Positions 1 to 64,000 of a DNA stretch of 64,000 bases are shown one piece after another (within the stretch, counting starts at the first letter, position 1; each line of letters begins with the position of its first letter). Where the stretch lies: positions 1 to 64,000 of the forward strand of contig JAISLD010000028.1 of NCBI GenBank assembly GCA_031260665.1, read 5' to 3'. The notes under the pieces are model-generated. The model searched no databases. It was not told the DNA's origin and was given only the letters and a program-made list of their open reading frames with translations. The DNA comes from Oscillospiraceae bacterium. Lineage in GTDB: Bacteria > Bacillota > Clostridia > Oscillospirales > Ruminococcaceae. The position numbers were made by a program, and so were the translations under genes.

Positions 1-118
1 CGCCCACGCGGCGAAGCCGCGAAACGGCGTATCAGGACGGTTAAATCCGCTCCTGCGGAGCGGTAGCCGCTGAAAGCGGCTATAAAAACGCTTTAGCGTT
101 TTTAATTTAACCTACTAT
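1..118. repeat. Modular palindromic repeat element, copy A (may continue left of the window)
   Basis: An outer inverted repeat, GGTTAAAT at 39-46 and ATTTAACC at 105-112, encloses three short hairpins: 47-63 (CCGCTCC, loop TGC), 65-81 (AGCCGC, loop TGAAA) and 84-103 (AAAAACGC, loop TTTA). A further hairpin, CGCGGC-GAA-GCCGCG, lies at 7-21. Nearly the same sequence recurs in opposite orientation at about 47785-47880, where about 12 bases of the middle are missing. The element lies just upstream of the his operon promoter region. Its function is unknown. Confidence 0.85.
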
Positions 119-149
119 AAGTTGCCGATATTGGCAAGCAAGCACTGAT

Positions 150-181
150 TGATTAGCTAATCATCAGCTATACATTATACT
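150..181 (+). promoter_or_regulatory. Putative hisZ promoter with perfect 14-bp palindrome
   Basis: TGATTAGCTAATCA at 150-163 is a perfect palindrome, imperfectly extended by flanking CTGA/TCAG. A -10-like TATACT is at 176-181, 14 bases before the hisZ ATG. The -35 position, about 153-158, falls inside the palindrome and matches the consensus poorly. The arrangement would suit a repressor site overlapping the promoter, but that is inference. No T-box or his attenuator is visible. Confidence 0.45.
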
Positions 182-194
182 ACCACGAGATACA

Positions 195-1169
195 ATGAAC
201 ATCACCGACTTCACCACGCCCGAGGGCACACGGGACACGCTCCCCGATGTATGCGACCGACTGTCAACTCTGCAAAACAAGTTGGCGTCGTTCGCGGCGG
301 AACGCGGCTACGGCGAGATAAAGACGCCGGGGCTTGAGTTCTACGACTTGTTTTGCGGCAAATCAAAGCTGTTTCAGCAAGAGAGCCTCTACAAACTTAC
401 CGACTCACGGGGCAGGCTGCTTGTCCTCCGCCCGGACTCGACGCTGCCTGTGGCGCGTGCCGTTTGTTCGCGGCTTGGTTCGTTCAAGTTTCCGCTGAAG
501 CTGTTCTATCGGCAAACTATCTATCGTGCCAATCCAAAGATGAGCGGTCGTGACGATGAGATACGGCAGTTTGGCATAGAGATTATAGGCGAGGACCGCG
601 GCAAAGGCGACAGGCTCTCGCTGGAAGCGGCGTTTCGTATGCTTGACATCACGGGAATCAGCGATTTCCGTGTTGAGATTGGCGACAACACGTTCTTCCT
701 GTTTCTTACAAATAAGCTGAACCTTTCAGACGACGACACGGCAAACCTTGCCGCCTTGATTGAGCAGAAGAATTACAAAGAAGTGAGCGACTTTTTGTCC
801 CCTTTCAGCGAGAACCAATATGCAAGGGCGCTTGTTCAGCTGCCGAGGTTGTTCGGCGGTGTCAGCGTGTTTCACTCGGCAAAGAGCGCGTTTGTCGGGT
901 GTGGGCTTGACCCGAAACTGAGTGAGTTCAGCAAGTTGTTCGCGGAGATGAGCAAGGTTTACGGCGACCGTGTGACCGCCGACTTCGGTATGACGAGCAG
1001 GCACGGGTTCTACACAGGCACGGTGTTCCGCGCTTACGCGGCAGGTCACGGCAAGCCCGTGCTGTCGGGCGGCAGGTACGACACGCTTTACACTGAATTC
1101 GGCGCGGACTTGTCGGCAGTCGGCTTTGCCCTCAACATAGACGCGGTGGGAGAAATTCTTGACAGATAA
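195..1169 (+). CDS. hisZ: ATP phosphoribosyltransferase regulatory subunit HisZ
   Basis: HisZ is a histidyl-tRNA synthetase paralogue that lacks aminoacylation activity. It pairs with the short form of HisG to make the first, feedback-inhibited enzyme of histidine synthesis. The 324-residue protein has the class II synthetase-like core: the motif 2 region VLRPDSTLPVAR (about residues 77-88), RQFGIEIIG (about 124-132) and a C-terminal SGGRYDTLY. It has no anticodon-binding domain, unlike a true HisRS. It is the first gene of the his operon and overlaps hisG by 11 bases. The short-form hisG next door, which needs HisZ, supports the call over HisRS. Confidence 0.93.
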   Translation: MNITDFTTPEGTRDTLPDVCDRLSTLQNKLASFAAERGYGEIKTPGLEFYDLFCGKSKLFQQESLYKLTDSRGRLLVLRPDSTLPVARAVCSRLGSFKFPLKLFYRQTIYRANPKMSGRDDEIRQFGIEIIGEDRGKGDRLSLEAAFRMLDITGISDFRVEIGDNTFFLFLTNKLNLSDDDTANLAALIEQKNYKEVSDFLSPFSENQYARALVQLPRLFGGVSVFHSAKSAFVGCGLDPKLSEFSKLFAEMSKVYGDRVTADFGMTSRHGFYTGTVFRAYAAGHGKPVLSGGRYDTLYTEFGADLSAVGFALNIDAVGEILDR

Positions 1170-1797
1170 GATAAAAATTGCCTTGACTAAAGGCAGACTC
1201 GAGAAGCAGACGGCTGTCCTTCTTAAAAAAGCGGGCTTCGACACCGCGTCGCTTTCCGACAAAGGCAGGCGGCTGATTATACCGCTGTCCGACGACATCG
1301 ACATCGTTCTCGCGAAAGCCCCCGACGTGGTGACCTACGTTGAACACGGTGTCTGCGACATCGGTATCGCGGGTCGCGATATGCTGCTGGAACATCAAGG
1401 TCGGTACTACGAGATAGCGGACATCGGACTCGGCAAGTGCAGGTTCGCGCTCGCGGGGAAAAAGGGAGCGGATTTCTTCGGCAAACACGGCGTAAAAACA
1501 GTCGCGACGAAGTACCCCGTGGTTGCAAAGACTTACTTTGACAAGAAGCGAGTTGACGTCGACATCGTCCGCATCGAGGGTTCGGTTGAGCTTGCGCCGC
1601 TTCTTGGTCTTGCCGACGCGATAGTTGACATAGTGGAAACAGGCGCTACTCTCTATGAAAACGGGCTTGAGATATACGAGGACATTATCCCCGTGTCGGC
1701 ACGGGTTATCGCCAACACGGCGAGCCTGAAGCTGAAGAAACGCACCATTGAGGACTTTGTTTCAAGATTAGAAAAGGCGGCTCTTGACAATGATTAA
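1159..1797 (+). CDS. hisG: ATP phosphoribosyltransferase, short form (HisG)
   Basis: HisG condenses ATP with PRPP to phosphoribosyl-ATP, the committed step of histidine synthesis. At 212 residues it is the short form, without the C-terminal regulatory domain, so it depends on HisZ encoded immediately upstream. It begins KIALTKGRLEKQT and has the PRPP-binding segment IVDIVETGATLYENGL (about residues 155-170). The start is TTG at 1159, inside the end of hisZ. The 3' end overlaps hisD by up to 14 bases. Overlaps at both ends indicate translational coupling. Confidence 0.95.
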   Translation: MTDKIKIALTKGRLEKQTAVLLKKAGFDTASLSDKGRRLIIPLSDDIDIVLAKAPDVVTYVEHGVCDIGIAGRDMLLEHQGRYYEIADIGLGKCRFALAGKKGADFFGKHGVKTVATKYPVVAKTYFDKKRVDVDIVRIEGSVELAPLLGLADAIVDIVETGATLYENGLEIYEDIIPVSARVIANTASLKLKKRTIEDFVSRLEKAALDND

Positions 1798-3079
1798 AAC
1801 CTACAGAACAAACGATAACACAGCGGCAGGGTTTCTTGCGCGGCTTGGCGACCGTGCCGACGACGCGGCGTTCAATGTTGACGACAAAGTGAAAGAGATT
1901 ATCGCGGAGGTGCGAAGCGGCGGCGACAAAGCCGTGCTGTCGTTCACCGAGGCGTTTGACAAAGTGAAGCTTGATTCACTCGAGATACCGCGGGTTGATA
2001 TAGAAGCGGCACTTGAGAACTCCGACAAGGATTTTCTCGCGATTTTGTCGCACGCTATCACCAACATACGCGCTTTCCACGAAAAGCAAAAGCAAAACGG
2101 TTTTGCAATCACGAAAGACAACGGTTGCTTGCTTGGCCAGCGTGTTCGCGGCTTGGACCGCGTGGGGCTTTACGTCCCGGGCGGAACGGCGGCGTATCCC
2201 TCGTCTGTCGTCATGAACGCGATTCCCGCGAAAGTGGCGGGCGTGAAAGAACTGATTCTCGTCACACCTCCAAGCAAAAACGGCAAGCCAAACCCCGACA
2301 TCTTGGCGGCGGCGGCACTCTGCGGAGTGGACCGCGTGTTCCTTTGCGGTGGGGCGCAAGCTGTGGCGGCACTTGCCTACGGCACAGAGAGTGTGCCTAA
2401 AGTTTCAAAAATAGTCGGACCGGGCAACCGATATGTTGCGGCGGCGAAACGCTTGCTCTACGGTATCGTTGACATCGATATGGTCGCGGGACCGAGTGAG
2501 ATTGCGATAATCGCTGATAAAAACGCAAACCCGATTTACATCGCGGCTGACCTTATGTCACAAGCGGAACACGACGCTGCCGCTTCCGCCGTGCTGTTCA
2601 CTGACAGCGAGGAACTGGCGAAGCAAACGGCGGCTGAGCTTGAACGTGTCGTTCGGTTTCAACCTCGTTCTGACATTATAACCGCGAGCCTTGCCGCTTA
2701 CGGCGGCATAGTCGTCACGAAAGATGTTGACGAAACGATTCGGCTGGTCAATAACCTCGCCCCCGAACACCTTGAGGTGCTGATTGACAACCCCGTCCGT
2801 TATCTCGGCGCACTCGACAACGCGGGTTCGGTTTTTCTCGGTGAATACAGCCCGGAACCGCTTGGCGACTACTTTGCGGGACCAAACCACGTTCTGCCGA
2901 CTTGCGGCACGGCACGGTTCTTCTCGCCGCTGTCTGTTGACGCGTTCGTGAAGAAGTCGAGTTACATCTACTACACGAAAGACGCTTTGATGGACGATGC
3001 CGCCGAGATAATCGCGTTTGCGAAACGTGAGGGACTATATGCTCACGGCAACTCGATAGCGGCGCGTGTACACACTTGA
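1784..3079 (+). CDS. hisD: Histidinol dehydrogenase
   Basis: HisD catalyses the last two oxidations of the pathway, L-histidinol to L-histidine, using NAD and zinc. The 431-residue protein has all the family blocks: CGGAQAVAALAYGT, GPGNRYVAAAKR, MVAGPSEIAII, LMSQAEHD and PEHLEVL, plus GDYFAGPNHVLPT near the C terminus with conserved zinc and substrate residues. The frame opens at TTG 1784, and an ATG at 1790 is an equally good start. Either one overlaps the hisG stop. Length and motifs are ordinary. Confidence 0.96.
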   Translation: MTMIKTYRTNDNTAAGFLARLGDRADDAAFNVDDKVKEIIAEVRSGGDKAVLSFTEAFDKVKLDSLEIPRVDIEAALENSDKDFLAILSHAITNIRAFHEKQKQNGFAITKDNGCLLGQRVRGLDRVGLYVPGGTAAYPSSVVMNAIPAKVAGVKELILVTPPSKNGKPNPDILAAAALCGVDRVFLCGGAQAVAALAYGTESVPKVSKIVGPGNRYVAAAKRLLYGIVDIDMVAGPSEIAIIADKNANPIYIAADLMSQAEHDAAASAVLFTDSEELAKQTAAELERVVRFQPRSDIITASLAAYGGIVVTKDVDETIRLVNNLAPEHLEVLIDNPVRYLGALDNAGSVFLGEYSPEPLGDYFAGPNHVLPTCGTARFFSPLSVDAFVKKSSYIYYTKDALMDDAAEIIAFAKREGLYAHGNSIAARVHT

Positions 3080-3091
3080 GTAAACCTGCAA

Positions 3092-4135
3092 ATGTATAAT
3101 ATATCAAAAAAGTTAGAGAATCTTGTCCCTTACGACCCGATTGAGGGAGAATACCCGATACGCTTGGACGCGAACGAGAGTTTCATAGACAGTCCGTTCA
3201 CAGAAGAACAGCTGCGTGAAACACTGCTCGGTGTCAGCTTCAACCGCTACCCCGACCCCTACGCGGTGAAACTCTGCGCCGCTTTCGCTTCTTACTACGG
3301 GCTTGACGCGAAGAACGTGACAGCCGGCAACGGTTCCGATGAACTAATAGGCATTATCTGCTCGTCGCTTCTGATGAAAGGCGACCGTTTGCTCACTCTC
3401 ACGCCCGATTTCTCGATGTATCGCTTCTATACGGAGCTGTATGAGCTTGAGTCGCGGACACTGCCGAAAAACGACGACTTCTTGTTCAGTGCCGACTACC
3501 TCGTCAAGTATATCCGCGAGAACTTCATTCGCTGCGTGATACTCTCAAACCCGTGCAATCCCACGTCTGTCGGTGTGAGCGGAAAAGAACTGCTGAAGCT
3601 CGCGAAGCTGTCGAACGCGCTTGTCGTAATCGACGAGGCGTATATGGACTTTTGGAGCGAGAGCGAAAGCCTGCTCCCCTATGTGAACGACTACCCAAAC
3701 TTGATTGTGCTTCGCACCGCGTCAAAGGCGTGCGGCTCCGCCGCTTTGCGGCTTGGGTTCGCTGTCTGCGGCGACAAGCTGACGCGGCTCTTTCGTGCCG
3801 TCAAGGCGCCATACAACGTGAACGCCGTGTCACAGGCACTCGGTGAGGCGCTTTATGCAGACCGCAGTCGGCTGAAAGAAGCGGCGGCTGACATCAAGCA
3901 GTCGCTTGCCGACCTGAAAGCCGCGTTCACAGAGAAAAACTACGCGTTCGTCACACAAGTGTATGACACCAAGACAAACTTTCTTTATATCAAAACCAAT
4001 CAAGCGGACGAGGTGAGCGACCACTTGAAGCAAAGCGGCATTGTCGTTCGCCGATTCGACGGGTTTCTTCGTATCACCTGCGGTAGAGCCGACGAAAACG
4101 CCGCGCTTCTTCACTCGCTTGACGCTTACAAGTAA
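3092..4135 (+). CDS. hisC: Histidinol-phosphate aminotransferase
   Basis: HisC is a PLP enzyme that transaminates imidazole-acetol phosphate to histidinol phosphate. The 347-residue protein has the fold type I features: NGSDELIG (cofactor phosphate site), LSNPCNPTSVG, VIDEAYMDF with the PLP-contacting Asp, and the Schiff-base lysine in TASKACGSAALRLGF. It starts at ATG 3092, 12 bases after hisD, and is followed by hisB after 10 bases. Family members can accept other aromatic amino acids, but the operon context fixes the main role. Confidence 0.95.
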   Translation: MYNISKKLENLVPYDPIEGEYPIRLDANESFIDSPFTEEQLRETLLGVSFNRYPDPYAVKLCAAFASYYGLDAKNVTAGNGSDELIGIICSSLLMKGDRLLTLTPDFSMYRFYTELYELESRTLPKNDDFLFSADYLVKYIRENFIRCVILSNPCNPTSVGVSGKELLKLAKLSNALVVIDEAYMDFWSESESLLPYVNDYPNLIVLRTASKACGSAALRLGFAVCGDKLTRLFRAVKAPYNVNAVSQALGEALYADRSRLKEAAADIKQSLADLKAAFTEKNYAFVTQVYDTKTNFLYIKTNQADEVSDHLKQSGIVVRRFDGFLRITCGRADENAALLHSLDAYK

Positions 4136-4145
4136 AGGTAACACT

Positions 4146-4712
4146 ATGCCTACTCTGACACGAAAGACAAATGAAACCGACATCACCGCGACTTTTGACC
4201 TTTACGGCAAAGGTCAACGCGACATATCCACGGGGATTGGCTTCTTCGACCACATGCTTGGGTCGTTCGCCCTGCACGGTGGCTTTGACCTCACGCTTAA
4301 ATGTGACGGCGACCTCGGTGTAGACGCGCACCACACGGTCGAGGACGTCGGCATTGTGCTTGGCAAGCTGTTCTCCTCGGTTGACAAGGCAAAGATAACG
4401 CGTTTCGGCGAGGCGTTCGTTCCAATGGACGAGTCGCTGTCGTTTGCCGCCGTCGATGTGTCGGGCAGGGCGTTCCTCGTGCTTGACGCGGCGTTCACGA
4501 CAGAGAAATGCGGCGAGTTTGACACCTGCTTGACTGAGGAGTTCTTTCGCGCATTCGCTGTCAACGCGGGGATAACGCTTCATTTGAAGAACCTTTACGG
4601 CGCAAACGACCACCACAAGATTGAATCGCTATTCAAGGCGGCGGCGCACTCGCTTAAACGCGCACTCGTGAAAACAGACGGCGATGTGCTTTCAACCAAA
4701 GGCGTGTTGTGA
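4146..4712 (+). CDS. hisB: Imidazoleglycerol-phosphate dehydratase
   Basis: HisB dehydrates imidazole glycerol phosphate to imidazole acetol phosphate. The 188-residue protein is the monofunctional form, without a fused histidinol phosphatase. Manganese-binding histidine clusters are visible in FFDHMLGSFALHGG, DAHHTVEDVG and GANDHHKIESLFKAAA. The reading frame is open upstream to 4041. ATG 4146 is chosen because it follows an AAAGG Shine-Dalgarno and gives the normal N terminus. The stop is one base before hisH. A separate phosphatase must act in this pathway. Confidence 0.96.
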   Translation: MPTLTRKTNETDITATFDLYGKGQRDISTGIGFFDHMLGSFALHGGFDLTLKCDGDLGVDAHHTVEDVGIVLGKLFSSVDKAKITRFGEAFVPMDESLSFAAVDVSGRAFLVLDAAFTTEKCGEFDTCLTEEFFRAFAVNAGITLHLKNLYGANDHHKIESLFKAAAHSLKRALVKTDGDVLSTKGVL

Positions 4713-4713
4713 T

Positions 4714-5313
4714 ATGATAGCGATAGTTGATTACGGAATGGGCAACTTGTTCAGCCTGAAGAACGCGCTCGATTCAATCGGGGCGGACAGCGAAGTGACT
4801 TCAAACGCTGAACAAATAGCGAAAGCAGACAAAGTCATCTTGCCCGGAGTCGGCGCGTTTCCCGCGGCGATGAAACGGCTTGTTGACTCAAAGCTTGCGT
4901 TTGTACTGCAAGCCGAAGCGAAGCGAAAGCCGCTCCTCGGTATCTGCCTTGGCATGCAGCTGCTGTTTGACAGCAGCGATGAAGTCGAGCAGACAGCGGG
5001 GCTGTCGCTGCTTCGCGGCCACGTCAAGCTGATGACGCCGAGTGGCGGTCTTGACGTGCCGCATATGGGCTGGAACTCACTTGTCAAGGGGGCGCGTTCC
5101 TCCCTCACCGACTCGTTCAGCGAGGGGGACTTTGTCTATTTCGTTCACTCGTTTCTCGCTGACACAGACGATGAATATATCTCGGCTTATGCTGAATACG
5201 GCGGCAGAGTGCCCGCGATTGTGACAGACGGTGCGTATGTCACGGGGACGCAGTTTCACCCCGAAAAAAGCGGCGAAACTGGACTGACTATGCTGAAACA
5301 TTGGTGCTTTTGA
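4714..5313 (+). CDS. hisH: Imidazole glycerol phosphate synthase, glutaminase subunit HisH
   Basis: HisH releases ammonia from glutamine and channels it to HisF, which makes imidazole glycerol phosphate and AICAR. This 199-residue class I amidotransferase has the nucleophile Cys in LLGICLGMQLLF and the His/Glu pair in GTQFHPEKSG. The start MIAIVDYGMGN at 4714 is the family-typical N terminus. A frame extended to 4684 would run into hisB and is rejected. Its obligate partner HisF is not encoded in this window. Confidence 0.95.
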   Translation: MIAIVDYGMGNLFSLKNALDSIGADSEVTSNAEQIAKADKVILPGVGAFPAAMKRLVDSKLAFVLQAEAKRKPLLGICLGMQLLFDSSDEVEQTAGLSLLRGHVKLMTPSGGLDVPHMGWNSLVKGARSSLTDSFSEGDFVYFVHSFLADTDDEYISAYAEYGGRVPAIVTDGAYVTGTQFHPEKSGETGLTMLKHWCF

Positions 5314-5322
5314 GGTGACACT

Positions 5323-6057
5323 ATGATAATACTTCCAGCGATAGACTTAATCGGCGGCAAGTGCGTGCGGCTCACCAAAGGGGAGTTCGGCACCGAAGAA
5401 CGTGTCGCCGCTGATTACCTTGAAACCGCGCTTCAGTTCAAGTCGGCGGGCGCCGAGTATCTCCATATGGTTGACCTTGACGGCGCGAGAAGCGGCAAAC
5501 CCGAGAACAGCGACGTAATTCTTGATACGTTGGCTAATACAAAGCTGAAAATCGAAGTCGGTGGCGGCGTTCGTTCGCTTGACACGGTCGAGATGTATCT
5601 GTCGCGCGGGATAGACCGCGTCATTCTCGGTTCTGTCGCGGTCAAAGACCCACAGCTTGTGCGTGTCGCCGCAAAGGAGTTCGGCGACCGAATAGCGGTC
5701 GGGATTGACGCGAAAGGCGGCTTTGTCGCCACCGAAGGCTGGGAAGAGGACAGCGGCGTGCAGTTTGACACGCTTGCGCTGAAGATGTTTGACGCGGGGG
5801 TGAAGCACTTCATCTTCACCGACATTGAACGCGACGGCACACTCGAGGGAGTGAACATCAACCACACCAGACAGCTTCACGATAAGATAAGCGTGAAAGG
5901 CGGCACCGTGACGGCAAGCGGCGGCGTCCGTGATATAACCGACATCAAGGCGCTCGTGGGTATTGGCGTGTACGGCGCAATCTGCGGCAAGGCAATCTAT
6001 AAAGGCAAACTCGACTTGAAAGAAGCAATAGGCGTGGCGGCAGGCGAATATGCGTGA
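5323..6057 (+). CDS. hisA: ProFAR isomerase (HisA)
   Basis: HisA is a (beta/alpha)8-barrel isomerase that converts the aminoaldose ProFAR into the aminoketose PRFAR. The 244-residue protein starts IILPAIDLIGGKCVRL with the catalytic Asp. It has the half-barrel phosphate sites VGGGVRSLDTVEMYLSRGIDRVILGS and TASGGVRDITDIKAL, and the central GIDAKGG. GAGGTG precedes ATG 5323. The 3' end overlaps nadE by 8 bases. In most clusters hisF follows hisA; here nadE takes that place. HisF itself is excluded because this protein carries HisA-type residues at its N terminus. Confidence 0.93.
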   Translation: MIILPAIDLIGGKCVRLTKGEFGTEERVAADYLETALQFKSAGAEYLHMVDLDGARSGKPENSDVILDTLANTKLKIEVGGGVRSLDTVEMYLSRGIDRVILGSVAVKDPQLVRVAAKEFGDRIAVGIDAKGGFVATEGWEEDSGVQFDTLALKMFDAGVKHFIFTDIERDGTLEGVNINHTRQLHDKISVKGGTVTASGGVRDITDIKALVGIGVYGAICGKAIYKGKLDLKEAIGVAAGEYA

Positions 6058-8044
6058 CGGATTCATCACAGTCGCCGCTTGCACGCCGTTGCTTCACGTG
6101 GCTGACTGTGCCTACAACAGAGGCGAGATTATCCGTTTGGCGAAAGAAGCCGACAGAAGTCACGCACATATCATTCTGTTTCCTGAGCTATGTATCACGG
6201 GATACACCTGCGGCGACTTGTTCTTTCAGCGAACGCTGCTGGATAACGCGGCAACCTCGCTTGATACTATAAGACAAGCGACAGCTGACCTTGGCGGCGT
6301 GGTGGTGATTGGGCTTCCGTATCAGACAGGCGGCAAACTCTACAACGCGGCGGCGGTGCTTGCGGGCGGCGAGTTGGTCGGCATGGTGGCGAAAACCCAC
6401 CTGCCTAACTACAACGAGTTCTACGAGAAACGGTACTTCACGCCGTGTCCGAGTGATTCGCAAGATATAGGTCAAGCGGTGTTCTCACTTGAGGGAGTGC
6501 CGGGCTTCACGTTCGGCGTTGAGATATGCGAGGACTTGTGGGCGGCGGAGCCTGTCAGCACATCGCTTGCGCTATCGGGGGCGAACTTCATTGTCAATCT
6601 TTCAGCAGGAAACGAAACCGCGGGCAAGGCTGACTATCGCCGTATGCTTGTGACAAGCACATCGGCGCGGCTCATCTGCGGGTATGTTTACTCAGGGGCC
6701 GGTCAAGACGAAAGCACCTCTGACACTGTGTACTCGGGGCATAGGCTGATTGCCGAGAACGGCGTTTTGCTGAGTGACAGCGGCTTGTTCACCAACGGGA
6801 TAACTTACAGCGAGATTGACCTGCAGCGAATTGAGAGCGAACGAAGCAAGAATACGTCGTTCGTGATGAAGAACACGGTGCCGAGGCATAGCTTTTCTTT
6901 CTCCGGGATAAGAACCGATAAGACGAAGCTGACGAGATATGTCAGCCCGACTCCGTTTGTCCCTGAAACCACAGGCGAGCTATGCGGACGTGCCGAGGAA
7001 ATACTAAGTCTACAGGCGCACGGGCTGAAGAAGCGACTGCAGCACACAGGAATGAACGCGGTGGTCGGTGTAAGCGGCGGTCTTGACAGCACACTCGCGC
7101 TGCTTGTCACGGTGAAGGCGTTTGATTTGCTTGGCAAACCACGCAAAGACATAATCGCGGTCATTATGCCCTGCTTCGGCTCAAGCGAGCGGACGCAGCG
7201 GAACGCGAGAGCTCTTGCCGAGGCGGTTGGCGCTACGGTGCGTGTTATCGACATCAGCGACAGCGTGAAGCGGCACTTCGCCGACATAAATCACGACGAA
7301 CAACAGCACGACACGGTCTACGAGAACGCGCAGGCAAGAGAGCGAACGCAGGTGCTGTTTGATATCGCGAACGGTGAGAACAGCATTGTTATCGGCACGG
7401 GCGACTTATCAGAGTCGGCGCTTGGGTTTTGCACGTTTGGCGGCGACCACCTCTCGATGTACTGTGTCAACGCGGGCGTGCCTAAGACGCTCGTTCGTTA
7501 TCTTATTGAGTATATTCGTGACCACGCAACCGATTATGTGCTGTCTGTCGAGTTTCGTGTTCTTGGCGTCGCGGAAAGAATGTTTGGCGCGTTGCTACAC
7601 GATATCATTCACACTCCCGTCAGCCCCGAACTTCTGCCGAGTGACGGCGACAGAATCACGCAATGGACCGAAGACATAATCGGTCCGTATGAACTGCACG
7701 ACTTCTTTCTTTATTACGCGATACGGTTCTCGTTCTCACCACGAAAGGTGTTTCGTTTAGCGGAGTACGCGTTTCATAATGAATGCGAGTACAACCGCGG
7801 TATGATAAAGACGTGGCTTGGTGTGTTCTATCGGCGGTTCTTCGCGGCACAGTTCAAGCGAAACGCGGTGCCTGATTCGCCGAAGATTGGCTCTGTGTCG
7901 CTTTCGCCCCGTGCCGATTGGCGTATGCCGTCGGACGCGTCGGTGAATGAGTGGATGAAAGAGATAGACGAGTTGCCGACAAAAGACGGGAGATATTTTT
8001 TGGAAGAAGAGTCTGGGCTGTTGAAAGAGATAGACAAACTATGA
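6050..8044 (+). CDS. nadE: Glutamine-dependent NAD+ synthetase
   Basis: NadE makes NAD from deamido-NAD, ATP and ammonia taken from glutamine. The 664-residue two-domain form is present. The N-terminal nitrilase-type glutaminase has the triad Glu46 (LFPELCITGY), Lys115 (AKTHLPN) and Cys160 (GVEICEDLW). The C-terminal synthetase has the ATP-pyrophosphatase P-loop SGGLDS at about 342-347. It overlaps hisA by 8 bases and the next gene by 4 bases (ATGA), so it is coupled to the his operon. The link to histidine synthesis may simply be shared nucleotide demand; that is inference. Confidence 0.96.
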   Translation: MRDGFITVAACTPLLHVADCAYNRGEIIRLAKEADRSHAHIILFPELCITGYTCGDLFFQRTLLDNAATSLDTIRQATADLGGVVVIGLPYQTGGKLYNAAAVLAGGELVGMVAKTHLPNYNEFYEKRYFTPCPSDSQDIGQAVFSLEGVPGFTFGVEICEDLWAAEPVSTSLALSGANFIVNLSAGNETAGKADYRRMLVTSTSARLICGYVYSGAGQDESTSDTVYSGHRLIAENGVLLSDSGLFTNGITYSEIDLQRIESERSKNTSFVMKNTVPRHSFSFSGIRTDKTKLTRYVSPTPFVPETTGELCGRAEEILSLQAHGLKKRLQHTGMNAVVGVSGGLDSTLALLVTVKAFDLLGKPRKDIIAVIMPCFGSSERTQRNARALAEAVGATVRVIDISDSVKRHFADINHDEQQHDTVYENAQARERTQVLFDIANGENSIVIGTGDLSESALGFCTFGGDHLSMYCVNAGVPKTLVRYLIEYIRDHATDYVLSVEFRVLGVAERMFGALLHDIIHTPVSPELLPSDGDRITQWTEDIIGPYELHDFFLYYAIRFSFSPRKVFRLAEYAFHNECEYNRGMIKTWLGVFYRRFFAAQFKRNAVPDSPKIGSVSLSPRADWRMPSDASVNEWMKEIDELPTKDGRYFLEEESGLLKEIDKL

Positions 8045-8757
8045 CCGTGACTTACGACCTGCATATCCATTCCTGTCTGTCCCCTTGCGGCGACAACGAC
8101 AGCACACCGACCAACATCGCGGCACTCGGCGCAATGCTTGGACTTCAAGTTATGGCGCTCACCGACCACAACACAGCTCTCAACTGCCCCGCGTTCTTCG
8201 CGGCAGCGAAAGCAAACGGCGTTCTGCCGATTGCGGGAATGGAACTGACGACCGAAGAAGAAATTCACGCGGTCTGTTTGTTCGCGGAGCTTGAGGACGC
8301 GCTTCGTTTCAGCGAATACGTCTACGAACGGCTTTTCCCGATTGACAACGACCCCGAAGTCTACGGCGACCAACTGATAATGAACGAAAACGAAGAAGTC
8401 ATCGGCACAGTGCGGAAGTGCCTCATCAACGCCACGACTATCGACTTCTATTCGGCAAGCGGCATTGTGGCGGAGTTTGGCGGCGTGCTTTTCCCCGCTC
8501 ATATCGAGAGAAAAGCGTTCAGCCTAATCTCCTCACTCGGCTTTGTGCCCGACGACTGCGGCTTCAACACCGTTGAGATTCGCTCTCCTGCCGCTGTCGA
8601 GAACCTAAAGGCAACGCACCCGTACCTGAGCCGGTGTAGGATAATCCACGACAGCGACGCGCACACTCTCGAGAACCTTTCGACCGAGGGCCGAACCCTT
8701 GAACTGACTGAACTTTCCGCGAAAGCGGTTATAGAGCTTCTTAGGACAGGAATATAG
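8041..8757 (+). CDS. PHP-domain metal-dependent phosphoesterase
   Basis: This 238-residue protein has the PHP-domain metal ligands: DLHIHSCLSPCGD at the N terminus, LTDHN, GMELTTEEEIH, FPAHIER and a late HDSDAH. The family hydrolyses phosphoester bonds with two or three metal ions. The sequence resembles the PHP proteins found beside hydrogenase or complex I-like genes in Clostridia, and more distantly TrpH. ATG 8041 overlaps the nadE stop by 4 bases; a longer frame from 7951 lies inside nadE and is rejected. Because the operon has no recognisable histidinol-phosphate phosphatase and some of those enzymes are PHP proteins, such a role is possible but unproven. Confidence 0.85.
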   Translation: MTVTYDLHIHSCLSPCGDNDSTPTNIAALGAMLGLQVMALTDHNTALNCPAFFAAAKANGVLPIAGMELTTEEEIHAVCLFAELEDALRFSEYVYERLFPIDNDPEVYGDQLIMNENEEVIGTVRKCLINATTIDFYSASGIVAEFGGVLFPAHIERKAFSLISSLGFVPDDCGFNTVEIRSPAAVENLKATHPYLSRCRIIHDSDAHTLENLSTEGRTLELTELSAKAVIELLRTGI

Positions 8758-8760
8758 TAT

Positions 8761-9612
8761 ATGGCAATGATAGTTGCTTTCTTTAAGAACAGGTGGACGA
8801 AGTTTGTGGTGTCGTTCGTGTCACTCGGATACGGATTGTTCCTCGGATACCTCGCTTGGCTTGCCTTCACGCACTACCTCGTGCCCGAAAACACGGTGTC
8901 GCTTTTTGCGCTTTATCTCTTTGTCAACCTCATCTTCGGGATAATAATGACCTATACACGCAAGTGCTTAATCACGCAGATTGTGTCGCTGTTTTTGCAC
9001 CCGTGCCTCATTGTGCTGCTTGTCGTGGCTTTCGGCAACTGGTATATGCTGGCGCCGCCGCTTGTTATCGCCACGGTCATCTTCTTTGCTTCGGGTGCGT
9101 CTGAAACCCTCAAGACAGTCCTCGGCACGATTTATATGATTATCGCTGTGCTTGCGGTAGTCGGGTATCTTCTCGTCAACACATTCGGTATCAGAATCAC
9201 CGATATCGACCTCACTAAGCGTTCAACCGACTACGTTTATTCACCGAACAGGGTTCTTCGTTTGGTCAAGTACATCGACGATGAAAGCGACGACAACCGT
9301 TCAGTCAGCTACTACGTTGAACGAACTGAAAACGATGTCAAGTTGCCGTTCATTATGTGCTACGGTTATACCGACAGCGCCAAGGTGCTTACTTCGCCGT
9401 TATCCCACGGGGTCAGCGTCAAGTGGCTTGACGACGGCAAGCTGTTGATAGACGGCGTTATCAAAAACGTAAGTGAAACAAGCGGCGACACGGGCGGTTC
9501 GTCGATAACTTATGACGGGGAAACCATTATCCTCACCACATCGGCTGAAACCACAGCGACAGCGCCACCCGATAACGGCGGCGAAGAAGTTTCTTTGATG
9601 ACAACAGGCTGA
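8761..9612 (+). CDS. Membrane protein of unknown function
   Basis: I do not recognise this 283-residue protein. About five hydrophobic segments lie in the first 145 residues (around 15-35, 45-60, 70-90, 95-110 and 120-140). They are followed by a soluble domain of about 140 residues that is rich in charged and hydroxyl residues and ends in a Thr/Pro-rich stretch. An outer-face soluble domain is plausible but not shown. It starts 3 bases after the PHP gene; ATG 8761 and ATG 8767 are both possible. It is probably the last gene coupled to the his-nadE run, or the first of the next group. Confidence 0.75.
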   Translation: MAMIVAFFKNRWTKFVVSFVSLGYGLFLGYLAWLAFTHYLVPENTVSLFALYLFVNLIFGIIMTYTRKCLITQIVSLFLHPCLIVLLVVAFGNWYMLAPPLVIATVIFFASGASETLKTVLGTIYMIIAVLAVVGYLLVNTFGIRITDIDLTKRSTDYVYSPNRVLRLVKYIDDESDDNRSVSYYVERTENDVKLPFIMCYGYTDSAKVLTSPLSHGVSVKWLDDGKLLIDGVIKNVSETSGDTGGSSITYDGETIILTTSAETTATAPPDNGGEEVSLMTTG

Positions 9613-9635
9613 TTATATAACACATCGAGAACATT

Positions 9636-11858
9636 ATGCAACGACAAATCTATCTCACCTCGCCAAACTCCAACGACATATACACGCTCTCAATGCCGTC
9701 AAGTCTGCTTACGTTTGCTAAGTACAACTTTTCGGCGTTTGTTGAGCGTTCTATCGCTTTGTATCGGTATTATGTCAGAACAGGCGACTTTCGTACCGAA
9801 GAAACCGCGGAGATACGAAACTCAATCGCGGGTTGCCACAAGTACTATGAGAACAATCTGCGCGCTTCATTTGAAAAGATTGTCATCGATTGCTGGCTTG
9901 AATACATCTGCCGCGAGAACGACACAACGCCCGCTTCACTCTGGAACACGTTTCTTCCGTGCCGCACCCCGCTTGAGCAAGCGTTGTTTGCCCGACTCAC
10001 CGAGTTCAGGACAGGCAAAGGGATAAACCGCTGGCTCAACCTGCTTCGTATGCAGGAATACGCGGGGCAGAAGCTCGACTTCGTGTTCGGCGCGGAACTT
10101 CGCGGCACAGCGGACGCGGCAGCGAGAGCGAACTATTTTGACTTGATGTTCAACGTCACGTCAAACGAGATGGGGCTGTCAACCAAAACAATGTCGCAAA
10201 ACCTTGTCAGCAACGTGGGCAGAAGCCCGAACTCCCCGTTTGTGATGAGTTTGGTCAGCAAAGAGATAGTGAGGACTGTTCTTGACGGAATAAAAATCCC
10301 CGACACATCTTTCCAAAACGAAAAACGTGAAGCGGAGCAAAGCGACTATGACGCGATGGAAGCGTTCGCGGCACTGAAAGACGTGCTGCCGAAAGACGCG
10401 GCTTCGCTGTCGACTATCACGTCAACGATGATAAAGTCAATGCCGGGTTCGGTTTATCGTGTTTATCTGCCGAACGGGTTTAAGGCGGTTATCGACCTTG
10501 AGATTGACTCGCTGATTGAAAGCGGCGGTTATCTGCAAAAGTGCAAGCGATGCGGCGAGTATTACCTGAAAGACAACGACTACACGTATGACTACTGCGA
10601 CAGGATTGGCCGCGAGGGGAGAAGCTGCGCCGATATTATGCGTGAGTTTGAGGGAGAGAGCCGCCGCCGTGAGTTGTCAAAGAACGTCAGCGCCGCTGAT
10701 ATAGACAAACGATGTGACGAACTCTTCCGTGAGATGTCGGAACGCGTCAACCTTGGAATAACACAGCGTGACTTCTCCGAGTGGCACGGCTATATGCTTT
10801 CAATGCGGGAACGAGTGCTGTCGGGTGAGGCGACGAGCGACGACTTTGAGGAGTTTGTCGCTTACTCACGTTCAATGACGCCGCAACCGAAGAAAGCGAC
10901 CGACCTGCGCCCCCACGACACAGACGGCAACGCGGCGGCACGGCTTGCTTCGCCGCAAGCGCGCGACGTCAAACCTTTCGCGTTTGAACGCGTATCATCA
11001 GAGGAACTAAAGGGCAACATATCAAGGGGACAAAAGGAAAACCACTTTGCCGCGGAAACCGCGCCGTTTGTCACCTCGCGTGACAGATACGCGACACAGC
11101 GGGTTATCCGCGCACCCGTGGTGCCGTCAAGCGAAGCGGTGGTTATCCCGACTGACATTGCCGAAGAAGCGAAGCCGCCGATTGACACAATGCCGCCGCG
11201 TGACTTCCGCGAGTATGCCGCTAAACCCGAACCAAAGCGAGAAGCCGAACCTGAACCCGATGTAAAGCTGTTTCAACCGAAGAAACGCGCCGCTGAGGCG
11301 GAAGCGCCGCCGATTCAGCAGATTCGCCGCGAACCTCTGCCCGTTCGTGCCGCCGAGTATCTGCCGCAGGAGTTTGAGCCGGAAGAAACGGTTTCGTTTG
11401 AAGAACCGCGCTTCACGCCCGAGCCACCCGCAAGGCAGACGTTCCGTGAGAGAGAACAGGCAACGCCGCCCCCCTCAAAGCGTGTCGCTCCGCAGGTGAA
11501 CGCGGCAAGCGGCAGAGCCGCAGAAGTCTACACGCGGTTTCAAACCAATGTGCCGCCGACCATTCCGTTTCTCACTGTGCCGAACATCACGAACACATCG
11601 GGAAGTGAAACGGCGTTCTCTTCTGTTCGGCGTGCCGAGCCAAAGCCGCCGCCCCCACCCAAAGCCGTAGAACCGCAGTTCGCCGAAGTGCTGAAAGGCT
11701 TTGACAGACGCGACGGGTTCGGAAGCGACGACGATATTCCGCTTGACGCTGACGGCGTGCCTGTGTCGCACAAGACACGGCGGGTTATGGACGTGTTGTT
11801 CAAGCAGTCAAAGCCGAGCGTGTCGCTGGGAATTGGCGACAATACAAAAGGAAATTAG
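9636..11858 (+). CDS. DUF6076-like zinc-knuckle protein with long disordered tail
   Basis: This 740-residue protein has two parts. Residues 1 to about 420 are a helical domain with a zinc-knuckle-like cluster: CKRC at 303-306, Cys321 and Cys331. That pattern matches what I recall of DUF6076 proteins of gut Clostridia. From about 425 to the end it is rich in Pro, Glu, Arg and Ala, with no predicted fold and a run of prolines near residue 675. No signal peptide or membrane segment is seen. The function is unknown. The last codons lie in the first copy of a tandem repeat that reaches into the trxA leader. Confidence 0.75.
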   Translation: MQRQIYLTSPNSNDIYTLSMPSSLLTFAKYNFSAFVERSIALYRYYVRTGDFRTEETAEIRNSIAGCHKYYENNLRASFEKIVIDCWLEYICRENDTTPASLWNTFLPCRTPLEQALFARLTEFRTGKGINRWLNLLRMQEYAGQKLDFVFGAELRGTADAAARANYFDLMFNVTSNEMGLSTKTMSQNLVSNVGRSPNSPFVMSLVSKEIVRTVLDGIKIPDTSFQNEKREAEQSDYDAMEAFAALKDVLPKDAASLSTITSTMIKSMPGSVYRVYLPNGFKAVIDLEIDSLIESGGYLQKCKRCGEYYLKDNDYTYDYCDRIGREGRSCADIMREFEGESRRRELSKNVSAADIDKRCDELFREMSERVNLGITQRDFSEWHGYMLSMRERVLSGEATSDDFEEFVAYSRSMTPQPKKATDLRPHDTDGNAAARLASPQARDVKPFAFERVSSEELKGNISRGQKENHFAAETAPFVTSRDRYATQRVIRAPVVPSSEAVVIPTDIAEEAKPPIDTMPPRDFREYAAKPEPKREAEPEPDVKLFQPKKRAAEAEAPPIQQIRREPLPVRAAEYLPQEFEPEETVSFEEPRFTPEPPARQTFREREQATPPPSKRVAPQVNAASGRAAEVYTRFQTNVPPTIPFLTVPNITNTSGSETAFSSVRRAEPKPPPPPKAVEPQFAEVLKGFDRRDGFGSDDDIPLDADGVPVSHKTRRVMDVLFKQSKPSVSLGIGDNTKGN

Positions 11859-11899
11859 AGTCTGTCGCCGGGGATTGGCGACAACCAAAAAGGAAATTA
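11821..11899 (+). repeat. 42-bp-period tandem repeat carrying duplicated hairpin and Shine-Dalgarno
   Basis: Two 37-base copies (11821-11857 and 11863-11899) differ at about five positions. Each holds a TGTCGC...GCGACA hairpin followed by AAGGAAATTA. The first copy encodes the C terminus of the upstream protein. The second supplies the ribosome-binding site of trxA, whose ATG is at 11902. A local duplication is the simplest explanation. Confidence 0.85.
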
Positions 11900-11901
11900 A
11901 A

Positions 11902-12237
11902 ATGATAACAGTCAGCAAAGCAAACTTCGACAAAGACGTTTTGCAATCCGACAAAACGATAATCCTCGACTTCTCCGCCGAATGGTGCGGTCCGTGCCGT
12001 GCCGTTGCGCCTGTTCTCGATGAGATTGAGAGCGAGAACGACGACGTCGTTATCGCGAAAGTTGATGTGGACGAGAACCCCGACCTCGCCGCTTCGTTTG
12101 GCGTGATGTCAATCCCTGCACTCGCGGTCATAAAGAACGGCAAACTCACCAATATGTCGGTCGGTGCGCTTCCGAAAGAAGATATTCTTCGTCTGTTATC
12201 CGACACCGACACGCTTGACTTCAAAAGCGATGATTGA
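11902..12237 (+). CDS. trxA: Thioredoxin
   Basis: A 111-residue thioredoxin that reduces protein disulfides in the cytoplasm. The redox motif WCGPC sits in DFSAEWCGPCRAVAPVLDEI (about residues 24-43). The cis-Pro follows in MSIPALAVIKNGK (about 72-84). Length is standard. ATG 11902 follows AAGGAAATTAAA; the frame is open further upstream, but that part overlaps the preceding gene. Its end overlaps the U32 gene by 8 bases, so the two are translationally coupled. Confidence 0.95.
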   Translation: MITVSKANFDKDVLQSDKTIILDFSAEWCGPCRAVAPVLDEIESENDDVVIAKVDVDENPDLAASFGVMSIPALAVIKNGKLTNMSVGALPKEDILRLLSDTDTLDFKSDD

Positions 12238-13090
12238 GGTGCTGTCGCCTGCGGGTGGCAGGGAGAGCCTGTCGGCGGCAGTCGGTGCGGGTGCGAACGC
12301 CGTTTATCTTGGGCTTGGCGCGTTCTCGGCACGCGGCACCGCCGAGAATTTCACGGAGGACACGCTCGCTGAAGCGGTCGGCTTTGCTCACAAGAAAAGC
12401 GTGAAGGTTTACCTCACGCTCAATACGCTTTTGTTTGACCGCGAACTGCCGCGAGCAAAAGAACTGCTTGCCACCGCAAAGAATGTGGGAGTTGACGCGG
12501 TGATTGTTCAAGACCTTGCCGCCGCTTCTATAGCGAAAGACACTGGTCTATCGCTTCACGGTTCAACACAGATGAGCGTGTCAACAGCGGAGGGAGCGGA
12601 CGTGCTGCGGCGACTTGGGTTCACACGCGTGGTGCTTGCGCGTGAGTTGTCGCTTCGTGAAATCGCCGCGTTAAATAAAAAGTGCGAGATTGAAACAGAA
12701 GTGTTTGTTCACGGTGCGCTTTGTGTGTCGGTCAGCGGTCAGTGCCTAATCAGCGCGTTTCTCGGCGGGAGAAGCGCAAACAGGGGATTTTGCGCGGGGA
12801 CTTGCCGCCTTGACCGCGAGTGTGGCGGCAACAAGTTTGCGCTGTCGCTGAAAGACTTGTCAATACTTGACAGTATCCCAAGCCTTGAACGTGTCGGCGT
12901 CGCGTCGGTCAAGATTGAGGGGCGGCTGAAGTCGCCACAGTATGTCGCCGCCGCAACAAAGGCGTGCAAGTTAGCGGCTTGCGGCAAACCATATGACAAG
13001 GCGCACCTTGCAAAGGTGTTCTCACGCGGCGGGTTCACTGATGGGTATCTCACGGGAGAGATGAACGATATGCTTGGCACAAGAATATAA
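12230..13090 (+). CDS. U32 peptidase-family protein, short form
   Basis: The protein has the U32 signature ETEVFVHGALCVSVSGQC, followed by further cysteines (GFCAGTC) that may bind a cofactor. Family members include collagenase-like proteases and enzymes that hydroxylate tRNA or rRNA bases, such as TrhP and RlhA. At 286 residues it is much shorter than the usual 400-700. It ends right after FSRGGFTDGYLTGEMNDMLG, the point at which longer clostridial members go on. ATG 12230 overlaps trxA by 8 bases. A terminator follows the stop directly, so the short form seems to be the intended 3' end. Pairing with thioredoxin may reflect the redox-active cysteines. Confidence 0.85.
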   Translation: MIEVLSPAGGRESLSAAVGAGANAVYLGLGAFSARGTAENFTEDTLAEAVGFAHKKSVKVYLTLNTLLFDRELPRAKELLATAKNVGVDAVIVQDLAAASIAKDTGLSLHGSTQMSVSTAEGADVLRRLGFTRVVLARELSLREIAALNKKCEIETEVFVHGALCVSVSGQCLISAFLGGRSANRGFCAGTCRLDRECGGNKFALSLKDLSILDSIPSLERVGVASVKIEGRLKSPQYVAAATKACKLAACGKPYDKAHLAKVFSRGGFTDGYLTGEMNDMLGTRI

Positions 13091-13120
13091 AACGCACCGA
13101 CTGTCACGTCGGTGCGTTTT
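13091..13120. terminator. Bidirectional intrinsic terminator between convergent genes
   Basis: An 11-bp perfect stem, AACGCACCGAC (13091-13101) with GTCGGTGCGTT (13108-13118), has a 6-base loop and T-rich flanks on both sides. It serves the U32 gene on the plus strand and the aldo/keto reductase on the minus strand. Confidence 0.9.
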
Positions 13121-13130
13121 GCTTCTATGA

Positions 13131-14267
13131 TTATGAAGTCAGCGTCTTGTGCGACTCTTTCAGCTGCGAGATAATCTGCAGCTTTTGCGGACACTCGGCT
13201 TCACAGTGACCACACTCGACACACGCGTCTGCTTGAACGCCGTTCGCTTGTTCCCAATCGGTGCGTTCGTTTATCGGGACGGCAAGCCTTGCATACTCCT
13301 CGGTCGCAAACTTCGTCAGCTTGTAGACACGGTGCAGGTTCATCACCTCAAACACTTTCGGGATATTTATCCCCTGAGGGCAAGGCATACAGTAGCGGCA
13401 ACCCGTGCAGTAAAGCTCGGCAAGTCGCTTGTTTTCCTCCATCATCTCGTTTACTTGCGAGATTTCTTCGGCGGTCAACTCGCCGCCGATAGAAGCGACT
13501 TTGTTGTTTTCAATCAGCTGCGACATATCGCTCATACCCGACAACGCGATGTTGACGTTCGGGTTAGCGAGAACAAAACGTAACGCCATTTCAGCGGACG
13601 ACTGCACCTTGTGACCGAGCAGCCCGCGAATCACTTCGCTTGGCGCACCCAGCCGACCGCCGCCTACGGGTCCCATTATCACAACACCGAGTCCCCGTTT
13701 AGTTGCGTGGGCAATCTCCGCTTCGTTGGCACGGTCGAGCAGGTTGTATTGGCACAGCACGCTTTCAAACAGCCCTGAATCGACAATCGGGCGCATATTC
13801 TCCGCTTTGTCGTGAAACGAGAACGATATGTGGCGGATAAGCCCCTCTTCTTTCGCCTTGAGCGCCGCTTCATAGAGACCGCCCGGCACGTCTATCGCGC
13901 CCTCAAAGGTCGCCAAGTTTATTCCCCAGAAGTGATAGAAGTCAACGTGGTCGGTGTCGAGTTTCTTCAGCGAAGCCTCGAGTTTCTGCCGAAACGCCGC
14001 CGGGTTTTTGTCGGCCACGGGGCTTTTGGTTGAAAGATACACCTTGTCACGAATCGGCTTGAGCGCAATTCCGACTGCGCGCTCGCTGTCGTGCTCACAG
14101 TAATAAGGCGCGGTGTCAACGTAGTTCACACCGAGTTCTACCGCTTTTCTTATCATCTCTGTCGCAAGGTCGGTGTTTACTTGCTTGCCCTCCATTGGCA
14201 GGCGCATTGCGCCAAAGCCGAGTGCCGACATCTCGATGCCTGTGTTTCCAAATGGTTTGTAAATCAT
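13131..14267 (-). CDS. Aldo/keto reductase with C-terminal 4Fe-4S motifs
   Basis: An NAD(P)H-dependent oxidoreductase of the aldo/keto reductase superfamily, 378 residues. The N-terminal barrel shows FGNTGIEMSALGFGAMRLPM, the catalytic Tyr in VDTAPYY and the Lys in STKSP. The C terminus carries CTGCRYCMPCPQGI and CVECGHCEAECP, two cysteine clusters of the ferredoxin type. This Fe-S subfamily is common in anaerobes; substrates are mostly unknown. The start at 14267 follows a GGGGG Shine-Dalgarno; an upstream in-frame ATG at 14309 lies inside ruvX and is rejected. It is the last gene of the nth operon. Confidence 0.92.
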   Translation of the reverse strand: MIYKPFGNTGIEMSALGFGAMRLPMEGKQVNTDLATEMIRKAVELGVNYVDTAPYYCEHDSERAVGIALKPIRDKVYLSTKSPVADKNPAAFRQKLEASLKKLDTDHVDFYHFWGINLATFEGAIDVPGGLYEAALKAKEEGLIRHISFSFHDKAENMRPIVDSGLFESVLCQYNLLDRANEAEIAHATKRGLGVVIMGPVGGGRLGAPSEVIRGLLGHKVQSSAEMALRFVLANPNVNIALSGMSDMSQLIENNKVASIGGELTAEEISQVNEMMEENKRLAELYCTGCRYCMPCPQGINIPKVFEVMNLHRVYKLTKFATEEYARLAVPINERTDWEQANGVQADACVECGHCEAECPQKLQIISQLKESHKTLTS

Positions 14268-14283
14268 TTTGTTCCCCCGTTTT

Positions 14284-14691
14284 TTATCTTTGTTGCAAAT
14301 AACTTTCAAGAATAACAGCTGCTGCCACCGCGTCGATTTTGTTCTTACGATTCTTGTTTTTCACGCCGTTTGCCCCGAGAATCTCGTGTGCTTCGGCAGT
14401 CGAGCAGCGTTCGTCGAACAACTCTATCGGTATCGTGACATGTGCTTTCAGCAGCTCCGCGAACGCCGCGCACTTGTCGGCACGTATGCCCGCGGTGCCG
14501 TCCATATTGAGCGGATAACCGACCACTAACTTCTCCGCTCCGTATTCAGCGGAAACCCGCGCTATTTTCTCCGCTAACAGGTGCTTGTCGCGTTCTTTTA
14601 TGACGGAACGCGGTGTGACGAGGAACTCGCTGTCGTCGCACGAGGCAAGACCTGTGCGGACGTCCCCGTAATCAATCGAAACTATTATCAT
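14284..14691 (-). CDS. ruvX: Putative Holliday junction resolvase / pre-16S rRNA nuclease
   Basis: A YqgF/RuvX-family RNase H-fold nuclease of 135 residues. The N-terminal IVSIDYGDVRTGLA holds the first catalytic Asp, LVVGYPLNMDGTAG is the central motif, and FDERCSTAEA near residue 100 holds later acidic residues. The family is linked to 16S rRNA 5' maturation in bacteria and to Holliday junction resolution. It overlaps the upstream GGDEF part by 4 bases (ATGA), which argues that the GGDEF end is still translated or was until recently. Confidence 0.93.
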   Translation of the reverse strand: MIIVSIDYGDVRTGLASCDDSEFLVTPRSVIKERDKHLLAEKIARVSAEYGAEKLVVGYPLNMDGTAGIRADKCAAFAELLKAHVTIPIELFDERCSTAEAHEILGANGVKNKNRKNKIDAVAAAVILESYLQQR

Positions 14692-16001
14692 ATTGTGTAA
14701 GCCGTCAGAATCGCCGCCAAATCAGCGAACGAGTCGGTGGGATTGACGAACGCGTCGCCTGTGTCGCTTTCAAACACGAGAAGCGGCAAATCGGGGGAAA
14801 CACCGAACATAAACTTGCCGCTTTCAGTCACGCCGCGTTTGTCCGCATAGATTCGCGCCGACTGAGCATATATGTCGCCGACAATGCCGTCGTCAAGTGT
14901 GTTCGTTTCATTGTCGCTCCAACAAATGGGCGGCTTGCCAAATTTTTTAGGCGGCAGGATATATGCTCGTGACAATCCGAAGTACTCGCCTATGGCTGAA
15001 AGAACGAAGCAAAGAGCGTCGGTTTTGTTTTCCGCGGTGTAAAGTATGCGGAACACGCGCCTATGAAAGGTTATCTCGCTGTTCTCCACCTCAGAAACGC
15101 CGTTCCACTTCTTCAGCTCATTTCGAACGCTCACTCTGTCGGACAGCATAACAACGCGACCGTAACCAAGCGACTTTGCCTCCGATAAGGCGCAGAACGC
15201 GCTGTTGTAGGTTTCAGCCGCTGTGTCGCCGCCGCTTGGATAAACCGCGCCGCCGATACACGCAGACAAATACATCAGCGAGTTTCCTGTGCCGAACGGG
15301 CATCGGAACACATCGGCAATCTTGTCGAGAAAGAGCTTGCTTTCCGCGTCGTTTTGGAGGGGACGGACAATGAGAAACTCATCGCCTCCCGCACGACAGA
15401 CGACGCCGCTGTCGCCGAGGAGAGCGGCAAAACGATGGGCGATAAGAGCAAGCAACAGGTCGCCGTACTCCTTGCCGTTCTTGTGGTTAATGCCCCTGAG
15501 GTCGTCAAGGTCAACCGCCGCGAACAACACCGCTGTGCCGTTTGCTTTCGCTTCATATAAGTATTTCTCCGCCGCGGCAGTCGTCGGGGCGAACTTAAGC
15601 GCACCCGTGAGGTTGTCGGCAGGGGACACAGGTTCGTTTTTCAGTGAGTTGATACTGCAGACATAAGCGGAGTAGCGAAGCATACTTTCGTCTGACTTGA
15701 TGACGTGAAGCGTGTGCCACTCAAAGTTGCCGCCGCTGTTCGCCTCATAGTCAATCGACACCTCGTCGACACCGAACCCGAACTTCTGTTTCAGGTTGTC
15801 AAGGTCCCAGAACTCGGCGATTCTTGCGCGGTCGTCGTCTGTCGCGAACATATTGGCGATGATGAAACTTCGTGCTTCGCTCATTGTCATACTGTTGGCA
15901 AGCCAAAGGTCCTCGATTTCCGACTTGATTATCTTGAGGGTATCGGTTTTGTAGTCAAGCTGAACCACGGTTTGAAACATCTTTTCGGTGAAGCGGAACA
16001 T
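14688..16001 (-). CDS. C-terminal part of frameshifted c-di-GMP protein (GGDEF domain)
   Basis: This frame encodes a PAS-like segment, a GGDEF domain with intact AGGDEF (about residues 205-209 of this frame), and a C-terminal GAF-like region. GGDEF enzymes make cyclic di-GMP from GTP; no RxxD inhibitory site precedes the motif. The frame is open back to a stop at 16080-16082. It continues the preceding EAL protein in a frame shifted by one base, matching an internal repeat in that protein. ATG 16001 has no good ribosome-binding site. It is best read as the C-terminal third of one protein of about 1,215 residues. Confidence 0.8.
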   Translation of the reverse strand: MFRFTEKMFQTVVQLDYKTDTLKIIKSEIEDLWLANSMTMSEARSFIIANMFATDDDRARIAEFWDLDNLKQKFGFGVDEVSIDYEANSGGNFEWHTLHVIKSDESMLRYSAYVCSINSLKNEPVSPADNLTGALKFAPTTAAAEKYLYEAKANGTAVLFAAVDLDDLRGINHKNGKEYGDLLLALIAHRFAALLGDSGVVCRAGGDEFLIVRPLQNDAESKLFLDKIADVFRCPFGTGNSLMYLSACIGGAVYPSGGDTAAETYNSAFCALSEAKSLGYGRVVMLSDRVSVRNELKKWNGVSEVENSEITFHRRVFRILYTAENKTDALCFVLSAIGEYFGLSRAYILPPKKFGKPPICWSDNETNTLDDGIVGDIYAQSARIYADKRGVTESGKFMFGVSPDLPLLVFESDTGDAFVNPTDSFADLAAILTAYTI

Positions 16002-18337
16002 CTCGGTTTCCGCTTTAAGCGATTCAATCTCCGCATTTCTGATTCGAGAAGCGTCTTGAATGATGAGAAGCAGGCTTCGCTATCTTTTTGCTTTGCGAGA
16101 ACAATCTCGCGCCATTCATAGTTGTCGGTGCTTGTCAGCTCACGATAAGCGATAGAGTAGGTCTTGTCGTTTGACTCAAGGAAGCTGGCAATGAAGCTCT
16201 TCCCGAACGAGTGGCGCATACGGGCGCGGTCGTCCGCGTGAACACGCCGCTCTGTCATAAGCAGCAGCTGCTCAAACGCCGGTCCGTTCTTGAGGCTGAA
16301 GCTCGCTTTTCCGCCCTGCGTGATTGTCTTGATTCTGTTGTTCAATATATCAAGCTCACAGACAAAGGCACGAAGCGCTTTGGCTGATGTGTCGAGAACC
16401 GTTCGCGCTTCTTTTGCCTCATAAGACAGGCTTTTCTTCTCGCGAATGTCTTTGATGAAGATAAGGCATCGCGGTTCGGCGCCGCTGCCCTCTGTACGAA
16501 ACGCTTCAGCTGAATAATGCGCCCATTCTTCAACTTCAGAGGAATACGGCGTGGTTTTGGCGCGAAAGTTGTGACGAATCGCACCGTCGCCACGATAGAA
16601 GAACGCGATTATGCTTTTGCTTGAGAAGTAGCGCAGCAACTTCAGCCGGTCGTCGGGGTGAACGTATCGCTCAACAAAATCAGCCCACCTGTCAGTAAAG
16701 CCGCCCTCGGTGTAAGGGAACAGGTGCTTCACACCCGAGGGAGTGAAAGGAACGAACCTGTCGAGTGTGAGGTTGACGTCAAGCACGGCCGCACCCGAAT
16801 ACTGAATCGCCGTGATGAATTTGCCGAACATATTCGGGTCGTTCTCGGCGGAGTAATCAAAGAGATTAGCGGGTTCGGGGAGTCCTTTGTAGGAAGAAAC
16901 GTAGTTGATGAACGCTTCTTGAGAGAGCGGACGCGCGAATACAAAGCCTTGAATGATGTCGCAACCGAGTTTGCGCAGTGTCAGCACCTGCTCCGACTTC
17001 TCGACTCCCTCGGCGACGATTTTCATTCCGAGTGCCTGTGTCATATTGGTTATCCCGGCGACAACCGCACTGCCTCGCTCGTTCCACATGGGCGTGTCGT
17101 CAAAGAACGCCTTGTCTATCTTCAGTTCGTCCATTGGGAGCAAGCGGAGAATACCAAGCGACGAGCTGCCTGTGCCGAAGTCGTCAAGCGAAGTCTTGAA
17201 GCCCGCGTCTTTCAGTGATATCAGCACATCACGGAAGCCGTCGATGTCGTCAAAGACCGCCGACTCGGTAAACTCAAGCTCAAGCTGTCCGTCCTCAATC
17301 TGATAATGTTTCTTTTTGGAAACGTAATATTCTAAGAAATCGTCTTTGAATATGCCGAGCCGCGATACATTACAGGCGATAACTAAGCTGCGGCACCAAT
17401 CCTCGTGTTCGTGTTCGTGGAGGAACGAGCAGGCTTTCTCGAAGATGTAGCGGTCAAGCTCAACGATGAAGCCGTTCTTTTCAAATATCGGGATAAACTC
17501 ATCGGGGCAAAGGGTCGAACCGTCGGGTTTCTTCCAACGCACCAACGCCTCGGCGCTAAGCACGCGGTCTTTGTGCTTAAGGTGGTGTTGCGGCTGAAGA
17601 TAGAACGTGAACTCGTTTTGACGCAGCGCGTCGCCCATAACGCGCGTGATTTCGCTTTCGTGGAGCAGTCTGGTGCGAAAGCGCGGCTCGTACACCGTGA
17701 ACTCGAGTTTTTTGTCGGCGGCGCGTTTTGCCGCGATACGGGCGCGCTCTATCATCTCGATTGCCGTGATGTCCTTGCCCTGTTCGCTTATGCTGATTCC
17801 GCAGTAAAGCCCGCCAAGTGTGTCGGGAGCAATCGTGTTTTCCTCCCAGCGAACAAGGTAGGCGGCGGATATGTCTTTGAAAAAGCACGCCGCGTCCGCG
17901 GCGTCGTTGGCGCGGATAAGAACGAGAAAGTTGTTCGAGTCGTCGAACACCATAAGCTCGTAATTCTTGGTGAAAGTGTGGATACAGGAGGCAAGACTGT
18001 GGACGGTACGGTTGCTTGCGGCTATGCCGTAGATGTCTTTGATGTGCTTGAAGCCGCGTATGCTGACCTGAAGCATTGAGAACGTAGTGCCGAATTCACG
18101 CGACATTATCTTGTCACATTCATCGGCGAAAGTTTCAACGTGGTGAAGCGACGCGTAGCTGTTGATGTCTTTTGTGTGGCGAAACTCGGCTTTCTCTTTG
18201 CGATTTCTTAGTAAGAAATAAAGCTCAACGACCGCGATAACAAGAATCGCGGCAAACAACGCCACTATAAGGGGCGGTATGTCCGTGAGAGATGTGTAGA
18301 ACAAAAGATTTGGTTCTTCTGATAACAAATGAGGCAT
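15929..18337 (-). CDS. Cyclic di-GMP phosphodiesterase, EAL domain (N-terminal part of frameshifted protein)
   Basis: The order is a membrane segment (about 21-43), a degenerate GGDEF domain with the motif lost (about 60-220), a complete EAL domain (about 230-490), then two PAS-like repeats. EAL catalytic residues are present: EALVRW (263-268), NVSRL, ELEFTES, DDFGTG (385-390), LKIDKAF and AEGVE. It should hydrolyse c-di-GMP to pGpG. From about residue 758 (position 16066) the protein reads into unrelated basic sequence. The other frame continues smoothly there, as expected from loss of one G on the plus strand near 16066. It starts one base after the nth stop. Confidence 0.85.
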   Translation of the reverse strand: MPHLLSEEPNLLFYTSLTDIPPLIVALFAAILVIAVVELYFLLRNRKEKAEFRHTKDINSYASLHHVETFADECDKIMSREFGTTFSMLQVSIRGFKHIKDIYGIAASNRTVHSLASCIHTFTKNYELMVFDDSNNFLVLIRANDAADAACFFKDISAAYLVRWEENTIAPDTLGGLYCGISISEQGKDITAIEMIERARIAAKRAADKKLEFTVYEPRFRTRLLHESEITRVMGDALRQNEFTFYLQPQHHLKHKDRVLSAEALVRWKKPDGSTLCPDEFIPIFEKNGFIVELDRYIFEKACSFLHEHEHEDWCRSLVIACNVSRLGIFKDDFLEYYVSKKKHYQIEDGQLELEFTESAVFDDIDGFRDVLISLKDAGFKTSLDDFGTGSSSLGILRLLPMDELKIDKAFFDDTPMWNERGSAVVAGITNMTQALGMKIVAEGVEKSEQVLTLRKLGCDIIQGFVFARPLSQEAFINYVSSYKGLPEPANLFDYSAENDPNMFGKFITAIQYSGAAVLDVNLTLDRFVPFTPSGVKHLFPYTEGGFTDRWADFVERYVHPDDRLKLLRYFSSKSIIAFFYRGDGAIRHNFRAKTTPYSSEVEEWAHYSAEAFRTEGSGAEPRCLIFIKDIREKKSLSYEAKEARTVLDTSAKALRAFVCELDILNNRIKTITQGGKASFSLKNGPAFEQLLLMTERRVHADDRARMRHSFGKSFIASFLESNDKTYSIAYRELTSTDNYEWREIVLAKQKDSEACFSSFKTLLESEMRRLNRLKRKPRCSASPKRCFKPWFSLTTKPIPSR

Positions 18338-18338
18338 G

Positions 18339-18965
18339 TCACACTCTTTCTGTGTTGCAACAAAGCGAAACTAAGGCGCAGTCGCCGCATTTTGGATTGC
18401 GTGAGGTGCAGACTTGCCGACCGTGCCGCACCAACCTGTGCGAGAAGAAAAGTCCGTCGTCTGGGGGGACAATAGCGCGTAAACCCCGCTCAACTTTGGT
18501 CGGGTCGGTTGTGTCAACCAAGCCGAGCCTGTTTGACAGTCGAATGACGTGCGTGTCGGCGACAATCGCCGCTTTGCCGAACAACTCGCCCGCAACAAGG
18601 TTCGCGGTCTTTCGCCCGACACCCGGAAGCTTTGTGAGGTCGTCAATCTCACTCGGTATGTCGCCCAGTTGAAGCAACGCGATACAGAGCAGCTTGATGT
18701 CACGCGCCTTGGTGCGGAACAAACCACAGGAGCGGATAATTGCTTCAATGTCGTCGAGGTCGGCTTCAGCCAGCGACTTGATGTCGGGATACTTCGCGAA
18801 GAGAACAGGCGTGACCACGTTGACGCGTTTGTCGGTACACTGCGCCGATAAACGGGTGGCAATCAGCAACTGATACGGGTGGTCGCGGTTGAAGTTCAGT
18901 TCGCAGTAAACATCAGGGTAAAGCGTTTGCAGGAGAGATAAAAGCTCAGACGTTTTTGAATACAT
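18339..18965 (-). CDS. nth: Endonuclease III
   Basis: A bifunctional DNA glycosylase/AP lyase that removes oxidised pyrimidines. The 208-residue protein has the helix-hairpin-helix LPGVGRKTANLV with catalytic Lys (about residue 120), the catalytic Asp in VADTHVIRLSNRLGLV (about 138) and a C-terminal 4Fe-4S cluster with C-x6-C-x2-C-x5-C spacing. It leads a minus-strand operon with the c-di-GMP gene, ruvX and the aldo/keto reductase. The -10 box ends only 5 bases before the ATG, so the transcript would be leaderless or nearly so. Confidence 0.96.
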   Translation of the reverse strand: MYSKTSELLSLLQTLYPDVYCELNFNRDHPYQLLIATRLSAQCTDKRVNVVTPVLFAKYPDIKSLAEADLDDIEAIIRSCGLFRTKARDIKLLCIALLQLGDIPSEIDDLTKLPGVGRKTANLVAGELFGKAAIVADTHVIRLSNRLGLVDTTDPTKVERGLRAIVPPDDGLFFSHRLVRHGRQVCTSRNPKCGDCALVSLCCNTERV

Positions 18966-18970
18966 ACCTT

Positions 18971-18999
18971 ATTATAACAAATAACTGAAAGCGTGTCAA
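18971..18999 (-). promoter_or_regulatory. nth operon promoter
   Basis: On the minus strand TTGACA (18999-18994) and TATAAT (18976-18971) are separated by exactly 17 bases, with an extended TGT before the -10. The nth ATG begins at 18965, where transcription itself would be expected to start. Confidence 0.9.
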
Positions 19000-19021
19000 C
19001 ACATACCCGAGTTGGTGCCCG

Positions 19022-19128
19022 AGTCGGTGCCCGACAGGCAACAAATTAAAGGAATATCTGTGTGTGTCTAAGCAAACAAGTTAGTCGGTGCCCGACAGGC
19101 AACAAATTAAAGAAATATGTGTGTGTCC
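19022..19128 (+). repeat. Two direct repeats of about 46 bp in the nth-DHH intergenic region
   Basis: AGTCGGTGCCCGACAGGCAA followed by CAAATTAAA and a TGTGTGTGTC tail occurs at 19022-19068 and again at 19083-19128, with only a few differences. A partial third copy (AGTTGGTGCCCGA) precedes the first. GTCGG-TGC-CCGAC can form a small hairpin. Two CCGGCACGGGG motifs follow at about 19128 and 19175. The whole 18966-19264 gap carries only these repeats and two divergent promoters. Confidence 0.8.
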
Positions 19129-19190
19129 GGCACGGGGTTTGATTGCAACTTTATGTACCAAATTTATTGCCTCCCCGGCACGGGGCGGGG

Positions 19191-19219
19191 TTGACATATT
19201 TGTCGGAATGGTGTATAAT
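19191..19219 (+). promoter_or_regulatory. Promoter of the DHH gene
   Basis: TTGACA at 19191-19196 and TATAAT at 19214-19219 with a 17-base spacer. The start codon lies 45 bases downstream, after a CGGAGG Shine-Dalgarno. Confidence 0.92.
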
Positions 19220-19264
19220 TAGCGAGAATATAAAGGTAAGCACTGATACTCGGAGGTATACGAT

Positions 19265-20200
19265 ATGAAACTTATCACCCGTTCTGATTTTGACGGACTC
19301 GTTTGCGGCGCGTTGCTTCTTGAAGCAGGCGTGGTTGACGGATACACGTTTGCTCACCCGAAAGATATTCAAGACGGGCTTGTCGACGTCGGTGCTGACA
19401 ATGTGCTTGCCAATGTGCCTTACGTTGAGGGGTGCGGGCTTTGGTTTGACCACCACTCAAGCGAGTCCGAACGCGTTCAGCTTGATGGCCATTATAAAGG
19501 CGAAAGCCGCAGCGCACCCTCGTGCGCCCGCATTATATACGAGTATTACGGTGGGGAAGCTAAGTTTCCGCAGTTTGGCGATATGATGGAAGCGGTTGAC
19601 AAGGTGGACAGCGGCAACCTGACACAAAATGAAATCCTTAACCCGCAAGGTTGGATACTTATTGGTTTTCTTATGGACCCGAGAACGGGGCTTGGTCGGT
19701 TTCGCAACTTCAGAATCAGCAACTACCAGCTTATGGCCATTCTGCTTGAGTGCTGCCGCGTCAAAACCACGGCTGATATCCTCGCGATGAGCGACATACA
19801 AGAAAGAATTGAGCTTTATAACGAGCAAACGCAAAAGTTCAAGTCGATGATTGTCGAACACACGCTGATTGACCACGACGTTATCATCACCGACCTCCGC
19901 GGAGTTGAGCCGATATATACAGGCAACAGGTTCCTCGTTTACAGTCTTTATCCCGAACAGAATGTTTCCGCTTGGATTGTGTCCGGCCGTGGCGGGAAAG
20001 GTTGCTCGGTTGCTGTCGGATACTCGGTGCTTAACCGAAGCAGTCGCGTCAACGTAGGCTCGCTTATGCTGAAGTACGGCGGCGGTGGTCACAAGGCGGT
20101 GGGGACTTGCCAGTTTGACGACAAGACGATTGCCGACAAACTGCCGAAACTCCTTGACGAACTTGTGAATTACGACAAATACTACAGAACAGAAGCCTAA
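19265..20200 (+). CDS. DHH-family phosphoesterase (exopolyphosphatase-like)
   Basis: A 311-residue DHH/DHHA1 protein. Metal-binding motifs are TRSDFDGLVCGALL at the N terminus, LWFDHHSS (about residues 60-67) and AVDKVDSGN (about 117-125). The C-terminal DHHA1 glycine motif is KYGGGGHKAVG (about 275-285). Homologues are usually annotated exopolyphosphatase, but DHH enzymes also cleave nanoRNA, pAp or cyclic dinucleotides. A diguanylate cyclase follows 90 bases later, so a role in degrading c-di-GMP-derived linear dinucleotides is possible. That is inference only. Confidence 0.88.
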   Translation: MKLITRSDFDGLVCGALLLEAGVVDGYTFAHPKDIQDGLVDVGADNVLANVPYVEGCGLWFDHHSSESERVQLDGHYKGESRSAPSCARIIYEYYGGEAKFPQFGDMMEAVDKVDSGNLTQNEILNPQGWILIGFLMDPRTGLGRFRNFRISNYQLMAILLECCRVKTTADILAMSDIQERIELYNEQTQKFKSMIVEHTLIDHDVIITDLRGVEPIYTGNRFLVYSLYPEQNVSAWIVSGRGGKGCSVAVGYSVLNRSSRVNVGSLMLKYGGGGHKAVGTCQFDDKTIADKLPKLLDELVNYDKYYRTEA

Positions 20201-20290
20201 GTGATGAACAGGTGGCGTTCGCTTGATTATTCGCTCCCATTAAATGCCTTGTCACTAAGCAGGGGTTTGCTGAAAGGGGCGGGAGGTATT

Positions 20291-21232
20291 ATGTCGAATA
20301 CTGTAGAATTTCAAGACGAGAACGAAAAGCACAAGATACTTATCTGTGACGACTCGCGGCAAAACCTTGTTGAGCTGAACAAAATCCTTTCCGCTGATTA
20401 CTCGCTTTATATGGCGAACACGGGAAAAGACGCGCTCCGTATCGCCGCCGAGTCTGAACCTGACCTCATCTTGCTCGACATAATGATGTCTGACATGAAC
20501 GGCTTTGAAGTTATTGCCGAACTGAAAGCAAGCGAGGACACCAAAGAAATCCCTGTTATCTTCATCACGGGGCTTGACGGCGAAGCGGAAGAAGAAAAGG
20601 GACTGGGTCTCGGCGCGGTTGACTATATCACCAAGCCTTTCAGCGGAGCAATCATCAAGGCGCGTGTCAAGACGCAGATAAAACTGATTGACCAAATCCG
20701 ACGAATCAGTTATATGAGCCTGTACGATGAACTGACGGGCTTGCCGAACAGACGATACTTCAACGCCAAGCTTGAGCTTGAGTGGGGCACGGCAATGCGT
20801 GACAATATCCCGCTGTCGTTTCTTATGCTTGACTTAGACAAGTTTAAGGTCTACAACGACACCTACGGGCACAATCAAGGCGATATTCTGCTTGCCGCAG
20901 TCGGGAAGATTCTTGACAAATACGCAAGACGCGCAACCGATATGTCGGCGAGGTGGGGCGGCGAAGAATTCGCGGTTATACTGCAAAACACAAGCGTCGA
21001 ACCTGCGGCGGAGATAGCGGAGAGAATACGGGCCGCTATTGAGAACCTCGATGTTCCTTTGTACGAACGCCCTGAAGTTATCACGAAGGTTACAGTCAGC
21101 ATAGGCGTGTCGTCCATCAACCCGGCAAGCGACAAAGAAAAGATGAACGAACTGATGACGCGTGCCGACGACTGCCTTTATGAAGCAAAGGCGGCAGGCA
21201 GGAACCGCGTTGTGGTGGAACCGCAGGAGTGA
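20291..21232 (+). CDS. Response regulator with diguanylate cyclase output
   Basis: The 313-residue protein has an N-terminal receiver domain with acidic pair ICDD (about 18-21), phospho-acceptor Asp63 in LILLDIMM and Lys115 in YITKPF. A C-terminal GGDEF domain has active site GGEEF (223-227) and the inhibitory site RATD (214-217) at the correct five-residue spacing. It should make c-di-GMP when phosphorylated and be product-inhibited. ATG 20291 is chosen over an open frame to 20201 because GGGAGG precedes it. No histidine kinase is adjacent. A terminator follows. Confidence 0.93.
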   Translation: MSNTVEFQDENEKHKILICDDSRQNLVELNKILSADYSLYMANTGKDALRIAAESEPDLILLDIMMSDMNGFEVIAELKASEDTKEIPVIFITGLDGEAEEEKGLGLGAVDYITKPFSGAIIKARVKTQIKLIDQIRRISYMSLYDELTGLPNRRYFNAKLELEWGTAMRDNIPLSFLMLDLDKFKVYNDTYGHNQGDILLAAVGKILDKYARRATDMSARWGGEEFAVILQNTSVEPAAEIAERIRAAIENLDVPLYERPEVITKVTVSIGVSSINPASDKEKMNELMTRADDCLYEAKAAGRNRVVVEPQE

Positions 21233-21238
21233 AAACCA

Positions 21239-21269
21239 AAAGCTCTCCTTATGATAAGGAGAGCTTTTT
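21239..21269 (+). terminator. Intrinsic terminator after the diguanylate cyclase gene
   Basis: A 13-bp perfect stem, AAAGCTCTCCTTA (21239-21251) with TAAGGAGAGCTTT (21255-21267), has a 3-base loop and a T run. It may also act on tRNA-Thr transcripts from the opposite strand. Confidence 0.92.
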
Positions 21270-21272
21270 ATG

Positions 21273-21348
21273 TGGAGCTGATACTCGGATTCGAACCGAG
21301 GACCTCATCCTTACCAAGGATGTGCTCTGCCGACTGAGCTATATCAGC
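21273..21348 (-). tRNA. tRNA-Thr (anticodon GGT)
   Basis: A 76-base cloverleaf on the minus strand. The acceptor GCTGATA pairs with TATCAGC, the anticodon loop TTGGTAA is closed by CATCC/GGATG, and the T arm carries GGTTCGAATCC. CCA is encoded. It reads ACC and ACU codons. Confidence 0.96.
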
Positions 21349-21365
21349 GAAGAAAACGCTTAGGT

Positions 21366-21394
21366 ATTATAGCATATCGCGTTGTTCTTGTCAA
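21366..21394 (-). promoter_or_regulatory. tRNA-Thr promoter
   Basis: A consensus promoter on the minus strand: TTGACA (21394-21389), a 17-base spacer and TATAAT (21371-21366), about 18 bases before the mature tRNA. Confidence 0.93.
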
Positions 21395-21490
21395 GCAGTT
21401 TGTCGAAAAGCTTGCTTGTTTGTGCAAGTTGCACAAATACATCACACAATGTTTGGTGATAATGCTGTATGTCATATTTCGCCTATTTAC

Positions 21491-21520
21491 TTGACATTTG
21501 GTGCCGTGGTATGGTATAAT
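21491..21520 (+). promoter_or_regulatory. S10 ribosomal operon promoter
   Basis: TTGACA (21491-21496) and TATAAT (21515-21520) with an 18-base spacer. This is the only strong promoter seen at the head of the ribosomal protein cluster. It leaves a leader of about 127 bases before rpsJ. Confidence 0.92.
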
Positions 21521-21561
21521 AACTCTTGCGCGTTTGTAAATCTCGTGCAATGACGGCTTGA

Positions 21562-21628
21562 CCGAGGAACACTCGGCACGTTGTGTGCGGCTTTACGGGT
21601 CGTGCGGACAACCAAAACTTGTCCGTAC
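21562..21628 (+). promoter_or_regulatory. Structured leader of the S10 operon
   Basis: Two hairpins lie in the 5' leader: CCGAG/CTCGG at 21562-21576 and a 10-bp stem GTGCGGACAA/TTGTCCGTAC at 21602-21628 with a 7-base loop and one G-U pair. The second ends 10 bases before the rpsJ Shine-Dalgarno. Ribosomal operons often bind one of their own products in the leader (L4 in E. coli S10). A similar role here is inference; no U-run follows the hairpin. Confidence 0.6.
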
Positions 21629-21653
21629 CCTTACGAAAGGAGAACAACTAACT

Positions 21654-21965
21654 TTGGCAGTCAAAGAAAAAGTCAGGATTCGGATTAAAGGATATGAACA
21701 TTCTTTAGTTGACGCGGCGGCAAAGAAGATAGTCGAAACCGCTAAACGGACAGGCTCACGCGTTGCCGGACCGGTTCCGCTCCCAACAGACAAAGAAATC
21801 ATAACCATTCTTCGCGCCGTACACAAGTACAAAGACAGCCGCGAACAGTTTGAGCTTCGCACCCACAAACGTCTTATCGACGTTATCAGACCGACAAACA
21901 AAACGGTCGAGGCACTTCAGGGGCTTGAATTACCCGCAGGCGTTGAAATCTTTATGGAAGTTTAG
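21654..21965 (+). CDS. rpsJ: Ribosomal protein S10
   Basis: S10 of the 30S head, also NusE in antitermination complexes. The 103-residue protein shows [17 protein letters not shown] at the N terminus and a central ...VAGPVPLPT loop. The start is TTG at 21654 after AAAGGAG. The open frame back to 21558 runs through the leader hairpins and is not coding. It is the first gene of the cluster, as in most Firmicutes. Confidence 0.97.
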
Positions 21966-21982
21966 TTCCACAAAGTGGCTGT

Positions 21983-22029
21983 GTCGGCTTGCCGACCAAC
22001 AGTCGTAGTTAATGTCGGTTTTCACCGAC
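21983..22029 (+). promoter_or_regulatory. Pair of similar hairpins between rpsJ and rplC
   Basis: GTCGGC-TT-GCCGAC (21983-21996) and GTCGGT-TTTC-ACCGAC (22014-22029) lie in the 93-base gap before rplC. The half-stems are interchangeable (GTCGG with either CCGAC), so two alternative folds are possible. The rplC Shine-Dalgarno AAAGGAGG follows. Confidence 0.55.
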
Positions 22030-22058
22030 CAATTGCTAATAAAGGAGGCAAAGCCTAA

Positions 22059-22694
22059 ATGAAAAAAGGCTTGATAGGCAAGAAACTCGGAATGACGCAA
22101 ATCTTTGACGAAAACGGCAAAGTTGTTCCGGTCACCGTGGTTGAAGCCGGTCCCTGCGCAGTCGCTCAAATCAAAACGAGCGAAACCGACGGGTACGAGG
22201 CAGTTCAACTCGGATACGGCGACGTAACGCCGAAGCACGTCACGAAACCCCTGCAAGGGCATTTCAAGAAGAATGACGTTGGACTCAAAAAGTACCTGAA
22301 AGAATTCAGACTCGACAGCATAGGCGAAACGAAAATCGGCGATATAATCAAAGCCGACGTGTTTACCGCGGGTGAGTTTGTTGACGTCACGGGCATCTCG
22401 AAAGGCAAGGGATTCCAAGGTACAATCAAACGCCACAATCAACACAGAATAAAAGAAACACACGGTGCGGGTCCTGTTCACAGACACGCCGGCTCAATGG
22501 GCGCAAACTCCAGCCCGTCGCGGATATTCAAAGGAAAGAAGCTTCCGGGACACATGGGCGCGGAACAGGTGACCGTGCAGAACTTAACAGTCGTTAAGAT
22601 AGACGCCGACAACAATTTGATAGCGATAAAGGGCGCAATCCCCGGACCTAAGGGCGGGATTGTCACGGTTATCGACTCGAAGAAGAAAGTATAA
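22059..22694 (+). CDS. rplC: Ribosomal protein L3
   Basis: Large-subunit assembly protein whose loop reaches the peptidyl transferase centre. The 211-residue product starts [15 protein letters not shown] and has the conserved [21 protein letters not shown] region and the GKKLPGHMG motif. Length is normal. The Shine-Dalgarno AAAGGAGG precedes ATG 22059. It follows rpsJ across a structured gap and is followed by rplD after 14 bases. Confidence 0.98.
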
Positions 22695-22708
22695 GGAGGG
22701 ACTGAGAT

Positions 22709-23332
22709 ATGGCAAAAGTATCTGTATATAACGCGCAGGGCGCGGAGCTTGAGTCCCTTGAACTCTCAGACGGCGTTTTCGGGATTGAACCAAACGAACA
22801 AGCGGTACACGCGGCGGTGGTGAACTACCTCGCCAATCAAAGACAAGGCACGCAGTCTACCCTCACACGGACAGAAGTACGTGGCGGCGGCAGAAAACCG
22901 TGGCGGCAAAAGGGCACGGGGCGCGCACGTCAAGGTTCGATACGCTCACCGCAGTGGAGACATGGCGGCGTGGCACTCGGACCGAAACCGAGAAGTTACC
23001 GCTACACCTTAAATAAAAAGCTGAAAAGGCTCGCGATGAAGTCGGCGTTGTCCGCAAAGGTGCAGGCAAACGAAATCATCGTGCTAAATGAGCTGAACAT
23101 CGCGGAATATAAGACAAAGGCTGTCATTCAGGTGCTGAACGCGCTGAAGATTGACAGAAAAGCACTTATCGTCCTCGACAGCGTCAACCGCTTCGCGATT
23201 GAATCCGCGTCGAATATCCCCGGAATCAAGACCGCGCAAGTGAACACGCTGAACGTATACGACATCGTGAACCACGACAAACTGATTGTGCTGAAAGGCG
23301 CGGTCGGGAAAATCGAGGAGGTATACAAATAA
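22709..23332 (+). CDS. rplD: Ribosomal protein L4
   Basis: Lines the peptide exit tunnel; in E. coli it also represses the S10 operon. The 207-residue protein contains the tunnel-loop region RTEVRGGGRKPWRQKGTGRARQG split by basic residues, then SPQWRHGGVALGPKPRSY. The start follows AAGGAGGG. Its stop overlaps the rplW start by one base. Confidence 0.98.
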   Translation: MAKVSVYNAQGAELESLELSDGVFGIEPNEQAVHAAVVNYLANQRQGTQSTLTRTEVRGGGRKPWRQKGTGRARQGSIRSPQWRHGGVALGPKPRSYRYTLNKKLKRLAMKSALSAKVQANEIIVLNELNIAEYKTKAVIQVLNALKIDRKALIVLDSVNRFAIESASNIPGIKTAQVNTLNVYDIVNHDKLIVLKGAVGKIEEVYK

Positions 23333-23634
23333 TGGCAGACCGTACACCACAGGATATAATCCTGCGCCCGGTTATCACCGAGCGTTCGACCGAGAACCTC
23401 CGTAACGGCAAGTACACGTTTCGTGTGAAAACCGACGCGAACAAGATTGAAATCAAGTCGGCAGTCGAGGCGCTCTTCTCGGGCGTGAAAGTTGACAAAG
23501 TGAACACGCTTCACGTTCGCGGCAGAACAAAACGTCGCGGCAGAACCGAAGGCAAGACCTCAGAGTGGAAAAAGGCAATCGTCACAGTAACGCCCGATTC
23601 AAAGACCATTGAGTTCTTTGAAGGAATGGTATAA
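23332..23634 (+). CDS. rplW: Ribosomal protein L23
   Basis: Exit-tunnel rim protein and docking site for trigger factor and SRP. The 100-residue product has IILRPVITE-like sequence (IILRPVITERSTE) near the N terminus and the basic GRTKRRGRTEGKTSEWKKA loop. ATG 23332 overlaps the rplD stop by one base, with GAGGAGG upstream inside rplD, so it is translationally coupled. Confidence 0.97.
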   Translation: MADRTPQDIILRPVITERSTENLRNGKYTFRVKTDANKIEIKSAVEALFSGVKVDKVNTLHVRGRTKRRGRTEGKTSEWKKAIVTVTPDSKTIEFFEGMV

Positions 23635-23668
23635 GCCTAAACAGCCTAAAGATAGTTAGGGGAGAAAA

Positions 23669-24499
23669 ATGCCAATCAAATCATACAAACCGGTCACACC
23701 CGGTCGCCGCGGAATGACCGTGGTGGATTACAGCGGCTTGTCAAAGGGTGGCCCCGAGAAAAGCCTGCTCAGAACACTGAAGAAACATTCAGGGCGCAAC
23801 AGCTACGGCAGAATCACCGTTCGGCACAAAGGCGGCGGAAACCGCGTGAAGTATCGTGTAATCGACTTCAGACGCGACAAACGCGGCGTTGACGCCGAAG
23901 TGAAAACAGTCGAATACGACCCGAACCGCACGTCGTTCATTGCGCTTGTGCAGTACCCCGACGGCGAGAAACGCTATATCATCGCCCCCGACAAAGTGAA
24001 AGTCGGCGACACGATTCGTTCGGGAGACGGCGCGGACATCATTCCCGGCAACGCGCTTCCACTCTCCGATATTCCTGTCGGCACGATTATCCACAACGTC
24101 GAGCTTCACCCCGGCAAGGGCGCGCAGTTAGTCAGAAGCGCAGGTTCTTCCGCACAACTTATGGCAAAAGAAAACGGGCTTGCGCTCATTCGTTTGCCGA
24201 GTGGAGAACTCCGCAACGTGGCAATCGGTTGCTTCGCGACAATCGGCGTTGTATCAAACGCCGACCACCTGAACGTGAACCTCGGCAAAGCGGGTCGCGT
24301 TCGTCACATGGGTATCCGTCCGACAGTCCGCGGTTCAGTTATGAACCCGAACGACCACCCGCACGGCGGTGGCGAGGGCAAGTCGCCTGTCGGCAGACCC
24401 GGACCTGTCACACCGTGGGGCAAACCCGCTCTCGGCTATAAAACACGGAAGACAAAGAAAGCAAGCTCTAAGTTCATCGTTAAACGCCGCGATAAATAA
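23669..24499 (+). CDS. rplB: Ribosomal protein L2
   Basis: Core 50S protein needed for subunit joining and peptidyl transferase structure. The 276-residue protein has [20 protein letters not shown] near the N terminus and the highly conserved [20 protein letters not shown] segment with the functional His near residue 229. It ends in a basic tail. GGGGAG precedes the ATG. A 94-base gap with a hairpin separates it from rpsS. Confidence 0.98.
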
Positions 24500-24510
24500 T
24501 CAAAGCGTAA

Positions 24511-24576
24511 ACTGTTAATAAGCACGATACGCGCCGTATATCGGCGAACAATCGGAATCGTGCGTTAACTTGCAGT
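24511..24576 (+). promoter_or_regulatory. Branched hairpin between rplB and rpsS
   Basis: An outer stem ACTG-TTAA with TTAA-CAGT (interrupted), a 7-bp stem GCACGAT (24522-24528)/ATCGTGC (24557-24563) and an inner CGCCG-TATAT-CGGCG (24532-24546) fill most of the gap. It has no T run and is unlikely to be a terminator. It could be an RNA processing or binding site. Confidence 0.5.
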
Positions 24577-24593
24577 GAAAGGATATTTTCTAA

Positions 24594-24872
24594 ATGAGCA
24601 GAAGCATCAAGAAAGGGCCTTACGTCCAAGAAGTGCTTTACAAGCGTGTCCGCGCCCTCAACGCGGCAAGCGAAAAGCGCGTCTTAAAGACGTGGAGTCG
24701 TTCCAGCACGATATTCCCTGAGTTCGTCGGGCACACGTTCGCGGTTCATGACGGACGGAAGCACGTGACTGTTTACGTCACGGAGGATATGGTAGGACAT
24801 AAACTCGGCGAGTTTGCGCCGACACGCACTTACCGCGGACACGCGGGGAGTAAAACCACCAACAAGAAATAG
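24594..24872 (+). CDS. rpsS: Ribosomal protein S19
   Basis: 30S head protein that contacts S13 and the A-site tRNA. The 92-residue product begins [11 protein letters not shown] and has [30 protein letters not shown] in overlapping conserved blocks, ending APTRTYRGH. Length is standard. GAAAGGA precedes ATG 24594. It is followed by rplV after 8 bases. Confidence 0.98.
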
Positions 24873-24880
24873 GAGGGACT

Positions 24881-25225
24881 ATGACAGCGAAAGCAGAACT
24901 TAAGTCGCTGCGAATCTCCCCTCGCAAGGTGGGAGTCGTGCTTGACTTAATAAGAAACAAGCCCGTTGAAGAGGCGGTCGCAATCCTTCGGCACACACCC
25001 AAGGCAGCGTCTGAACCTATCGGGAAACTTCTCAAATCGGCAATGGCAAATGCCGAGAACAACAACAATATGATACTGTCAGAGTGCTATGTCAGCGAAT
25101 GTTTCGTCGGCGCAGGCACCACGCTGAAGCGTATTCGCCCGGTAAGCAAAGGCAGAGCGTATCGTATACTGAAGCGCACCTCGAATATCACGATTGAAAT
25201 AGCCGAGAAAGTGGAGGAGAAGTAA
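24881..25225 (+). CDS. rplV: Ribosomal protein L22
   Basis: Exit-tunnel protein whose beta-hairpin is a site of macrolide resistance mutations. The 114-residue product has [19 protein letters not shown] at the N terminus and the loop [19 protein letters not shown] (about residues 83-101). It has an AGGAGGG Shine-Dalgarno. Its stop overlaps the rpsC start by one base. Confidence 0.98.
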
Positions 25226-26271
25226 TGGGACAAAAAGTAAACCCCCACGGGCTTCGCGTCGGGATAATCAAGGACTGGGATTCACGTTGGTTCGCACCGA
25301 AAGCGACGTTCGGCGACACACTCGTTGAGGATTACAGAATCCGCGAGTATCTGCTGAACAAGACGTTCAAGTCGGACAAATCGCCCGTGCCTATGCGCCC
25401 CGGTATAGCAAACGTCGAAATCGAACGGACAGCGGCACAAATAAAGATAATCGTTCATACCGCAAAGCCCGGTGTTCTCATAGGACCGAAGGGCGCGGAA
25501 ATCGACCGTATGCGCAAGGATATCGAGAAAATCACAAAAGGGAAACCCGTGAACCTCAATATCGTTGAGATACGCGACCTCGACCTCAACGCACAGCTTG
25601 TAGCCGAGAATATCGCGCAACAACTTGAAGCACGCGTGTCTTTCAGACGCGCAATGAAGGGCGTTATCGGCAGAACAATGCGCGCGGGCGCAATGGGAAT
25701 CAAGACGATGGTGTCCGGCAGACTCGGCGGCGCGGAAATCGCGCGTTCAGAGAACTACCATGAGGGCACAATCCCGCTGCAGACACTTCGCGCCGACATC
25801 GACTACGGTGTGGCACGTGCCAACACAACTTACGGTGTTATCGGCGTCAAGGTTTGGATTTATAAGGGCGAAGTCCTCAAGGGTGCGGGCGGCGAACGCC
25901 AGATTGCGCAAAAACAAGAACAAAACAGACGCAGACGTCCTCAGGGCGACCGTCCTTTCGGCGACAGACCGAGCGGCGACCGTCGTGACGGCAATCGACC
26001 GGGCGGCGGCAGACCCGCGGGTCAAGGCGGCGGCGGTTATCGTGGCGGACAAGGCGGCGGTTACCAAGGCGGTCAGGGCGGCGGCTATCGTGGCGGACAA
26101 GGCGGCGGTGGTTATCAAGGCGGACAGGGCGGCGGTTATCGTGGCGGACAGGGCGGACAAAGCGCACCTCGCAGCGACTATCGTCCCGGTGACGGCGGCA
26201 CTCGCACACCTCAAACCGAAACCGCACCGGCAGAGACAACCGCACCGCAGAAAGAAGGAGGTAACGAATAG
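25225..26271 (+). CDS. rpsC: Ribosomal protein S3 with long Gly/Arg/Gln-rich C-terminal extension
   Basis: S3 lies at the mRNA entry channel. Residues 1 to about 220 are a normal S3, with KH-domain GPKG (87-90) and the conserved [20 protein letters not shown] segment split over residues 155-174. Normal S3 stops near 220. Here the protein goes on to 348, with a basic [10 protein letters not shown] segment, repeats of [15 protein letters not shown] type (about 262-312) and an acidic/Thr-rich end. The extension is encoded in frame and is followed by a normal Shine-Dalgarno inside its 3' end for rplP, so it is not a frameshift artefact. Such RGG/RG-type tails bind RNA in other proteins. Confidence 0.95.
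26008..26160 (+). repeat. Coding tandem repeats in the rpsC tail
   Basis: Imperfect units of about 24-30 bases, such as GGCGGACAAGGCGGCGGTTA, encode alternating GGYRGGQ and GGYQGGQ modules. About five to six modules are present. Repeat number may vary between strains by slippage. Confidence 0.85.
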
Positions 26272-26693
26272 TGCTTCTTCCTAAGAGAGTAAAGTATCGC
26301 CGCCAACAACGCGGCAGAATGAAAGGCAAAGCAACCCGCGGCAACTTCGTCAGCAACGGCGAGTTCGGGCTTGCGGCACTTGAACCCGCGTGGATAACGT
26401 CAAACCAGATAGAGGCGGCTCGTATCGCGATGACGCGTTATATCAAGCGTGGCGGTCAAGTGTGGATAAAGATATTCCCCGATAAACCCGTGACGGAAAA
26501 ACCCGCCGAAACTCGTATGGGTTCAGGTAAAGGTTCGCCCGAATACTGGGTAGCCGTGGTGAAACCGGGTCGCGTGCTGTTTGAGATAGCGGGCGTTCCC
26601 GAAGAAACCGCGAAAGAAGCAATGCGTCTTGCGATGCACAAACTTCCTATCAAGTGCAAGTTTGTAAGCCGGGAGGAGGAGACAGCCCAGTGA
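26271..26693 (+). CDS. rplP: Ribosomal protein L16
   Basis: L16 organises the A-site region of the 50S subunit. The 140-residue product starts (GTG) [18 protein letters not shown] and has [21 protein letters not shown] and [23 protein letters not shown] 26271 overlaps the rpsC stop by one base and follows GAAGGAGG. The stop overlaps the rpmC start. Length is normal. Confidence 0.98.
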
Positions 26694-26905
26694 AAATAGC
26701 CAAAGAATTAAGAGAGCTCTCCGACCTGGAACTTAAAGAAAAAGTGACAGAGCTGAAAGCCGAGCTGTTCAACCTGCGGTTTCAGCACGCGGTGAACCAA
26801 CTTGAAAATCCGCAGCGTATCAAAGCGGTGAGAAAGCAAATCGCCGTTATCAAAACCGTACAGCGTGCCCGTGAACTTGCACCGCAAGCCACGGCGAAAG
26901 GTTAA
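26690..26905 (+). CDS. rpmC: Ribosomal protein L29
   Basis: Small helical exit-tunnel-rim protein. GTG 26690 gives 71 residues starting [18 protein letters not shown], the normal N terminus; the frame is open to 26654 but that part lies in rplP. It follows GGAGGAGG and overlaps the rplP stop by 4 bases. The motif [18 protein letters not shown] is typical of the family. Confidence 0.97.
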
Positions 26906-26919
26906 GGGGGACAAGGACT

Positions 26920-27189
26920 TTGAGCGACATAAAACTCGAAAGAAATCTTAGAAAGACACGCGTAGGTAAAGTCGTGTCCGATAAGATGGAGAAAACCGTT
27001 GTTATCGCAATCGAGGACAACGTAAGACACCCCCTTTATAAAAAAATAGTAAAGCGCACCGTTAAACTGAAAGCGCACGACGAAGCAAACACGGCGCACA
27101 CAGGCGACACGGTCGAGGTGATGGAAACCCGCCCCATATCGAAAGAAAAACGCTGGCGTGTAACCAAAATCATCGAACGCGCTAAGTAA
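26920..27189 (+). CDS. rpsQ: Ribosomal protein S17
   Basis: OB-fold 30S body protein. The 89-residue product starts at TTG 26920 and has [20 protein letters not shown] and [20 protein letters not shown], ending [17 protein letters not shown]. It is preceded by a GGGGGACAAGG region that serves as Shine-Dalgarno. It stands 14 bases after rpmC and 26 bases before rplN. Nothing unusual is seen. Confidence 0.97.
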
Positions 27190-27215
27190 CGCCGGAAAGG
27201 ACAGGTCATACTGCA

Positions 27216-27584
27216 ATGATTCAAATGCAAACACGCCTAAAGGTGGCGGACAACACCGGCGCGAAAGAACTGATGTGTATCCGAGTTCTCGGCGGCACAC
27301 GCAGACGTTACGCCAACATCGGCGACGTTATCGTCGCTTCGGTGAAGAAAGCGAATCCCGGCGGCACGGCAAAAAAAGGCGACGTCGTGAAGTGCGTTAT
27401 CGTTCGTTCCAAGACAGGTGTTCGCCGTGACGACGGCACCTATATCCGCTTCGACGAAAACGCGGCGGTTATCATCAGGGACGACAAGAATCCGAGAGGA
27501 ACTCGTATCTTTGGACCGGTCGCGCGTGAACTTCGCGAGAAAGAATACGTCAAGATTCTTTCCCTCGCGCCGGAAGTGCTGTGA
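27216..27584 (+). CDS. rplN: Ribosomal protein L14
   Basis: Intersubunit-bridge protein. The 122-residue product has [20 protein letters not shown] at the N terminus and [20 protein letters not shown] at the C terminus, both family hallmarks. GGAAAGGA precedes ATG 27216. Length equals the family norm. Confidence 0.98.
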
Positions 27585-27596
27585 GGGGAGATTGAG

Positions 27597-27911
27597 ATGA
27601 ATAAACTTCATATTAAAAAAGGCGACGAGGTTGAGATAATCTCGGGTCGCGACAAAGGCAAAAAGGGCAAAGTGCTTGATGTTTCGATATCAGAACGCAA
27701 AGTCATCGTTGAGGGTCGCAACATTGTCACGAAGCACATGAAGCCGAGAAAGCAAGGTCAACTCGGCGGCATCGTGAAAGCGGAAGCCGCGCTCTACGCC
27801 GACAAGGTTCTCCCTATCTGCAACAAATGCGGCAAGGGCGTTCGTACAGGCAGCAAAATTGAGGGCGACAAGAAAATCCGCATCTGTAGAAAGTGCGGAA
27901 GCCCGGTTTAA
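27597..27911 (+). CDS. rplX: Ribosomal protein L24
   Basis: Assembly-initiating 50S protein with a KOW motif. The 104-residue product has KKGDEVEIISGRDKGKKGKV near the N terminus. A zinc-ribbon-like CNKCGKG...CRKCG pair sits near the C terminus, as in many L24 proteins. GAGGGGAG precedes the ATG. It is followed by a 125-base gap that contains the stem CAAGCTC/GAGCTTG (about 27992-28016) but no gene. Confidence 0.97.
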   Translation: MNKLHIKKGDEVEIISGRDKGKKGKVLDVSISERKVIVEGRNIVTKHMKPRKQGQLGGIVKAEAALYADKVLPICNKCGKGVRTGSKIEGDKKIRICRKCGSPV

Positions 27912-28036
27912 GAACACGTTTTCATATGTGCTGACATCATCTTTGCTCGCTAAGTTTTGCACTGTGAGAGTAAGTTCAAAGTTACCGTATGTGCAAGCTC
28001 GCCACAGACGTGAGCTTGTTACTGAAAGGAAAATTT

Positions 28037-28597
28037 ATGGCTGACACGACCAAACAGCCGGCAAGAGCGCGGAAACTCTACAGAGAAACCGTTTCTCCCG
28101 CCCTGTTTAAGAAATTCGGGTATGACAGCGTGATGCAGGTGCCCCGCATTGCCAAGATAGTCATCAACGTGGCTTGCGGTGAAGCGAAAGACAACCAGAA
28201 GCTTATCGACAACATCACAAACGACCTGAAACAAATCTCGGGACAGAAACCCGTCGTCTGCCGCGCAAAAAAGAGCGTGGCGAACTTCAAGCTCCGTGAA
28301 GGCAACATCATCGGACTGAAAGTCACCCTGAGAGGCGACACGATGTATGAGTTCCTCGACAGGTTCTTCAACGTCGCTCTGCCCCGTGTGCGCGACTTCC
28401 GCGGAATCAACCCGAACTCTTTTGACGGACGCGGCAACTACTCGGTCGGGATAAAAGAGCAACTGATATTCCCTGAAATCGAGTACGATAAAATTGACAA
28501 GGTTCGCGGAATGGACATCAACTTCGTCACCACCGCGAAGAACGACGAAGAAGCAAAAGAACTGCTCGCTCTTATGGGCGCGCCGTTCGCAAAGTGA
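28037..28597 (+). CDS. rplE: Ribosomal protein L5
   Basis: 5S rRNA-binding protein at the central protuberance. ATG 28037 gives 186 residues and follows GAAAGGA; the frame open to 27989 is rejected as leader. Motifs include the N-terminal [21 protein letters not shown] and later [17 protein letters not shown] and [19 protein letters not shown]. Length is normal. Confidence 0.97.
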
Positions 28598-28610
28598 GGG
28601 GAGAATAACT

Positions 28611-28796
28611 GTGGCAAAGAAATCAATGATAGCGAAACAAAAGCGTACGGCAAAGTTCTCCACTCGCGCTTATAACCGCTGCAAAATCTGCGGCAGACCC
28701 CACTCGGTTCTCCGCAAGTTCGGCGTTTGCCGTATCTGCTTCAGAGAACTTGCCTATAAAGGGCAAATCCCAGGCGTTAAAAAGGCGTCGTGGTAA
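28611..28796 (+). CDS. rpsZ: Ribosomal protein S14, zinc-binding type
   Basis: The 61-residue short S14 with two CxxC pairs ([20 protein letters not shown]) that bind zinc. Many Firmicutes also carry a zinc-free S14 used under zinc starvation; none is in this window. Start GTG 28611 follows GAGGGGAG. The longer frame from 28494 overlaps rplE and is rejected. It lies between rplE and rpsH, the normal place. Confidence 0.97.
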
Positions 28797-28801
28797 ACCA
28801 A

Positions 28802-28833
28802 ACAATCGGCAGAGAACTTTCTCTGCAAATTGT
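28802..28833 (+). promoter_or_regulatory. Hairpin between rpsZ and rpsH
   Basis: GCAGAGAA (28809-28816) pairs perfectly with TTCTCTGC (28819-28826), extended by ACAAT/ATTGT across small internal loops. It occupies half of the 62-base gap before rpsH. In E. coli the S8 repressor site lies in the nearby L5 leader; equivalence is untested. Confidence 0.5.
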
Positions 28834-28858
28834 CACTTGAATAGCGGAGGAGCGTTCA

Positions 28859-29257
28859 ATGCAAATCACTGATACTATCGCAGATATGCTGACGAGAATC
28901 CGTAACGCCAATGCGGCAAAGCACCCCACCGTTGATGTGCCGGCTTCAAAAATGAAGAAACATATCGCGGAGATTCTCGTGGAAGAAGGTTACATCAAAA
29001 ACTTCCGCGTAATCGAGGACAGCAAGCAAGGCGTTATCAGAATCACACTCAGATATACTGAGAATAAGTCACAGGTCATTCAAGGTCTACGGAGAGTGTC
29101 AAAACCGGGGCTGCGTATCTATGCAAACTGCGAGGATATGCCCCGCGTGATGAGAGGACTCGGTATCGCAATCGTGTCCACCTCAAAAGGCATAATGACC
29201 GACAAGAAAGCCAGACAACAGCACGTCGGCGGGGAAGTCCTCGCTTATGTGTGGTAA
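28859..29257 (+). CDS. rpsH: Ribosomal protein S8
   Basis: Central 30S assembly protein that binds helix 21 of 16S rRNA and represses the spc operon in E. coli. The 132-residue protein starts [17 protein letters not shown] and ends with [20 protein letters not shown] and [16 protein letters not shown] precedes ATG 28859. Length is standard. Confidence 0.98.
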
Positions 29258-29278
29258 TTTAGGAGGGACTGAGGACTA

Positions 29279-29824
29279 ATGTCAAGAATTGGTAAGAAGC
29301 CGATACCTGTTCCCTCCGGCGTGTCTGTGGACATACAAGGGAACACCGTCACCGTGAAAGGACCTAAGGGTACGCTTTCAAGCACACTGAAACCCAAAGT
29401 TTCGGTGACACTTGAGGGCGACAACCTCATCGTTTCACGCGAGAACGACGAAAAAGAAGCGCGTTCGCTTCACGGACTCTCACGCACACTCGTCGCCAAT
29501 ATGGTTGAGGGCGTGTCTGTCGGGTTCAAGAAAGAGCTTGAGATAAACGGCGTGGGTTATCGCGCGGCAAAGCAAGGGAAAACCCTGACGCTTACGCTCG
29601 GATTTTCGCACCCCGTGACAGTTGACGACACGGACGACATCAGAACCGAGTCGCCCGCGCAAAACAAAATCATCGTGCTTGGCATTGACAAGCAAAAGGT
29701 TGGACAGTTCGCGGCGGAAATCCGCAGCAAACGTCCCCCCGAACCCTATAAGGGCAAGGGCGTCAAGTACGCAGGCGAAACGATAATCAGAAAAGAAGGA
29801 AAGGCGGGCAAAGGTAAGAAATGA
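29279..29824 (+). CDS. rplF: Ribosomal protein L6
   Basis: 50S protein near the factor-binding centre. The 181-residue product has [14 protein letters not shown] at the N terminus and the signature [10 protein letters not shown]-like [16 protein letters not shown] near the C terminus. AGGAGGGA precedes the ATG. Its stop overlaps rplR by 4 bases (ATGA). Confidence 0.98.
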
Positions 29825-30180
29825 TTAAAATTATTGACAAAAACAAAAGCCGCCTTAAACGCCACGTTCGCGTACGCGCAAAAATCAGCGGCACAGCCGA
29901 GCGTCCTCGTCTTTCTGTTTTCCGTTCCAACAAGAACATCTACGCCCAACTCGTTGACGACGTGAACGGCGTGACCTTGGCGGCTGCCGCCTCGAACGAG
30001 AAAGACATTGCGACATACGGCGGCAACAAAGACGCCGCAAAAGCGATTGGTCTTTTAATCGCGAAACGCGGCATTGAAAAAGGCATCTCTACGGTCGTGT
30101 TTGACCGTTCGGGATATATCTACCACGGACGTGTCGCGGCACTGGCAGACGGTGCACGTGAGGGCGGACTTAAATTCTGA
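29821..30180 (+). CDS. rplR: Ribosomal protein L18
   Basis: 5S rRNA-binding protein. The 119-residue product has [20 protein letters not shown] and [12 protein letters not shown], and ends [16 protein letters not shown], the common C terminus. ATG 29821 overlaps the rplF stop. It is followed by rpsE after 14 bases. Confidence 0.98.
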
Positions 30181-30194
30181 CGGAGGATAATGCT

Positions 30195-30695
30195 TTGGCA
30201 CTTTTAGACGCAAACGACTATCAGCTGACCGAAACTGTAGTCCACATCAACCGCGTATCCAAGACCGTCAAGGGCGGCAGAATAATGAAGATGTCCGCTT
30301 TGGTGGTTGTCGGCAACGGCAACGGTGTGGTCGGCTACGGTATGGGCAAGTCGAACGAAGTTCCTGACGCTATCCGCAAGGGAATTGAGGACGCGAAGAA
30401 GAATCTTGTTCAGATAACGCTGAAAGGCACATCAATCCCGCATGAAGTCGTCGGCAAGTACGGCGCGGGCGCAGTTCTTATGAAACCCGCCCCCGAAGGT
30501 ACAGGCGTTATCGCAGGCGCGACTGTTCGCGCTGTGGTTGAGGCGGCAGGGATTAAAGACATTCGTACCAAGTCGCTCCGCTCGAACAACCCGATAAACG
30601 TCGTTCGTGCGACAGTTCAGGGCTTGTCGGCAGTGCGCGGCGCGGAAGAAGTCGCGGCGATTCGCGGCAAGACTGTTCGCGAACTGTTTGTGTGA
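30195..30695 (+). CDS. rpsE: Ribosomal protein S5
   Basis: 30S protein important for accuracy and mRNA unwinding. The 166-residue product starts at TTG 30195 after CGGAGG. It has [22 protein letters not shown] in overlapping segments, [18 protein letters not shown] and [17 protein letters not shown]. The N terminus lacks the longer basic extension seen in some species. Length is normal. Confidence 0.98.
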
Positions 30696-30709
30696 CAAGG
30701 AGAAATACG

Positions 30710-30892
30710 ATGGCATTTGAGATAAAACTGACAAAATCGTTGAACGGCAGGAAGAAAAGCCACATTGCAACCGCAAAGTCGCTTGGACTGACGAAAATCG
30801 GCAAAACCACCGTGCAACCCGACAACGACGCGACACGCGGCAAGCTGAGCCACATCGGTTATCTTGTCAGCGTGAAAGAAGTTTCCGCTTGA
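30710..30892 (+). CDS. rpmD: Ribosomal protein L30
   Basis: Small 50S protein present in most Firmicutes. ATG 30710, preceded by AAGGAG, gives 60 residues starting [20 protein letters not shown]. The typical [20 protein letters not shown] follows. An upstream in-frame ATG at 30692 overlaps the rpsE stop and lacks a Shine-Dalgarno. Confidence 0.96.
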
Positions 30893-30920
30893 ATCGGAAC
30901 GGAAAGGATACTCACTTAGT

Positions 30921-31388
30921 ATGAAATTACACGAATTATCCCCCTCCGCCGGTTCAAACCGCGAAACCAAACGTATCGGACGCGGTCACGGTTCCGGTTG
31001 GGGAAAAACAGCGGGTAAAGGGCACAAAGGTCAGTGGGCGCGTTCCGGTGGGGGCGTTCGTCCCGGATTTGAAGGCGGTCAGACCACCCTTGCTCGCCGC
31101 ACACCGAAGCGTGGCTTCAACAACCACTTCGCGATTCACTACGCTGTCATCAACCTGCACGACCTTGAGGATAGATTTGAAGCGGGTACAGAGATAACCG
31201 ACGAATTCCTCAAGTCAATCGGGCTTATCAAGAAGCAGCCCGACGGAGTTAAGCTTCTCGCGCGAGGTGAAGTGACGAAGGCGTTCAACGTGAAGCTGAC
31301 CGCAGTATCTGCAGCCGCAAAGGCGAAGATAATAGCGGCGGGAGGCACAGTCACCGACATAGAGCAAACCGAAAAGACCGAGGCGTAA
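30921..31388 (+). CDS. rplO: Ribosomal protein L15
   Basis: Late assembly protein of the 50S subunit. The 155-residue product has a Gly/Arg-rich N-terminal region, [20 protein letters not shown], then [20 protein letters not shown], and a globular C terminus. GGAAAGGA precedes ATG 30921. A 155-base gap follows before secY. Confidence 0.98.
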
Positions 31389-31431
31389 TCAGTTGCGCCA
31401 ATGCGGTGCTTTTGGAAAGGCTTTTTGAGCG

Positions 31432-31467
31432 ATGAAACTTGTTAAAACTGTTTCTTTGCCCCTTTAG
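31432..31467 (+). other. Possible 11-codon leader ORF upstream of secY
   Basis: ATG 31432 to TAG 31467 encodes MKLVKTVSLPL. It sits 13 bases after a GGAAAGG. The same GGAAAGG element occurs two more times in this gap, the last being the secY ribosome-binding site. Translation is unproven, and chance is a real alternative at this length. Confidence 0.2.
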
Positions 31468-31543
31468 CCTTAGGAAAGGCAAACAACGCTTCGCCCAAGT
31501 CGGTTAAAGCGTGTGGCAATGCCTTTGGAAAGGTAAATCAAAA

Positions 31544-32836
31544 ATGTTTGAAGTCTTCGGCAACGCGTGGAAAGTCCCCGACCTACGCCGCAAGATGCTT
31601 TACACGGTGATGATACTCGTTGTGTTTAGGCTCGGCTCGTCAATATTCGTGCCGTTCCTTGACCCGACAAGAATCGCCGCTCTTGTCGGCGAGGGAACTC
31701 TCCTCGAGTTTATGAACACTATCACGGGCGGTGCGCTTGGCAACGGAACCTTGTTTGCGATGTCGATCACGCCGTTTATCAACGCGTCTATCATTATGCA
31801 GCTGCTTGTGGTGGCTCTTCCTCCTCTCGAGCGTATCCAAAAAGAGGGCGACGAGGGGCGAAAGAAAATCAACACCATAACCAAGTTTGTCGCTCTCGGT
31901 ATCGCGTTGTTCCAAGCGAGCGCGTTCTATATCAGCCTGCGCAACTATGGCGCGGTGACCTATACAGACGGCGTCAGCGGATTTATCGCGATGATAACGA
32001 TTGTCGGCAGTTTCGCGGCGGGTGCGTCGCTTATTATCTGGCTTGGCGACCGTATCAGCGAGAACGGTATCGGCAACGGCGTGTCAATGCTGCTGTTTGC
32101 CGGTATAGTTTCGAGAATACCGAACAGCATAATGGGCTTGTTCAAGCAAATGTCCGTTGAAAGAACACAGAACTATGTTCTCGTTCCGCTCATTCTCGTT
32201 ATCTATATCGCGATGATTGCCTTTGTTGTTCTTATGACACAGGCGGAGCGAAGAATTCCCGTGCAGTACGCCAAACGTGTGGTCGGGCGCAAGATGTACG
32301 GCGGTCAGTCGTCGCATATACCGATAAAGGTTGCAATGGCGGGCGTTATGCCGATTATCTTCGCAATGTCGATAATGTCGCTTCCGCAAACGATTCTTTA
32401 CTTCTTCGGCATTGACGGCAACAAAGAAGGATTCTGGGACGGGTTCTTACGCGCATTCAACCAGAATACCCTCATATACGGCGTGCTGTATTTTGTGATG
32501 ATTATAGGGTTCAACTACTTCTATATCGCAATGCAGTATAACCCCGTTGAAATCGCCAATAACCTGAAGAAAAACAACGGCGCAATCCCGGGTATTCGTC
32601 CCGGCAAACCGACCAGCGACTTTATTCAAAGTTCGCTGTCGAAAATCACGCTCATCGGCGCGATATTCCTTGGTTTTATCGCGATATTCCCGATTATCTT
32701 TACGAATGTCACCAAGGTGAGCGGACTTGCAATGGGCGGTACAACGCTGCTTATCGTGGTCGGCGTCGCACTTGAAACCGTTCGTACACTCGAGAGTATG
32801 ACGATGATGCGCAGCCACAAAGGTTTTCTTGAATAA
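31544..32836 (+). CDS. secY: Preprotein translocase subunit SecY
   Basis: The membrane channel of the Sec translocon, 430 residues with ten predicted transmembrane segments. The N terminus FGNAWKVPDLRRKMLYT, the plug-region GGALGNGTLFAMSITPFINASIIMQL in pieces, and the cytoplasmic RRIPVQYAKRVVG loop are all present. ATG 31544 follows GGAAAGG; the frame open to 31511 is rejected. It lies between rplO and adk, the usual Firmicutes order. SecE and SecG are not in the window. Confidence 0.98.
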   Translation: MFEVFGNAWKVPDLRRKMLYTVMILVVFRLGSSIFVPFLDPTRIAALVGEGTLLEFMNTITGGALGNGTLFAMSITPFINASIIMQLLVVALPPLERIQKEGDEGRKKINTITKFVALGIALFQASAFYISLRNYGAVTYTDGVSGFIAMITIVGSFAAGASLIIWLGDRISENGIGNGVSMLLFAGIVSRIPNSIMGLFKQMSVERTQNYVLVPLILVIYIAMIAFVVLMTQAERRIPVQYAKRVVGRKMYGGQSSHIPIKVAMAGVMPIIFAMSIMSLPQTILYFFGIDGNKEGFWDGFLRAFNQNTLIYGVLYFVMIIGFNYFYIAMQYNPVEIANNLKKNNGAIPGIRPGKPTSDFIQSSLSKITLIGAIFLGFIAIFPIIFTNVTKVSGLAMGGTTLLIVVGVALETVRTLESMTMMRSHKGFLE

Positions 32837-32897
32837 ACAACAGCGTGAGGGTAGGCGCTCATCGCCTGCCCTCAGCTGAAACAATTACGGAGGAAAT

Positions 32898-33527
32898 ATG
32901 AAACTGATATTTTTAGGCGCGCCGGGTTCCGGAAAAGGCACACAGGCGGAAGTCGTAACCAACAAATACGGAATCCCCTCCGTGTCAACAGGGAACATTC
33001 TCCGTGAAGCGGTGAAGAACGGCACAAAGTCGGGACTTGAAGCGAAGAAGTATATGGACGCCGGCGACTTAGTGCCGGATTCTGTCGTTATCGGAATACT
33101 TAAAGACAAGATTGCGGGCGACGACTGCAAAAACGGCTTCATTCTCGACGGGTTCCCGAGAACCGTGGCGCAAGCCGAGGCTCTCGAGGAAATGGGCGTT
33201 GAAATCGACAAGGTGGTCAACATAAGCGTGGCTGACGAGAAAATCGCGGGACGTATGGGCGACCGCCGTGTCTGTCAAGACTGCGGCGCGTCTTACAGCG
33301 TGACGTACAAACCCCCGAAAGCCGAGGGTGTTTGCGACTCGTGCGGCGGCAAAGTGGCGCAGCGTGACGACGACAAACCCGAAACGGTGAAGTCGCGCCT
33401 TGCGATATATCACGACAAAACCGCTCCGCTGATTGGTTTCTACGAAAAACGCGGCAAACTTGTCACCGTTGAGGGGCAGGAAGAAATCGCCGATACATCG
33501 AAACTCGTGTTCGCGGCATTAGAATGA
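32898..33527 (+). CDS. adk: Adenylate kinase
   Basis: Interconverts ATP plus AMP with two ADP. The 209-residue long form has the P-loop GAPGSGKGTQ, the AMP site DGFPRTVAQAEAL and a zinc-type lid with four cysteines (CQDC and CDSC, about residues 130-153). GGAGGA precedes ATG 32898. Its end overlaps map by 4 bases. Confidence 0.97.
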   Translation: MKLIFLGAPGSGKGTQAEVVTNKYGIPSVSTGNILREAVKNGTKSGLEAKKYMDAGDLVPDSVVIGILKDKIAGDDCKNGFILDGFPRTVAQAEALEEMGVEIDKVVNISVADEKIAGRMGDRRVCQDCGASYSVTYKPPKAEGVCDSCGGKVAQRDDDKPETVKSRLAIYHDKTAPLIGFYEKRGKLVTVEGQEEIADTSKLVFAALE

Positions 33528-34294
33528 TTGTCATCAAGAACCCCGAGGAGATGAAACGAATGGCGTATGCCTGCGAGGTGTCGGCCATGGCACTGCAAGC
33601 TGCGCGTACGTCAATCAAAGCGGGAGCGACGACGCTTGACGTAGACCACGCGGTCGCTGAATGTATCAAGAAAGCGGGAGCAAAAGCCTCGTTCTTGAAC
33701 TACAACGGCTTCAAGGGGAACGCCTGCGTGTCTGTCAACGATGAACTTATCCACGGTATTCCGTCAAAGAAAAAGGTTATCCGTGAGGGCGACATCGTGA
33801 CGGTTGACGTCGGCGCGTATATCGGTGGGTTTCATGGGGACAACGCCTACACTTTCACGGTCGGCGAGGTTGACAAAGAAACGCTGCGGCTTCTCAATGT
33901 CACACAGCAGTCGCTCTATGAAGGGATAAAGAAAGCCGTTGTGGGAAACCGAATCGGCGACATAGGCGCGGCAATACAGGCTTATGTGGAGCAAAACGGT
34001 TTCTTTATCGTCAAGGAGTACATCGGGCACGGAGTTGGGCGCGACCTCCACGAGGACCCCGAGGTGCCGAACTACGGCAAAGCGGGACGCGGTGCGCGGC
34101 TTGTCCCCGGTATGACAATCGCGATTGAACCGATGGTGAACTACTCGACAGCGGAGTGCCTGCGAATGAAAGACGGCTGGACAGTCGTCGAGAAGAACCA
34201 CAAGCCGAGCGCCCACTTTGAGCATACTATCGCGATAACAGAGGGCGAACCTGTCATCTTGACGAGATTTGGCGGTGCCGACTATGCTTCTTGA
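33524..34294 (+). CDS. map: Methionine aminopeptidase, type I
   Basis: Removes the initiator Met from nascent proteins using two metals. The 256-residue protein has metal ligands in TVDVGAYIGGFHGDNAYTF (two Asp), GHGVGRDLHEDPEVPNYG (His), IAIEPMVN (Glu) and HFEHTIAITEG. ATG 33524 overlaps the adk stop. It overlaps the next small gene by about 11 bases. Confidence 0.97.
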   Translation: MIVIKNPEEMKRMAYACEVSAMALQAARTSIKAGATTLDVDHAVAECIKKAGAKASFLNYNGFKGNACVSVNDELIHGIPSKKKVIREGDIVTVDVGAYIGGFHGDNAYTFTVGEVDKETLRLLNVTQQSLYEGIKKAVVGNRIGDIGAAIQAYVEQNGFFIVKEYIGHGVGRDLHEDPEVPNYGKAGRGARLVPGMTIAIEPMVNYSTAECLRMKDGWTVVEKNHKPSAHFEHTIAITEGEPVILTRFGGADYAS

Positions 34295-34547
34295 AGCAGG
34301 TATGTTGGTGCAAAGCAGGGCCGGTCACGACAAAGGGCGGTTTTTCGCGGTAATCGCCGTGAACGAGAACTTTGCGCTGATTGCCGACGGAAAAGAACAC
34401 CGACTTCAGTCCCCGAAGAAAAAGAATCCAAAGCACTTGGCTATCTTGACAGAGCGTGCCGACCTTGCCAACATAACAGACGGCGGGCTTCGGAAGCTTC
34501 TGCATAAGTATAACTATCCAAATGAAACAAACAAGTCCGAGGAGTGA
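34284..34547 (+). CDS. KOW-domain RNA-binding protein (L14e-like, YbzG-like)
   Basis: An 87-residue protein with a KOW-like start, [37 protein letters not shown], broken into a strand-rich N-terminal half and a lysine-rich [13 protein letters not shown] segment. Proteins like this sit between map and infA in many Firmicutes (ybzG in B. subtilis) and are presumed to bind RNA or ribosomes. ATG 34284 is preferred over TTG 34269. The stop lies just before infA and the two may be coupled. Confidence 0.85.
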
Positions 34548-34552
34548 CACAA

Positions 34553-34774
34553 ATGGCAAAAGACGACGTTATTGAAGTTGAGGGCGTTATCCTTGAGGCG
34601 CACCCGAACGCTACGTTCACGGTGGAACTGCAAGGAAACAAGCACAAAATCCTTGCCCATATCAGCGGAAAACTGCGTATGCACTATATAAAGATACTCC
34701 CCGGCGACCGCGTGACCGTGGAGTTGTCGCCCTACGACCTCACAAAAGGGCGCATTACTTGGCGGAACAAGTGA
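34553..34774 (+). CDS. infA: Translation initiation factor IF-1
   Basis: OB-fold factor that occupies the ribosomal A site during initiation. The 73-residue protein starts [19 protein letters not shown] and contains [30 protein letters not shown] in standard blocks. ATG 34553 follows GAGGAG; an ATG-less extension to 34544 is rejected. Its TGA overlaps a GTG that begins a 50-codon ORF. Confidence 0.98.
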
Positions 34775-34923
34775 GCAATCAACATCAACAATTTAATCGC
34801 AATCCCAAAGGTCATACTCCTCGGGGCAGAGGCGGGCGACCGGGAATATCAGCAAAGCAAGTTGTTAAGTTGTTAATGACGCAACAGCACAAGAAAATAT
34901 TCACAGCAGGAGAAACGAAATGA
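34771..34923 (+). CDS. Candidate 50-residue basic small protein between infA and rpmJ
   Basis: GTG 34771 overlaps the infA stop (GTGA) and the TGA at 34921-34923 overlaps the rpmJ ATG (ATGA), so the frame fills the gap exactly. The product starts [15 protein letters not shown], has a Pro/Gly/Arg motif [10 protein letters not shown] and a basic helix-like end, [17 protein letters not shown] recognise no family. No separate Shine-Dalgarno is visible, so translation would depend on coupling. An open run of this length has roughly a one-in-ten chance at random, and codon choice (cgg, cga, tta, ata) is less biased than in the ribosomal genes, so it may be spurious. Confidence 0.4.
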
Positions 34924-35033
34924 AAGTCAGACCTTCAGTAAAGCCTATGTGCGACAAATGCAAAGTCATAAAACGCAAGGGCAAAGTAATGGTAATCTGC
35001 AAGGACCCGAAACACAAGCAAAGACAAGGTTAA
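34920..35033 (+). CDS. rpmJ: Ribosomal protein L36
   Basis: The smallest ribosomal protein, 37 residues: a basic N terminus, [13 protein letters not shown], then [16 protein letters not shown]. Cys11, Cys14, Cys27 and His32 form the zinc site, so this is the zinc-binding form. GGAGAA precedes ATG 34920. It sits in its usual place between infA and rpsM. Confidence 0.98.
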
Positions 35034-35089
35034 GTCTGTGAGTTGCAGGACTTAGTTTTGTTTTGTGTAGAATAATTTAGGAGGAGCAA

Positions 35090-35458
35090 ATGGCAAGAAT
35101 CGCCGGCGTGGACCTTCCGAAAGAAAAACGAGTGGAGATAGGACTTACCTATGTCTTTGGAATCGGAAGGAAGTCATCGAACGATATTTTGGCGGCAGCA
35201 GGAGTAAACCCCGACACCCGAGTGAAGAACCTCACGGAAGCCGATGAAGCAAAGATTCGTGAAGTTATTGACGCGGGATATATAGTCGAGGGCGACCTTC
35301 GCAGAGATGTATCGCTGAATATCAAGCGGCTGGTTGAAATCAACTGCTATCGCGGTCAGCGTCACCGTAAGGGACTGCCTGTTCGTGGTCAGCGCACCAA
35401 AACCAACGCACGCACTCGCAAAGGTCCGAGAAAGACCATAGCAAACAAGAAAAAGTAG
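35090..35458 (+). CDS. rpsM: Ribosomal protein S13
   Basis: 30S head protein that contacts the P-site tRNA and 50S. The 122-residue product has [20 protein letters not shown], the helix-two-turn-helix region and the basic tail [28 protein letters not shown] precedes ATG 35090. A 94-base gap with a hairpin separates it from rpsK. Confidence 0.98.
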
Positions 35459-35468
35459 GTACGGGTGT

Positions 35469-35517
35469 TAACAGCATACTAATCGCCGCATTGCTCAGCG
35501 TTAGCTTTGTGCTGTTA
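35469..35517 (+). promoter_or_regulatory. Long hairpin between rpsM and rpsK
   Basis: TAACAGCA (35469-35476) pairs with TGCTGTTA (35510-35517). Inside it CTAA pairs with TTAG and CGC with GCG, around a loop of about 11 bases. The stem is interrupted by small bulges. No T run follows, so it is not a terminator. Confidence 0.5.
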
Positions 35518-35552
35518 CGCAGCAGCCTATTCCACAGAAAGGAAACCGAAGA

Positions 35553-35969
35553 ATGGCAAAACAACAGGCAAGTGCCAAAGGCGGCAAGAAACCCGTCGTA
35601 CGTCGTCGCCGTGAACGGAAGAATATCGAAAACGGTTCGGCACATATTCAGTCGTCGTTTAACAACACCATCGTTACGATAACCGACTTGCAGGGGAACA
35701 CCCTCTCGTGGGCCTCGGCAGGTGGTCTTGGATTTCGCGGCTCAAGAAAGTCAACTCCGTTTGCGGCGCAACAAGCAGCCGACACCGCGGCAAAAGCGGC
35801 AATGGAACACGGACTCAAGACAGTTGAAGTCTTTGTAAAAGGACCCGGCTCGGGACGTGAGTCGGCAATACGCGCTCTCGCGAGTGCGGGGCTTGAAGTA
35901 CGCCTTATCAAAGACGTAACGCCTATCCCTCACAACGGTTGCCGTCCGCCTAAACGCCGTCGCGTATAG
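35553..35969 (+). CDS. rpsK: Ribosomal protein S11
   Basis: 30S platform protein near the Shine-Dalgarno helix. The 138-residue product has a basic N terminus, then [39 protein letters not shown] and the C-terminal [25 protein letters not shown] precedes ATG 35553. Length is slightly above the norm because of the N-terminal basic stretch. Confidence 0.98.
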
Positions 35970-36072
35970 TCAGCGGACCACGACAGATTGATGAAAGCCG
36001 AGATGTTCGGCTGTCGGCTGTGTTTGTAACCACAAACCAAAAGCCGATACTTTATACAACAGGAGAATGACA

Positions 36073-36681
36073 ATGGCAATAGACAGAGTACCTGTCGCAA
36101 AACGCTGCAAACGCCTCGGCGTTTCCCCCGCTGTGCTTGGCTATGGCAAATCGAAGAGCACCAGTCGCGGAAGCAAAGAAAAGAACCAACGCAACAAGAA
36201 AATCTCGGGTTACGGGCTGCAACTCCGTGAGAAACAGAAGCTGAAATTCATCTACGGTGTTCTTGAAAAGCAGTTCTTTCACTACTACGAGCTTGCAACG
36301 AAGGAGCAAGGCGTAACAGGTGAGAACCTCATAAAACTGCTTGAAAGCCGCCTCGACAACATCGTTTTCCGTGCAAACTTTGCGGGAACACGCCGTGAGT
36401 CGCGCCAACTTGTTGGGCACGGTCACTTCACCGTGAACGGCAAACGCGTTGATATTCCGTCGTATCGCGTTAAAGCAGGCGACATTGTTGCTGTGCACGC
36501 TTCCAGCAAGAAAAGCCCGAAATTCCAGCAGATTGCCGACGCAACCCACGGCAGAACCTCCCCCGTATGGCTTGAAGTCAACAAAGACGCTCAGTCCGCA
36601 ACTATCACACGGCTGCCTGAGAGAAACGAGCTTGACTTTGAAATTGCCGAACACCTTATCATAGAGCTTTATTCTAAATAA
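36073..36681 (+). CDS. rpsD: Ribosomal protein S4, zinc-free type
   Basis: Primary 16S rRNA-binding protein; in several bacteria it represses its own operon. The 202-residue product has AKRCKRLGVSP at the N terminus without the CxxC...CxxC knuckle of zinc-type S4. It keeps the S4 RNA-binding domain LLESRLDNIVFRANFAGTRRESRQ in pieces and HGHFTVNGKRVDIPSY. ATG 36073 is 8 bases after AGGAGA; ATG 36067 abuts it and is less likely. It is followed by a large inverted repeat before rpoA. Confidence 0.96.
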   Translation: MAIDRVPVAKRCKRLGVSPAVLGYGKSKSTSRGSKEKNQRNKKISGYGLQLREKQKLKFIYGVLEKQFFHYYELATKEQGVTGENLIKLLESRLDNIVFRANFAGTRRESRQLVGHGHFTVNGKRVDIPSYRVKAGDIVAVHASSKKSPKFQQIADATHGRTSPVWLEVNKDAQSATITRLPERNELDFEIAEHLIIELYSK

Positions 36682-36703
36682 TCAAGTTCTTGCATATAAT
36701 GAC

Positions 36704-36919
36704 AACAGCGCGTTATTCTCAACTTGTCCGTTCGTTTGCTTTGCAAACATTGTTCCCTGCTTTCTGCGTTCTTAATTCTCACGATATGTCGTGAGAATTA
36801 AGAAGCGGGGGTTGGAACGAAGCCCCATTTGAACGAGAAAAGTCCCGAACGGCTTTGCCGCGAGGAACAATACTTTTCGAGCGGATATTACGGGCAGATT
36901 GAGATTAACACGCGCTGTT
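36704..36919. repeat. 216-bp imperfect inverted repeat between rpsD and rpoA
   Basis: The 347-base gap 36682-37028 holds no gene but is dominated by an inverted repeat. Outer ends are AACAGCGCG (36704-36712) and CGCGCTGTT (36911-36919). Next come TTATTCTCAA versus TTGAGATTAA, then a shared TTGTTCC/GGAACAA pair. The centre is a perfect 16-bp stem, TTCTTAATTCTCACGA (36769-36784) with its complement at 36789-36804 around TATG. The right arm is longer and holds an extra GGGG...CCCC hairpin. As RNA it would be one long branched structure. A MITE-like insertion is the alternative; no target duplication is evident. Confidence 0.8.
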
Positions 36920-37028
36920 CGGTGAGAAAAGTTTGAATCGCTGAAACCAAACGCTTTGCCTTGTCGTCACAAGAAAAGCGGGCGGTAGTACGCGACTATG
37001 ACGGAGTGGCTAATACGGAGGGCTTTTA

Positions 37029-37985
37029 ATGCTTGAAAATATGGAATCGCAGAAAATTGAAGTGCTTGAGCTAAGCGACGGCGGCAGATACGGGAAGTTT
37101 GTTTTCGGTCCGCTTGAACACGGCTATGCCAACACAATCGGCAACAGCCTGCGCCGCGTTTTGCTTTCGTCTTTGCCCGGCGTCGCGGTTACGTCGGTGA
37201 AGATTGACGGCGTTCAGCACGAATTTTCGACTGTTCCAAACGTCGCCGAGGACGTGACGGAGATTATCCTAAACGTCAAGGGAATCATCGCGAAGATGTA
37301 CGGCGAAGTCTCCAAGACGGGATATATCGACGCGAAAGGTGAGGGCGAAGTCACCACGGCGGATATCAAGGTGGACAGCGAAGTCGAGATTATCGACAAG
37401 GATATCCACATCGCGACGCTTGCCGAGGGTGCGGAACTGAAAATGGAACTCGTGTTCGATTGCGGACGCGGCTATGTTTCCTCTGAAAAGAACAAATCAA
37501 AGGACTCGCCTATCGGCACTATCGCCGTTGATTCTATCTACACACCGGTGCGAAAAGCCAACTACTTTGTCACGAACCAGTTGGTCGGCTCACGCGCCGA
37601 CTACGAACGACTGACGCTTGAGGTGTGGACTGACGGCACTGTGTCGGCACAAGACGCGGTTGCGTATGCGGCAAAGTTGCTGATTAAGCACCTCGCGTTC
37701 TTCAGTGAGTTGGCGGAGGAATCGCACCTGCCTGAGATTATGGCGGAACGCGAGGACAAACTGCGTCACAGAACGCTTGAGATGTCTATAGACGACCTTG
37801 AACTGTCCGTTCGCAGCGCAAACTGTCTGCGGAGAGCGGGGATAACCGTAGTCGGCGATTTGGTGAAACTCTCGGTTGACGATATGCTGAAAGTGCGCAA
37901 CCTCGGAAAGAAATCCTTTGACGAAGTGCGCGACAGATTATATCAGCTTGGGTTTGAGTTTGCGCCGTCGGCGGAATTCGTGTAA
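37029..37985 (+). CDS. rpoA: RNA polymerase alpha subunit
   Basis: The 318-residue alpha subunit that nucleates RNA polymerase assembly and contacts activators and UP elements. The N-terminal dimerisation domain has GPLEHGYANTIGNSLRRVLLSS in adjoining blocks. The C-terminal domain (about 245-310) has ELSVRSANCLRRAGI and KVRNLGKKSFDEV for DNA contact. GGAGGG precedes ATG 37029. It lies after a large inverted repeat that could affect its expression relative to upstream ribosomal genes. Confidence 0.98.
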   Translation: MLENMESQKIEVLELSDGGRYGKFVFGPLEHGYANTIGNSLRRVLLSSLPGVAVTSVKIDGVQHEFSTVPNVAEDVTEIILNVKGIIAKMYGEVSKTGYIDAKGEGEVTTADIKVDSEVEIIDKDIHIATLAEGAELKMELVFDCGRGYVSSEKNKSKDSPIGTIAVDSIYTPVRKANYFVTNQLVGSRADYERLTLEVWTDGTVSAQDAVAYAAKLLIKHLAFFSELAEESHLPEIMAEREDKLRHRTLEMSIDDLELSVRSANCLRRAGITVVGDLVKLSVDDMLKVRNLGKKSFDEVRDRLYQLGFEFAPSAEFV

Positions 37986-38033
37986 GACTTTATTTTCCAC
38001 AGCAGGATACTTCATAGGAAGGAGTTGAATAAA

Positions 38034-38381
38034 TTGTCCAGAAAATTAGGCAGGGTTGCCGACCATCGTCGCGCAATGCTTAGAGCGATGGTGACGTATC
38101 TCTTGCAGAACGAGAAGATTACAACCACCGTTACTCGCGCAAAAGAAGTGCGTGTCGAAGCCGAAAAGATAATCACAATAGCAAAGAAAGATGATTTACA
38201 TTCAAAACGTCAGGTGTATTCGTATATCACCATTGAGGACGTGGCGAAGAAAACCATTGATGAGATTGCGCCTCGATTCAAAGAGGTTAACGGCGGCTAC
38301 ACAAGGATTATCAAGACTGCGCCTCGGAGAGGCGACGCCGCTGAGATGGCGATAATCGAGTTGACAAAAAGCAAAGAATAA
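38034..38381 (+). CDS. rplQ: Ribosomal protein L17
   Basis: Exit-tunnel-side 50S protein. The 115-residue product starts [20 protein letters not shown] and has the conserved [17 protein letters not shown] and [23 protein letters not shown] 38034 is chosen because GGAAGGAG lies 9 bases upstream; the in-frame TTG at 38025 abuts that site. It is the last gene of the ribosomal cluster and is followed by a terminator. Confidence 0.96.
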
Positions 38382-38390
38382 GCAGTGTGA

Positions 38391-38423
38391 CCAAGCCGCG
38401 GGGTTAAACCGCGGCTTGGGTTT
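38391..38423 (+). terminator. Terminator of the ribosomal cluster
   Basis: A perfect 11-bp GC-rich stem CCAAGCCGCGG (38391-38401)/CCGCGGCTTGG (38409-38419) with a 7-base loop. The T tract is short (GTTTA), so termination may be incomplete. Confidence 0.75.
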
Positions 38424-38447
38424 ACCGCCTGAGTTTGCTCAAGTCTA

Positions 38448-38476
38448 TTGACAAAATTAACCGAATAGGTTATAAT
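38448..38476 (+). promoter_or_regulatory. tRNA-Cys promoter
   Basis: TTGACA (38448-38453), a 17-base spacer and TATAAT (38471-38476), 12 bases before the tRNA 5' end. Confidence 0.95.
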
Positions 38477-38488
38477 ATAATAGCCGTC

Positions 38489-38562
38489 GGCGCTATGGCC
38501 AAGTGGTAAGGCAAGGGTCTGCAAAACCCTCACCCCCGGTTCAAATCCGGGTGGCGCCTCCA
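38489..38562 (+). tRNA. tRNA-Cys (anticodon GCA)
   Basis: A 74-base cloverleaf. Acceptor GGCGCTA pairs with TGGCGCC, the anticodon loop is CTGCAAA-like with GCA, the T arm is GGTTCAAATCC, and CCA is encoded. Confidence 0.97.
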
Positions 38563-38563
38563 G

Positions 38564-38589
38564 ATTCCCCGTTTTAGACGGGGAATTTT
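38564..38589 (+). terminator. Terminator after tRNA-Cys
   Basis: A 9-bp perfect stem ATTCCCCGT (38564-38572)/ACGGGGAAT (38578-38586), a 5-base loop and a T run immediately downstream of the tRNA. Confidence 0.88.
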
Positions 38590-38608
38590 AATAATTGTAA
38601 AACTTTTG

Positions 38609-38935
38609 ATGAAAAGACCTAAATTTGACCCTGTGGCAATCCCGCTTCTTATATGTGAGATGATTCGTCGGTTTGGCGAGATGCGAGGAAGTGAAATCCT
38701 CGGTGCGCTCTCTTTTGAGAACCGCGTACCGCTTCTCATTGCCGAGGATATCCTTGACGACCTCACCCAAAACGGTTATGTCTTGAGAACCGGCGAGTTT
38801 TACGTTCTCACGCCGAAAGGTGAGATAGCCGCTGACATCACATCGTTCACAACCGAGAAGTTTCGCACCGCTGTGTTTGACGAAGCCGAGAACCTTATGG
38901 CTGAACGATTCAGCGATTTTTCAGACGATATATGA
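38609..38935 (+). CDS. Small winged-helix-like protein of unknown function
   Basis: I do not recognise this 108-residue protein firmly. Its pattern (helices RPKFDPVAIPLLICEMIRRFGEMRGSEIL in two parts, then PLLIAEDILDDLTQNGYVLRTGEFYVLTPKG) resembles a winged-helix fold with a strand-turn-strand wing ending in LTPKG, similar to DUF4364-type proteins. No Shine-Dalgarno is clear; TTG 38606 and ATG 38609 are adjacent. It sits between tRNA-Cys and prfB, 15 bases before the latter. Confidence 0.65.
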   Translation: MKRPKFDPVAIPLLICEMIRRFGEMRGSEILGALSFENRVPLLIAEDILDDLTQNGYVLRTGEFYVLTPKGEIAADITSFTTEKFRTAVFDEAENLMAERFSDFSDDI

Positions 38936-38950
38936 TATTAGAGATTATTT

Positions 38951-40063
38951 ATGCTTCAATATGACGAACTGCTGCTTGAGTATTCCGCGAAAGAAAAAGA
39001 GATAAAAGAACTTGAGGCGGCACTTGGGCTTGACAAAGTACGCGCTAACCTCTCCACACTCGAGGAACAAACCTCTGCTCAAGGTTTCTGGGACGACCCG
39101 CAACAGTCGCAAAAGATAATGCAAGAATCGGGGCGGCTGAAGAACATCATCACTTCATTCGGCAAACTGAAAGGCGACTATGACGACCTCATCGTTATGA
39201 CGGAGCTTGCCAACGAAGAAGAGGACGAGAGCCTGCTTGCCGAGATAAAGGCGGCGGGAGAAAAGGTTTTCGCCGAGTTGGAGTCGCAGCGGCTTGCCAC
39301 GTTGCTGTCGGGTGAGTTTGACGGGAAAAACGCGATACTGACGTTCCACGCCGGTGCGGGTGGCACCGAGGCGATGGACTGGGCGGAAATGCTCTATCGT
39401 ATGTACAACCACTGGGCTGATTCCCACGGAATGAAAACAGAACTGCTTGACTATCTTGACGGTGAGGAAGCGGGGCTGAAGAGCGCGTCTATTCTGATTA
39501 GCGGAACGAACGCGTATGGCCTGCTGAAGTCCGAAAACGGCGTGCACAGGTTGGTGCGCGTGTCGCCGTTTGATTCAAGCGGACGCAGGCACACGAGTTT
39601 CGCTTCGATTGAAGTTATGCCCGAGATTGACGCGGACGTGAACGTCGATATTCGGGAAGAAGATTTGATAATGGAAGTCTATCGTGCGTCAGGTGCGGGC
39701 GGGCAAAAGGTCAACAAAACGTCGTCCGCTGTTCGGCTGATTCACAAACCGACAGGGCTGGTCGCCGCTTGCCAAACACAGCGAAGCCAACTTCAAAACC
39801 GCGATTACGCACTCAAGATGATTAAGTCAAAGCTGATTGAGATAAAAGAACGCGAACACCTCGAGAAGATAACCGATATCAAAGGCGAGCAGCTGCAAAT
39901 CGCGTGGGGCGCACAAATCCGCTCGTACGTATTTATGCCGTACACACTTGTGAAAGACCACCGCACTAACTTTGAGGTGGGGAACGTCAACGCGGTGATG
40001 GACGGCGCGCTTGACGGATTCATCGGGGCGTATCTCAGGGCGAGAAGCCTTGGCGAAATATAA
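38951..40063 (+). CDS. prfB: Peptide chain release factor 2
   Basis: RF2 recognises UGA and UAA stops and triggers peptide release. The 370-residue protein has the recognition tripeptide in VRVSPFDSSGRRHTSFAS and the catalytic GGQ in YRASGAGGQKVNKTSSAV (about residue 252). The gene is one continuous frame and does not contain the programmed +1 frameshift, with in-frame UGA near codon 25, that autoregulates RF2 in most bacteria. The N-terminal coiled-coil domain is complete. It starts at ATG 38951 and is followed by pgm after 28 bases. Confidence 0.96.
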   Translation: MLQYDELLLEYSAKEKEIKELEAALGLDKVRANLSTLEEQTSAQGFWDDPQQSQKIMQESGRLKNIITSFGKLKGDYDDLIVMTELANEEEDESLLAEIKAAGEKVFAELESQRLATLLSGEFDGKNAILTFHAGAGGTEAMDWAEMLYRMYNHWADSHGMKTELLDYLDGEEAGLKSASILISGTNAYGLLKSENGVHRLVRVSPFDSSGRRHTSFASIEVMPEIDADVNVDIREEDLIMEVYRASGAGGQKVNKTSSAVRLIHKPTGLVAACQTQRSQLQNRDYALKMIKSKLIEIKEREHLEKITDIKGEQLQIAWGAQIRSYVFMPYTLVKDHRTNFEVGNVNAVMDGALDGFIGAYLRARSLGEI

Positions 40064-40091
40064 GTAACTTATATCTTAGGGAGGCATACAA

Positions 40092-41816
40092 ATGGACATT
40101 CACGCACTTTACACTCTTTGGACAGACAAGGCTGTGGACGACCCCGACCTTAAGGAAGAACTGCTTTCCATTGCGGGGAAAGACGCGGACATCTCGGACA
40201 GGTTTTACCGCGAGCTTGAGTTCGGCACGGGAGGACTGCGCGGTGTTATTGGGGCGGGTACCAACCGAATGAACGTCTACACTGTCCGCAAAGCAACGCA
40301 GGGAATGGCGAACTATCTGCTGAAAGCGTTCCCAAACAAACCGCTGTCGGTTGCAATCGGCTTTGACAGCCGTATCAAGTCCGACTACTTCTCGAGAGAA
40401 GCGGCGGCGACACTCGCGGCAAACGGCATAAAAGCGTACATCTACCCCGAGCTGATTCCAACGCCAATGGTCAGCTTCGCTGTCCGCCGACTTGGGTGTG
40501 ACGCGGGCATAAACGTCACGGCAAGCCACAATCCCTCGAAGTTCAACGGGTACAAGGCATACGGAGCGGACGGCTGCCAAATGACAATCGACGCGGCTGA
40601 CGCGGTGCTTGCCGAGATAAACGCGCTTGATATCTTCACCGATGTGAAGACGAAAGACTTTGACGCGGCGGTGAAAGCAGGCGAGATAGCAACGATTGAT
40701 TCAGACGTCAACGAAGCCTATTATGCCGAAGTGAAGAAGCAGTCGGTTCACCCCGAACTGCCTGCTACATCAGGGCTGAAAGTCGTTTACACACCGCTTA
40801 ATGGTGCCGGCAACAAACCTGTGCGGCGTATTCTTTCCGATATCGGGATAAAAGATGTTATCGTTGTGCCCGAACAGGAGAACCCGGACGGCAAGTTCCC
40901 GACTTGCCCGTACCCGAACCCCGAGATACGTGAGGCTCTGCAAAAAGGGCTTGACCTCTGCGACACAGTTAAACCCGACTTGCTTCTCGCAACCGACCCC
41001 GACTGCGACCGCGTGGGTATCGCTGTGCCTGACGGTCAAGGCGGCTATGCGCTCTTCAGCGGCAACGAAACAGGCGCAATGCTTCTTGAGTACGTAATCA
41101 AAGAGAGAATCGCCAAGGGCACGCTGCCGAAGAACCCCGTTGCGGTTAAGTCGCTTGTGTCCACCGCCCTTGCCGACAAGATATGCGCTAAATACGGCGT
41201 GGAACTGCGCAACACTCTCACGGGTTTCAAGTTTATCGGGGAGCAGATAGGTTTGCTTGAAGCAAACGGCGAAGAGGAGCGGTTCGTGTTTGGCTTTGAA
41301 GAAAGCTACGGTTATCTTGCAGGCAGCTATGTCCGTGACAAAGACGCGGTTATCGGCTCAATGCTCATTTGCGAAATGGCGGCGTATTATCGCAGCAAGG
41401 GCGTGTCGCTCATCGAGGCGCGTAAACATATTTACGATGAATATGGCTATTACCTGAACGGGCTTGACAACTTTGCCTTTGAGGGCGCGGCGGGAATGGA
41501 AAAGATGAAGTCGCTGATGAATAAAACCCGTGAGTCGTACCCGAAAGAAATCGCGGGGTATAAAGTCACCGAGTTTATCGACTATGAAAACAGATATAAA
41601 CTTGATATCGCAAGCGGCGTGAAAACGAACCTTGATTTGCCTGCTTCCGATGTGCTGGAACTTGGGCTTGAAGGTGCTAACAAGCTCATCGTTCGGCCTT
41701 CGGGGACTGAGCCGAAAATAAAGATTTATTACACGGCGGTCGGCACATCGTTTGAAAACGCGGCTGATATCCAAGGGAATATCGCGAAAGATTTCAAGGC
41801 GTTTTTCTTGGATTAA
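40092..41816 (+). CDS. Phosphoglucomutase / phosphomannomutase
   Basis: An alpha-D-phosphohexomutase of 574 residues that interconverts glucose-1- and glucose-6-phosphate. The four motifs are present: the phosphoserine loop TASHNPSKFNGYKAYG (about 137-152), the metal site ATDPDCDRVG, the sugar-binding GFEESYGYL and the phosphate-binding RPSGTEPKIKIYY near the C terminus. The length fits the PgcA-like group that feeds UDP-glucose and glycogen synthesis. AGGGAGG precedes ATG 40092. A large hairpin follows the stop. Confidence 0.95.
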   Translation: MDIHALYTLWTDKAVDDPDLKEELLSIAGKDADISDRFYRELEFGTGGLRGVIGAGTNRMNVYTVRKATQGMANYLLKAFPNKPLSVAIGFDSRIKSDYFSREAAATLAANGIKAYIYPELIPTPMVSFAVRRLGCDAGINVTASHNPSKFNGYKAYGADGCQMTIDAADAVLAEINALDIFTDVKTKDFDAAVKAGEIATIDSDVNEAYYAEVKKQSVHPELPATSGLKVVYTPLNGAGNKPVRRILSDIGIKDVIVVPEQENPDGKFPTCPYPNPEIREALQKGLDLCDTVKPDLLLATDPDCDRVGIAVPDGQGGYALFSGNETGAMLLEYVIKERIAKGTLPKNPVAVKSLVSTALADKICAKYGVELRNTLTGFKFIGEQIGLLEANGEEERFVFGFEESYGYLAGSYVRDKDAVIGSMLICEMAAYYRSKGVSLIEARKHIYDEYGYYLNGLDNFAFEGAAGMEKMKSLMNKTRESYPKEIAGYKVTEFIDYENRYKLDIASGVKTNLDLPASDVLELGLEGANKLIVRPSGTEPKIKIYYTAVGTSFENAADIQGNIAKDFKAFFLD

Positions 41817-41826
41817 GTTGGGAATA

Positions 41827-41878
41827 AATAAACTCAGTGTGTGTCCGACGACGGAGCGGAACACACACTGAGTTTATT
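41827..41878. terminator. Long hairpin terminator after phosphoglucomutase
   Basis: A perfect 18-bp stem runs from 41827-41844 (AATAAACTCAGTGTGTGT) to 41861-41878, with further CCG/CGG pairing in the loop. AT-rich flanks allow function in either direction, though the T tract is interrupted. The rest of 41879-42198 holds only the rbr promoter and leader. Confidence 0.75.
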
Positions 41879-42089
41879 CAATACTGCTAATAGCGGCGTT
41901 CGCTCCGCTTTGTGGGTAAAATTATAGAAGCAAAAGATGAGTTTTTGAAAACAAATATGGCAACGTGAAATCAACATATCGTGAATTTACCGATTTTGAG
42001 CAATGCCGATTATTAGTATCCTCCTCAGCTTGTGGCGTTGCAGCAAATCGCAAATGACGCGAAAAGAATAACAAAACTTGTCCCAAAGC

Positions 42090-42118
42090 TTGACATCTCT
42101 TCAAAAATATGGTATAAT
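42090..42118 (+). promoter_or_regulatory. Rubrerythrin promoter
   Basis: TTGACA (42090-42095), a 17-base spacer and TATAAT (42113-42118). A small hairpin TTTGCG-TTCA-CGCAAA (about 42145-42160) lies in the 75-base leader. No obvious PerR box is seen. Confidence 0.93.
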
Positions 42119-42198
42119 GATATCGTGGTGTCGTTATACCCATTTTGCGTTCACGCAAATGTTTGCTTAAAGAATATCAAAATCGAAGGAGTAAGTTT

Positions 42199-42795
42199 AT
42201 GAAGAAGTATGTATGTCCTGTTTGCGGTTACGTCCACACCGGGGACGAGCCCCCCGCGAAGTGCCCGCTCTGCGGTGTTCCCGGCGCAAAGTTCACGGTG
42301 CAGGAAGCCGAAGCCGCACCCTCCCCGTCAACCCCCGACACAGGAGCGAAAGCCCCGGCCAAAGGGCTTCAGTTTGCCGACGAACACCGAATCGGCATTG
42401 CCGCGGGCGTTGACCCAGAGGTGCTTGAGGGGCTTCGCCAAAACTTCAACGGCGAATGTATGGAAGTCGGTATGTATCTCGCAATGAGCCGTCAAGCTGA
42501 CCGCGAGGGTTTCCCCGAGGTAGGCGAAGCCTACAAACGTATCGCGTTTGAAGAAGCGGAGCATGCGGCAAAGTTTGCCGAGCTTCTCGGCGAGGTGGTC
42601 TATGCCGACACCAAGAAGAACCTTGAGGCGCGCGTTGCGGCTGAACACGGCGCGACACAAGGCAAGCTTGACCTCGCGAAGAAAGCAAAGCAGCTGAACT
42701 ACGACGCGATTCACGACACAGTGCACGAGATGTGCAAAGACGAGGCGCGTCACGGCAAGGCGTTTGAAGGACTTCTTGGCAGATATTTCTCCTAA
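42199..42795 (+). CDS. rbr: Rubrerythrin, N-terminal rubredoxin type (reverse rubrerythrin)
   Basis: A peroxide-reducing non-haem iron protein that protects anaerobes from oxidative stress. The 198-residue protein has a rubredoxin-like domain at the N terminus ([21 protein letters not shown] split between residues 5 and 25), an Ala/Pro linker, and a four-helix diiron domain with [23 protein letters not shown] and [11 protein letters not shown] ligands. This domain order is the reverse of classical rubrerythrin. ATG 42199 follows AAGGAG. It has its own strong promoter and terminator, so it is monocistronic. Confidence 0.95.
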
Positions 42796-42809
42796 GTCGC
42801 TTCTACATA

Positions 42810-42843
42810 AAAGAAACCTATCCTGTTGGATAGGTTTCTTTTT
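42810..42843. terminator. Bidirectional terminator between rbr and mrdA
   Basis: A perfect 14-bp stem AAAGAAACCTATCC (42810-42823)/GGATAGGTTTCTTT (42828-42841) with loop TGTT and T runs on both strands. It serves rbr (+) and mrdA (-). Confidence 0.94.
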
Positions 42844-42847
42844 GTGA

Positions 42848-45004
42848 TTAGTTATAGTTGCGGTTATGCGTCGCAAAGTACGCTTGCTCCTCGGCGCTCC
42901 ACTCTTTCCACGGTTCGTGTATAATCCCGTCCTCATCAACATCAATCTCATATCGGTCGTAGAAATACGCGTCGATGATGTTGCGTATCATATACCGTGA
43001 GAAGTCGCTGTTCTCAAGCACCACACCAAACGCGATTACGGGGTCGTGCGCCGGGTAATACCCCGTTATCGTTGAATTGTAGAGTCCGCCACCCGCTTCG
43101 GGTGTGCCTGTCTTGCAGGCGGCGCGGTCGGGCAGATACTTCAGTTGATGTTTCGATAAGTCATAAGGCGGCCACGCCCAGTTATCTGTAACCGATATCA
43201 TTCCCTCACGGATAGCAGACCAGATATCGGGTTGGCCGAGGAGAAACTCGTCGGCAATTATCGGCTGTGTTTCATAAATCAGTTTGTCGCCGCTGTAGTT
43301 CCAGACCGAGTCAACGATATACGGCTTATACCTCACGCCGTTGTTTGCAAGCATCATTGCCTGAACAGCGAGGTTCATCGGTGTGATGTAGGTTTCGCTT
43401 TGTCCAATCGCAGCCTGCACTATGTCCCCTTCTGTGAACTCGTTGCCTGTTTGCTCAAGATACTCGGCAGGCGTCGTCATTCTGCTCACATTGCCGCCTA
43501 TCTCAAGCCCGAGGTCCTGCCCAAAGCCAAAATGCGACGCTGTGTCGGCAAGGCTGTCTATTCCCGTTTTCCTCCCCGCTTCATAGAAGAATATGTTGCA
43601 CGACACCTGAAGAGCATATCGCAGGTCAATCGAACCGTGGGTGCCTGTGCATCTCGGTTTGAAGTCCGTGAACGCTTGATACACTCCCGTGCAGGTAAAC
43701 CGTGTCGCCGGTGTCATCACGCTTGCGGCGAGAGCGGCAGTCCCGGTGATGGTCTTGAATGTAGAGCCGGGGCGGTACAGCCCGTATATTGCGCGATTGT
43801 ACAGTGGGTTCAGCGGTTCATTCAGCACCGCTGAATAGTCGGTCATCATATCGTTGATGTCATAAGACGGATACGAAGCCATTCCCAGCACCTTCCCCGT
43901 CTTGACTTCAAGCACAACCACCGCTCCTCCCTCGGTGTTTAGCCCGCGTTGATAATTCTTGACCGGCATAACCTTGTCGCTGTTATGCAGAAAATGTATT
44001 TCATCTGCAAGTATCTGCTGCAGCCTATCCTGAAACTCGCTGTCTATCGTCAGACGCACGCTGTTGCCGGGTTTCACCTCGGTGGTCATCTCATCTGATA
44101 TGACCGAGCCGCTTTTGTTCTTGATTATCTGTCTTGTGCCGTTTGTCCCGCGCAGTATTCCCTCCATTGCCGACTCCACGCCGCTTTTGCCGAGTGTGTC
44201 GTTGTAGAAATACCCGCTGTCTTTCAGCTTAGCGTACTCGTCCTCGTCTATCGCGCCGATTGTGCCGCGAATGTGCGGCGCGGTCGCCCCGTCCTCATAG
44301 ACACGGACAGGTTCTTCGATGATATCGAACCCGGGTAATTCTAACCCACGTTCTTTCACGCTCATCACCGCGGTAAACGACACATCTTTCGCCACAATAA
44401 ACGGCGTTTTGAACGAAAAGTCTTTCAGCTCCATTTCATAGCGTATGTCGGCGATTGCGCGCGCCGTGTCGTCGTCGTATGCGTCGGATATACCGTAGAG
44501 CCGCCTCATCTGGCTCACGCAGTTGTCAACCGTCGCGTCGGCGTTCAGCTGAAGACGCTGCCGAAACGCCGACAATCTCTCGTCGCTTTCCGTCGTGAAC
44601 TTGTACGGTTTCGTCATAGTTATCGGTGCGGACACGGCGCGTGTTATGCCCGACGCTTTCAGCACAGGCAGTGCCGCCGCCAACACTTCGTTCTCTTTCC
44701 CGTCAGGGAGAAACGCCCGTTGAACAATGATTGTGTAAACAATGCGGTTGGTGTTAAGCACGCGCCCCTCGCTGTCGAATATCTGGCCGCGTGCCGCCGC
44801 TGTTGTTTGCTCCGCTGTGTAGGTTTTGTCGGCTGTTTCAGCGTAAGTAAGCGCGTTGACGACTTGAATCGACATAAGTCTGGCAACGCAAAGAAACAGC
44901 GCGACCGCCGGGAGAAACGCGATAATCGTGTATCTTGATATCGAATCGACTTTCTTTAGACTGAATCTGTGACTGCCGCCTATCTTGTTGTTATTCTTCA
45001 TCAT
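42848..45004 (-). CDS. mrdA: Penicillin-binding protein 2 (elongation transpeptidase)
   Basis: The class B transpeptidase of the Rod elongation complex. About 718 residues: a short basic cytoplasmic N terminus, one membrane anchor (YTIIAFLPAVALFLCVARLM), a dimerisation domain and a transpeptidase domain. The active Ser is in YRPGSTFKT, SCN is in VSCNIFFYEAG and KTG is in ACKTGTPEAGG. The frame is open to 45022; ATG 45004 (or 45001) after TGAGG is preferred, overlapping the end of mreD. It is the last gene of mreB-mreC-mreD-mrdA, ending at a bidirectional terminator. Confidence 0.95.
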   Translation of the reverse strand: MMKNNNKIGGSHRFSLKKVDSISRYTIIAFLPAVALFLCVARLMSIQVVNALTYAETADKTYTAEQTTAAARGQIFDSEGRVLNTNRIVYTIIVQRAFLPDGKENEVLAAALPVLKASGITRAVSAPITMTKPYKFTTESDERLSAFRQRLQLNADATVDNCVSQMRRLYGISDAYDDDTARAIADIRYEMELKDFSFKTPFIVAKDVSFTAVMSVKERGLELPGFDIIEEPVRVYEDGATAPHIRGTIGAIDEDEYAKLKDSGYFYNDTLGKSGVESAMEGILRGTNGTRQIIKNKSGSVISDEMTTEVKPGNSVRLTIDSEFQDRLQQILADEIHFLHNSDKVMPVKNYQRGLNTEGGAVVVLEVKTGKVLGMASYPSYDINDMMTDYSAVLNEPLNPLYNRAIYGLYRPGSTFKTITGTAALAASVMTPATRFTCTGVYQAFTDFKPRCTGTHGSIDLRYALQVSCNIFFYEAGRKTGIDSLADTASHFGFGQDLGLEIGGNVSRMTTPAEYLEQTGNEFTEGDIVQAAIGQSETYITPMNLAVQAMMLANNGVRYKPYIVDSVWNYSGDKLIYETQPIIADEFLLGQPDIWSAIREGMISVTDNWAWPPYDLSKHQLKYLPDRAACKTGTPEAGGGLYNSTITGYYPAHDPVIAFGVVLENSDFSRYMIRNIIDAYFYDRYEIDVDEDGIIHEPWKEWSAEEQAYFATHNRNYN

Positions 45005-45578
45005 AATCCTCATCGTTTTCACTGTGCGCTATCGCCACGCGCCTGTCGTCCTCGCCGAATTTGCGGCAAATAAACTTGACAAGAAAGTAAAGCAGCGGTG
45101 CAAACAAAGCCGCACCCGCGTAAGCGGGAAAAATATACTTGTCGGCGACCAAGCTGACGTTCTCATATCCCCAGACAAGATAGTTGAAGGTGTAGTCCAT
45201 AAGCCCAAGCCAGAGGCAAGCCGCCGCCGTGATAAGCAGGTGGTTGACAAAGCTTTGCCTGATAAGGTGCGTGACTAAGAGCGAGTTAGCGGCGCAGAAG
45301 ATAAGCAGCCACAAGGCGGTCATTCCAAAGAGGTGTCCGCTTGCCGCGTCTATCCCAAGCCCGCATAAAGCACCGAACACGCCTGCTGTCAGCTCACTCT
45401 CTCTCATTGAAACGGCGGTTGCAAGCGGAACAAGAAAGAGCGGTTGCCAAGTGTCAAACACACCGCCTGCCATCACCGAATACAACAACAAAAACGCCGC
45501 CAAGAAGAGCAGGCGGCGCGTGATGTTCATCAGGCGTTCGCGACGAGTGGATTTACGGCGGTTTGTTTTAAGGCTCAC
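44991..45578 (-). CDS. mreD: Rod shape-determining protein MreD
   Basis: Integral membrane protein of the elongation machinery. The 195-residue product has about five hydrophobic segments starting at RLLFLAAFLLLYSVMAGG and ends in an acidic tail (ENDEDYDEE). MreD is weakly conserved, so the call rests on hydropathy, size and its place between mreC and mrdA. The frame starts at GTG 45578, overlapping mreC by 11 bases; ATG 45530 is an alternative start. Confidence 0.88.
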   Translation of the reverse strand: MSLKTNRRKSTRRERLMNITRRLLFLAAFLLLYSVMAGGVFDTWQPLFLVPLATAVSMRESELTAGVFGALCGLGIDAASGHLFGMTALWLLIFCAANSLLVTHLIRQSFVNHLLITAAACLWLGLMDYTFNYLVWGYENVSLVADKYIFPAYAGAALFAPLLYFLVKFICRKFGEDDRRVAIAHSENDEDYDEE

Positions 45579-46416
45579 TTGTGGTTTTTTTCGTTCCTAT
45601 CACTATGAACACGTCGGTTATAACGTGGATATCAACAGCGGGGACAATGGCGACATAAAGCGACAAGCCGTTGTCGCCCGGCTCAGTGCTCTCGACTGTG
45701 CCGACGACCAAGTTCGGCGGGAAAATGCTCTCCGCTGACGTCACGATGATGTCGCCGGGTTTTATGTCGGCGTGGCTGTCGATGAAACCCATACGACAAC
45801 GGTTTTGGCTTGCCCAATCGATGTTGTTGTCAATCACGCCGACTGTCTTGTTCCTCGCGGAACTGACGCCGACACCGACCTCGGGTGAAAGAAGCGTCGC
45901 CACTTTCGCGTAATCGGGTGCGACTTCCGTCACCTTGCCGACTAACCCTATCTCGGTGAACACGGGGTCGCCGGGCTTTATGCCGTCGTCGCTTCCCCGA
46001 TTGACCGTGAAGCCGCCGAATACATCGTTCGCGTTTCTCGCGATTATCTCACACGGCGGTGCCCAGACAAACTCGGCACGTGTTTCGGCAATGCCGAGCA
46101 TTTTCTTCAGTTGTTCGTTTTCTTTTTCGGTTTTCTCTTTGTCGTTCACTTCCGTCCACATATCGGACAGTTGTTGCCGAAGCAACAGGTTCTCGCGTTT
46201 ATACTTCTCCGCGTTGACGATACGGTCGAGCCTGTCCTCGGCGAAATCCGACAGCTTTGACATTGCCGTGGTGAACGGCGACGTGACAAACTGAAAGGCG
46301 CGTTCGGGTGCGGAAGCGGTGCCACCGGACACAGCGGCGTAAACCGCGACGCCGATAAGCCCCGCCGCAATGAATATCAGTATCTTAAAACGTACGCTCT
46401 TGAAGAAATCTTTCAT
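45568..46416 (-). CDS. mreC: Rod shape-determining protein MreC
   Basis: Single-pass membrane scaffold of the elongasome that binds PBP2. The 282-residue protein has an N-terminal anchor (FKILIFIAAGLIGVAVYAAV), a coiled-coil stretch rich in Glu/Lys/Leu (about residues 60-105) and the beta-barrel domain with NRGSDDGIKPGDPVFTEIGLVG and VGVGVSSARNKTVGVI. It is 6 bases downstream of mreB. Length is normal. Confidence 0.95.
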   Translation of the reverse strand: MKDFFKSVRFKILIFIAAGLIGVAVYAAVSGGTASAPERAFQFVTSPFTTAMSKLSDFAEDRLDRIVNAEKYKRENLLLRQQLSDMWTEVNDKEKTEKENEQLKKMLGIAETRAEFVWAPPCEIIARNANDVFGGFTVNRGSDDGIKPGDPVFTEIGLVGKVTEVAPDYAKVATLLSPEVGVGVSSARNKTVGVIDNNIDWASQNRCRMGFIDSHADIKPGDIIVTSAESIFPPNLVVGTVESTEPGDNGLSLYVAIVPAVDIHVITDVFIVIGTKKTTSEP

Positions 46417-46422
46417 TTATAT

Positions 46423-47442
46423 TTAATATTTAGCGTCGTCGTCGGCAAGCACGTCAGTCAACTTGTCGATGTTTTCAAGCACCTTGCCTGTGCCGTCGGC
46501 GACGCAGTCGAGCGGCCGCTCGGCAATCTTGACGGGCATGTGGGTTTCCTCATTGATGAGGATATCAAGCCCCTTAAGAAGCGCGCCTCCACCGGCAAGC
46601 ATTATCCCCGTGTCTATGATATCGCTTGATAATTCAGGCGGAGTTTTCTCGAGCGTCGTCTTGATTGCCTCGATGATATGACTCAAGGGTTCAACCAACG
46701 CCTCGCGTATTTCCTCGCTTGTGATAGATATGTTCTCGGGCAGACCGTTCAAGAGGTTGCGCCCCTTGATGTCCATACTTTCTTCTTTTTCGGCGTACTT
46801 GTGTGCCGAACCGATGTTTATCTTGATATTTTCGGCGGTTCTGTCGCCGATAAGCAGGTTGTACTTCTTCTTCACATACGCGATTATCGCCGCGTCAAAC
46901 TCGTCGCCTGCCACTCGGACAGACTTTGACGTGACGATACCGCCGAGTGAGATAACCGCGACTTCGCTGGTGCCGCCCCCTATGTCTACTATCATACTGC
47001 CTGTCGGTTCCTCAACAGGCAGCCCCGCCCCGATAGCGGCAGCCATCGGCTCCTCAATGATAGACACGCGCTTCGCTCCCGCGTTTTGCGCCGCTTCTTT
47101 GACGGCACGGCGTTCCACCGCCGTAACCCCCGACGGTATGCAGATGACGACTTTCGGGCGCACCCACGAGCGATACTTCATTGCTTTGCGGATAAACGCC
47201 TGAAGCATACTTGTCGTCATATCAAAGTCAGCGATAACGCCGTCTTTCAGCGGACGCACCGCCTTGATACTGCCGGGCGTACGCCCGATAACGTCTTTCG
47301 CTTCTTGCCCGACGTAACGAACGCGGTCGGTTTTGAGGTCCACCGCCACCACGCTCGGTTCACGAATGATTATACCTTTGCCGCGCATATAAACAAGTGT
47401 GTTTGCTGTGCCGAGGTCTATTCCGATGTCTTTCGAGAACAT
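46423..47442 (-). CDS. mreB: Rod shape-determining protein MreB (actin-like)
   Basis: Actin-like ATPase that forms membrane filaments and guides lateral wall synthesis. The 339-residue protein starts [21 protein letters not shown] (phosphate 1). It has [20 protein letters not shown] (phosphate 2), [15 protein letters not shown] (adenosine) and the conserved [13 protein letters not shown]. It is the first gene of the mre operon, with a promoter about 95 bases upstream. The gene shows rod-type elongation machinery in this organism. Confidence 0.97.
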
Positions 47443-47534
47443 TTTTGCTCCAATTGCTTTTGTTTCTTTGATTAGCTTGTCCGTTTTGCCGCATATTGCA
47501 TAGAATGAAAGGGCAAAACCATACTTACATACTA

Positions 47535-47563
47535 TTTTACCATAATATTTGGTTATTTACAAT
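47535..47563 (-). promoter_or_regulatory. mreB operon promoter
   Basis: On the minus strand TTGTAA (47563-47558), a 17-base spacer and TAAAAT (47540-47535). The leader to the mreB ATG is about 90 bases. Confidence 0.75.
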
Positions 47564-47631
47564 GATTATTCGGGTTTTTCGCAAACTTTTGCTCGTGTTT
47601 ATCCGACAATTTTCGTTGTATACTCCTTAAC

Positions 47632-47932
47632 AGGTTAAACTTTCAGTTTAACCTCTGCCGCTTCGCGGCAATTGGCTACGCCGCCAAGTTAATCCGCACA
47701 CAAGCGTAACACGCCGCTTCACGGCGTGGGCACTTCGCGCCGCACATAAAAACTCGGTGAGTTTTTATGTGGTTACGCGGTATATAGTAGGTTAAATTAA
47801 AAACGCTAAAGCGCTTTCAGCGGCTACCGCTCCGCAGGAGCGGATTTAACCGTCCTGATACGCCGCTTCGCCGCGTGGGCGCGTATGCGCCCAAACTTAA
47901 AAACACTTAAGTGCTTTTAAGTTAAACGGCTA
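47632..47932. repeat. Modular palindromic repeat element, copy B (composite)
   Basis: Most of the 492-base gap 47443-47934 is made of hairpins: AGGTTAAACT-TTC-AGTTTAACCT (47632-47654), TGCCGC-TTC-GCGGCA (47656-47670), ACGCCG-CTTCA-CGGCGT (47711-47727), a 13-bp stem at 47743-47771, the copy-A module bounded by GGTTAAAT (47790-47797) and ATTTAACC (47844-47851), and AACTTAAAAGCACTT-type pairing at 47894-47923. The copy-A part is inverted relative to 1-118. The end TTAAGTTAAACGGCTA is shared with copy C. The last hairpin may also terminate the ABC operon. Confidence 0.88.
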
Positions 47933-47934
47933 TA

Positions 47935-49818
47935 TCACACTTTCTCGAACTGCGAGTTGTAAAGCACCGCATAGTCGCCGCCTCTCGCTAAAAGCTCCTC
48001 GTGGGTGCCTTGTTCGGTGATATCTCCGTCTTTCATATGAAGAATGAGGTCGGCGTTTCGTATTGTCGAGAGCCTGTGGGCGATGATGAAACTCGTTCTC
48101 CCACGCATAAGCACGTCCATTGCCTGCTGGATTTTCTCCTCCGTCATCGTATCGACTGAGCTTGTCGCTTCGTCAAGTATCAGTATCTTCGGGTCGGCAA
48201 GGACGGCGCGGGCTATCGTCAGCAACTGCTTTTGTCCGCTTGAGATGTTGCTTGATTCTTCATTCAGTTCCATAGAATATCCGTTTGGCAGCGACATAAT
48301 GAAGTGGTGCGCGTCCGCTGTCTTTGCCGCCGCAATGACTTCCTCGTCCGTCGCTCCGTCTTTACCGTAGCGGATATTCTCCATTATCGTGCCGCCAAAC
48401 ACCCACGTGTCTTGCAGCACCATGCCAAATGCCTGCCGTATGTCGTGGCGGCGGAAATCACGCAAATCAATGCCGTCAGCTGTTATCTTGCCGCTTTGCA
48501 CCTCATAAAAGCGCATAAGCAGCTTGATAACCGTCGTTTTGCCCGCACCCGTGGCGCCGACTATCGCTATCTTCTGCCCCGCTTTTACGTTTGCCGAGAA
48601 GTCCTTGATAATCACCTTGTCGTCTGAATACCCGAAGTGGACGTGTTCAAACGTGATGTTCCCCTTAACAAGCGACACGTCAGCTTGCTTGCCTTCGTCT
48701 GACGCTTCTTCTTCTTCGCCCAAAAACGCAAAGATTCTCTCTGCCGCCGCCGCTAATGACTGAAGCTGCGTTGAAGCCTGCGCCACTTGACTAAGCGGCT
48801 GTGTGAACTGCTTCACGTACTGTATAAACGCTTGTATTGACCCAACCGTAATGCTCCCTGTCACCGCGAGATAACCGCCGACTGCCGCCACCGCGACATA
48901 GCCGATGTTGCCGATGAAGAACATAATCGGCATCATAAGCCCCGAGATGAACTGCGACTTCCACGCCGAGGTGTAGAGCCGCTCGTTGTCCTCGTCAAAG
49001 TCAGCCGTCACTTTGTCCTCCGCGTTATAGGCGCGCACTATTGTCTGCGCCCCAAACACTTCTTCTATCTGGGCGTTGACGTGCCCGAGGTATTCTTGAT
49101 GAGTGGCGAAATACCCGTGTGAGTGCTTCATCATAAAGCCCATTATGACGCCCGAAAGAGGCAGGATAATCAGCACTATCAATGTCAGCTTCCAGTTGAT
49201 AGTGAACATCATTATCGATATCCCGACAAGCGACACAAAAGACGTGACAAGCGAGGTGAAACTCTGGTTCAGTCCTTGTGCCAAAGTGTCGATATCGTTT
49301 GTGATAATCGAGAGGGTTTCACCTGTGTTTGTGCTGTCGAATTTACGAAATGGCATACGGTGAATCTTCGCGCTGATTTCATTGCCGAGGCGATAGGCAA
49401 GCGTTTGCGCCACATCGGCCATTATCCAGCCGCTGATTGCCGACAGCAAAGCGCTGACGATATAGAGAGCCAGCACAAACAGCAGAATCTCGGCTATCTT
49501 GTCAAACGCAATGCCGTTGCCGCCGCTCATTTTGCTGACTAACCCGTTGAAGAGTTCGGTCGTTGCTGTGCCGAGGATTTTCGGCCCGACTATCGAGAAT
49601 ACCGTGCTGCCGATTGCCGCTAAGAATATCAAGATGAGTCGCCCCTTGAACGCCGCCATTCGTTTGAACAGCTGCTTCATTGACCCCTTGAAGTCTTTCG
49701 CTTTCTCCATCGGCATTCCGTCAAAGCGGGGCTTGCCGACCTTGGCTCTGTTGCGGCGCACTTCCGCGGCGCGTTGGTTTCTGTTTGGTGTTGATGTGTT
49801 TGGCATTGTTTTACTCAT
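47935..49818 (-). CDS. ABC exporter half-transporter, catalytically complete subunit
   Basis: A 627-residue fused permease-ATPase. Six membrane segments are expected in residues 50-350, after a basic N terminus. The nucleotide-binding domain has Walker A GATGAGKTT, a slightly altered signature ISSGQKQ (instead of LSGGQ), Walker B with catalytic Glu in ILILDEATSSVD and the H-loop AHRLSTI. It forms a heterodimer with the upstream gene. The substrate is unknown; relatives export drugs, lipids or peptides. The gene is 21 bases downstream of its partner. Confidence 0.93.
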   Translation of the reverse strand: MSKTMPNTSTPNRNQRAAEVRRNRAKVGKPRFDGMPMEKAKDFKGSMKQLFKRMAAFKGRLILIFLAAIGSTVFSIVGPKILGTATTELFNGLVSKMSGGNGIAFDKIAEILLFVLALYIVSALLSAISGWIMADVAQTLAYRLGNEISAKIHRMPFRKFDSTNTGETLSIITNDIDTLAQGLNQSFTSLVTSFVSLVGISIMMFTINWKLTLIVLIILPLSGVIMGFMMKHSHGYFATHQEYLGHVNAQIEEVFGAQTIVRAYNAEDKVTADFDEDNERLYTSAWKSQFISGLMMPIMFFIGNIGYVAVAAVGGYLAVTGSITVGSIQAFIQYVKQFTQPLSQVAQASTQLQSLAAAAERIFAFLGEEEEASDEGKQADVSLVKGNITFEHVHFGYSDDKVIIKDFSANVKAGQKIAIVGATGAGKTTVIKLLMRFYEVQSGKITADGIDLRDFRRHDIRQAFGMVLQDTWVFGGTIMENIRYGKDGATDEEVIAAAKTADAHHFIMSLPNGYSMELNEESSNISSGQKQLLTIARAVLADPKILILDEATSSVDTMTEEKIQQAMDVLMRGRTSFIIAHRLSTIRNADLILHMKDGDITEQGTHEELLARGGDYAVLYNSQFEKV

Positions 49819-49839
49819 TTATGCATTAACTGTGTGGAC

Positions 49840-52122
49840 TTACGCTAACTCGGCGCTCGACAGCTGCGACTTCGCGATATCGCGGTAAACGTCGCACTTC
49901 ACCATAAGTTCCGAGTGCTTGCCTATCCCGACGACTCTGCCTTCGTTCAGCACCACGATTCTGTCCGCGTTGATGACTGTGCCGATTCGTTGGGCGATTA
50001 TTATCGCGGTTGCGCCGTCAAGTTTGCTTCGCAGCGCCTTCCGAAGTGCCGTGTCTGTTTTATAGTCAAGTGCCGAGAAGCTGTCGTCGAAGATATAGAC
50101 CTCGGGGTTCTTGGCGAGAGCGCGCGCGATTGACACACGTTGCTTTTGCCCGCCCGACAGGTTCGACCCCGCTTGTGACACCTCGTATTCCAGTCCGTCC
50201 TCGTTTTCCGCGATAAAGCCCGTCAGTTGCGCTGTCTTTGCAGCTTCGGTCACTTCGTCGTCGGTCATCTCACCGTTGTGGTCAGAGTAAGCTATGTTTG
50301 TGGCAAGCGTACCGGAAAACAACACGGCTTTTTGTGAAACGTACCCGATTTTCTCACGCAAAGATTTCTGTGACACAGTCCTCACATCTGCGCCGTCAAC
50401 GAGAACCGAGCCTTCGGTTGTGTCGAAGAAGCGAAGTATCAGTCCCACCAATGTCGTCTTGCCCGAACCTGTCGAACCGATGATTGCGGTTATCTCACCC
50501 GGTTTGCTCTTGAAGGATATGTCGGTCAAGGCATTTTCTTCCGCGCCGTCATACTTGAATGACACATTATTAAACTCGACAGTACCGCGTAAGTTCTTGT
50601 CGAACTCACTTGGCGAAGCGGGGTCGTGAACAGACGGCTCTTTGTTCAGTATTTCGGCGATACGCCCTGCCGCAATCATTGCCCTCGGCAGAACAATCGA
50701 CATCATTGATATCATCAAAAACGCCATAAGTATCTGCATTGCGTACGAGATAAACGCCATCAAGTCGCCGACTTTCAGCGTGCCCGTGTCTATGTACCCC
50801 GCGCCTGCCCAGATAATCAGCACACCTGTGCCGTTCATTATCAGCATCATTATCGGGAACATCAGCGACATCGCTTTGTTGATGAAAAGCGACACCTTGG
50901 TGAGGTCGAGGTTTGCCGCCTCAAACCGTTTCTTCTCGTGTTCTTCACGGGCAAAAGCACGGATAACAGGTATCCCGTTGATTATCTCGCGTGATATGAG
51001 GTTCAGCTTGTCAACCAACTTTTGTATAATCTTAAACTTCGGCAGTGCCGCCAAGAACATCACGATAACAAGCCCAAGGAGAGTCCCGACTGACACGACA
51101 ATGACCCACGACAGCTCCGTGTCTTGCCTCAGCACCTTTGACAGCGCGCCCACGCCGACAATCGGCGCGTAAAGCAGCATACGAAGAAACATAATCGAGG
51201 TCATTTGCACCTGACGAATGTCGTTGGTGCTTCTTGTTATCAGCGAAGCGGACGAAAAGCTGTCGTATTCACGGCTGCCAAACGACAGCACCTTTGTAAA
51301 CACCGCTTTTCTCAAATCCCTTGCAAACCGCGAGCCGACTTTCGCGGCAAAGAATGTGTTGACACCCGAAGCCGCCATTGCGATAAAAGCGAACGCCACC
51401 ATTATCAGTCCCGCGTGCAGTATGTAAGCCGAGCTCATATCGCGAAGCAACGTGGTGCTTTCTTCTGCGCCGATATCACGGAACGTGTTCTCTATATCGC
51501 TTTTCACAAACTCTTGCGCAAGTTGCGAGGTAATCGCCGTGTCTATACTGTCAATCTTTTCTTTTATGATAACAAGTGTGTTCGGGTCACGAGGGTCAAG
51601 CGTGGAGAACTCCGCGCCCATATCGCCGCCTAAATCCGAACCCGAGGAGAAATTCGCGGCGTTATCCATAAAGTAAAGCAACACCTGCGGTGTACGCAGA
51701 ATGTCGGCGATACGGTTGTTGTTGTCGTCAGTCACTTCGCCCGTGATATGAAGCGCGGTGAACTCTTTGGCAAAGTAGGTGTCTTTGTCACGAAGCAGGT
51801 ATGCTTCGCCCCCGTCAGACGTATCCGCGTCGCCGTCGGTTGTCCAAAGCGTTTGCTTTGTGTACATTGAGTCGAGGAAAGCCCTGTCGTCGTCATTGTC
51901 AAGCAGAAAGTATATTCTGTTCCACGAATCCGCCGATATCAGCTGTGGCGCGCCGGGCACAACGCCCGACTGCTGTATCCCCGTGTTTACTATGTCACTG
52001 GTATACTGCGGCAACGACAACTCGGCGTATGCTTGAATCACCAAAGCAAGCACTATCGCCACTATCGCGAGCCAGTCTTTTGCAAGAATTTTGCCTATAT
52101 GTTTCATCGGATATACCATCAT
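49840..52122 (-). CDS. ABC exporter half-transporter, degenerate-site subunit with extracellular insert
   Basis: A 760-residue permease-ATPase. Between the first and second membrane segments it has an extra-large domain of about 200 residues (roughly 35-240), rich in Asp, Ser and Thr and probably outside the cell. The ATPase domain has Walker A GSTGSGKTT and signature LSGGQKQ, but Walker B reads YIFDDSFSALD, with Asp replacing catalytic Glu. This matches heterodimeric exporters of the BmrCD/YheHI type, in which one site is degenerate. ATG 52122 and ATG 52107 are possible starts; neither has a strong Shine-Dalgarno. Confidence 0.92.
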   Translation of the reverse strand: MMVYPMKHIGKILAKDWLAIVAIVLALVIQAYAELSLPQYTSDIVNTGIQQSGVVPGAPQLISADSWNRIYFLLDNDDDRAFLDSMYTKQTLWTTDGDADTSDGGEAYLLRDKDTYFAKEFTALHITGEVTDDNNNRIADILRTPQVLLYFMDNAANFSSGSDLGGDMGAEFSTLDPRDPNTLVIIKEKIDSIDTAITSQLAQEFVKSDIENTFRDIGAEESTTLLRDMSSAYILHAGLIMVAFAFIAMAASGVNTFFAAKVGSRFARDLRKAVFTKVLSFGSREYDSFSSASLITRSTNDIRQVQMTSIMFLRMLLYAPIVGVGALSKVLRQDTELSWVIVVSVGTLLGLVIVMFLAALPKFKIIQKLVDKLNLISREIINGIPVIRAFAREEHEKKRFEAANLDLTKVSLFINKAMSLMFPIMMLIMNGTGVLIIWAGAGYIDTGTLKVGDLMAFISYAMQILMAFLMISMMSIVLPRAMIAAGRIAEILNKEPSVHDPASPSEFDKNLRGTVEFNNVSFKYDGAEENALTDISFKSKPGEITAIIGSTGSGKTTLVGLILRFFDTTEGSVLVDGADVRTVSQKSLREKIGYVSQKAVLFSGTLATNIAYSDHNGEMTDDEVTEAAKTAQLTGFIAENEDGLEYEVSQAGSNLSGGQKQRVSIARALAKNPEVYIFDDSFSALDYKTDTALRKALRSKLDGATAIIIAQRIGTVINADRIVVLNEGRVVGIGKHSELMVKCDVYRDIAKSQLSSAELA

Positions 52123-52142
52123 TTCTAAAACGTGTGCATATC

Positions 52143-52171
52143 AGTATAGCACAAAGTTTGCCTTATTTCAA
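52143..52171 (-). promoter_or_regulatory. ABC exporter operon promoter
   Basis: On the minus strand TTGAAA (52171-52166), a 17-base spacer and TATACT (52148-52143), about 20 bases before the start codon. Confidence 0.82.
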
Positions 52172-52202
52172 CAGTTGACGAAAAGTTTCACACTTCATAC
52201 AC

Positions 52203-52229
52203 AAACAAAGCCCATTACAGGCTTTGTTT
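52203..52229 (-). terminator. Terminator downstream of lepA
   Basis: A 10-bp perfect stem AAACAAAGCC (52203-52212)/GGCTTTGTTT (52220-52229) with a 7-base loop. On the minus strand the 3' side is T-rich. Confidence 0.85.
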
Positions 52230-52249
52230 CTATTTGCTTTGCAGAGATT

Positions 52250-52337
52250 CCGCTCTTGCGCGAGCGGCAAGGGCTTTTCGGTCGCCCTTGACCTTAGGTG
52301 ATACGCACAACGTCTACTTCACGTCCACGGAGCGGAC
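52250..52337. other. Cluster of three hairpins between lepA and its terminator
   Basis: CCGCTC/GAGCGG (52250-52267), CAAGGGC/GCCCTTG (52268-52290) and GTCC/GGAC (52323-52337) follow the lepA stop. The style is like the palindromic elements elsewhere in the window, but no sequence module is shared. Confidence 0.5.
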
Positions 52338-52338
52338 C

Positions 52339-54141
52339 TCACTCATCAAGTTTCAGCACACTCATAAACGCTTCCTGCGGCACTTCAACCGTGCCGAGGC
52401 TTCGCATACGCTTCTTGCCCTCTTTCTGCTTCTCAAGCAGTTTCTTCTTGCGTGTGATGTCGCCGCCGTAACACTTGGCAAGCACGTCTTTACGTAACGC
52501 CTTGACTGTTTCGCGGGCAATCACTTTGCCGCCGATTGCCGCTTGTATCGGCACTTCAAACAACTGACGCGGTATGTTGTCGCGCAGTTTCTCCACGATT
52601 TTTCTGCCCCGTGTGTACGCCTTGTCGGTGTGAACGATGAAAGACAGCGCGTCAACGATGTCGCCGTTCAGCAGAATGTCAAGCTTCACAAGTTTTGACG
52701 GAACGAATTCCGACAGTTCATAGTCATAGCTTGCGTAACCTTTGGTTCGTGACTTCAGCGAATCAAAGAAGTCGTAGACTATCTCGTTCAGCGGCAATTC
52801 ATAATGCAGGTCAACCCGCTTTTCATCGAGATACTTCATATCCTTGAACGTGCCGCGCCGCTCTTGGCACAGCTCCATTATGCTGCCGACATAATCGGAC
52901 GGCGAGTAGATGTGCGCGTCAGTCACAGGCTCATACGCCTCGATAATTTCGGCAGGCGAGGGGAAGTTGCTTGGATTGTCAATCGTCACTTCTTCGCCGC
53001 TTGTCAGCTTCAGCTTATAGACGACCGAGGGTGCTGTCGTGATGATATCAAGGTTGTATTCCCGTTCAATTCGTTCTTGAATAATCTCCATATGAAGCAG
53101 CCCCAAGAATCCACAGCGAAACCCGAAGCCAAGCGCAACCGAACTGTCGGCGGTGAAAGTCAGCGACGCGTCGTTCAGGCTCAGCTTATCGAGAGCGTCT
53201 CGTAAGTCGCCGTACTTCGCTCCGTCCGCAGGATAAATGCCGCTGAACACCATTGGTCGAACCGACTTGTATCCCGGCAAAGGCTCGCTTGCCTGTCTGT
53301 CGGCGTGGGTTACCGTATCGCCGACTTTCGTGTCGCCGATTGACTTGATTGAGGCAGCGATATAGCCGACGTCCCCTGCCGAGAGCGTGCCGCTTGGGAT
53401 AAGACTTTCCGCTCCCATAAAGCCCGTTTCCGTCACGGTGAACACCGCGCCTGTGGCAAACATTTTTATCTTGTCGCCTGTTTTCACCACGCCGTCTTTC
53501 ACTCGGACATAGACGATAACTCCCTTGTACTGGTCGTAATAGCTGTCGAAGATAAGGCAGCGAAGCGGCGCGTCGTCGTCGCCTTTCGGCGCGGGGATAT
53601 CCGTCACGATTCGTTTAAGCACCTCTTCGATGTTCAGCCCGTTCTTTGCTGAAATCTCGGGCGCGTCAAGTGCAGGTATGCCGATTATGTCCTCAATCTC
53701 ACGCTTTATCTCGTCGGGTCGTGCCGAGGGCAAGTCAATCTTGTTGAGAACAGGCACTATCTCAAGGTTTTGTTCGGTTGCGAGATAAGTGTTGGCAAGA
53801 GTCTGCGCTTCAATCCCCTGTGACGCGTCCACGATGAGAAGCGCGCCTTCGCAGGCATTGAGCGAACGGCTGACTTCATAGTTGAAGTCAACGTGACCGG
53901 GTGTGTCGATAAGGTTGAAGATGTAGTCCTCACCGTCGTCAGCGTGATACTTCAGCCGAACAGCACGCGCCTTGATTGTAATCCCGCGTTCACGTTCAAT
54001 GTCCATATTGTCGAGAAGCTGGTCGGTCATATCACGCAGCGCAACCGTGTCGGTTCTCTCGAGTATGCGGTCGGCAAGTGTGCTTTTGCCGTGGTCGATG
54101 TGTGCGATAATGCAAAAGTTTCTGATGTTTTGTTTGTTCAC
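52339..54141 (-). CDS. lepA: Elongation factor 4 (LepA)
   Basis: Translational GTPase implicated in back-translocation and 30S assembly. The 600-residue protein has G motifs [22 protein letters not shown] and NKIDLP, and the LepA-specific C-terminal domain with [17 protein letters not shown] and [21 protein letters not shown] in pieces. Start GTG 54141 lies 6 bases after the amidase stop. Length is normal. Confidence 0.98.
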
Positions 54142-54147
54142 GTTTAG

Positions 54148-57000
54148 CTATCCTTTTAGATATTCTTCAAAGCCGTCCGCTATCGCGTTCGCTATTCCTG
54201 TCTGGTGAATCGGGTCAGCGAGTGCCATCGCGTCCTCCATATTCCCAACGAAACCCGTTTCAACAAGTATCGACGGAAAATCGGGCTGAAGGCAGACGTC
54301 CCAGTAGTCGTACTTGGCTCCGCGATTCTTGTTTGCTCCGTCAGAGTAGACGTTCTTGGTGAAATACTTCGCGATGTTTGCCGACACCGACTCGGCGAGG
54401 GGTTCGGCAAACGGATTGTAGTAATACGCTTCGGTGCCTCGCACCGTGTCGTCCCCCGCGATTTTGTTTGCGTGAATCGAGATGAATATATCGCAGCCGT
54501 ATTCACGAGCCAGCAGCGGTCGCGACTTCGTGAGGATAAAGTCTTGCTCGGTCGTCAGCCGCACCGCCTTTGCTCCCCGTTGCTCAAGCACAGTCACTAA
54601 CTTCTTTGCTATGGCGAGGTTCGTTTCTTGTTCAATCACTTGGCCAATCGCGCCCGGGTCAAGTTTGCCCGCTTCTTTTCCGTAACCGTGACCGGGGTCG
54701 ATAACCACCGTCAGCCCCGACAACGACGAGCCAAGACACTTGAACGTCAGCGTCAGCTCGCTCCCATTGTAAGAAGCAAAGTTGCCGTAGTATTTCCCCG
54801 CTGTCCGCAGTTTCAGCTTCATACGGAACTTCGGCACGCCGTCAACAGTCATCTGCTCCCACTCGCCGCTTGAGAACAGCGGGTTGTCGCTCAAGTTCGG
54901 GATTTTAGTAACAGAAGTCACGCTGTCAAACGTGATGTAGACGTAGTCACAGGTGCGGAAATTCCCGATGTTGAAGTCGCCGCCCCATTCAGAGAAGAAG
55001 CCGCTGATTCCTGTTTCGGCGTTGAACGCGACAGGCGTGTCGAGTGAAAGCTTGAAGTAAACGTCGCCGTTTAGCACGCCCGCTTCCTTGAAGTTCAGCG
55101 CGTTCTCCCCGATACCGAAGCCGTCAATCAGCGACACGTCAACGTCGCGGTATCTCCTGCCCGACAGTGATGTGAAGAAGCCGCTGACCGTACTCTTGAG
55201 GTAGTCAAGCGAACCGGGCGGCACCCAACCAAACTGCGGATTGTAGACAGTACCCGATGTTTTCGCGTCGAAAGTCCTCGTCAAGTCGGTGTTGGCGCGG
55301 ATAAACGTCACAGATTCACTTGCGGTTTTAATCGGCTCTATCCGACCGACGACTTCGCTTGTGCCCGCCGTCCGTTGGTCGTAGAGTTCCGCTTTGATAT
55401 CGGTTTTCGGCGGTTCGGGCTTGGCGTTCACGGTGACGCTCGCCCCCGTCATTGTCCGTGAATAACCCGAGTATGACCCCGTGATTTCAATGGTGCCGAG
55501 GTCTTGCGTCAATCCCGCAATGCCTTCGGGCGCGGTGAACGATCCCGTGAAGTAAGCGTAAGATGTGTTGGCGTCGTCGTCTTTCAGTGCCGCCGCCATT
55601 TCTTTCAGCTTAACGCTTTTGTTTCCAAGCTTCGCCGTCACTTTCGCGCCCTTGTAGGCAATCGCTTGAATCTGTATCTTCACTCCGCCGTCAACAGTGA
55701 GCGACGCGCCCTCTTTGATTGACGGCTCAAGCTCTTTCAATGCGATAATCTTGCGTTCAATGTTGTAGTTGTAGGTTTTGCCTTTGTGTGTTATCGTAAA
55801 GCGGTTCTTCCCGATAGCAAGCGGCTTTTCAAAGTAAAAGTTGCCTGCTTTGTTCAGCGTTATCTTGGAATCGTTGAAGAACACCTCAAAGTTTGGGTCA
55901 AACTTGCCCGAAAAATCCGCAACGGGTTCATAGGTGACGAACGACAGGTTCTTCGGTGAATACATCGTGAGGTCGGTGAAAAGGCTTTGCTCGTCAATCG
56001 TTTCTTCAAAATAGCGTTTCAGCGTGTCGGTCGTGTTCATCGGGTTACGGAGCAGCGAGTCGGTGCTTGCAAACACCACGCCGCGATACGACACATTGTC
56101 TTTCGCCACCGCGAGTTGCCGCAGCAACTGGTCCTCGCCGCCCCAACCTTGCTCTGACGAGCCGAGCTTGCTGTTGTCGACCAACTGATAAAGCGGCAGG
56201 TTGCCGTTTGCAGCAATCTCGCCAAACCGCGACAGGTTGTCCTCAAACGAACCGTCAACCGTCGTCCCGCTTGACTCGGCGAGCAGAAAATCAAACGCGC
56301 CATCGTCAATCAAGTTTGCCGCCGCTTCACCGCCGTTTTTGTCGGCGTAATAGCCGCAGATGAAAGCGTTGTCGGTGCCGCGAATCACATCGGCGGCTGT
56401 CTTGGCGAACAATGCTTCACGCGATACACGCCAGTTGTCAAACCCCACGGCTGTGCCGGACCGCATATAGGCGGCATAGTCGTCGCGTTTTGAGCGGTCG
56501 AGGTTCTTCAGCACTATCGCTTCAGCTTGATACTTCAGTGTGAAGCGGTGAATTTCCGACACCAAGCGGTCGAGTTCCGACAGCTTTTTATCGCCGCCTT
56601 GAATGAGAAGGTCAACGTCAAGGGAGAGAATGACGTTAAGGCTGTTCATTCTCGCGGCTGTCAGTATCCGCGAGAGGTCGTCGCCTGTTTTGTTCATATC
56701 AGTGGTGTACAAAGGAACATCATCGGGTGAGGTATCAACAAGCACCGTGTTCATTCCAAGGTCAAGCATAAACGGAAACGTCACGTCCGCGCCCGATTCG
56801 CCGCCATACTGAAAGGCGCGCAAATTATACGGTAAGCTGCCGCGTTGCTCCACGGCGGTGCTTCTCGTTTCGTTTTGCGAGAACAAGGGCGACGTTTCTG
56901 TCAGCGTCTCGTCAAAATCTGTGGGCTGTTCGGCAAACGCGCCGCTAGTGGCGGTCAGCCAAACAGACAGGCAGAGCAGAGTTGCGGTTAGTTTTTTCAT
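54148..57000 (-). CDS. Secreted N-acetylmuramoyl-L-alanine amidase with large N-terminal domain
   Basis: A 950-residue exported protein with a signal peptide (KKLTATLLCLSVWLTATSGAFA). The middle holds a glycoside-hydrolase-like barrel region (about 50-350) and Ig/SH3-like beta-rich segments. The C-terminal Amidase_3 domain (about 763-950) has zinc ligands His771 (IDPGHG), Glu790 (VIEQETNLAI) and His843 (ISIHAN), and catalytic Glu914 (LVETGFVGN). It cleaves the peptide stem from peptidoglycan. It is much larger than usual amidases because of the barrel-like N terminus, whose catalytic state I cannot judge. The GHL10 lipoprotein gene lies 3 bases upstream. Confidence 0.9.
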   Translation of the reverse strand: MKKLTATLLCLSVWLTATSGAFAEQPTDFDETLTETSPLFSQNETRSTAVEQRGSLPYNLRAFQYGGESGADVTFPFMLDLGMNTVLVDTSPDDVPLYTTDMNKTGDDLSRILTAARMNSLNVILSLDVDLLIQGGDKKLSELDRLVSEIHRFTLKYQAEAIVLKNLDRSKRDDYAAYMRSGTAVGFDNWRVSREALFAKTAADVIRGTDNAFICGYYADKNGGEAAANLIDDGAFDFLLAESSGTTVDGSFEDNLSRFGEIAANGNLPLYQLVDNSKLGSSEQGWGGEDQLLRQLAVAKDNVSYRGVVFASTDSLLRNPMNTTDTLKRYFEETIDEQSLFTDLTMYSPKNLSFVTYEPVADFSGKFDPNFEVFFNDSKITLNKAGNFYFEKPLAIGKNRFTITHKGKTYNYNIERKIIALKELEPSIKEGASLTVDGGVKIQIQAIAYKGAKVTAKLGNKSVKLKEMAAALKDDDANTSYAYFTGSFTAPEGIAGLTQDLGTIEITGSYSGYSRTMTGASVTVNAKPEPPKTDIKAELYDQRTAGTSEVVGRIEPIKTASESVTFIRANTDLTRTFDAKTSGTVYNPQFGWVPPGSLDYLKSTVSGFFTSLSGRRYRDVDVSLIDGFGIGENALNFKEAGVLNGDVYFKLSLDTPVAFNAETGISGFFSEWGGDFNIGNFRTCDYVYITFDSVTSVTKIPNLSDNPLFSSGEWEQMTVDGVPKFRMKLKLRTAGKYYGNFASYNGSELTLTFKCLGSSLSGLTVVIDPGHGYGKEAGKLDPGAIGQVIEQETNLAIAKKLVTVLEQRGAKAVRLTTEQDFILTKSRPLLAREYGCDIFISIHANKIAGDDTVRGTEAYYYNPFAEPLAESVSANIAKYFTKNVYSDGANKNRGAKYDYWDVCLQPDFPSILVETGFVGNMEDAMALADPIHQTGIANAIADGFEEYLKG

Positions 57001-57003
57001 AGG

Positions 57004-58443
57004 TTAGAATAAGAATGAAACTTCCTTTTTCATTGCTTCGGTGGCATAGCCGGTTGTGAACATAAAGTTGTAACTATAAAGCGTGTATCCCCAAAGCGAC
57101 TGCGACTCTATCAAGTCGATTTGCTTTTTCACTATGCCGCTGTCGGTTTGCCACTCGAACTTGCCGTCGCCTGCCCACGTGTCCTCCGTGCCCGCCTTGT
57201 AGACGCAAAGCGACGGCGCAAGCTTCACGCCCGTGCCTTTAACCAGTGTCGTCCATTCGGCAAGGCACTTGTCAAACGGTGCGCCCGAGTTCTTGAACCC
57301 GTAGTAGATTTGCGGCAGCATAATATCACAGTAGACAGTTGACGACGACCAGAGCTTCACGTCGGCATAAAGTGTCGAGTAGTTGTTCCCGACGTTGCCT
57401 TGAGGCGCAATGCCAAACAGCTTGCCTTGCTTGTTGCAGGCGGCGCGCATTTGCTTCACCACATCGGTGCAGTTGTCAAAGCGAAAGGCGCTGAGGTCAG
57501 CTTTGCCGCTTGCTTCAAACGACTGCTTATCGAAAGATTTGTCTGTCGTCGGATAGAAGTAGTCGTCGATTATCACTCCCGCAATGTCATAGTTAGCGGC
57601 GAGTTCGGCGGCGCCGTTTGCAATCAGCGTGCGTACATCGGCGTAACCCGGGTCGAGGTAGTAATACGTCCCCACCTTGACCGCGTGGCTTTGCTGAATC
57701 GTTTTGATAAGAGTGGGCGACTCGGTGCGAAACGGATTGACCCACGCATAGAGCGTTATGCCTTGGGCTTTCGCCACGTCGCACATCGCCGACAGAGCGT
57801 CAAACGAGGCGTTTCCACCGATGTAGCCGTCATAAAAGCGGCTGTTCGGGTAGTAATCCGACCAATAAAGCGCATCGCCGAACGGACGAACGTGAACGAT
57901 TGCGGTGTTCGCCCCGACCGTCTTGATGTCGTCAAGCATTGCGGAGAACGACTGCTTGAACTGCGACTCCGATTTGCCGAGCAGTATCGGCGACAACTCT
58001 ATGTAAGAGAACCACACCGCTTTGATTGCCGTTTTGTCTGTCGCCGAGGGTGGTGCGGTAGTTAATGACGTGACCGCTGACGTTTCAGCAGCTGTAGTTT
58101 GCTTTGCGGTAGTTGTGGTTTTAGGCTTTGTCGCGGAAGTAGCGGGTGAAGTGGTGGTTTCACGAGGTGGTTTGGTGGTGAGGCCTGTGGTTTGCTTTGT
58201 TGTTGAGATGTAAGCAGATGTTGTATCTTGAGTTGTATCTTGATGTGATGAAGTAGTCGGCGGCAAAATCAGCGGCGGTGTGTCGGCGGAAACGGTTTCC
58301 ACTTCCGAATGATACTCAACACCGACATAACTGCCTGCGTTCACCGCTTGAACGCGTTCGTCGGCATAGCAACCGGTTAAAGCCGTTGCTGTCATCACAG
58401 CCGCAAGCAACGCGTGTCTTGGTCGTAACCGCACGTGAGTCAC
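57004..58443 (-). CDS. GHL10-family glycosyl hydrolase-like lipoprotein
   Basis: A 479-residue lipoprotein with signal sequence and lipobox ALTGC, then a long Thr/Ser/Pro linker (about 60-135) and a barrel domain of the glycosyl hydrolase-like 10 (DUF187-type) family: KAVWFSYIELSPILL, NTAIVHVRPFGDALY, YAWVNPFRTESP and VIIDDYFYP. Such proteins are thought to act on peptidoglycan or other surface glycans. GTG 58443 opens the frame; GTG 58434 has better Shine-Dalgarno spacing. It is followed closely by the amidase, so the pair probably acts together in wall turnover. Confidence 0.88.
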   Translation of the reverse strand: MTHVRLRPRHALLAAVMTATALTGCYADERVQAVNAGSYVGVEYHSEVETVSADTPPLILPPTTSSHQDTTQDTTSAYISTTKQTTGLTTKPPRETTTSPATSATKPKTTTTAKQTTAAETSAVTSLTTAPPSATDKTAIKAVWFSYIELSPILLGKSESQFKQSFSAMLDDIKTVGANTAIVHVRPFGDALYWSDYYPNSRFYDGYIGGNASFDALSAMCDVAKAQGITLYAWVNPFRTESPTLIKTIQQSHAVKVGTYYYLDPGYADVRTLIANGAAELAANYDIAGVIIDDYFYPTTDKSFDKQSFEASGKADLSAFRFDNCTDVVKQMRAACNKQGKLFGIAPQGNVGNNYSTLYADVKLWSSSTVYCDIMLPQIYYGFKNSGAPFDKCLAEWTTLVKGTGVKLAPSLCVYKAGTEDTWAGDGKFEWQTDSGIVKKQIDLIESQSLWGYTLYSYNFMFTTGYATEAMKKEVSFLF

Positions 58444-58491
58444 CTTTCCTTTTATGATGTTTATCTCGCGAACGTGGCTTGAGGTTACGCG

Positions 58492-58594
58492 CTTCCTCGA
58501 ATCCGGCCGCCCCGACGCCGCGCCGCAGGCGCGGCAGGCACGCTTCGCGTGCCCACGGGCGAAGCCCGTGTCGGGGCGGCCGGATTTGAGGAAG
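58492..58594. repeat. Cloverleaf-like palindromic element
   Basis: The arms 58492-58516 and 58570-58594 pair over 25 bases with a single G-U. They enclose three perfect hairpins: GCCGCGCC-GCA-GGCGCGGC (58517-58535), GGCACGC-TTC-GCGTGCC (58537-58553) and CACGGGC-GAA-GCCCGTG (58554-58570). It lies between two genes on the minus strand, touching the stop of the upstream one. There is no T run. Triloops GAA, TTC and GCA are shared in style with copies A to C. Confidence 0.9.
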
Positions 58595-58596
58595 GG

Positions 58597-59193
58597 CTAT
58601 GCCTTAAACGAATCCTTCACCACAACATCGCTTAGCCACGCCCCAACGAAGTTCCCAAGGAACACAGCGGGCAAAGTCACGGCGCGAATGAAACCGTCGC
58701 CGTTTAATCCGCCGAGTGCGATGTAAAACGCTTCAGCGACGACGTGACGAAACCCGCAGGCAACGAACGCCGTTATAAAGAGGGCAAGCAGAGTGAACGC
58801 GAGAATCGGCTGTTTGTCTTTGAATCTAAGATACGCAAAGACACCGCAGGATATGAAGAAGCCGCAACCTATCGCGGCGGCAAACGGAAGCAGAACTATG
58901 TCGTTCAGGTTGAGGTCAAAGGAACGAAGCTCGTATGATATACCGCAGAAGTAAGCGACCACAGCAACTGCCGCCGCTCCTATGAAGTTGCCGAGGAGAG
59001 CGACGAATATCTCATAGAACTTGTACTTCTTCCTAAGTGCAAGCGGGATAACCCGCGTGACAAGCTTGTCGGCAAACAAAACGCAAAGGATTATCCCTGC
59101 GGCAAACGCGGGCGCAAACGCCGTTGCTTTATAAAATACCGCGCCGAGGCTTATGAACGCCCCGGCGTATATGGGGTTCTTCATTGCTGTCAT
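58597..59193 (-). CDS. Formate/nitrite transporter (FNT) family-like membrane protein
   Basis: A 198-residue protein with about six hydrophobic segments. It shows FNT-style motifs: LLGNFIGAAAV, the central-loop FVACGFRHVVAEAFYIALGG with the conserved His, and a last-helix VFLGNFVGAWLSD. FNT channels conduct formate, nitrite or hydrosulfide. It is shorter than the usual 250-280 residues because it starts almost directly with the first membrane segment. ATG 59193 overlaps the lgt stop; ATG 59184 has better Shine-Dalgarno spacing. Substrate cannot be assigned. Confidence 0.75.
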   Translation of the reverse strand: MTAMKNPIYAGAFISLGAVFYKATAFAPAFAAGIILCVLFADKLVTRVIPLALRKKYKFYEIFVALLGNFIGAAAVAVVAYFCGISYELRSFDLNLNDIVLLPFAAAIGCGFFISCGVFAYLRFKDKQPILAFTLLALFITAFVACGFRHVVAEAFYIALGGLNGDGFIRAVTLPAVFLGNFVGAWLSDVVVKDSFKA

Positions 59194-60140
59194 TCCCCTT
59201 GTTGTAGTTTCCGAAGCTCACGCGCACGCTTTGCGTACTCGCGTTTCGCTGATTTCTTTTCCTGCTTTAGTTTAAGTATCTCGTCGTAATGTGCCAATAA
59301 GTACTCGCTCTCGTCCGTGTTCTTATAGAGTTTCGTTCTCTTACGAAAAAGCACAAGGAGAAGCACCGCGACGATTACGCTTGCCGCCGCTACAATCTGT
59401 GAGATTTTCATCTCGCCGATGAACAAGCTGTCTGTACGGATACTCTCGATGAAGAACCGACCGAATCCATACCAACCTATGTAGGCAAGGAACACCTGCC
59501 CGTCATACTTGCGCTTTCTCCATACCTGCGATATAACAAAGAACCCGACGACGCACCACAAACTCTCGTACAAAAAGCACGGGTGAACCAACGCGTTCTC
59601 TCCCGCCAAATAAACAAGCGGGTCCGCGGCAATGCGGTCGCCTGTCATTCCCCACGGCAGACTGCCCGCTGTGGGCGCGCCGTACGCTTCTTGATTGAAG
59701 AAGTTGCCCCACCTGCCGATTGCCTGCCCAATGAGGAACACCGAGGCGGCAAGGTCGGCGAACGCCGCGAGTTTCACGCGTTTCACTGCGGCGTAAACGG
59801 CGGCGGTGACAAAGCCGCCGATTATCCCGCCGTAAATCGCAAGTCCGCCGTCGCGTATCCCCGTGAACGCCGTGACTATGGTGTAACTGTCGAGATTGAA
59901 CAGCACATAGTAAAGCCGTGCCATAACAAAGCCGCCGATTGCACCGGCAAACGCTGTGTCGAACACCATATCACTCGGCAGACCCGCGCGTTTTGACCGA
60001 GTGATAGCGATGAAGAAGCAGAGAAGCACCGCCGCTGTTATGAGGATACCGTACCAGTAAATCGCGATGTTCCCGACTGTGAACGCGACACGCGAAACGT
60101 CGAGGTCAAGCCCGATGTTTGGGAAAGAGATTCTGTTCAA
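59190..60140 (-). CDS. lgt: Prolipoprotein diacylglyceryl transferase
   Basis: Transfers diacylglycerol from phosphatidylglycerol to the lipobox Cys of prolipoproteins. The 316-residue membrane protein has the signature AIGRWGNFFNQEAYG (about residues 140-155), FLYESLWCVVGF, and a charged cytoplasmic tail longer than usual. It starts at TTG 60140 after GGGAG. It probably modifies the GHL10 lipoprotein encoded two genes downstream, among others. Confidence 0.95.
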   Translation of the reverse strand: MNRISFPNIGLDLDVSRVAFTVGNIAIYWYGILITAAVLLCFFIAITRSKRAGLPSDMVFDTAFAGAIGGFVMARLYYVLFNLDSYTIVTAFTGIRDGGLAIYGGIIGGFVTAAVYAAVKRVKLAAFADLAASVFLIGQAIGRWGNFFNQEAYGAPTAGSLPWGMTGDRIAADPLVYLAGENALVHPCFLYESLWCVVGFFVISQVWRKRKYDGQVFLAYIGWYGFGRFFIESIRTDSLFIGEMKISQIVAAASVIVAVLLLVLFRKRTKLYKNTDESEYLLAHYDEILKLKQEKKSAKREYAKRARELRKLQQGE

Positions 60141-60155
60141 GACACGCTCCCTTGT

Positions 60156-61457
60156 TTAATCTGTTGGTTTGTCTATTGGTTCTATCACCGACAATGTGGC
60201 GTAATCGGTGTTGATTCTGCCGAGCAGCTCCGTCATCTGCCCGATTGTCGCGTCAGCCGCGGTTTCCGCCAAATCAAACGCGCCGCCGTCCTTGAACGCC
60301 GCTTCAAGCATTGCAAGCGCAACGCTTTGCACACTGCCGAACTGCTTCACGAATTCACCGTAGGTTTGCTTTCTCACGTTGTTCCATTCGGCTTCGGGTA
60401 TTCCGTTTAGCTTTGCCGCTTCAAGTGTTTTGATTAACTCGTCGCGCACTTTCTTCGGGTCGTCCGCTTCAAACTCGGCGGTAAGCACAAACGCGCCGCG
60501 TGCGTTGAACACGCCTACTCGGTAGTTGCTCTCGCTTATAAGCCGCGACTTCACCGCGTCGGTGTAAAACGACGACGTGTGACCGAGAAGCGTTTCCATC
60601 AACATATTATAGAGAACATACAGCTTTGGTGACTCGCTGTCAGAAACGCCGTTTATCTTGAAGCCGAGTGACGCGAGGGGCATTGCGACCTCAAGCTTTT
60701 GCGATACATACTTTTCTTTTACGTCGTCGGGTTCTTCGGGAATGATTGTTTCGAGTTTAAGGTCGGGCGCTTCTTTCACGAGTTTGTCGCAAAGGTCAAC
60801 CACCGTGTCGGGGTCAAAGTTTCCCGCTATCGACAGCACCATATTTCGCGGATTGTAGAACGTGTTGTAACAACGATAGAGCAGGTCTTTGTTTATCTCC
60901 GCTATTGACTGCACCGTGCCCGCGATGTCAATGCGGACGGGGTTGCTGTGAAAGATACCTTGCAGTCCGTTGAAGAACACGCGCCAACCCGGGTCGTCGT
61001 CGTACATACGGATTTCCTGCCCGATGATTCCTTGTTCTTTCGCCACGTTCTCGTCTGTGAAGTACGGTTCTTGCACAAACTTCAACAGTATCTCAAGGTT
61101 TTCCTCAAACTTTTGCGAACAGCCAAACAAGTAAGCCGTCGCGTCAAACGATGTGAACGCGTTGCAGTTCGCTCCTGTCTTGGCAAACAGCGAGAACGCG
61201 TCGCACTCCTCACTCTCGAACAGCTTGTGCTCAAGATAATGCGCTATGCCATTAGGCACCGTGATAAAGTCTTGGTCGTTCGCTGTCTTGAAGGTCACGT
61301 CGACAGAACCATACTTTGTTCCAAACAAAGCGAACGCTGACGAATAGCCCGGCATAGGAAACAACTTGATTTTCAGCCCTGTTGCGTGGTCTATCTCAAT
61401 ATATTCACCGCCTAAACGCGTGTTCTTGACGATTCGTTTGTTGTTGATTTTACTCAT
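60156..61457 (-). CDS. M16 family zinc peptidase (YmfH-like)
   Basis: An M16 protease of 433 residues with the inverted zinc motif HYLEHKLF (His-x-x-Glu-His) near residue 80 and a downstream Glu in KEQGIIGQEIRMYDD. In B. subtilis YmfH pairs with YmfF, and both are needed for 5-aminopentanol modification of EF-P. Order and overlap (ATGA with the upstream gene) match that pair. efp is not in the window. Confidence 0.9.
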   Translation of the reverse strand: MSKINNKRIVKNTRLGGEYIEIDHATGLKIKLFPMPGYSSAFALFGTKYGSVDVTFKTANDQDFITVPNGIAHYLEHKLFESEECDAFSLFAKTGANCNAFTSFDATAYLFGCSQKFEENLEILLKFVQEPYFTDENVAKEQGIIGQEIRMYDDDPGWRVFFNGLQGIFHSNPVRIDIAGTVQSIAEINKDLLYRCYNTFYNPRNMVLSIAGNFDPDTVVDLCDKLVKEAPDLKLETIIPEEPDDVKEKYVSQKLEVAMPLASLGFKINGVSDSESPKLYVLYNMLMETLLGHTSSFYTDAVKSRLISESNYRVGVFNARGAFVLTAEFEADDPKKVRDELIKTLEAAKLNGIPEAEWNNVRKQTYGEFVKQFGSVQSVALAMLEAAFKDGGAFDLAETAADATIGQMTELLGRINTDYATLSVIEPIDKPTD

Positions 61458-62722
61458 TCCTTTTCCCCTTCCTCGCCGCTCAGCACATAGACAGCCGACA
61501 GCTTGACGGCGTTTGCCGCCTCGACAATCTGCTCTCTCGTCACCGCCTCGTATTCAGCAAGCGCCTCAGCCGGCGCAATGACATCACCGCGATAAATCCT
61601 GTCGGTATACCACGCCGCAAGTGTCGCGGCACTGTCGTTCACCGTGTTGGTGTCATTTCTAAGTGCCATAAGAGCGACTTCTATGTCCGTGTCGGCAAAG
61701 TCGCCGCTTCGCATATCGTCAAGTTGCTTCAGTATCTCGGCTCTTGCTTTACCGATGTTCTCTTTCTCCACGCCGCAGTCAACCGTGAACGTGTCTTTAT
61801 AGCGGTTGTATCTCGACCAGCAGTAATAGCAAAGCGAGAGTTTCTCGCGAACATTAAGAAACAGCTTTGACGTCACCATTCCGCCGTATATCTTGTTCAT
61901 AAGGGAGGTCGCGGCTTTGTTTTTGTAGTCGGTTTTCAGTCCGATGACCATCTTGCCTTGCACCACCGACATAATGTCGGTCACTTCGTTCACCGTTTGG
62001 GCAATCGGGCTTGCCGTTGTGACACACGGGTCGATATCGCCGCGTGTCAGCGAGTCAAACTCTTTTTGAAAGATAGGCAAGAGATGTGAGAAGCTGTCGC
62101 GTCCCACACAGATTATCTCGATACGGGCGTGTGACAGCAGCTCTTTGTACGCGGACAAAAGCGTGCTTGGTGTGAGGGCGTTCACGGTGTCAATCGTGCC
62201 GTTTGTGTTGACCGAGAACGGCTCGTTCGGGCACAGCAGCTCTATGCCTTTGTTGTGCGCATATTCCTGCTTGTCGTTCAACTCCGCTTCAATGATACGG
62301 ATTTGGTTTTGCTTTTCGGTTTCAATGTCGGTGAACACGCCGTTTTGAAACGCAGGCCGGAGGATACAGTCAAGCAGAAGCCCCGCCGCCTGTTCGCTTA
62401 TCGGCTCGCCCTCAAGGGCAAACTTGTCGCTGATTGAGGACACGGAGAAGTCAAGCAGCGACACATCGCCTAAGCAACCCGCTTCTCCGTGAATCTCGCT
62501 GGCATAAAGCGACGCTTCGTAGTTGTGAAAGTCCTTTTCATTCGGGAAAGTCGCGTTCTTCTTCGTTAAAATGTTGGCGAGTAACGCGTAAGCCGCGGCT
62601 GTGTCGTTTGACTGCTTCGTCATAAACGCGACTGACACGCGGTTCACCTTGTAGCGGTCGTCGGTGAAAGAGTTGAAGTGAATACCGTCGGCAAGCCGCG
62701 TTCTTTGTAAGTTGTTGTCCAT
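61454..62722 (-). CDS. M16 family peptidase-like protein, non-catalytic partner (YmfF-like)
   Basis: A 422-residue M16-fold protein without the HxxEH zinc motif in the expected N-terminal region (it has FPNEKDFHNYEASLYA there), so it is probably the inactive partner of the next gene. Conserved M16 features include GMVTSKLFLNVREKLSLCYYCWSRY. ATG 62722 follows GGAAGG; a frame open to 62878 contains no better start and is rejected. It is the first gene of a seven-gene minus-strand run that ends at lepA. Confidence 0.88.
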   Translation of the reverse strand: MDNNLQRTRLADGIHFNSFTDDRYKVNRVSVAFMTKQSNDTAAAYALLANILTKKNATFPNEKDFHNYEASLYASEIHGEAGCLGDVSLLDFSVSSISDKFALEGEPISEQAAGLLLDCILRPAFQNGVFTDIETEKQNQIRIIEAELNDKQEYAHNKGIELLCPNEPFSVNTNGTIDTVNALTPSTLLSAYKELLSHARIEIICVGRDSFSHLLPIFQKEFDSLTRGDIDPCVTTASPIAQTVNEVTDIMSVVQGKMVIGLKTDYKNKAATSLMNKIYGGMVTSKLFLNVREKLSLCYYCWSRYNRYKDTFTVDCGVEKENIGKARAEILKQLDDMRSGDFADTDIEVALMALRNDTNTVNDSAATLAAWYTDRIYRGDVIAPAEALAEYEAVTREQIVEAANAVKLSAVYVLSGEEGEKE

Positions 62723-62866
62723 CTTTACCTTCCTTGATTTTATAAGTTTGCGTGAGCATACTACTTTATTATAACATATCAAAGATGTGTTATAATTGTG
62801 CATCAGAAAGCGGTTGCCCCAAAGGGGCGAGCCCGCGCACACAATGCTGTAATGACACTCATATCT

Positions 62867-62895
62867 ATTATAACACATAACGCGTTATTATGCAA
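62867..62895 (-). promoter_or_regulatory. Candidate promoter of the ymfF-lepA run
   Basis: On the minus strand TTGCAT (62895-62890), a 17-base spacer and TATAAT (62872-62867) with an extended TGT. A second extended -10, TGTTATAAT, lies at 62776-62768, nearer the gene and without a good -35. The 405-base gap 62723-63127 also holds GCCCC/GGGGC at 62816-62828 and the perfect palindrome ATAACGCGTTAT at 62877-62888. Confidence 0.55.
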
Positions 62896-62941
62896 CGGCT
62901 AATCAGGTGTGACAAGTTTTTGCAACTTTTCGGTTAGGCTC

Positions 62942-62970
62942 TTGCGTTTTTATATCATAAGGTGTATAAT
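62942..62970 (+). promoter_or_regulatory. Candidate promoter of the aminotransferase gene
   Basis: TTGCGT (62942-62947), a 17-base spacer and TATAAT (62965-62970). Repeat copy C begins 5 bases after the -10 and would form most of the leader. Confidence 0.6.
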
Positions 62971-62974
62971 ATAT

Positions 62975-63091
62975 AGTCGGTTAAACTCAAAACACTAAAG
63001 TGTTTTGAGTTTTCGCCGCGAAGCGGCGGCACGGCTTTGCTCGGCTTCGCTTGCCGACTTAAAACTTGTTAAGTTTTAAGTTAAACGGCTA
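62975..63091. repeat. Modular palindromic repeat element, copy C
   Basis: AGTCGG (62975-62980) and CCGACT (63054-63059) bracket ACTCAAAACAC-TAAA-GTGTTTTGAGT (62985-63010), CGCCGC-GAA-GCGGCG (63014-63028) and a weaker GC-rich hairpin. CTTAAAACTT-GTT-AAGTTTTAAG (63058-63080) and the shared end TTAAGTTAAACGGCTA follow. It lies entirely in the presumed 5' leader of the aminotransferase. Confidence 0.85.
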
Positions 63092-63127
63092 AATACGCTA
63101 AAAATATACTCGATGAGGTGCATTAAA

Positions 63128-64000
63128 GTGAACTACACGAATCTGACGGAAGAACAAAGGGCGAAACTCTACGCCGAACTTTTGACGGAATACGAAACGC
63201 TGAAGTCAAAAAATCTGAAACTCGATATGTCACGCGGCAAACCGGGACCCGACCAACTCGACCTCACCAACGATATGTTGACGCACTGCCTTGATGGCGA
63301 CCACTTCAGCGAACGTGGCGTTGATTGCCGCAACTACGGCGTGCTTGACGGTATCTTTGAGGCGAAGCGGCTGTTTATGCCAATGCTTGGGCTTGGCCGC
63401 TACGAGATAATTATCGGCGGCAACTCCAGCCTGCAGCTGATGTACGACACGATTGCGCGGGCAATGCTGCTTGGTGTGAAAGGCGGCAAACCGTGGCGTG
63501 AATCCCCCGAAGTCAAGTTCATCTGCCCCGCGCCGGGTTACGACAGGCACTTCGCGATATGCGAAGCAATGGGCATAAAAATGCTGACGGTGCCTATGAC
63601 AGACGACGGACCCGATATGGACGAGGTGGAACGACTTGCCGCCTCTGACCCGAATGTCAAGGGTGTTTGGTGCGTTCCGATGTACTCGAATCCCGACGGG
63701 ATAACCTACTCAGACGAAACCGTGCGCCGCTTTGCTCGCCTGCAACCTGCCGCCGCTGACTTCAGAATCTTTTGGGACAACGCCTATCCTGTTCACCACA
63801 TATCAGACACTCCCGACACGCTTCTCGGTATCTTGGACGAATGTAAGGCGGTGGGAAGCGAAGATATGGCTTACATATTCGGTTCAACCTCGAAAATTTC
63901 GTTCCCCGGCGGAGGACTTGCCGTCATTGGGGCAAGCGAGCAGAACATCGAGTTTTTGAAAGAACAGATGTCGTTTCAAACAATCGGGTACGACAAACTG
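63128..64000 (+). CDS. Aspartate aminotransferase, type Ic (AspT-like), 5' part
   Basis: The gene runs off the window; 291 codons are seen. The protein matches the AspT-type PLP aminotransferases (as in Corynebacterium): LKSKNLKLDMSRGKPGPDQL, NYGVLDGIFEAKRLF, CPAPGYDRHF, VPMTDDGPDMDEVE, VPMYSNPDGITYS, IFWDNAYPVHH with the PLP Asp, and the Schiff-base Lys in GSTSKISFPGGG. It interconverts aspartate and oxaloacetate. GTG 63128 lies 9 bases after GAGG; ATG 63113 is in frame and possible. The leader contains repeat copy C. Confidence 0.93.
   Translation, partial: MNYTNLTEEQRAKLYAELLTEYETLKSKNLKLDMSRGKPGPDQLDLTNDMLTHCLDGDHFSERGVDCRNYGVLDGIFEAKRLFMPMLGLGRYEIIIGGNSSLQLMYDTIARAMLLGVKGGKPWRESPEVKFICPAPGYDRHFAICEAMGIKMLTVPMTDDGPDMDEVERLAASDPNVKGVWCVPMYSNPDGITYSDETVRRFARLQPAAADFRIFWDNAYPVHHISDTPDTLLGILDECKAVGSEDMAYIFGSTSKISFPGGGLAVIGASEQNIEFLKEQMSFQTIGYDKL

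Follow-up and report, generated by a model that had tools for sequence, protein, structure and literature searches.

T1 and T2, two families of short interspersed elements in this genome, are very probably gene-free miniature DNA transposons that resemble MITEs, with T1 inserting into, and duplicating, the dinucleotide TA. The genome, that of a gut bacterium, contains roughly a hundred of these short jumping elements in total. The first inspection, made from the letters alone (hereafter the sequence-only reading), had proposed a mobile or amplified, MITE-like repeat class, and this is borne out by the inverted ends, by the TA duplication seen in three T1 elements relative to paralogous empty sites, and by the many copies in one species. 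In the predicted structures, T1 and T2 have one two-module, six-hairpin plan despite their different sequences. Among known bacterial MITEs they would be a further family, marked by an ordered and repeated fold, in a host genome that has no match to the five transposase families searched.

Elements inside the window

The window, meaning the whole 64,000-nucleotide stretch that was analysed, is C42:1-64000 in an assembly of 1,457,681 bases (1.46 Mb; 48 contigs, 95.6% complete). It contains the following elements:

1..119, minus strand: incomplete T1a element that comprises the left module and some of the second, the remainder lying past the contig end
47619..47784, plus strand: T2 element, TATACTCC ... 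GTATA, with three hairpins in each of its two modules, one of the six hairpins being shortened in this copy
47783..47934, plus strand: T1a element, TATAGTAGG ... GGCTATA, 152 bp, somewhat decayed
62972..63091, plus strand: T1-like variant bounded by TATAGTCGG on the left and TTAAGTTAAACGGCTA on the right

The copy at 1-118 is truncated because the window begins at base 1 of contig C42. The site at 47632-47932 had been taken for a single copy; its hairpins are real, but it actually consists of a T2 and a T1 placed end to end, with the TA at 47783-47784 common to both. This site is flanked by mreB (46423-47442, minus strand) and an ABC transporter gene (47935-49818, minus strand), and the stop codon of the latter abuts the T1 element. 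The MreB protein is 81-87% identical to those of Oscillospiraceae, Ruminiclostridium and Ruminococcus MAGs, among the best 8 of 80 matches, which makes the host probably an uncultured member of the Oscillospirales. In the variant at 62972-63091, the right flank reads GGCTAAATA, so that the TA there is not intact.

Several observations of the sequence-only reading held in detail. The near-identity in opposite orientation between the contig start and the T1 at 47783 extends over 1-78/47812-47889 (78 nt, 91%) and 85-119/47783-47817 (35 nt, 97%), the proposed module borders GGTTAAAT/ATTTAACC are present, and the common end GTTAAACGGCTA occurs at 47921 and 63080. The strings of hairpins are likewise supported by DNA folding of 47622-47786, 47783-47934 and 62970-63096, which gave z values of -8.5, -4.1 and -6.7, respectively; in no case did any of 200 shuffles fold as well.

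Copy number and distribution

The T1 left end TATAGTAGGTTAAAT, allowing up to two mismatches, occurs at 88 sites in the genome (51 exact), and the backwards-read control gave 0. The three sites first noticed do share building blocks, as had been claimed, but the copy number is far above three, and the suggested whole-genome search for further copies found many. When 47632-47932 and 62975-63091 were used as DNA queries, each returned 69 matches in the genome, a figure that is not a copy number because short reverse-strand rows of the same copies are included and the candidates were only partly scored (40 of 157 and 40 of 102, respectively). In the 246,433 bases of the genome that were examined, 163 ends were found, made up of 50 pairs, each bounding an element of 52-182 bp, and 63 ends without a partner, the latter being contig-end truncations, decayed copies or ends missed by the search patterns. 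The elements are thus numerous, short and without coding capacity, the absence of genes following from their length. Among mechanically called ORFs of at least 300 bases, one (351 bases) spans one of the 50 paired elements. The 48 contigs have 96 ends, of which at least 20 fall within element copies; this helps to account for the fragmentation of the assembly, and the part missing from the assembly may well sit at repeats.

Among 40 relatives searched (24 of the genus), matches were found only in G012, a second species of the genus, which gave 19 short ones. The sequence TATAGNNGGTTAAAYT occurs 75 times in the host genome and once each in 2 of 196 other genomes of the family; TATAGYNRRTTAARYT occurs 98 times, and 1-4 times in 18 of 393 other genomes of the order (a sample that does not contain G012), counts that by eye do not exceed the reversed control; and TATAGTRGRTTAAATTWAAA, with up to one mismatch, occurs 58 times, and once each in 8 of 397 other genomes of the phylum. 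The exact 22-letter core had 0 matches in the genome_contigs and viral_contigs collections, from which records near this genome are possibly absent. A hairpin-cluster detector applied to stretches of 20 genomes of the genus (about 350 kb) found two runs of three hairpins and 0 of at least four; at the threshold of four, it also found none in the window, so that this result carries little weight. No paper on this element class was found in the open-licence PMC literature, as judged from listings and the beginnings of abstracts.

Ends and insertion at TA

T1 carries terminal inverted repeats of the type TATAG[TC][AC]GGTTAAA at both ends, and T2 carries terminal inverted repeats of the type TATACT...TAACC, its ends being TATACTCC and TATACTGCG. 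Empty sites were sought for 48 of the 50 paired elements by joining the two flanks with either TA or TATA and comparing them with the 246 kb of the host's own DNA and with loci from relatives. Three T1 elements, of 171, 119 and 107 bp, matched four empty copies with one TA, all of which are paralogous repeats in the same genome, and the alignments to C32 and C2 are short (43, 43 and 36 bases). The element C31:9024-9194 (171 bp) aligned gap-free to a place in C9 with one TA (95.4% over 87 bases, junction 22/22). C41:66805-66923 (119 bp) aligned in the same way to two places in C32 (20/22 and 19/22) and to one place in C41 (17/22), and C25:3681-3787 (107 bp) to a place in C2 (junction 21/22) and to one in C41 (15/22).

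The remaining loci were unclear or spoke against a single TA. C42:70475-70561 aligned to three paralogs only with gaps and with 6-8 junction mismatches, and the paralog of C9:11246-11330 in C4 (junction 15/22) does not have the TA. The paralog of C43:10843-10930 in C37 holds TATA, which would fit a 4-bp duplication or, alternatively, the gain of an AT by that copy; the repeat at this site reads GTCATA in most of its copies. In the other rows the query had matched an element or the locus from which it came, and the same search, with its 48 sets of flanks, found no empty site for T2. The TATA shared where T1 and T2 join had prompted the idea of a 4-bp duplication; it was dropped, as the empty sites in C9 and C32 need no gap when aligned with TA and a two-base gap with TATA. 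On balance, T1 is TAG...CTA, and TA is duplicated upon insertion, giving TA-TAG...CTA-TA. The target of T2 would presumably be the same.

A predicted two-cloverleaf fold

Folded as single-stranded DNA, a full T1 (C2:98126-98296; -61.7 kcal/mol, z -11.2) is predicted to form a stem, GGTTAAAT, closing three hairpins, and, beyond a linker of 10 nt, a second stem, GCCAGT, around three more hairpins. A full T2 (C37:88107-88275; -56.5 kcal/mol, z -12.5) follows the same plan with other sequences. The X1 family of G012 has its own version (z -10.8), with both modules in the centroid and the first closing stem open in the minimum-energy structure. The terminal hairpins of X1, AAAAACGCTAAAGCGTTTTT and AAAACACTTTAGTGTTTT, are common to T1 and its interior hairpins are different, and X1 is not fully independent of T1 because the terminal hairpins are shared.

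The fold is maintained among copies. In 13 T1b copies, 98.4% of the cells are paired, as compared with 32.9-41.4% when the structure is slid, and in six T2 copies 97.5% versus 31.1-42.2%; the reference structures were each taken from a single sequence, one pair being shifted to agree with the T1 majority, and this gives them an advantage over the slid versions. Six T1b pairs changed on both sides, a number reached by 0 of 500 shuffles, and further pair types were fewer than in all shuffles. In T2, two pairs changed on both sides, which 184 of 500 shuffles reached; counted by cells changed on both sides, 1 of 500 did. Changes of this sort can arise by arm-to-arm copying without function.

This last point leads to a reading that we consider a serious possibility, although somewhat short of probable: the elements are MITEs, and the double cloverleaf is a by-product with no role in transposition, its hairpins having been gathered and perfected by intra-strand template switching, the process known as quasipalindrome correction. 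The both-sided stem changes fit such copying, as do exact loop inversions, found in 6 of 282 loops after three that read in both orientations had been dropped and one hairpin with palindromic flanks left out; at this frequency, loop inversion was set aside as a strong signature. The 52-bp forms, which are near-perfect single palindromes, point the same way. Against this reading, the recurrence of one architecture, two modules that each contain three hairpins, in T1, T2 and X1, despite their different sequences, suggests a constraint, with the reservation on X1 given above. The opposite proposal, that the enzyme recognises the shape of the folded DNA, a tandem pair of four-way junctions bearing three hairpins apiece, that T1, T2 and X1 present one such shape, and that this enzyme and the mover of the Correia elements of Neisseria are members of one undiscovered family, appears unlikely to us. 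Since different sequences keep one plan, the roles of shape and sequence in movement are directly testable.

The maintained fold, with some stems changed on both sides, would also be expected of structured RNA genes or cis-regulatory RNAs under selection as transcripts, their spread being secondary, but several features make this very unlikely. The Rfam search of seven loci yielded four weak matches (E up to 1), all below the gathering score, and no known RNA family was recognised at these loci. The orientation relative to genes is mixed, and most hairpins are missing from many copies. The T1b stems show three G-T against 13 other mismatches (one A-C and 12 others), small counts with no sign of wobble tolerance, and in the six T2 copies three of the 12 departures are G-U cells. 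Moreover, many loops are three letters long, and three-letter loops suit DNA hairpins. For T1 and T2 as DNA elements, the hairpins would form when the DNA is single-stranded or supercoiled.

Length variation and mixed ends

Among 22 short T1 elements, we counted 30 deletions of at least six bases, of which 13 have microhomology of at least three letters and 10 of at least five, as compared with 10.5% and 4.1% of random deletions; the deletions are not independent, since seven of the 10 with at least five letters come from two recurrent junctions, TTTAACCG (3) and GCCGCGCC (4). The lengths 119, 88 and 52 bp recur in four, three and four elements, respectively, with the short forms lacking whole hairpins, and may reflect either repeated slippage or the transposition of shortened forms. 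Mismatched end types were found in 4 of the 50 elements (C46:21490-21641, C9:54158-54281, C41:45041-45200 and C30:136079-136240), the last two of which carry a rare T3 end. The idea that hairpin cassettes had been swapped between copies therefore survives in part: the mixed ends support it, whereas much of the length variation consists of hairpins missing as complete units, some of them at short direct repeats. Slippage between such repeats would remove whole hairpins, and recombination between copies would swap the ends.

Other dispersed repeats

Further repeats accompany T1 and T2 in this genome. One member of a family designated T4 lies in the window:

34805..34842, plus strand: T4 dispersed repeat member, CCGAAGGTCATACCCCTCGGGGCACAGGCGGGCGACCG

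T4 occurs at 19 places (core, up to four mismatches) or 15 (longer pattern) in the 246 kb of the host's DNA, and T1 copies adjoin several T4 copies elsewhere in the genome. At 19022-19126 the window holds a tandem pair, AGTCGGTGCCCGACAGGCAACAAATTAAAG..., and the pattern GGTGCC[CG]GAC[AG]GGCAA from this repeat, with one mismatch allowed, occurs 14 times in the 246 kb (reversed control, 0). C9:40371-40465 and the flank of C31:9024-9194 represent another dispersed repeat, whose hairpins are of the type GAGAGAACACTAA; its sequence GAGAACACTAA occurs nine times in the 246 kb (reversed control, 0). X2 (TATAGTCCTTTAACTTAAAAAGCG...), a second family in G012 (L013 and L019), has similar ends and, by eye, a different hairpin plan. 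In another species of the genus (G020), L202:133-190 is a string of three GC-rich hairpins without TATA borders.

Search for the mobilising enzyme

Profile searches of the host genome with Y1_Tnp, DDE_3, DDE_Tnp_1, rve and Transposase_mut all gave 0 matches; among 14 control genomes, the same families matched in 5, 3, 9, 6 and 6, respectively. An IS630-type parent was rejected, as DDE_3 (PF13358) had 0 matches in the genome. Within 24 relatives, the genes that DDE_3 detected in G001, G003 and G012, all of the genus, were partial, split or at a contig edge, and the DNA examined for them, about 2 kb each, contained no ends of the TATAG or TATAC type; one sub-threshold match came from a genome of the order (G032). 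The five transposase families revealed no autonomous relative bearing these ends in the 95.6% complete assembly. We suppose that a TA-specific, DDE-type transposase moved the elements by acting in trans on the ends of about 20 bp, and that it may since have been lost, may be unassembled, or may belong to a family other than the five searched.

The REP/BIME affiliation raised by the sequence-only reading, if taken to mean that a REP-associated tyrosine transposase (RAYT) spread the elements through their single-stranded hairpins, would account for the high copy number, the palindromes, the intergenic placing and the composite arrangements. Nevertheless, the RAYT profile Y1_Tnp (PF01797), which matched 5 of the 14 control genomes, has 0 matches in this genome, and T1 has inverted ends and a TA duplication instead, which is not the RAYT pattern, making this affiliation highly improbable. 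Least credible of all, ordinary bidirectional terminators expanded by duplication would explain the A and T runs flanking some hairpins, but the 50 paired elements lie in 27 tandem, 8 divergent and 2 convergent contexts (13 have at least one side unassigned by mechanical ORFs), and no other genome searched has comparable numbers, which speaks against terminators conserved at fixed positions across genera.

Comparison with known systems

Modular repeats with a variable number of internal units are known as BOX in Streptococcus pneumoniae; the BOX units, ends and target differ from those of T1 and T2. Bacterial MITEs with TA ends are summarised in PMC2229807, which also describes RUP of S. pneumoniae (107 bp, 108 copies, TA sites). 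RUP is likewise a small TA-site element of a Gram-positive bacterium, but it is accompanied by IS630-Spn1 with like ends (PMC2229807), whereas the present host has 0 DDE_3 matches. The CIR elements of Caulobacter and Brucella, given there only a partial resemblance to MITEs, have two arms and a linker; they form two long hairpins, as opposed to the two three-hairpin modules of T1 and T2.

The Correia elements (CREE, NEMIS) of Neisseria, a different phylum from the host of T1 and T2, are similarly short, without genes and mostly intergenic, with about 100 or more copies and a TA target, which T1 shares. PMC2649163 describes insertions often at TA and called the mobilising mechanism undetermined in 2009. 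The Correia terminal repeat begins tatagtggattaaatttaaa in PMC5039591. The T1 left end agrees with it at 16 of the 20 letters after TA, as 4 of 20,000 shuffles do, although the similarity covers these first 20 letters and the end is not the 26-bp Correia repeat itself. Against the best of the four variants quoted in that paper, over the same 20 letters, the T1 right ends scored 14 (T1Ra, reached by 33 of 20,000 shuffles) and 13 (T1Rb, 132), the X1 ends 14 (34) and 16 (3), and the X2 ends 13 (188) and 15 (22); the T2 ends lack the resemblance, T2L scoring 9 (6,313) and T2R 11 (1,821), and T3R scored 11 (2,053). As Correia was picked for this comparison because of a likeness already noticed, the shuffle figures overstate the similarity.

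Correia-like ends occur in 82 stretches of viral_contigs, among which no parent IS was recognised. Inverted pairs of such ends 60-160 bp apart number seven (L238, L240, L248, L260, L263, L266 and L278), the others looking chance-like by eye. L238, the one Correia-type copy that was folded, on a viral contig and recognised by its ends, is predicted to form one long hairpin, as opposed to the two cloverleaves of T1 and T2. The likeness of the T1 end to the Correia repeats offers an independent route, through the relatives of this host, to the enzyme that moves the Correia elements.
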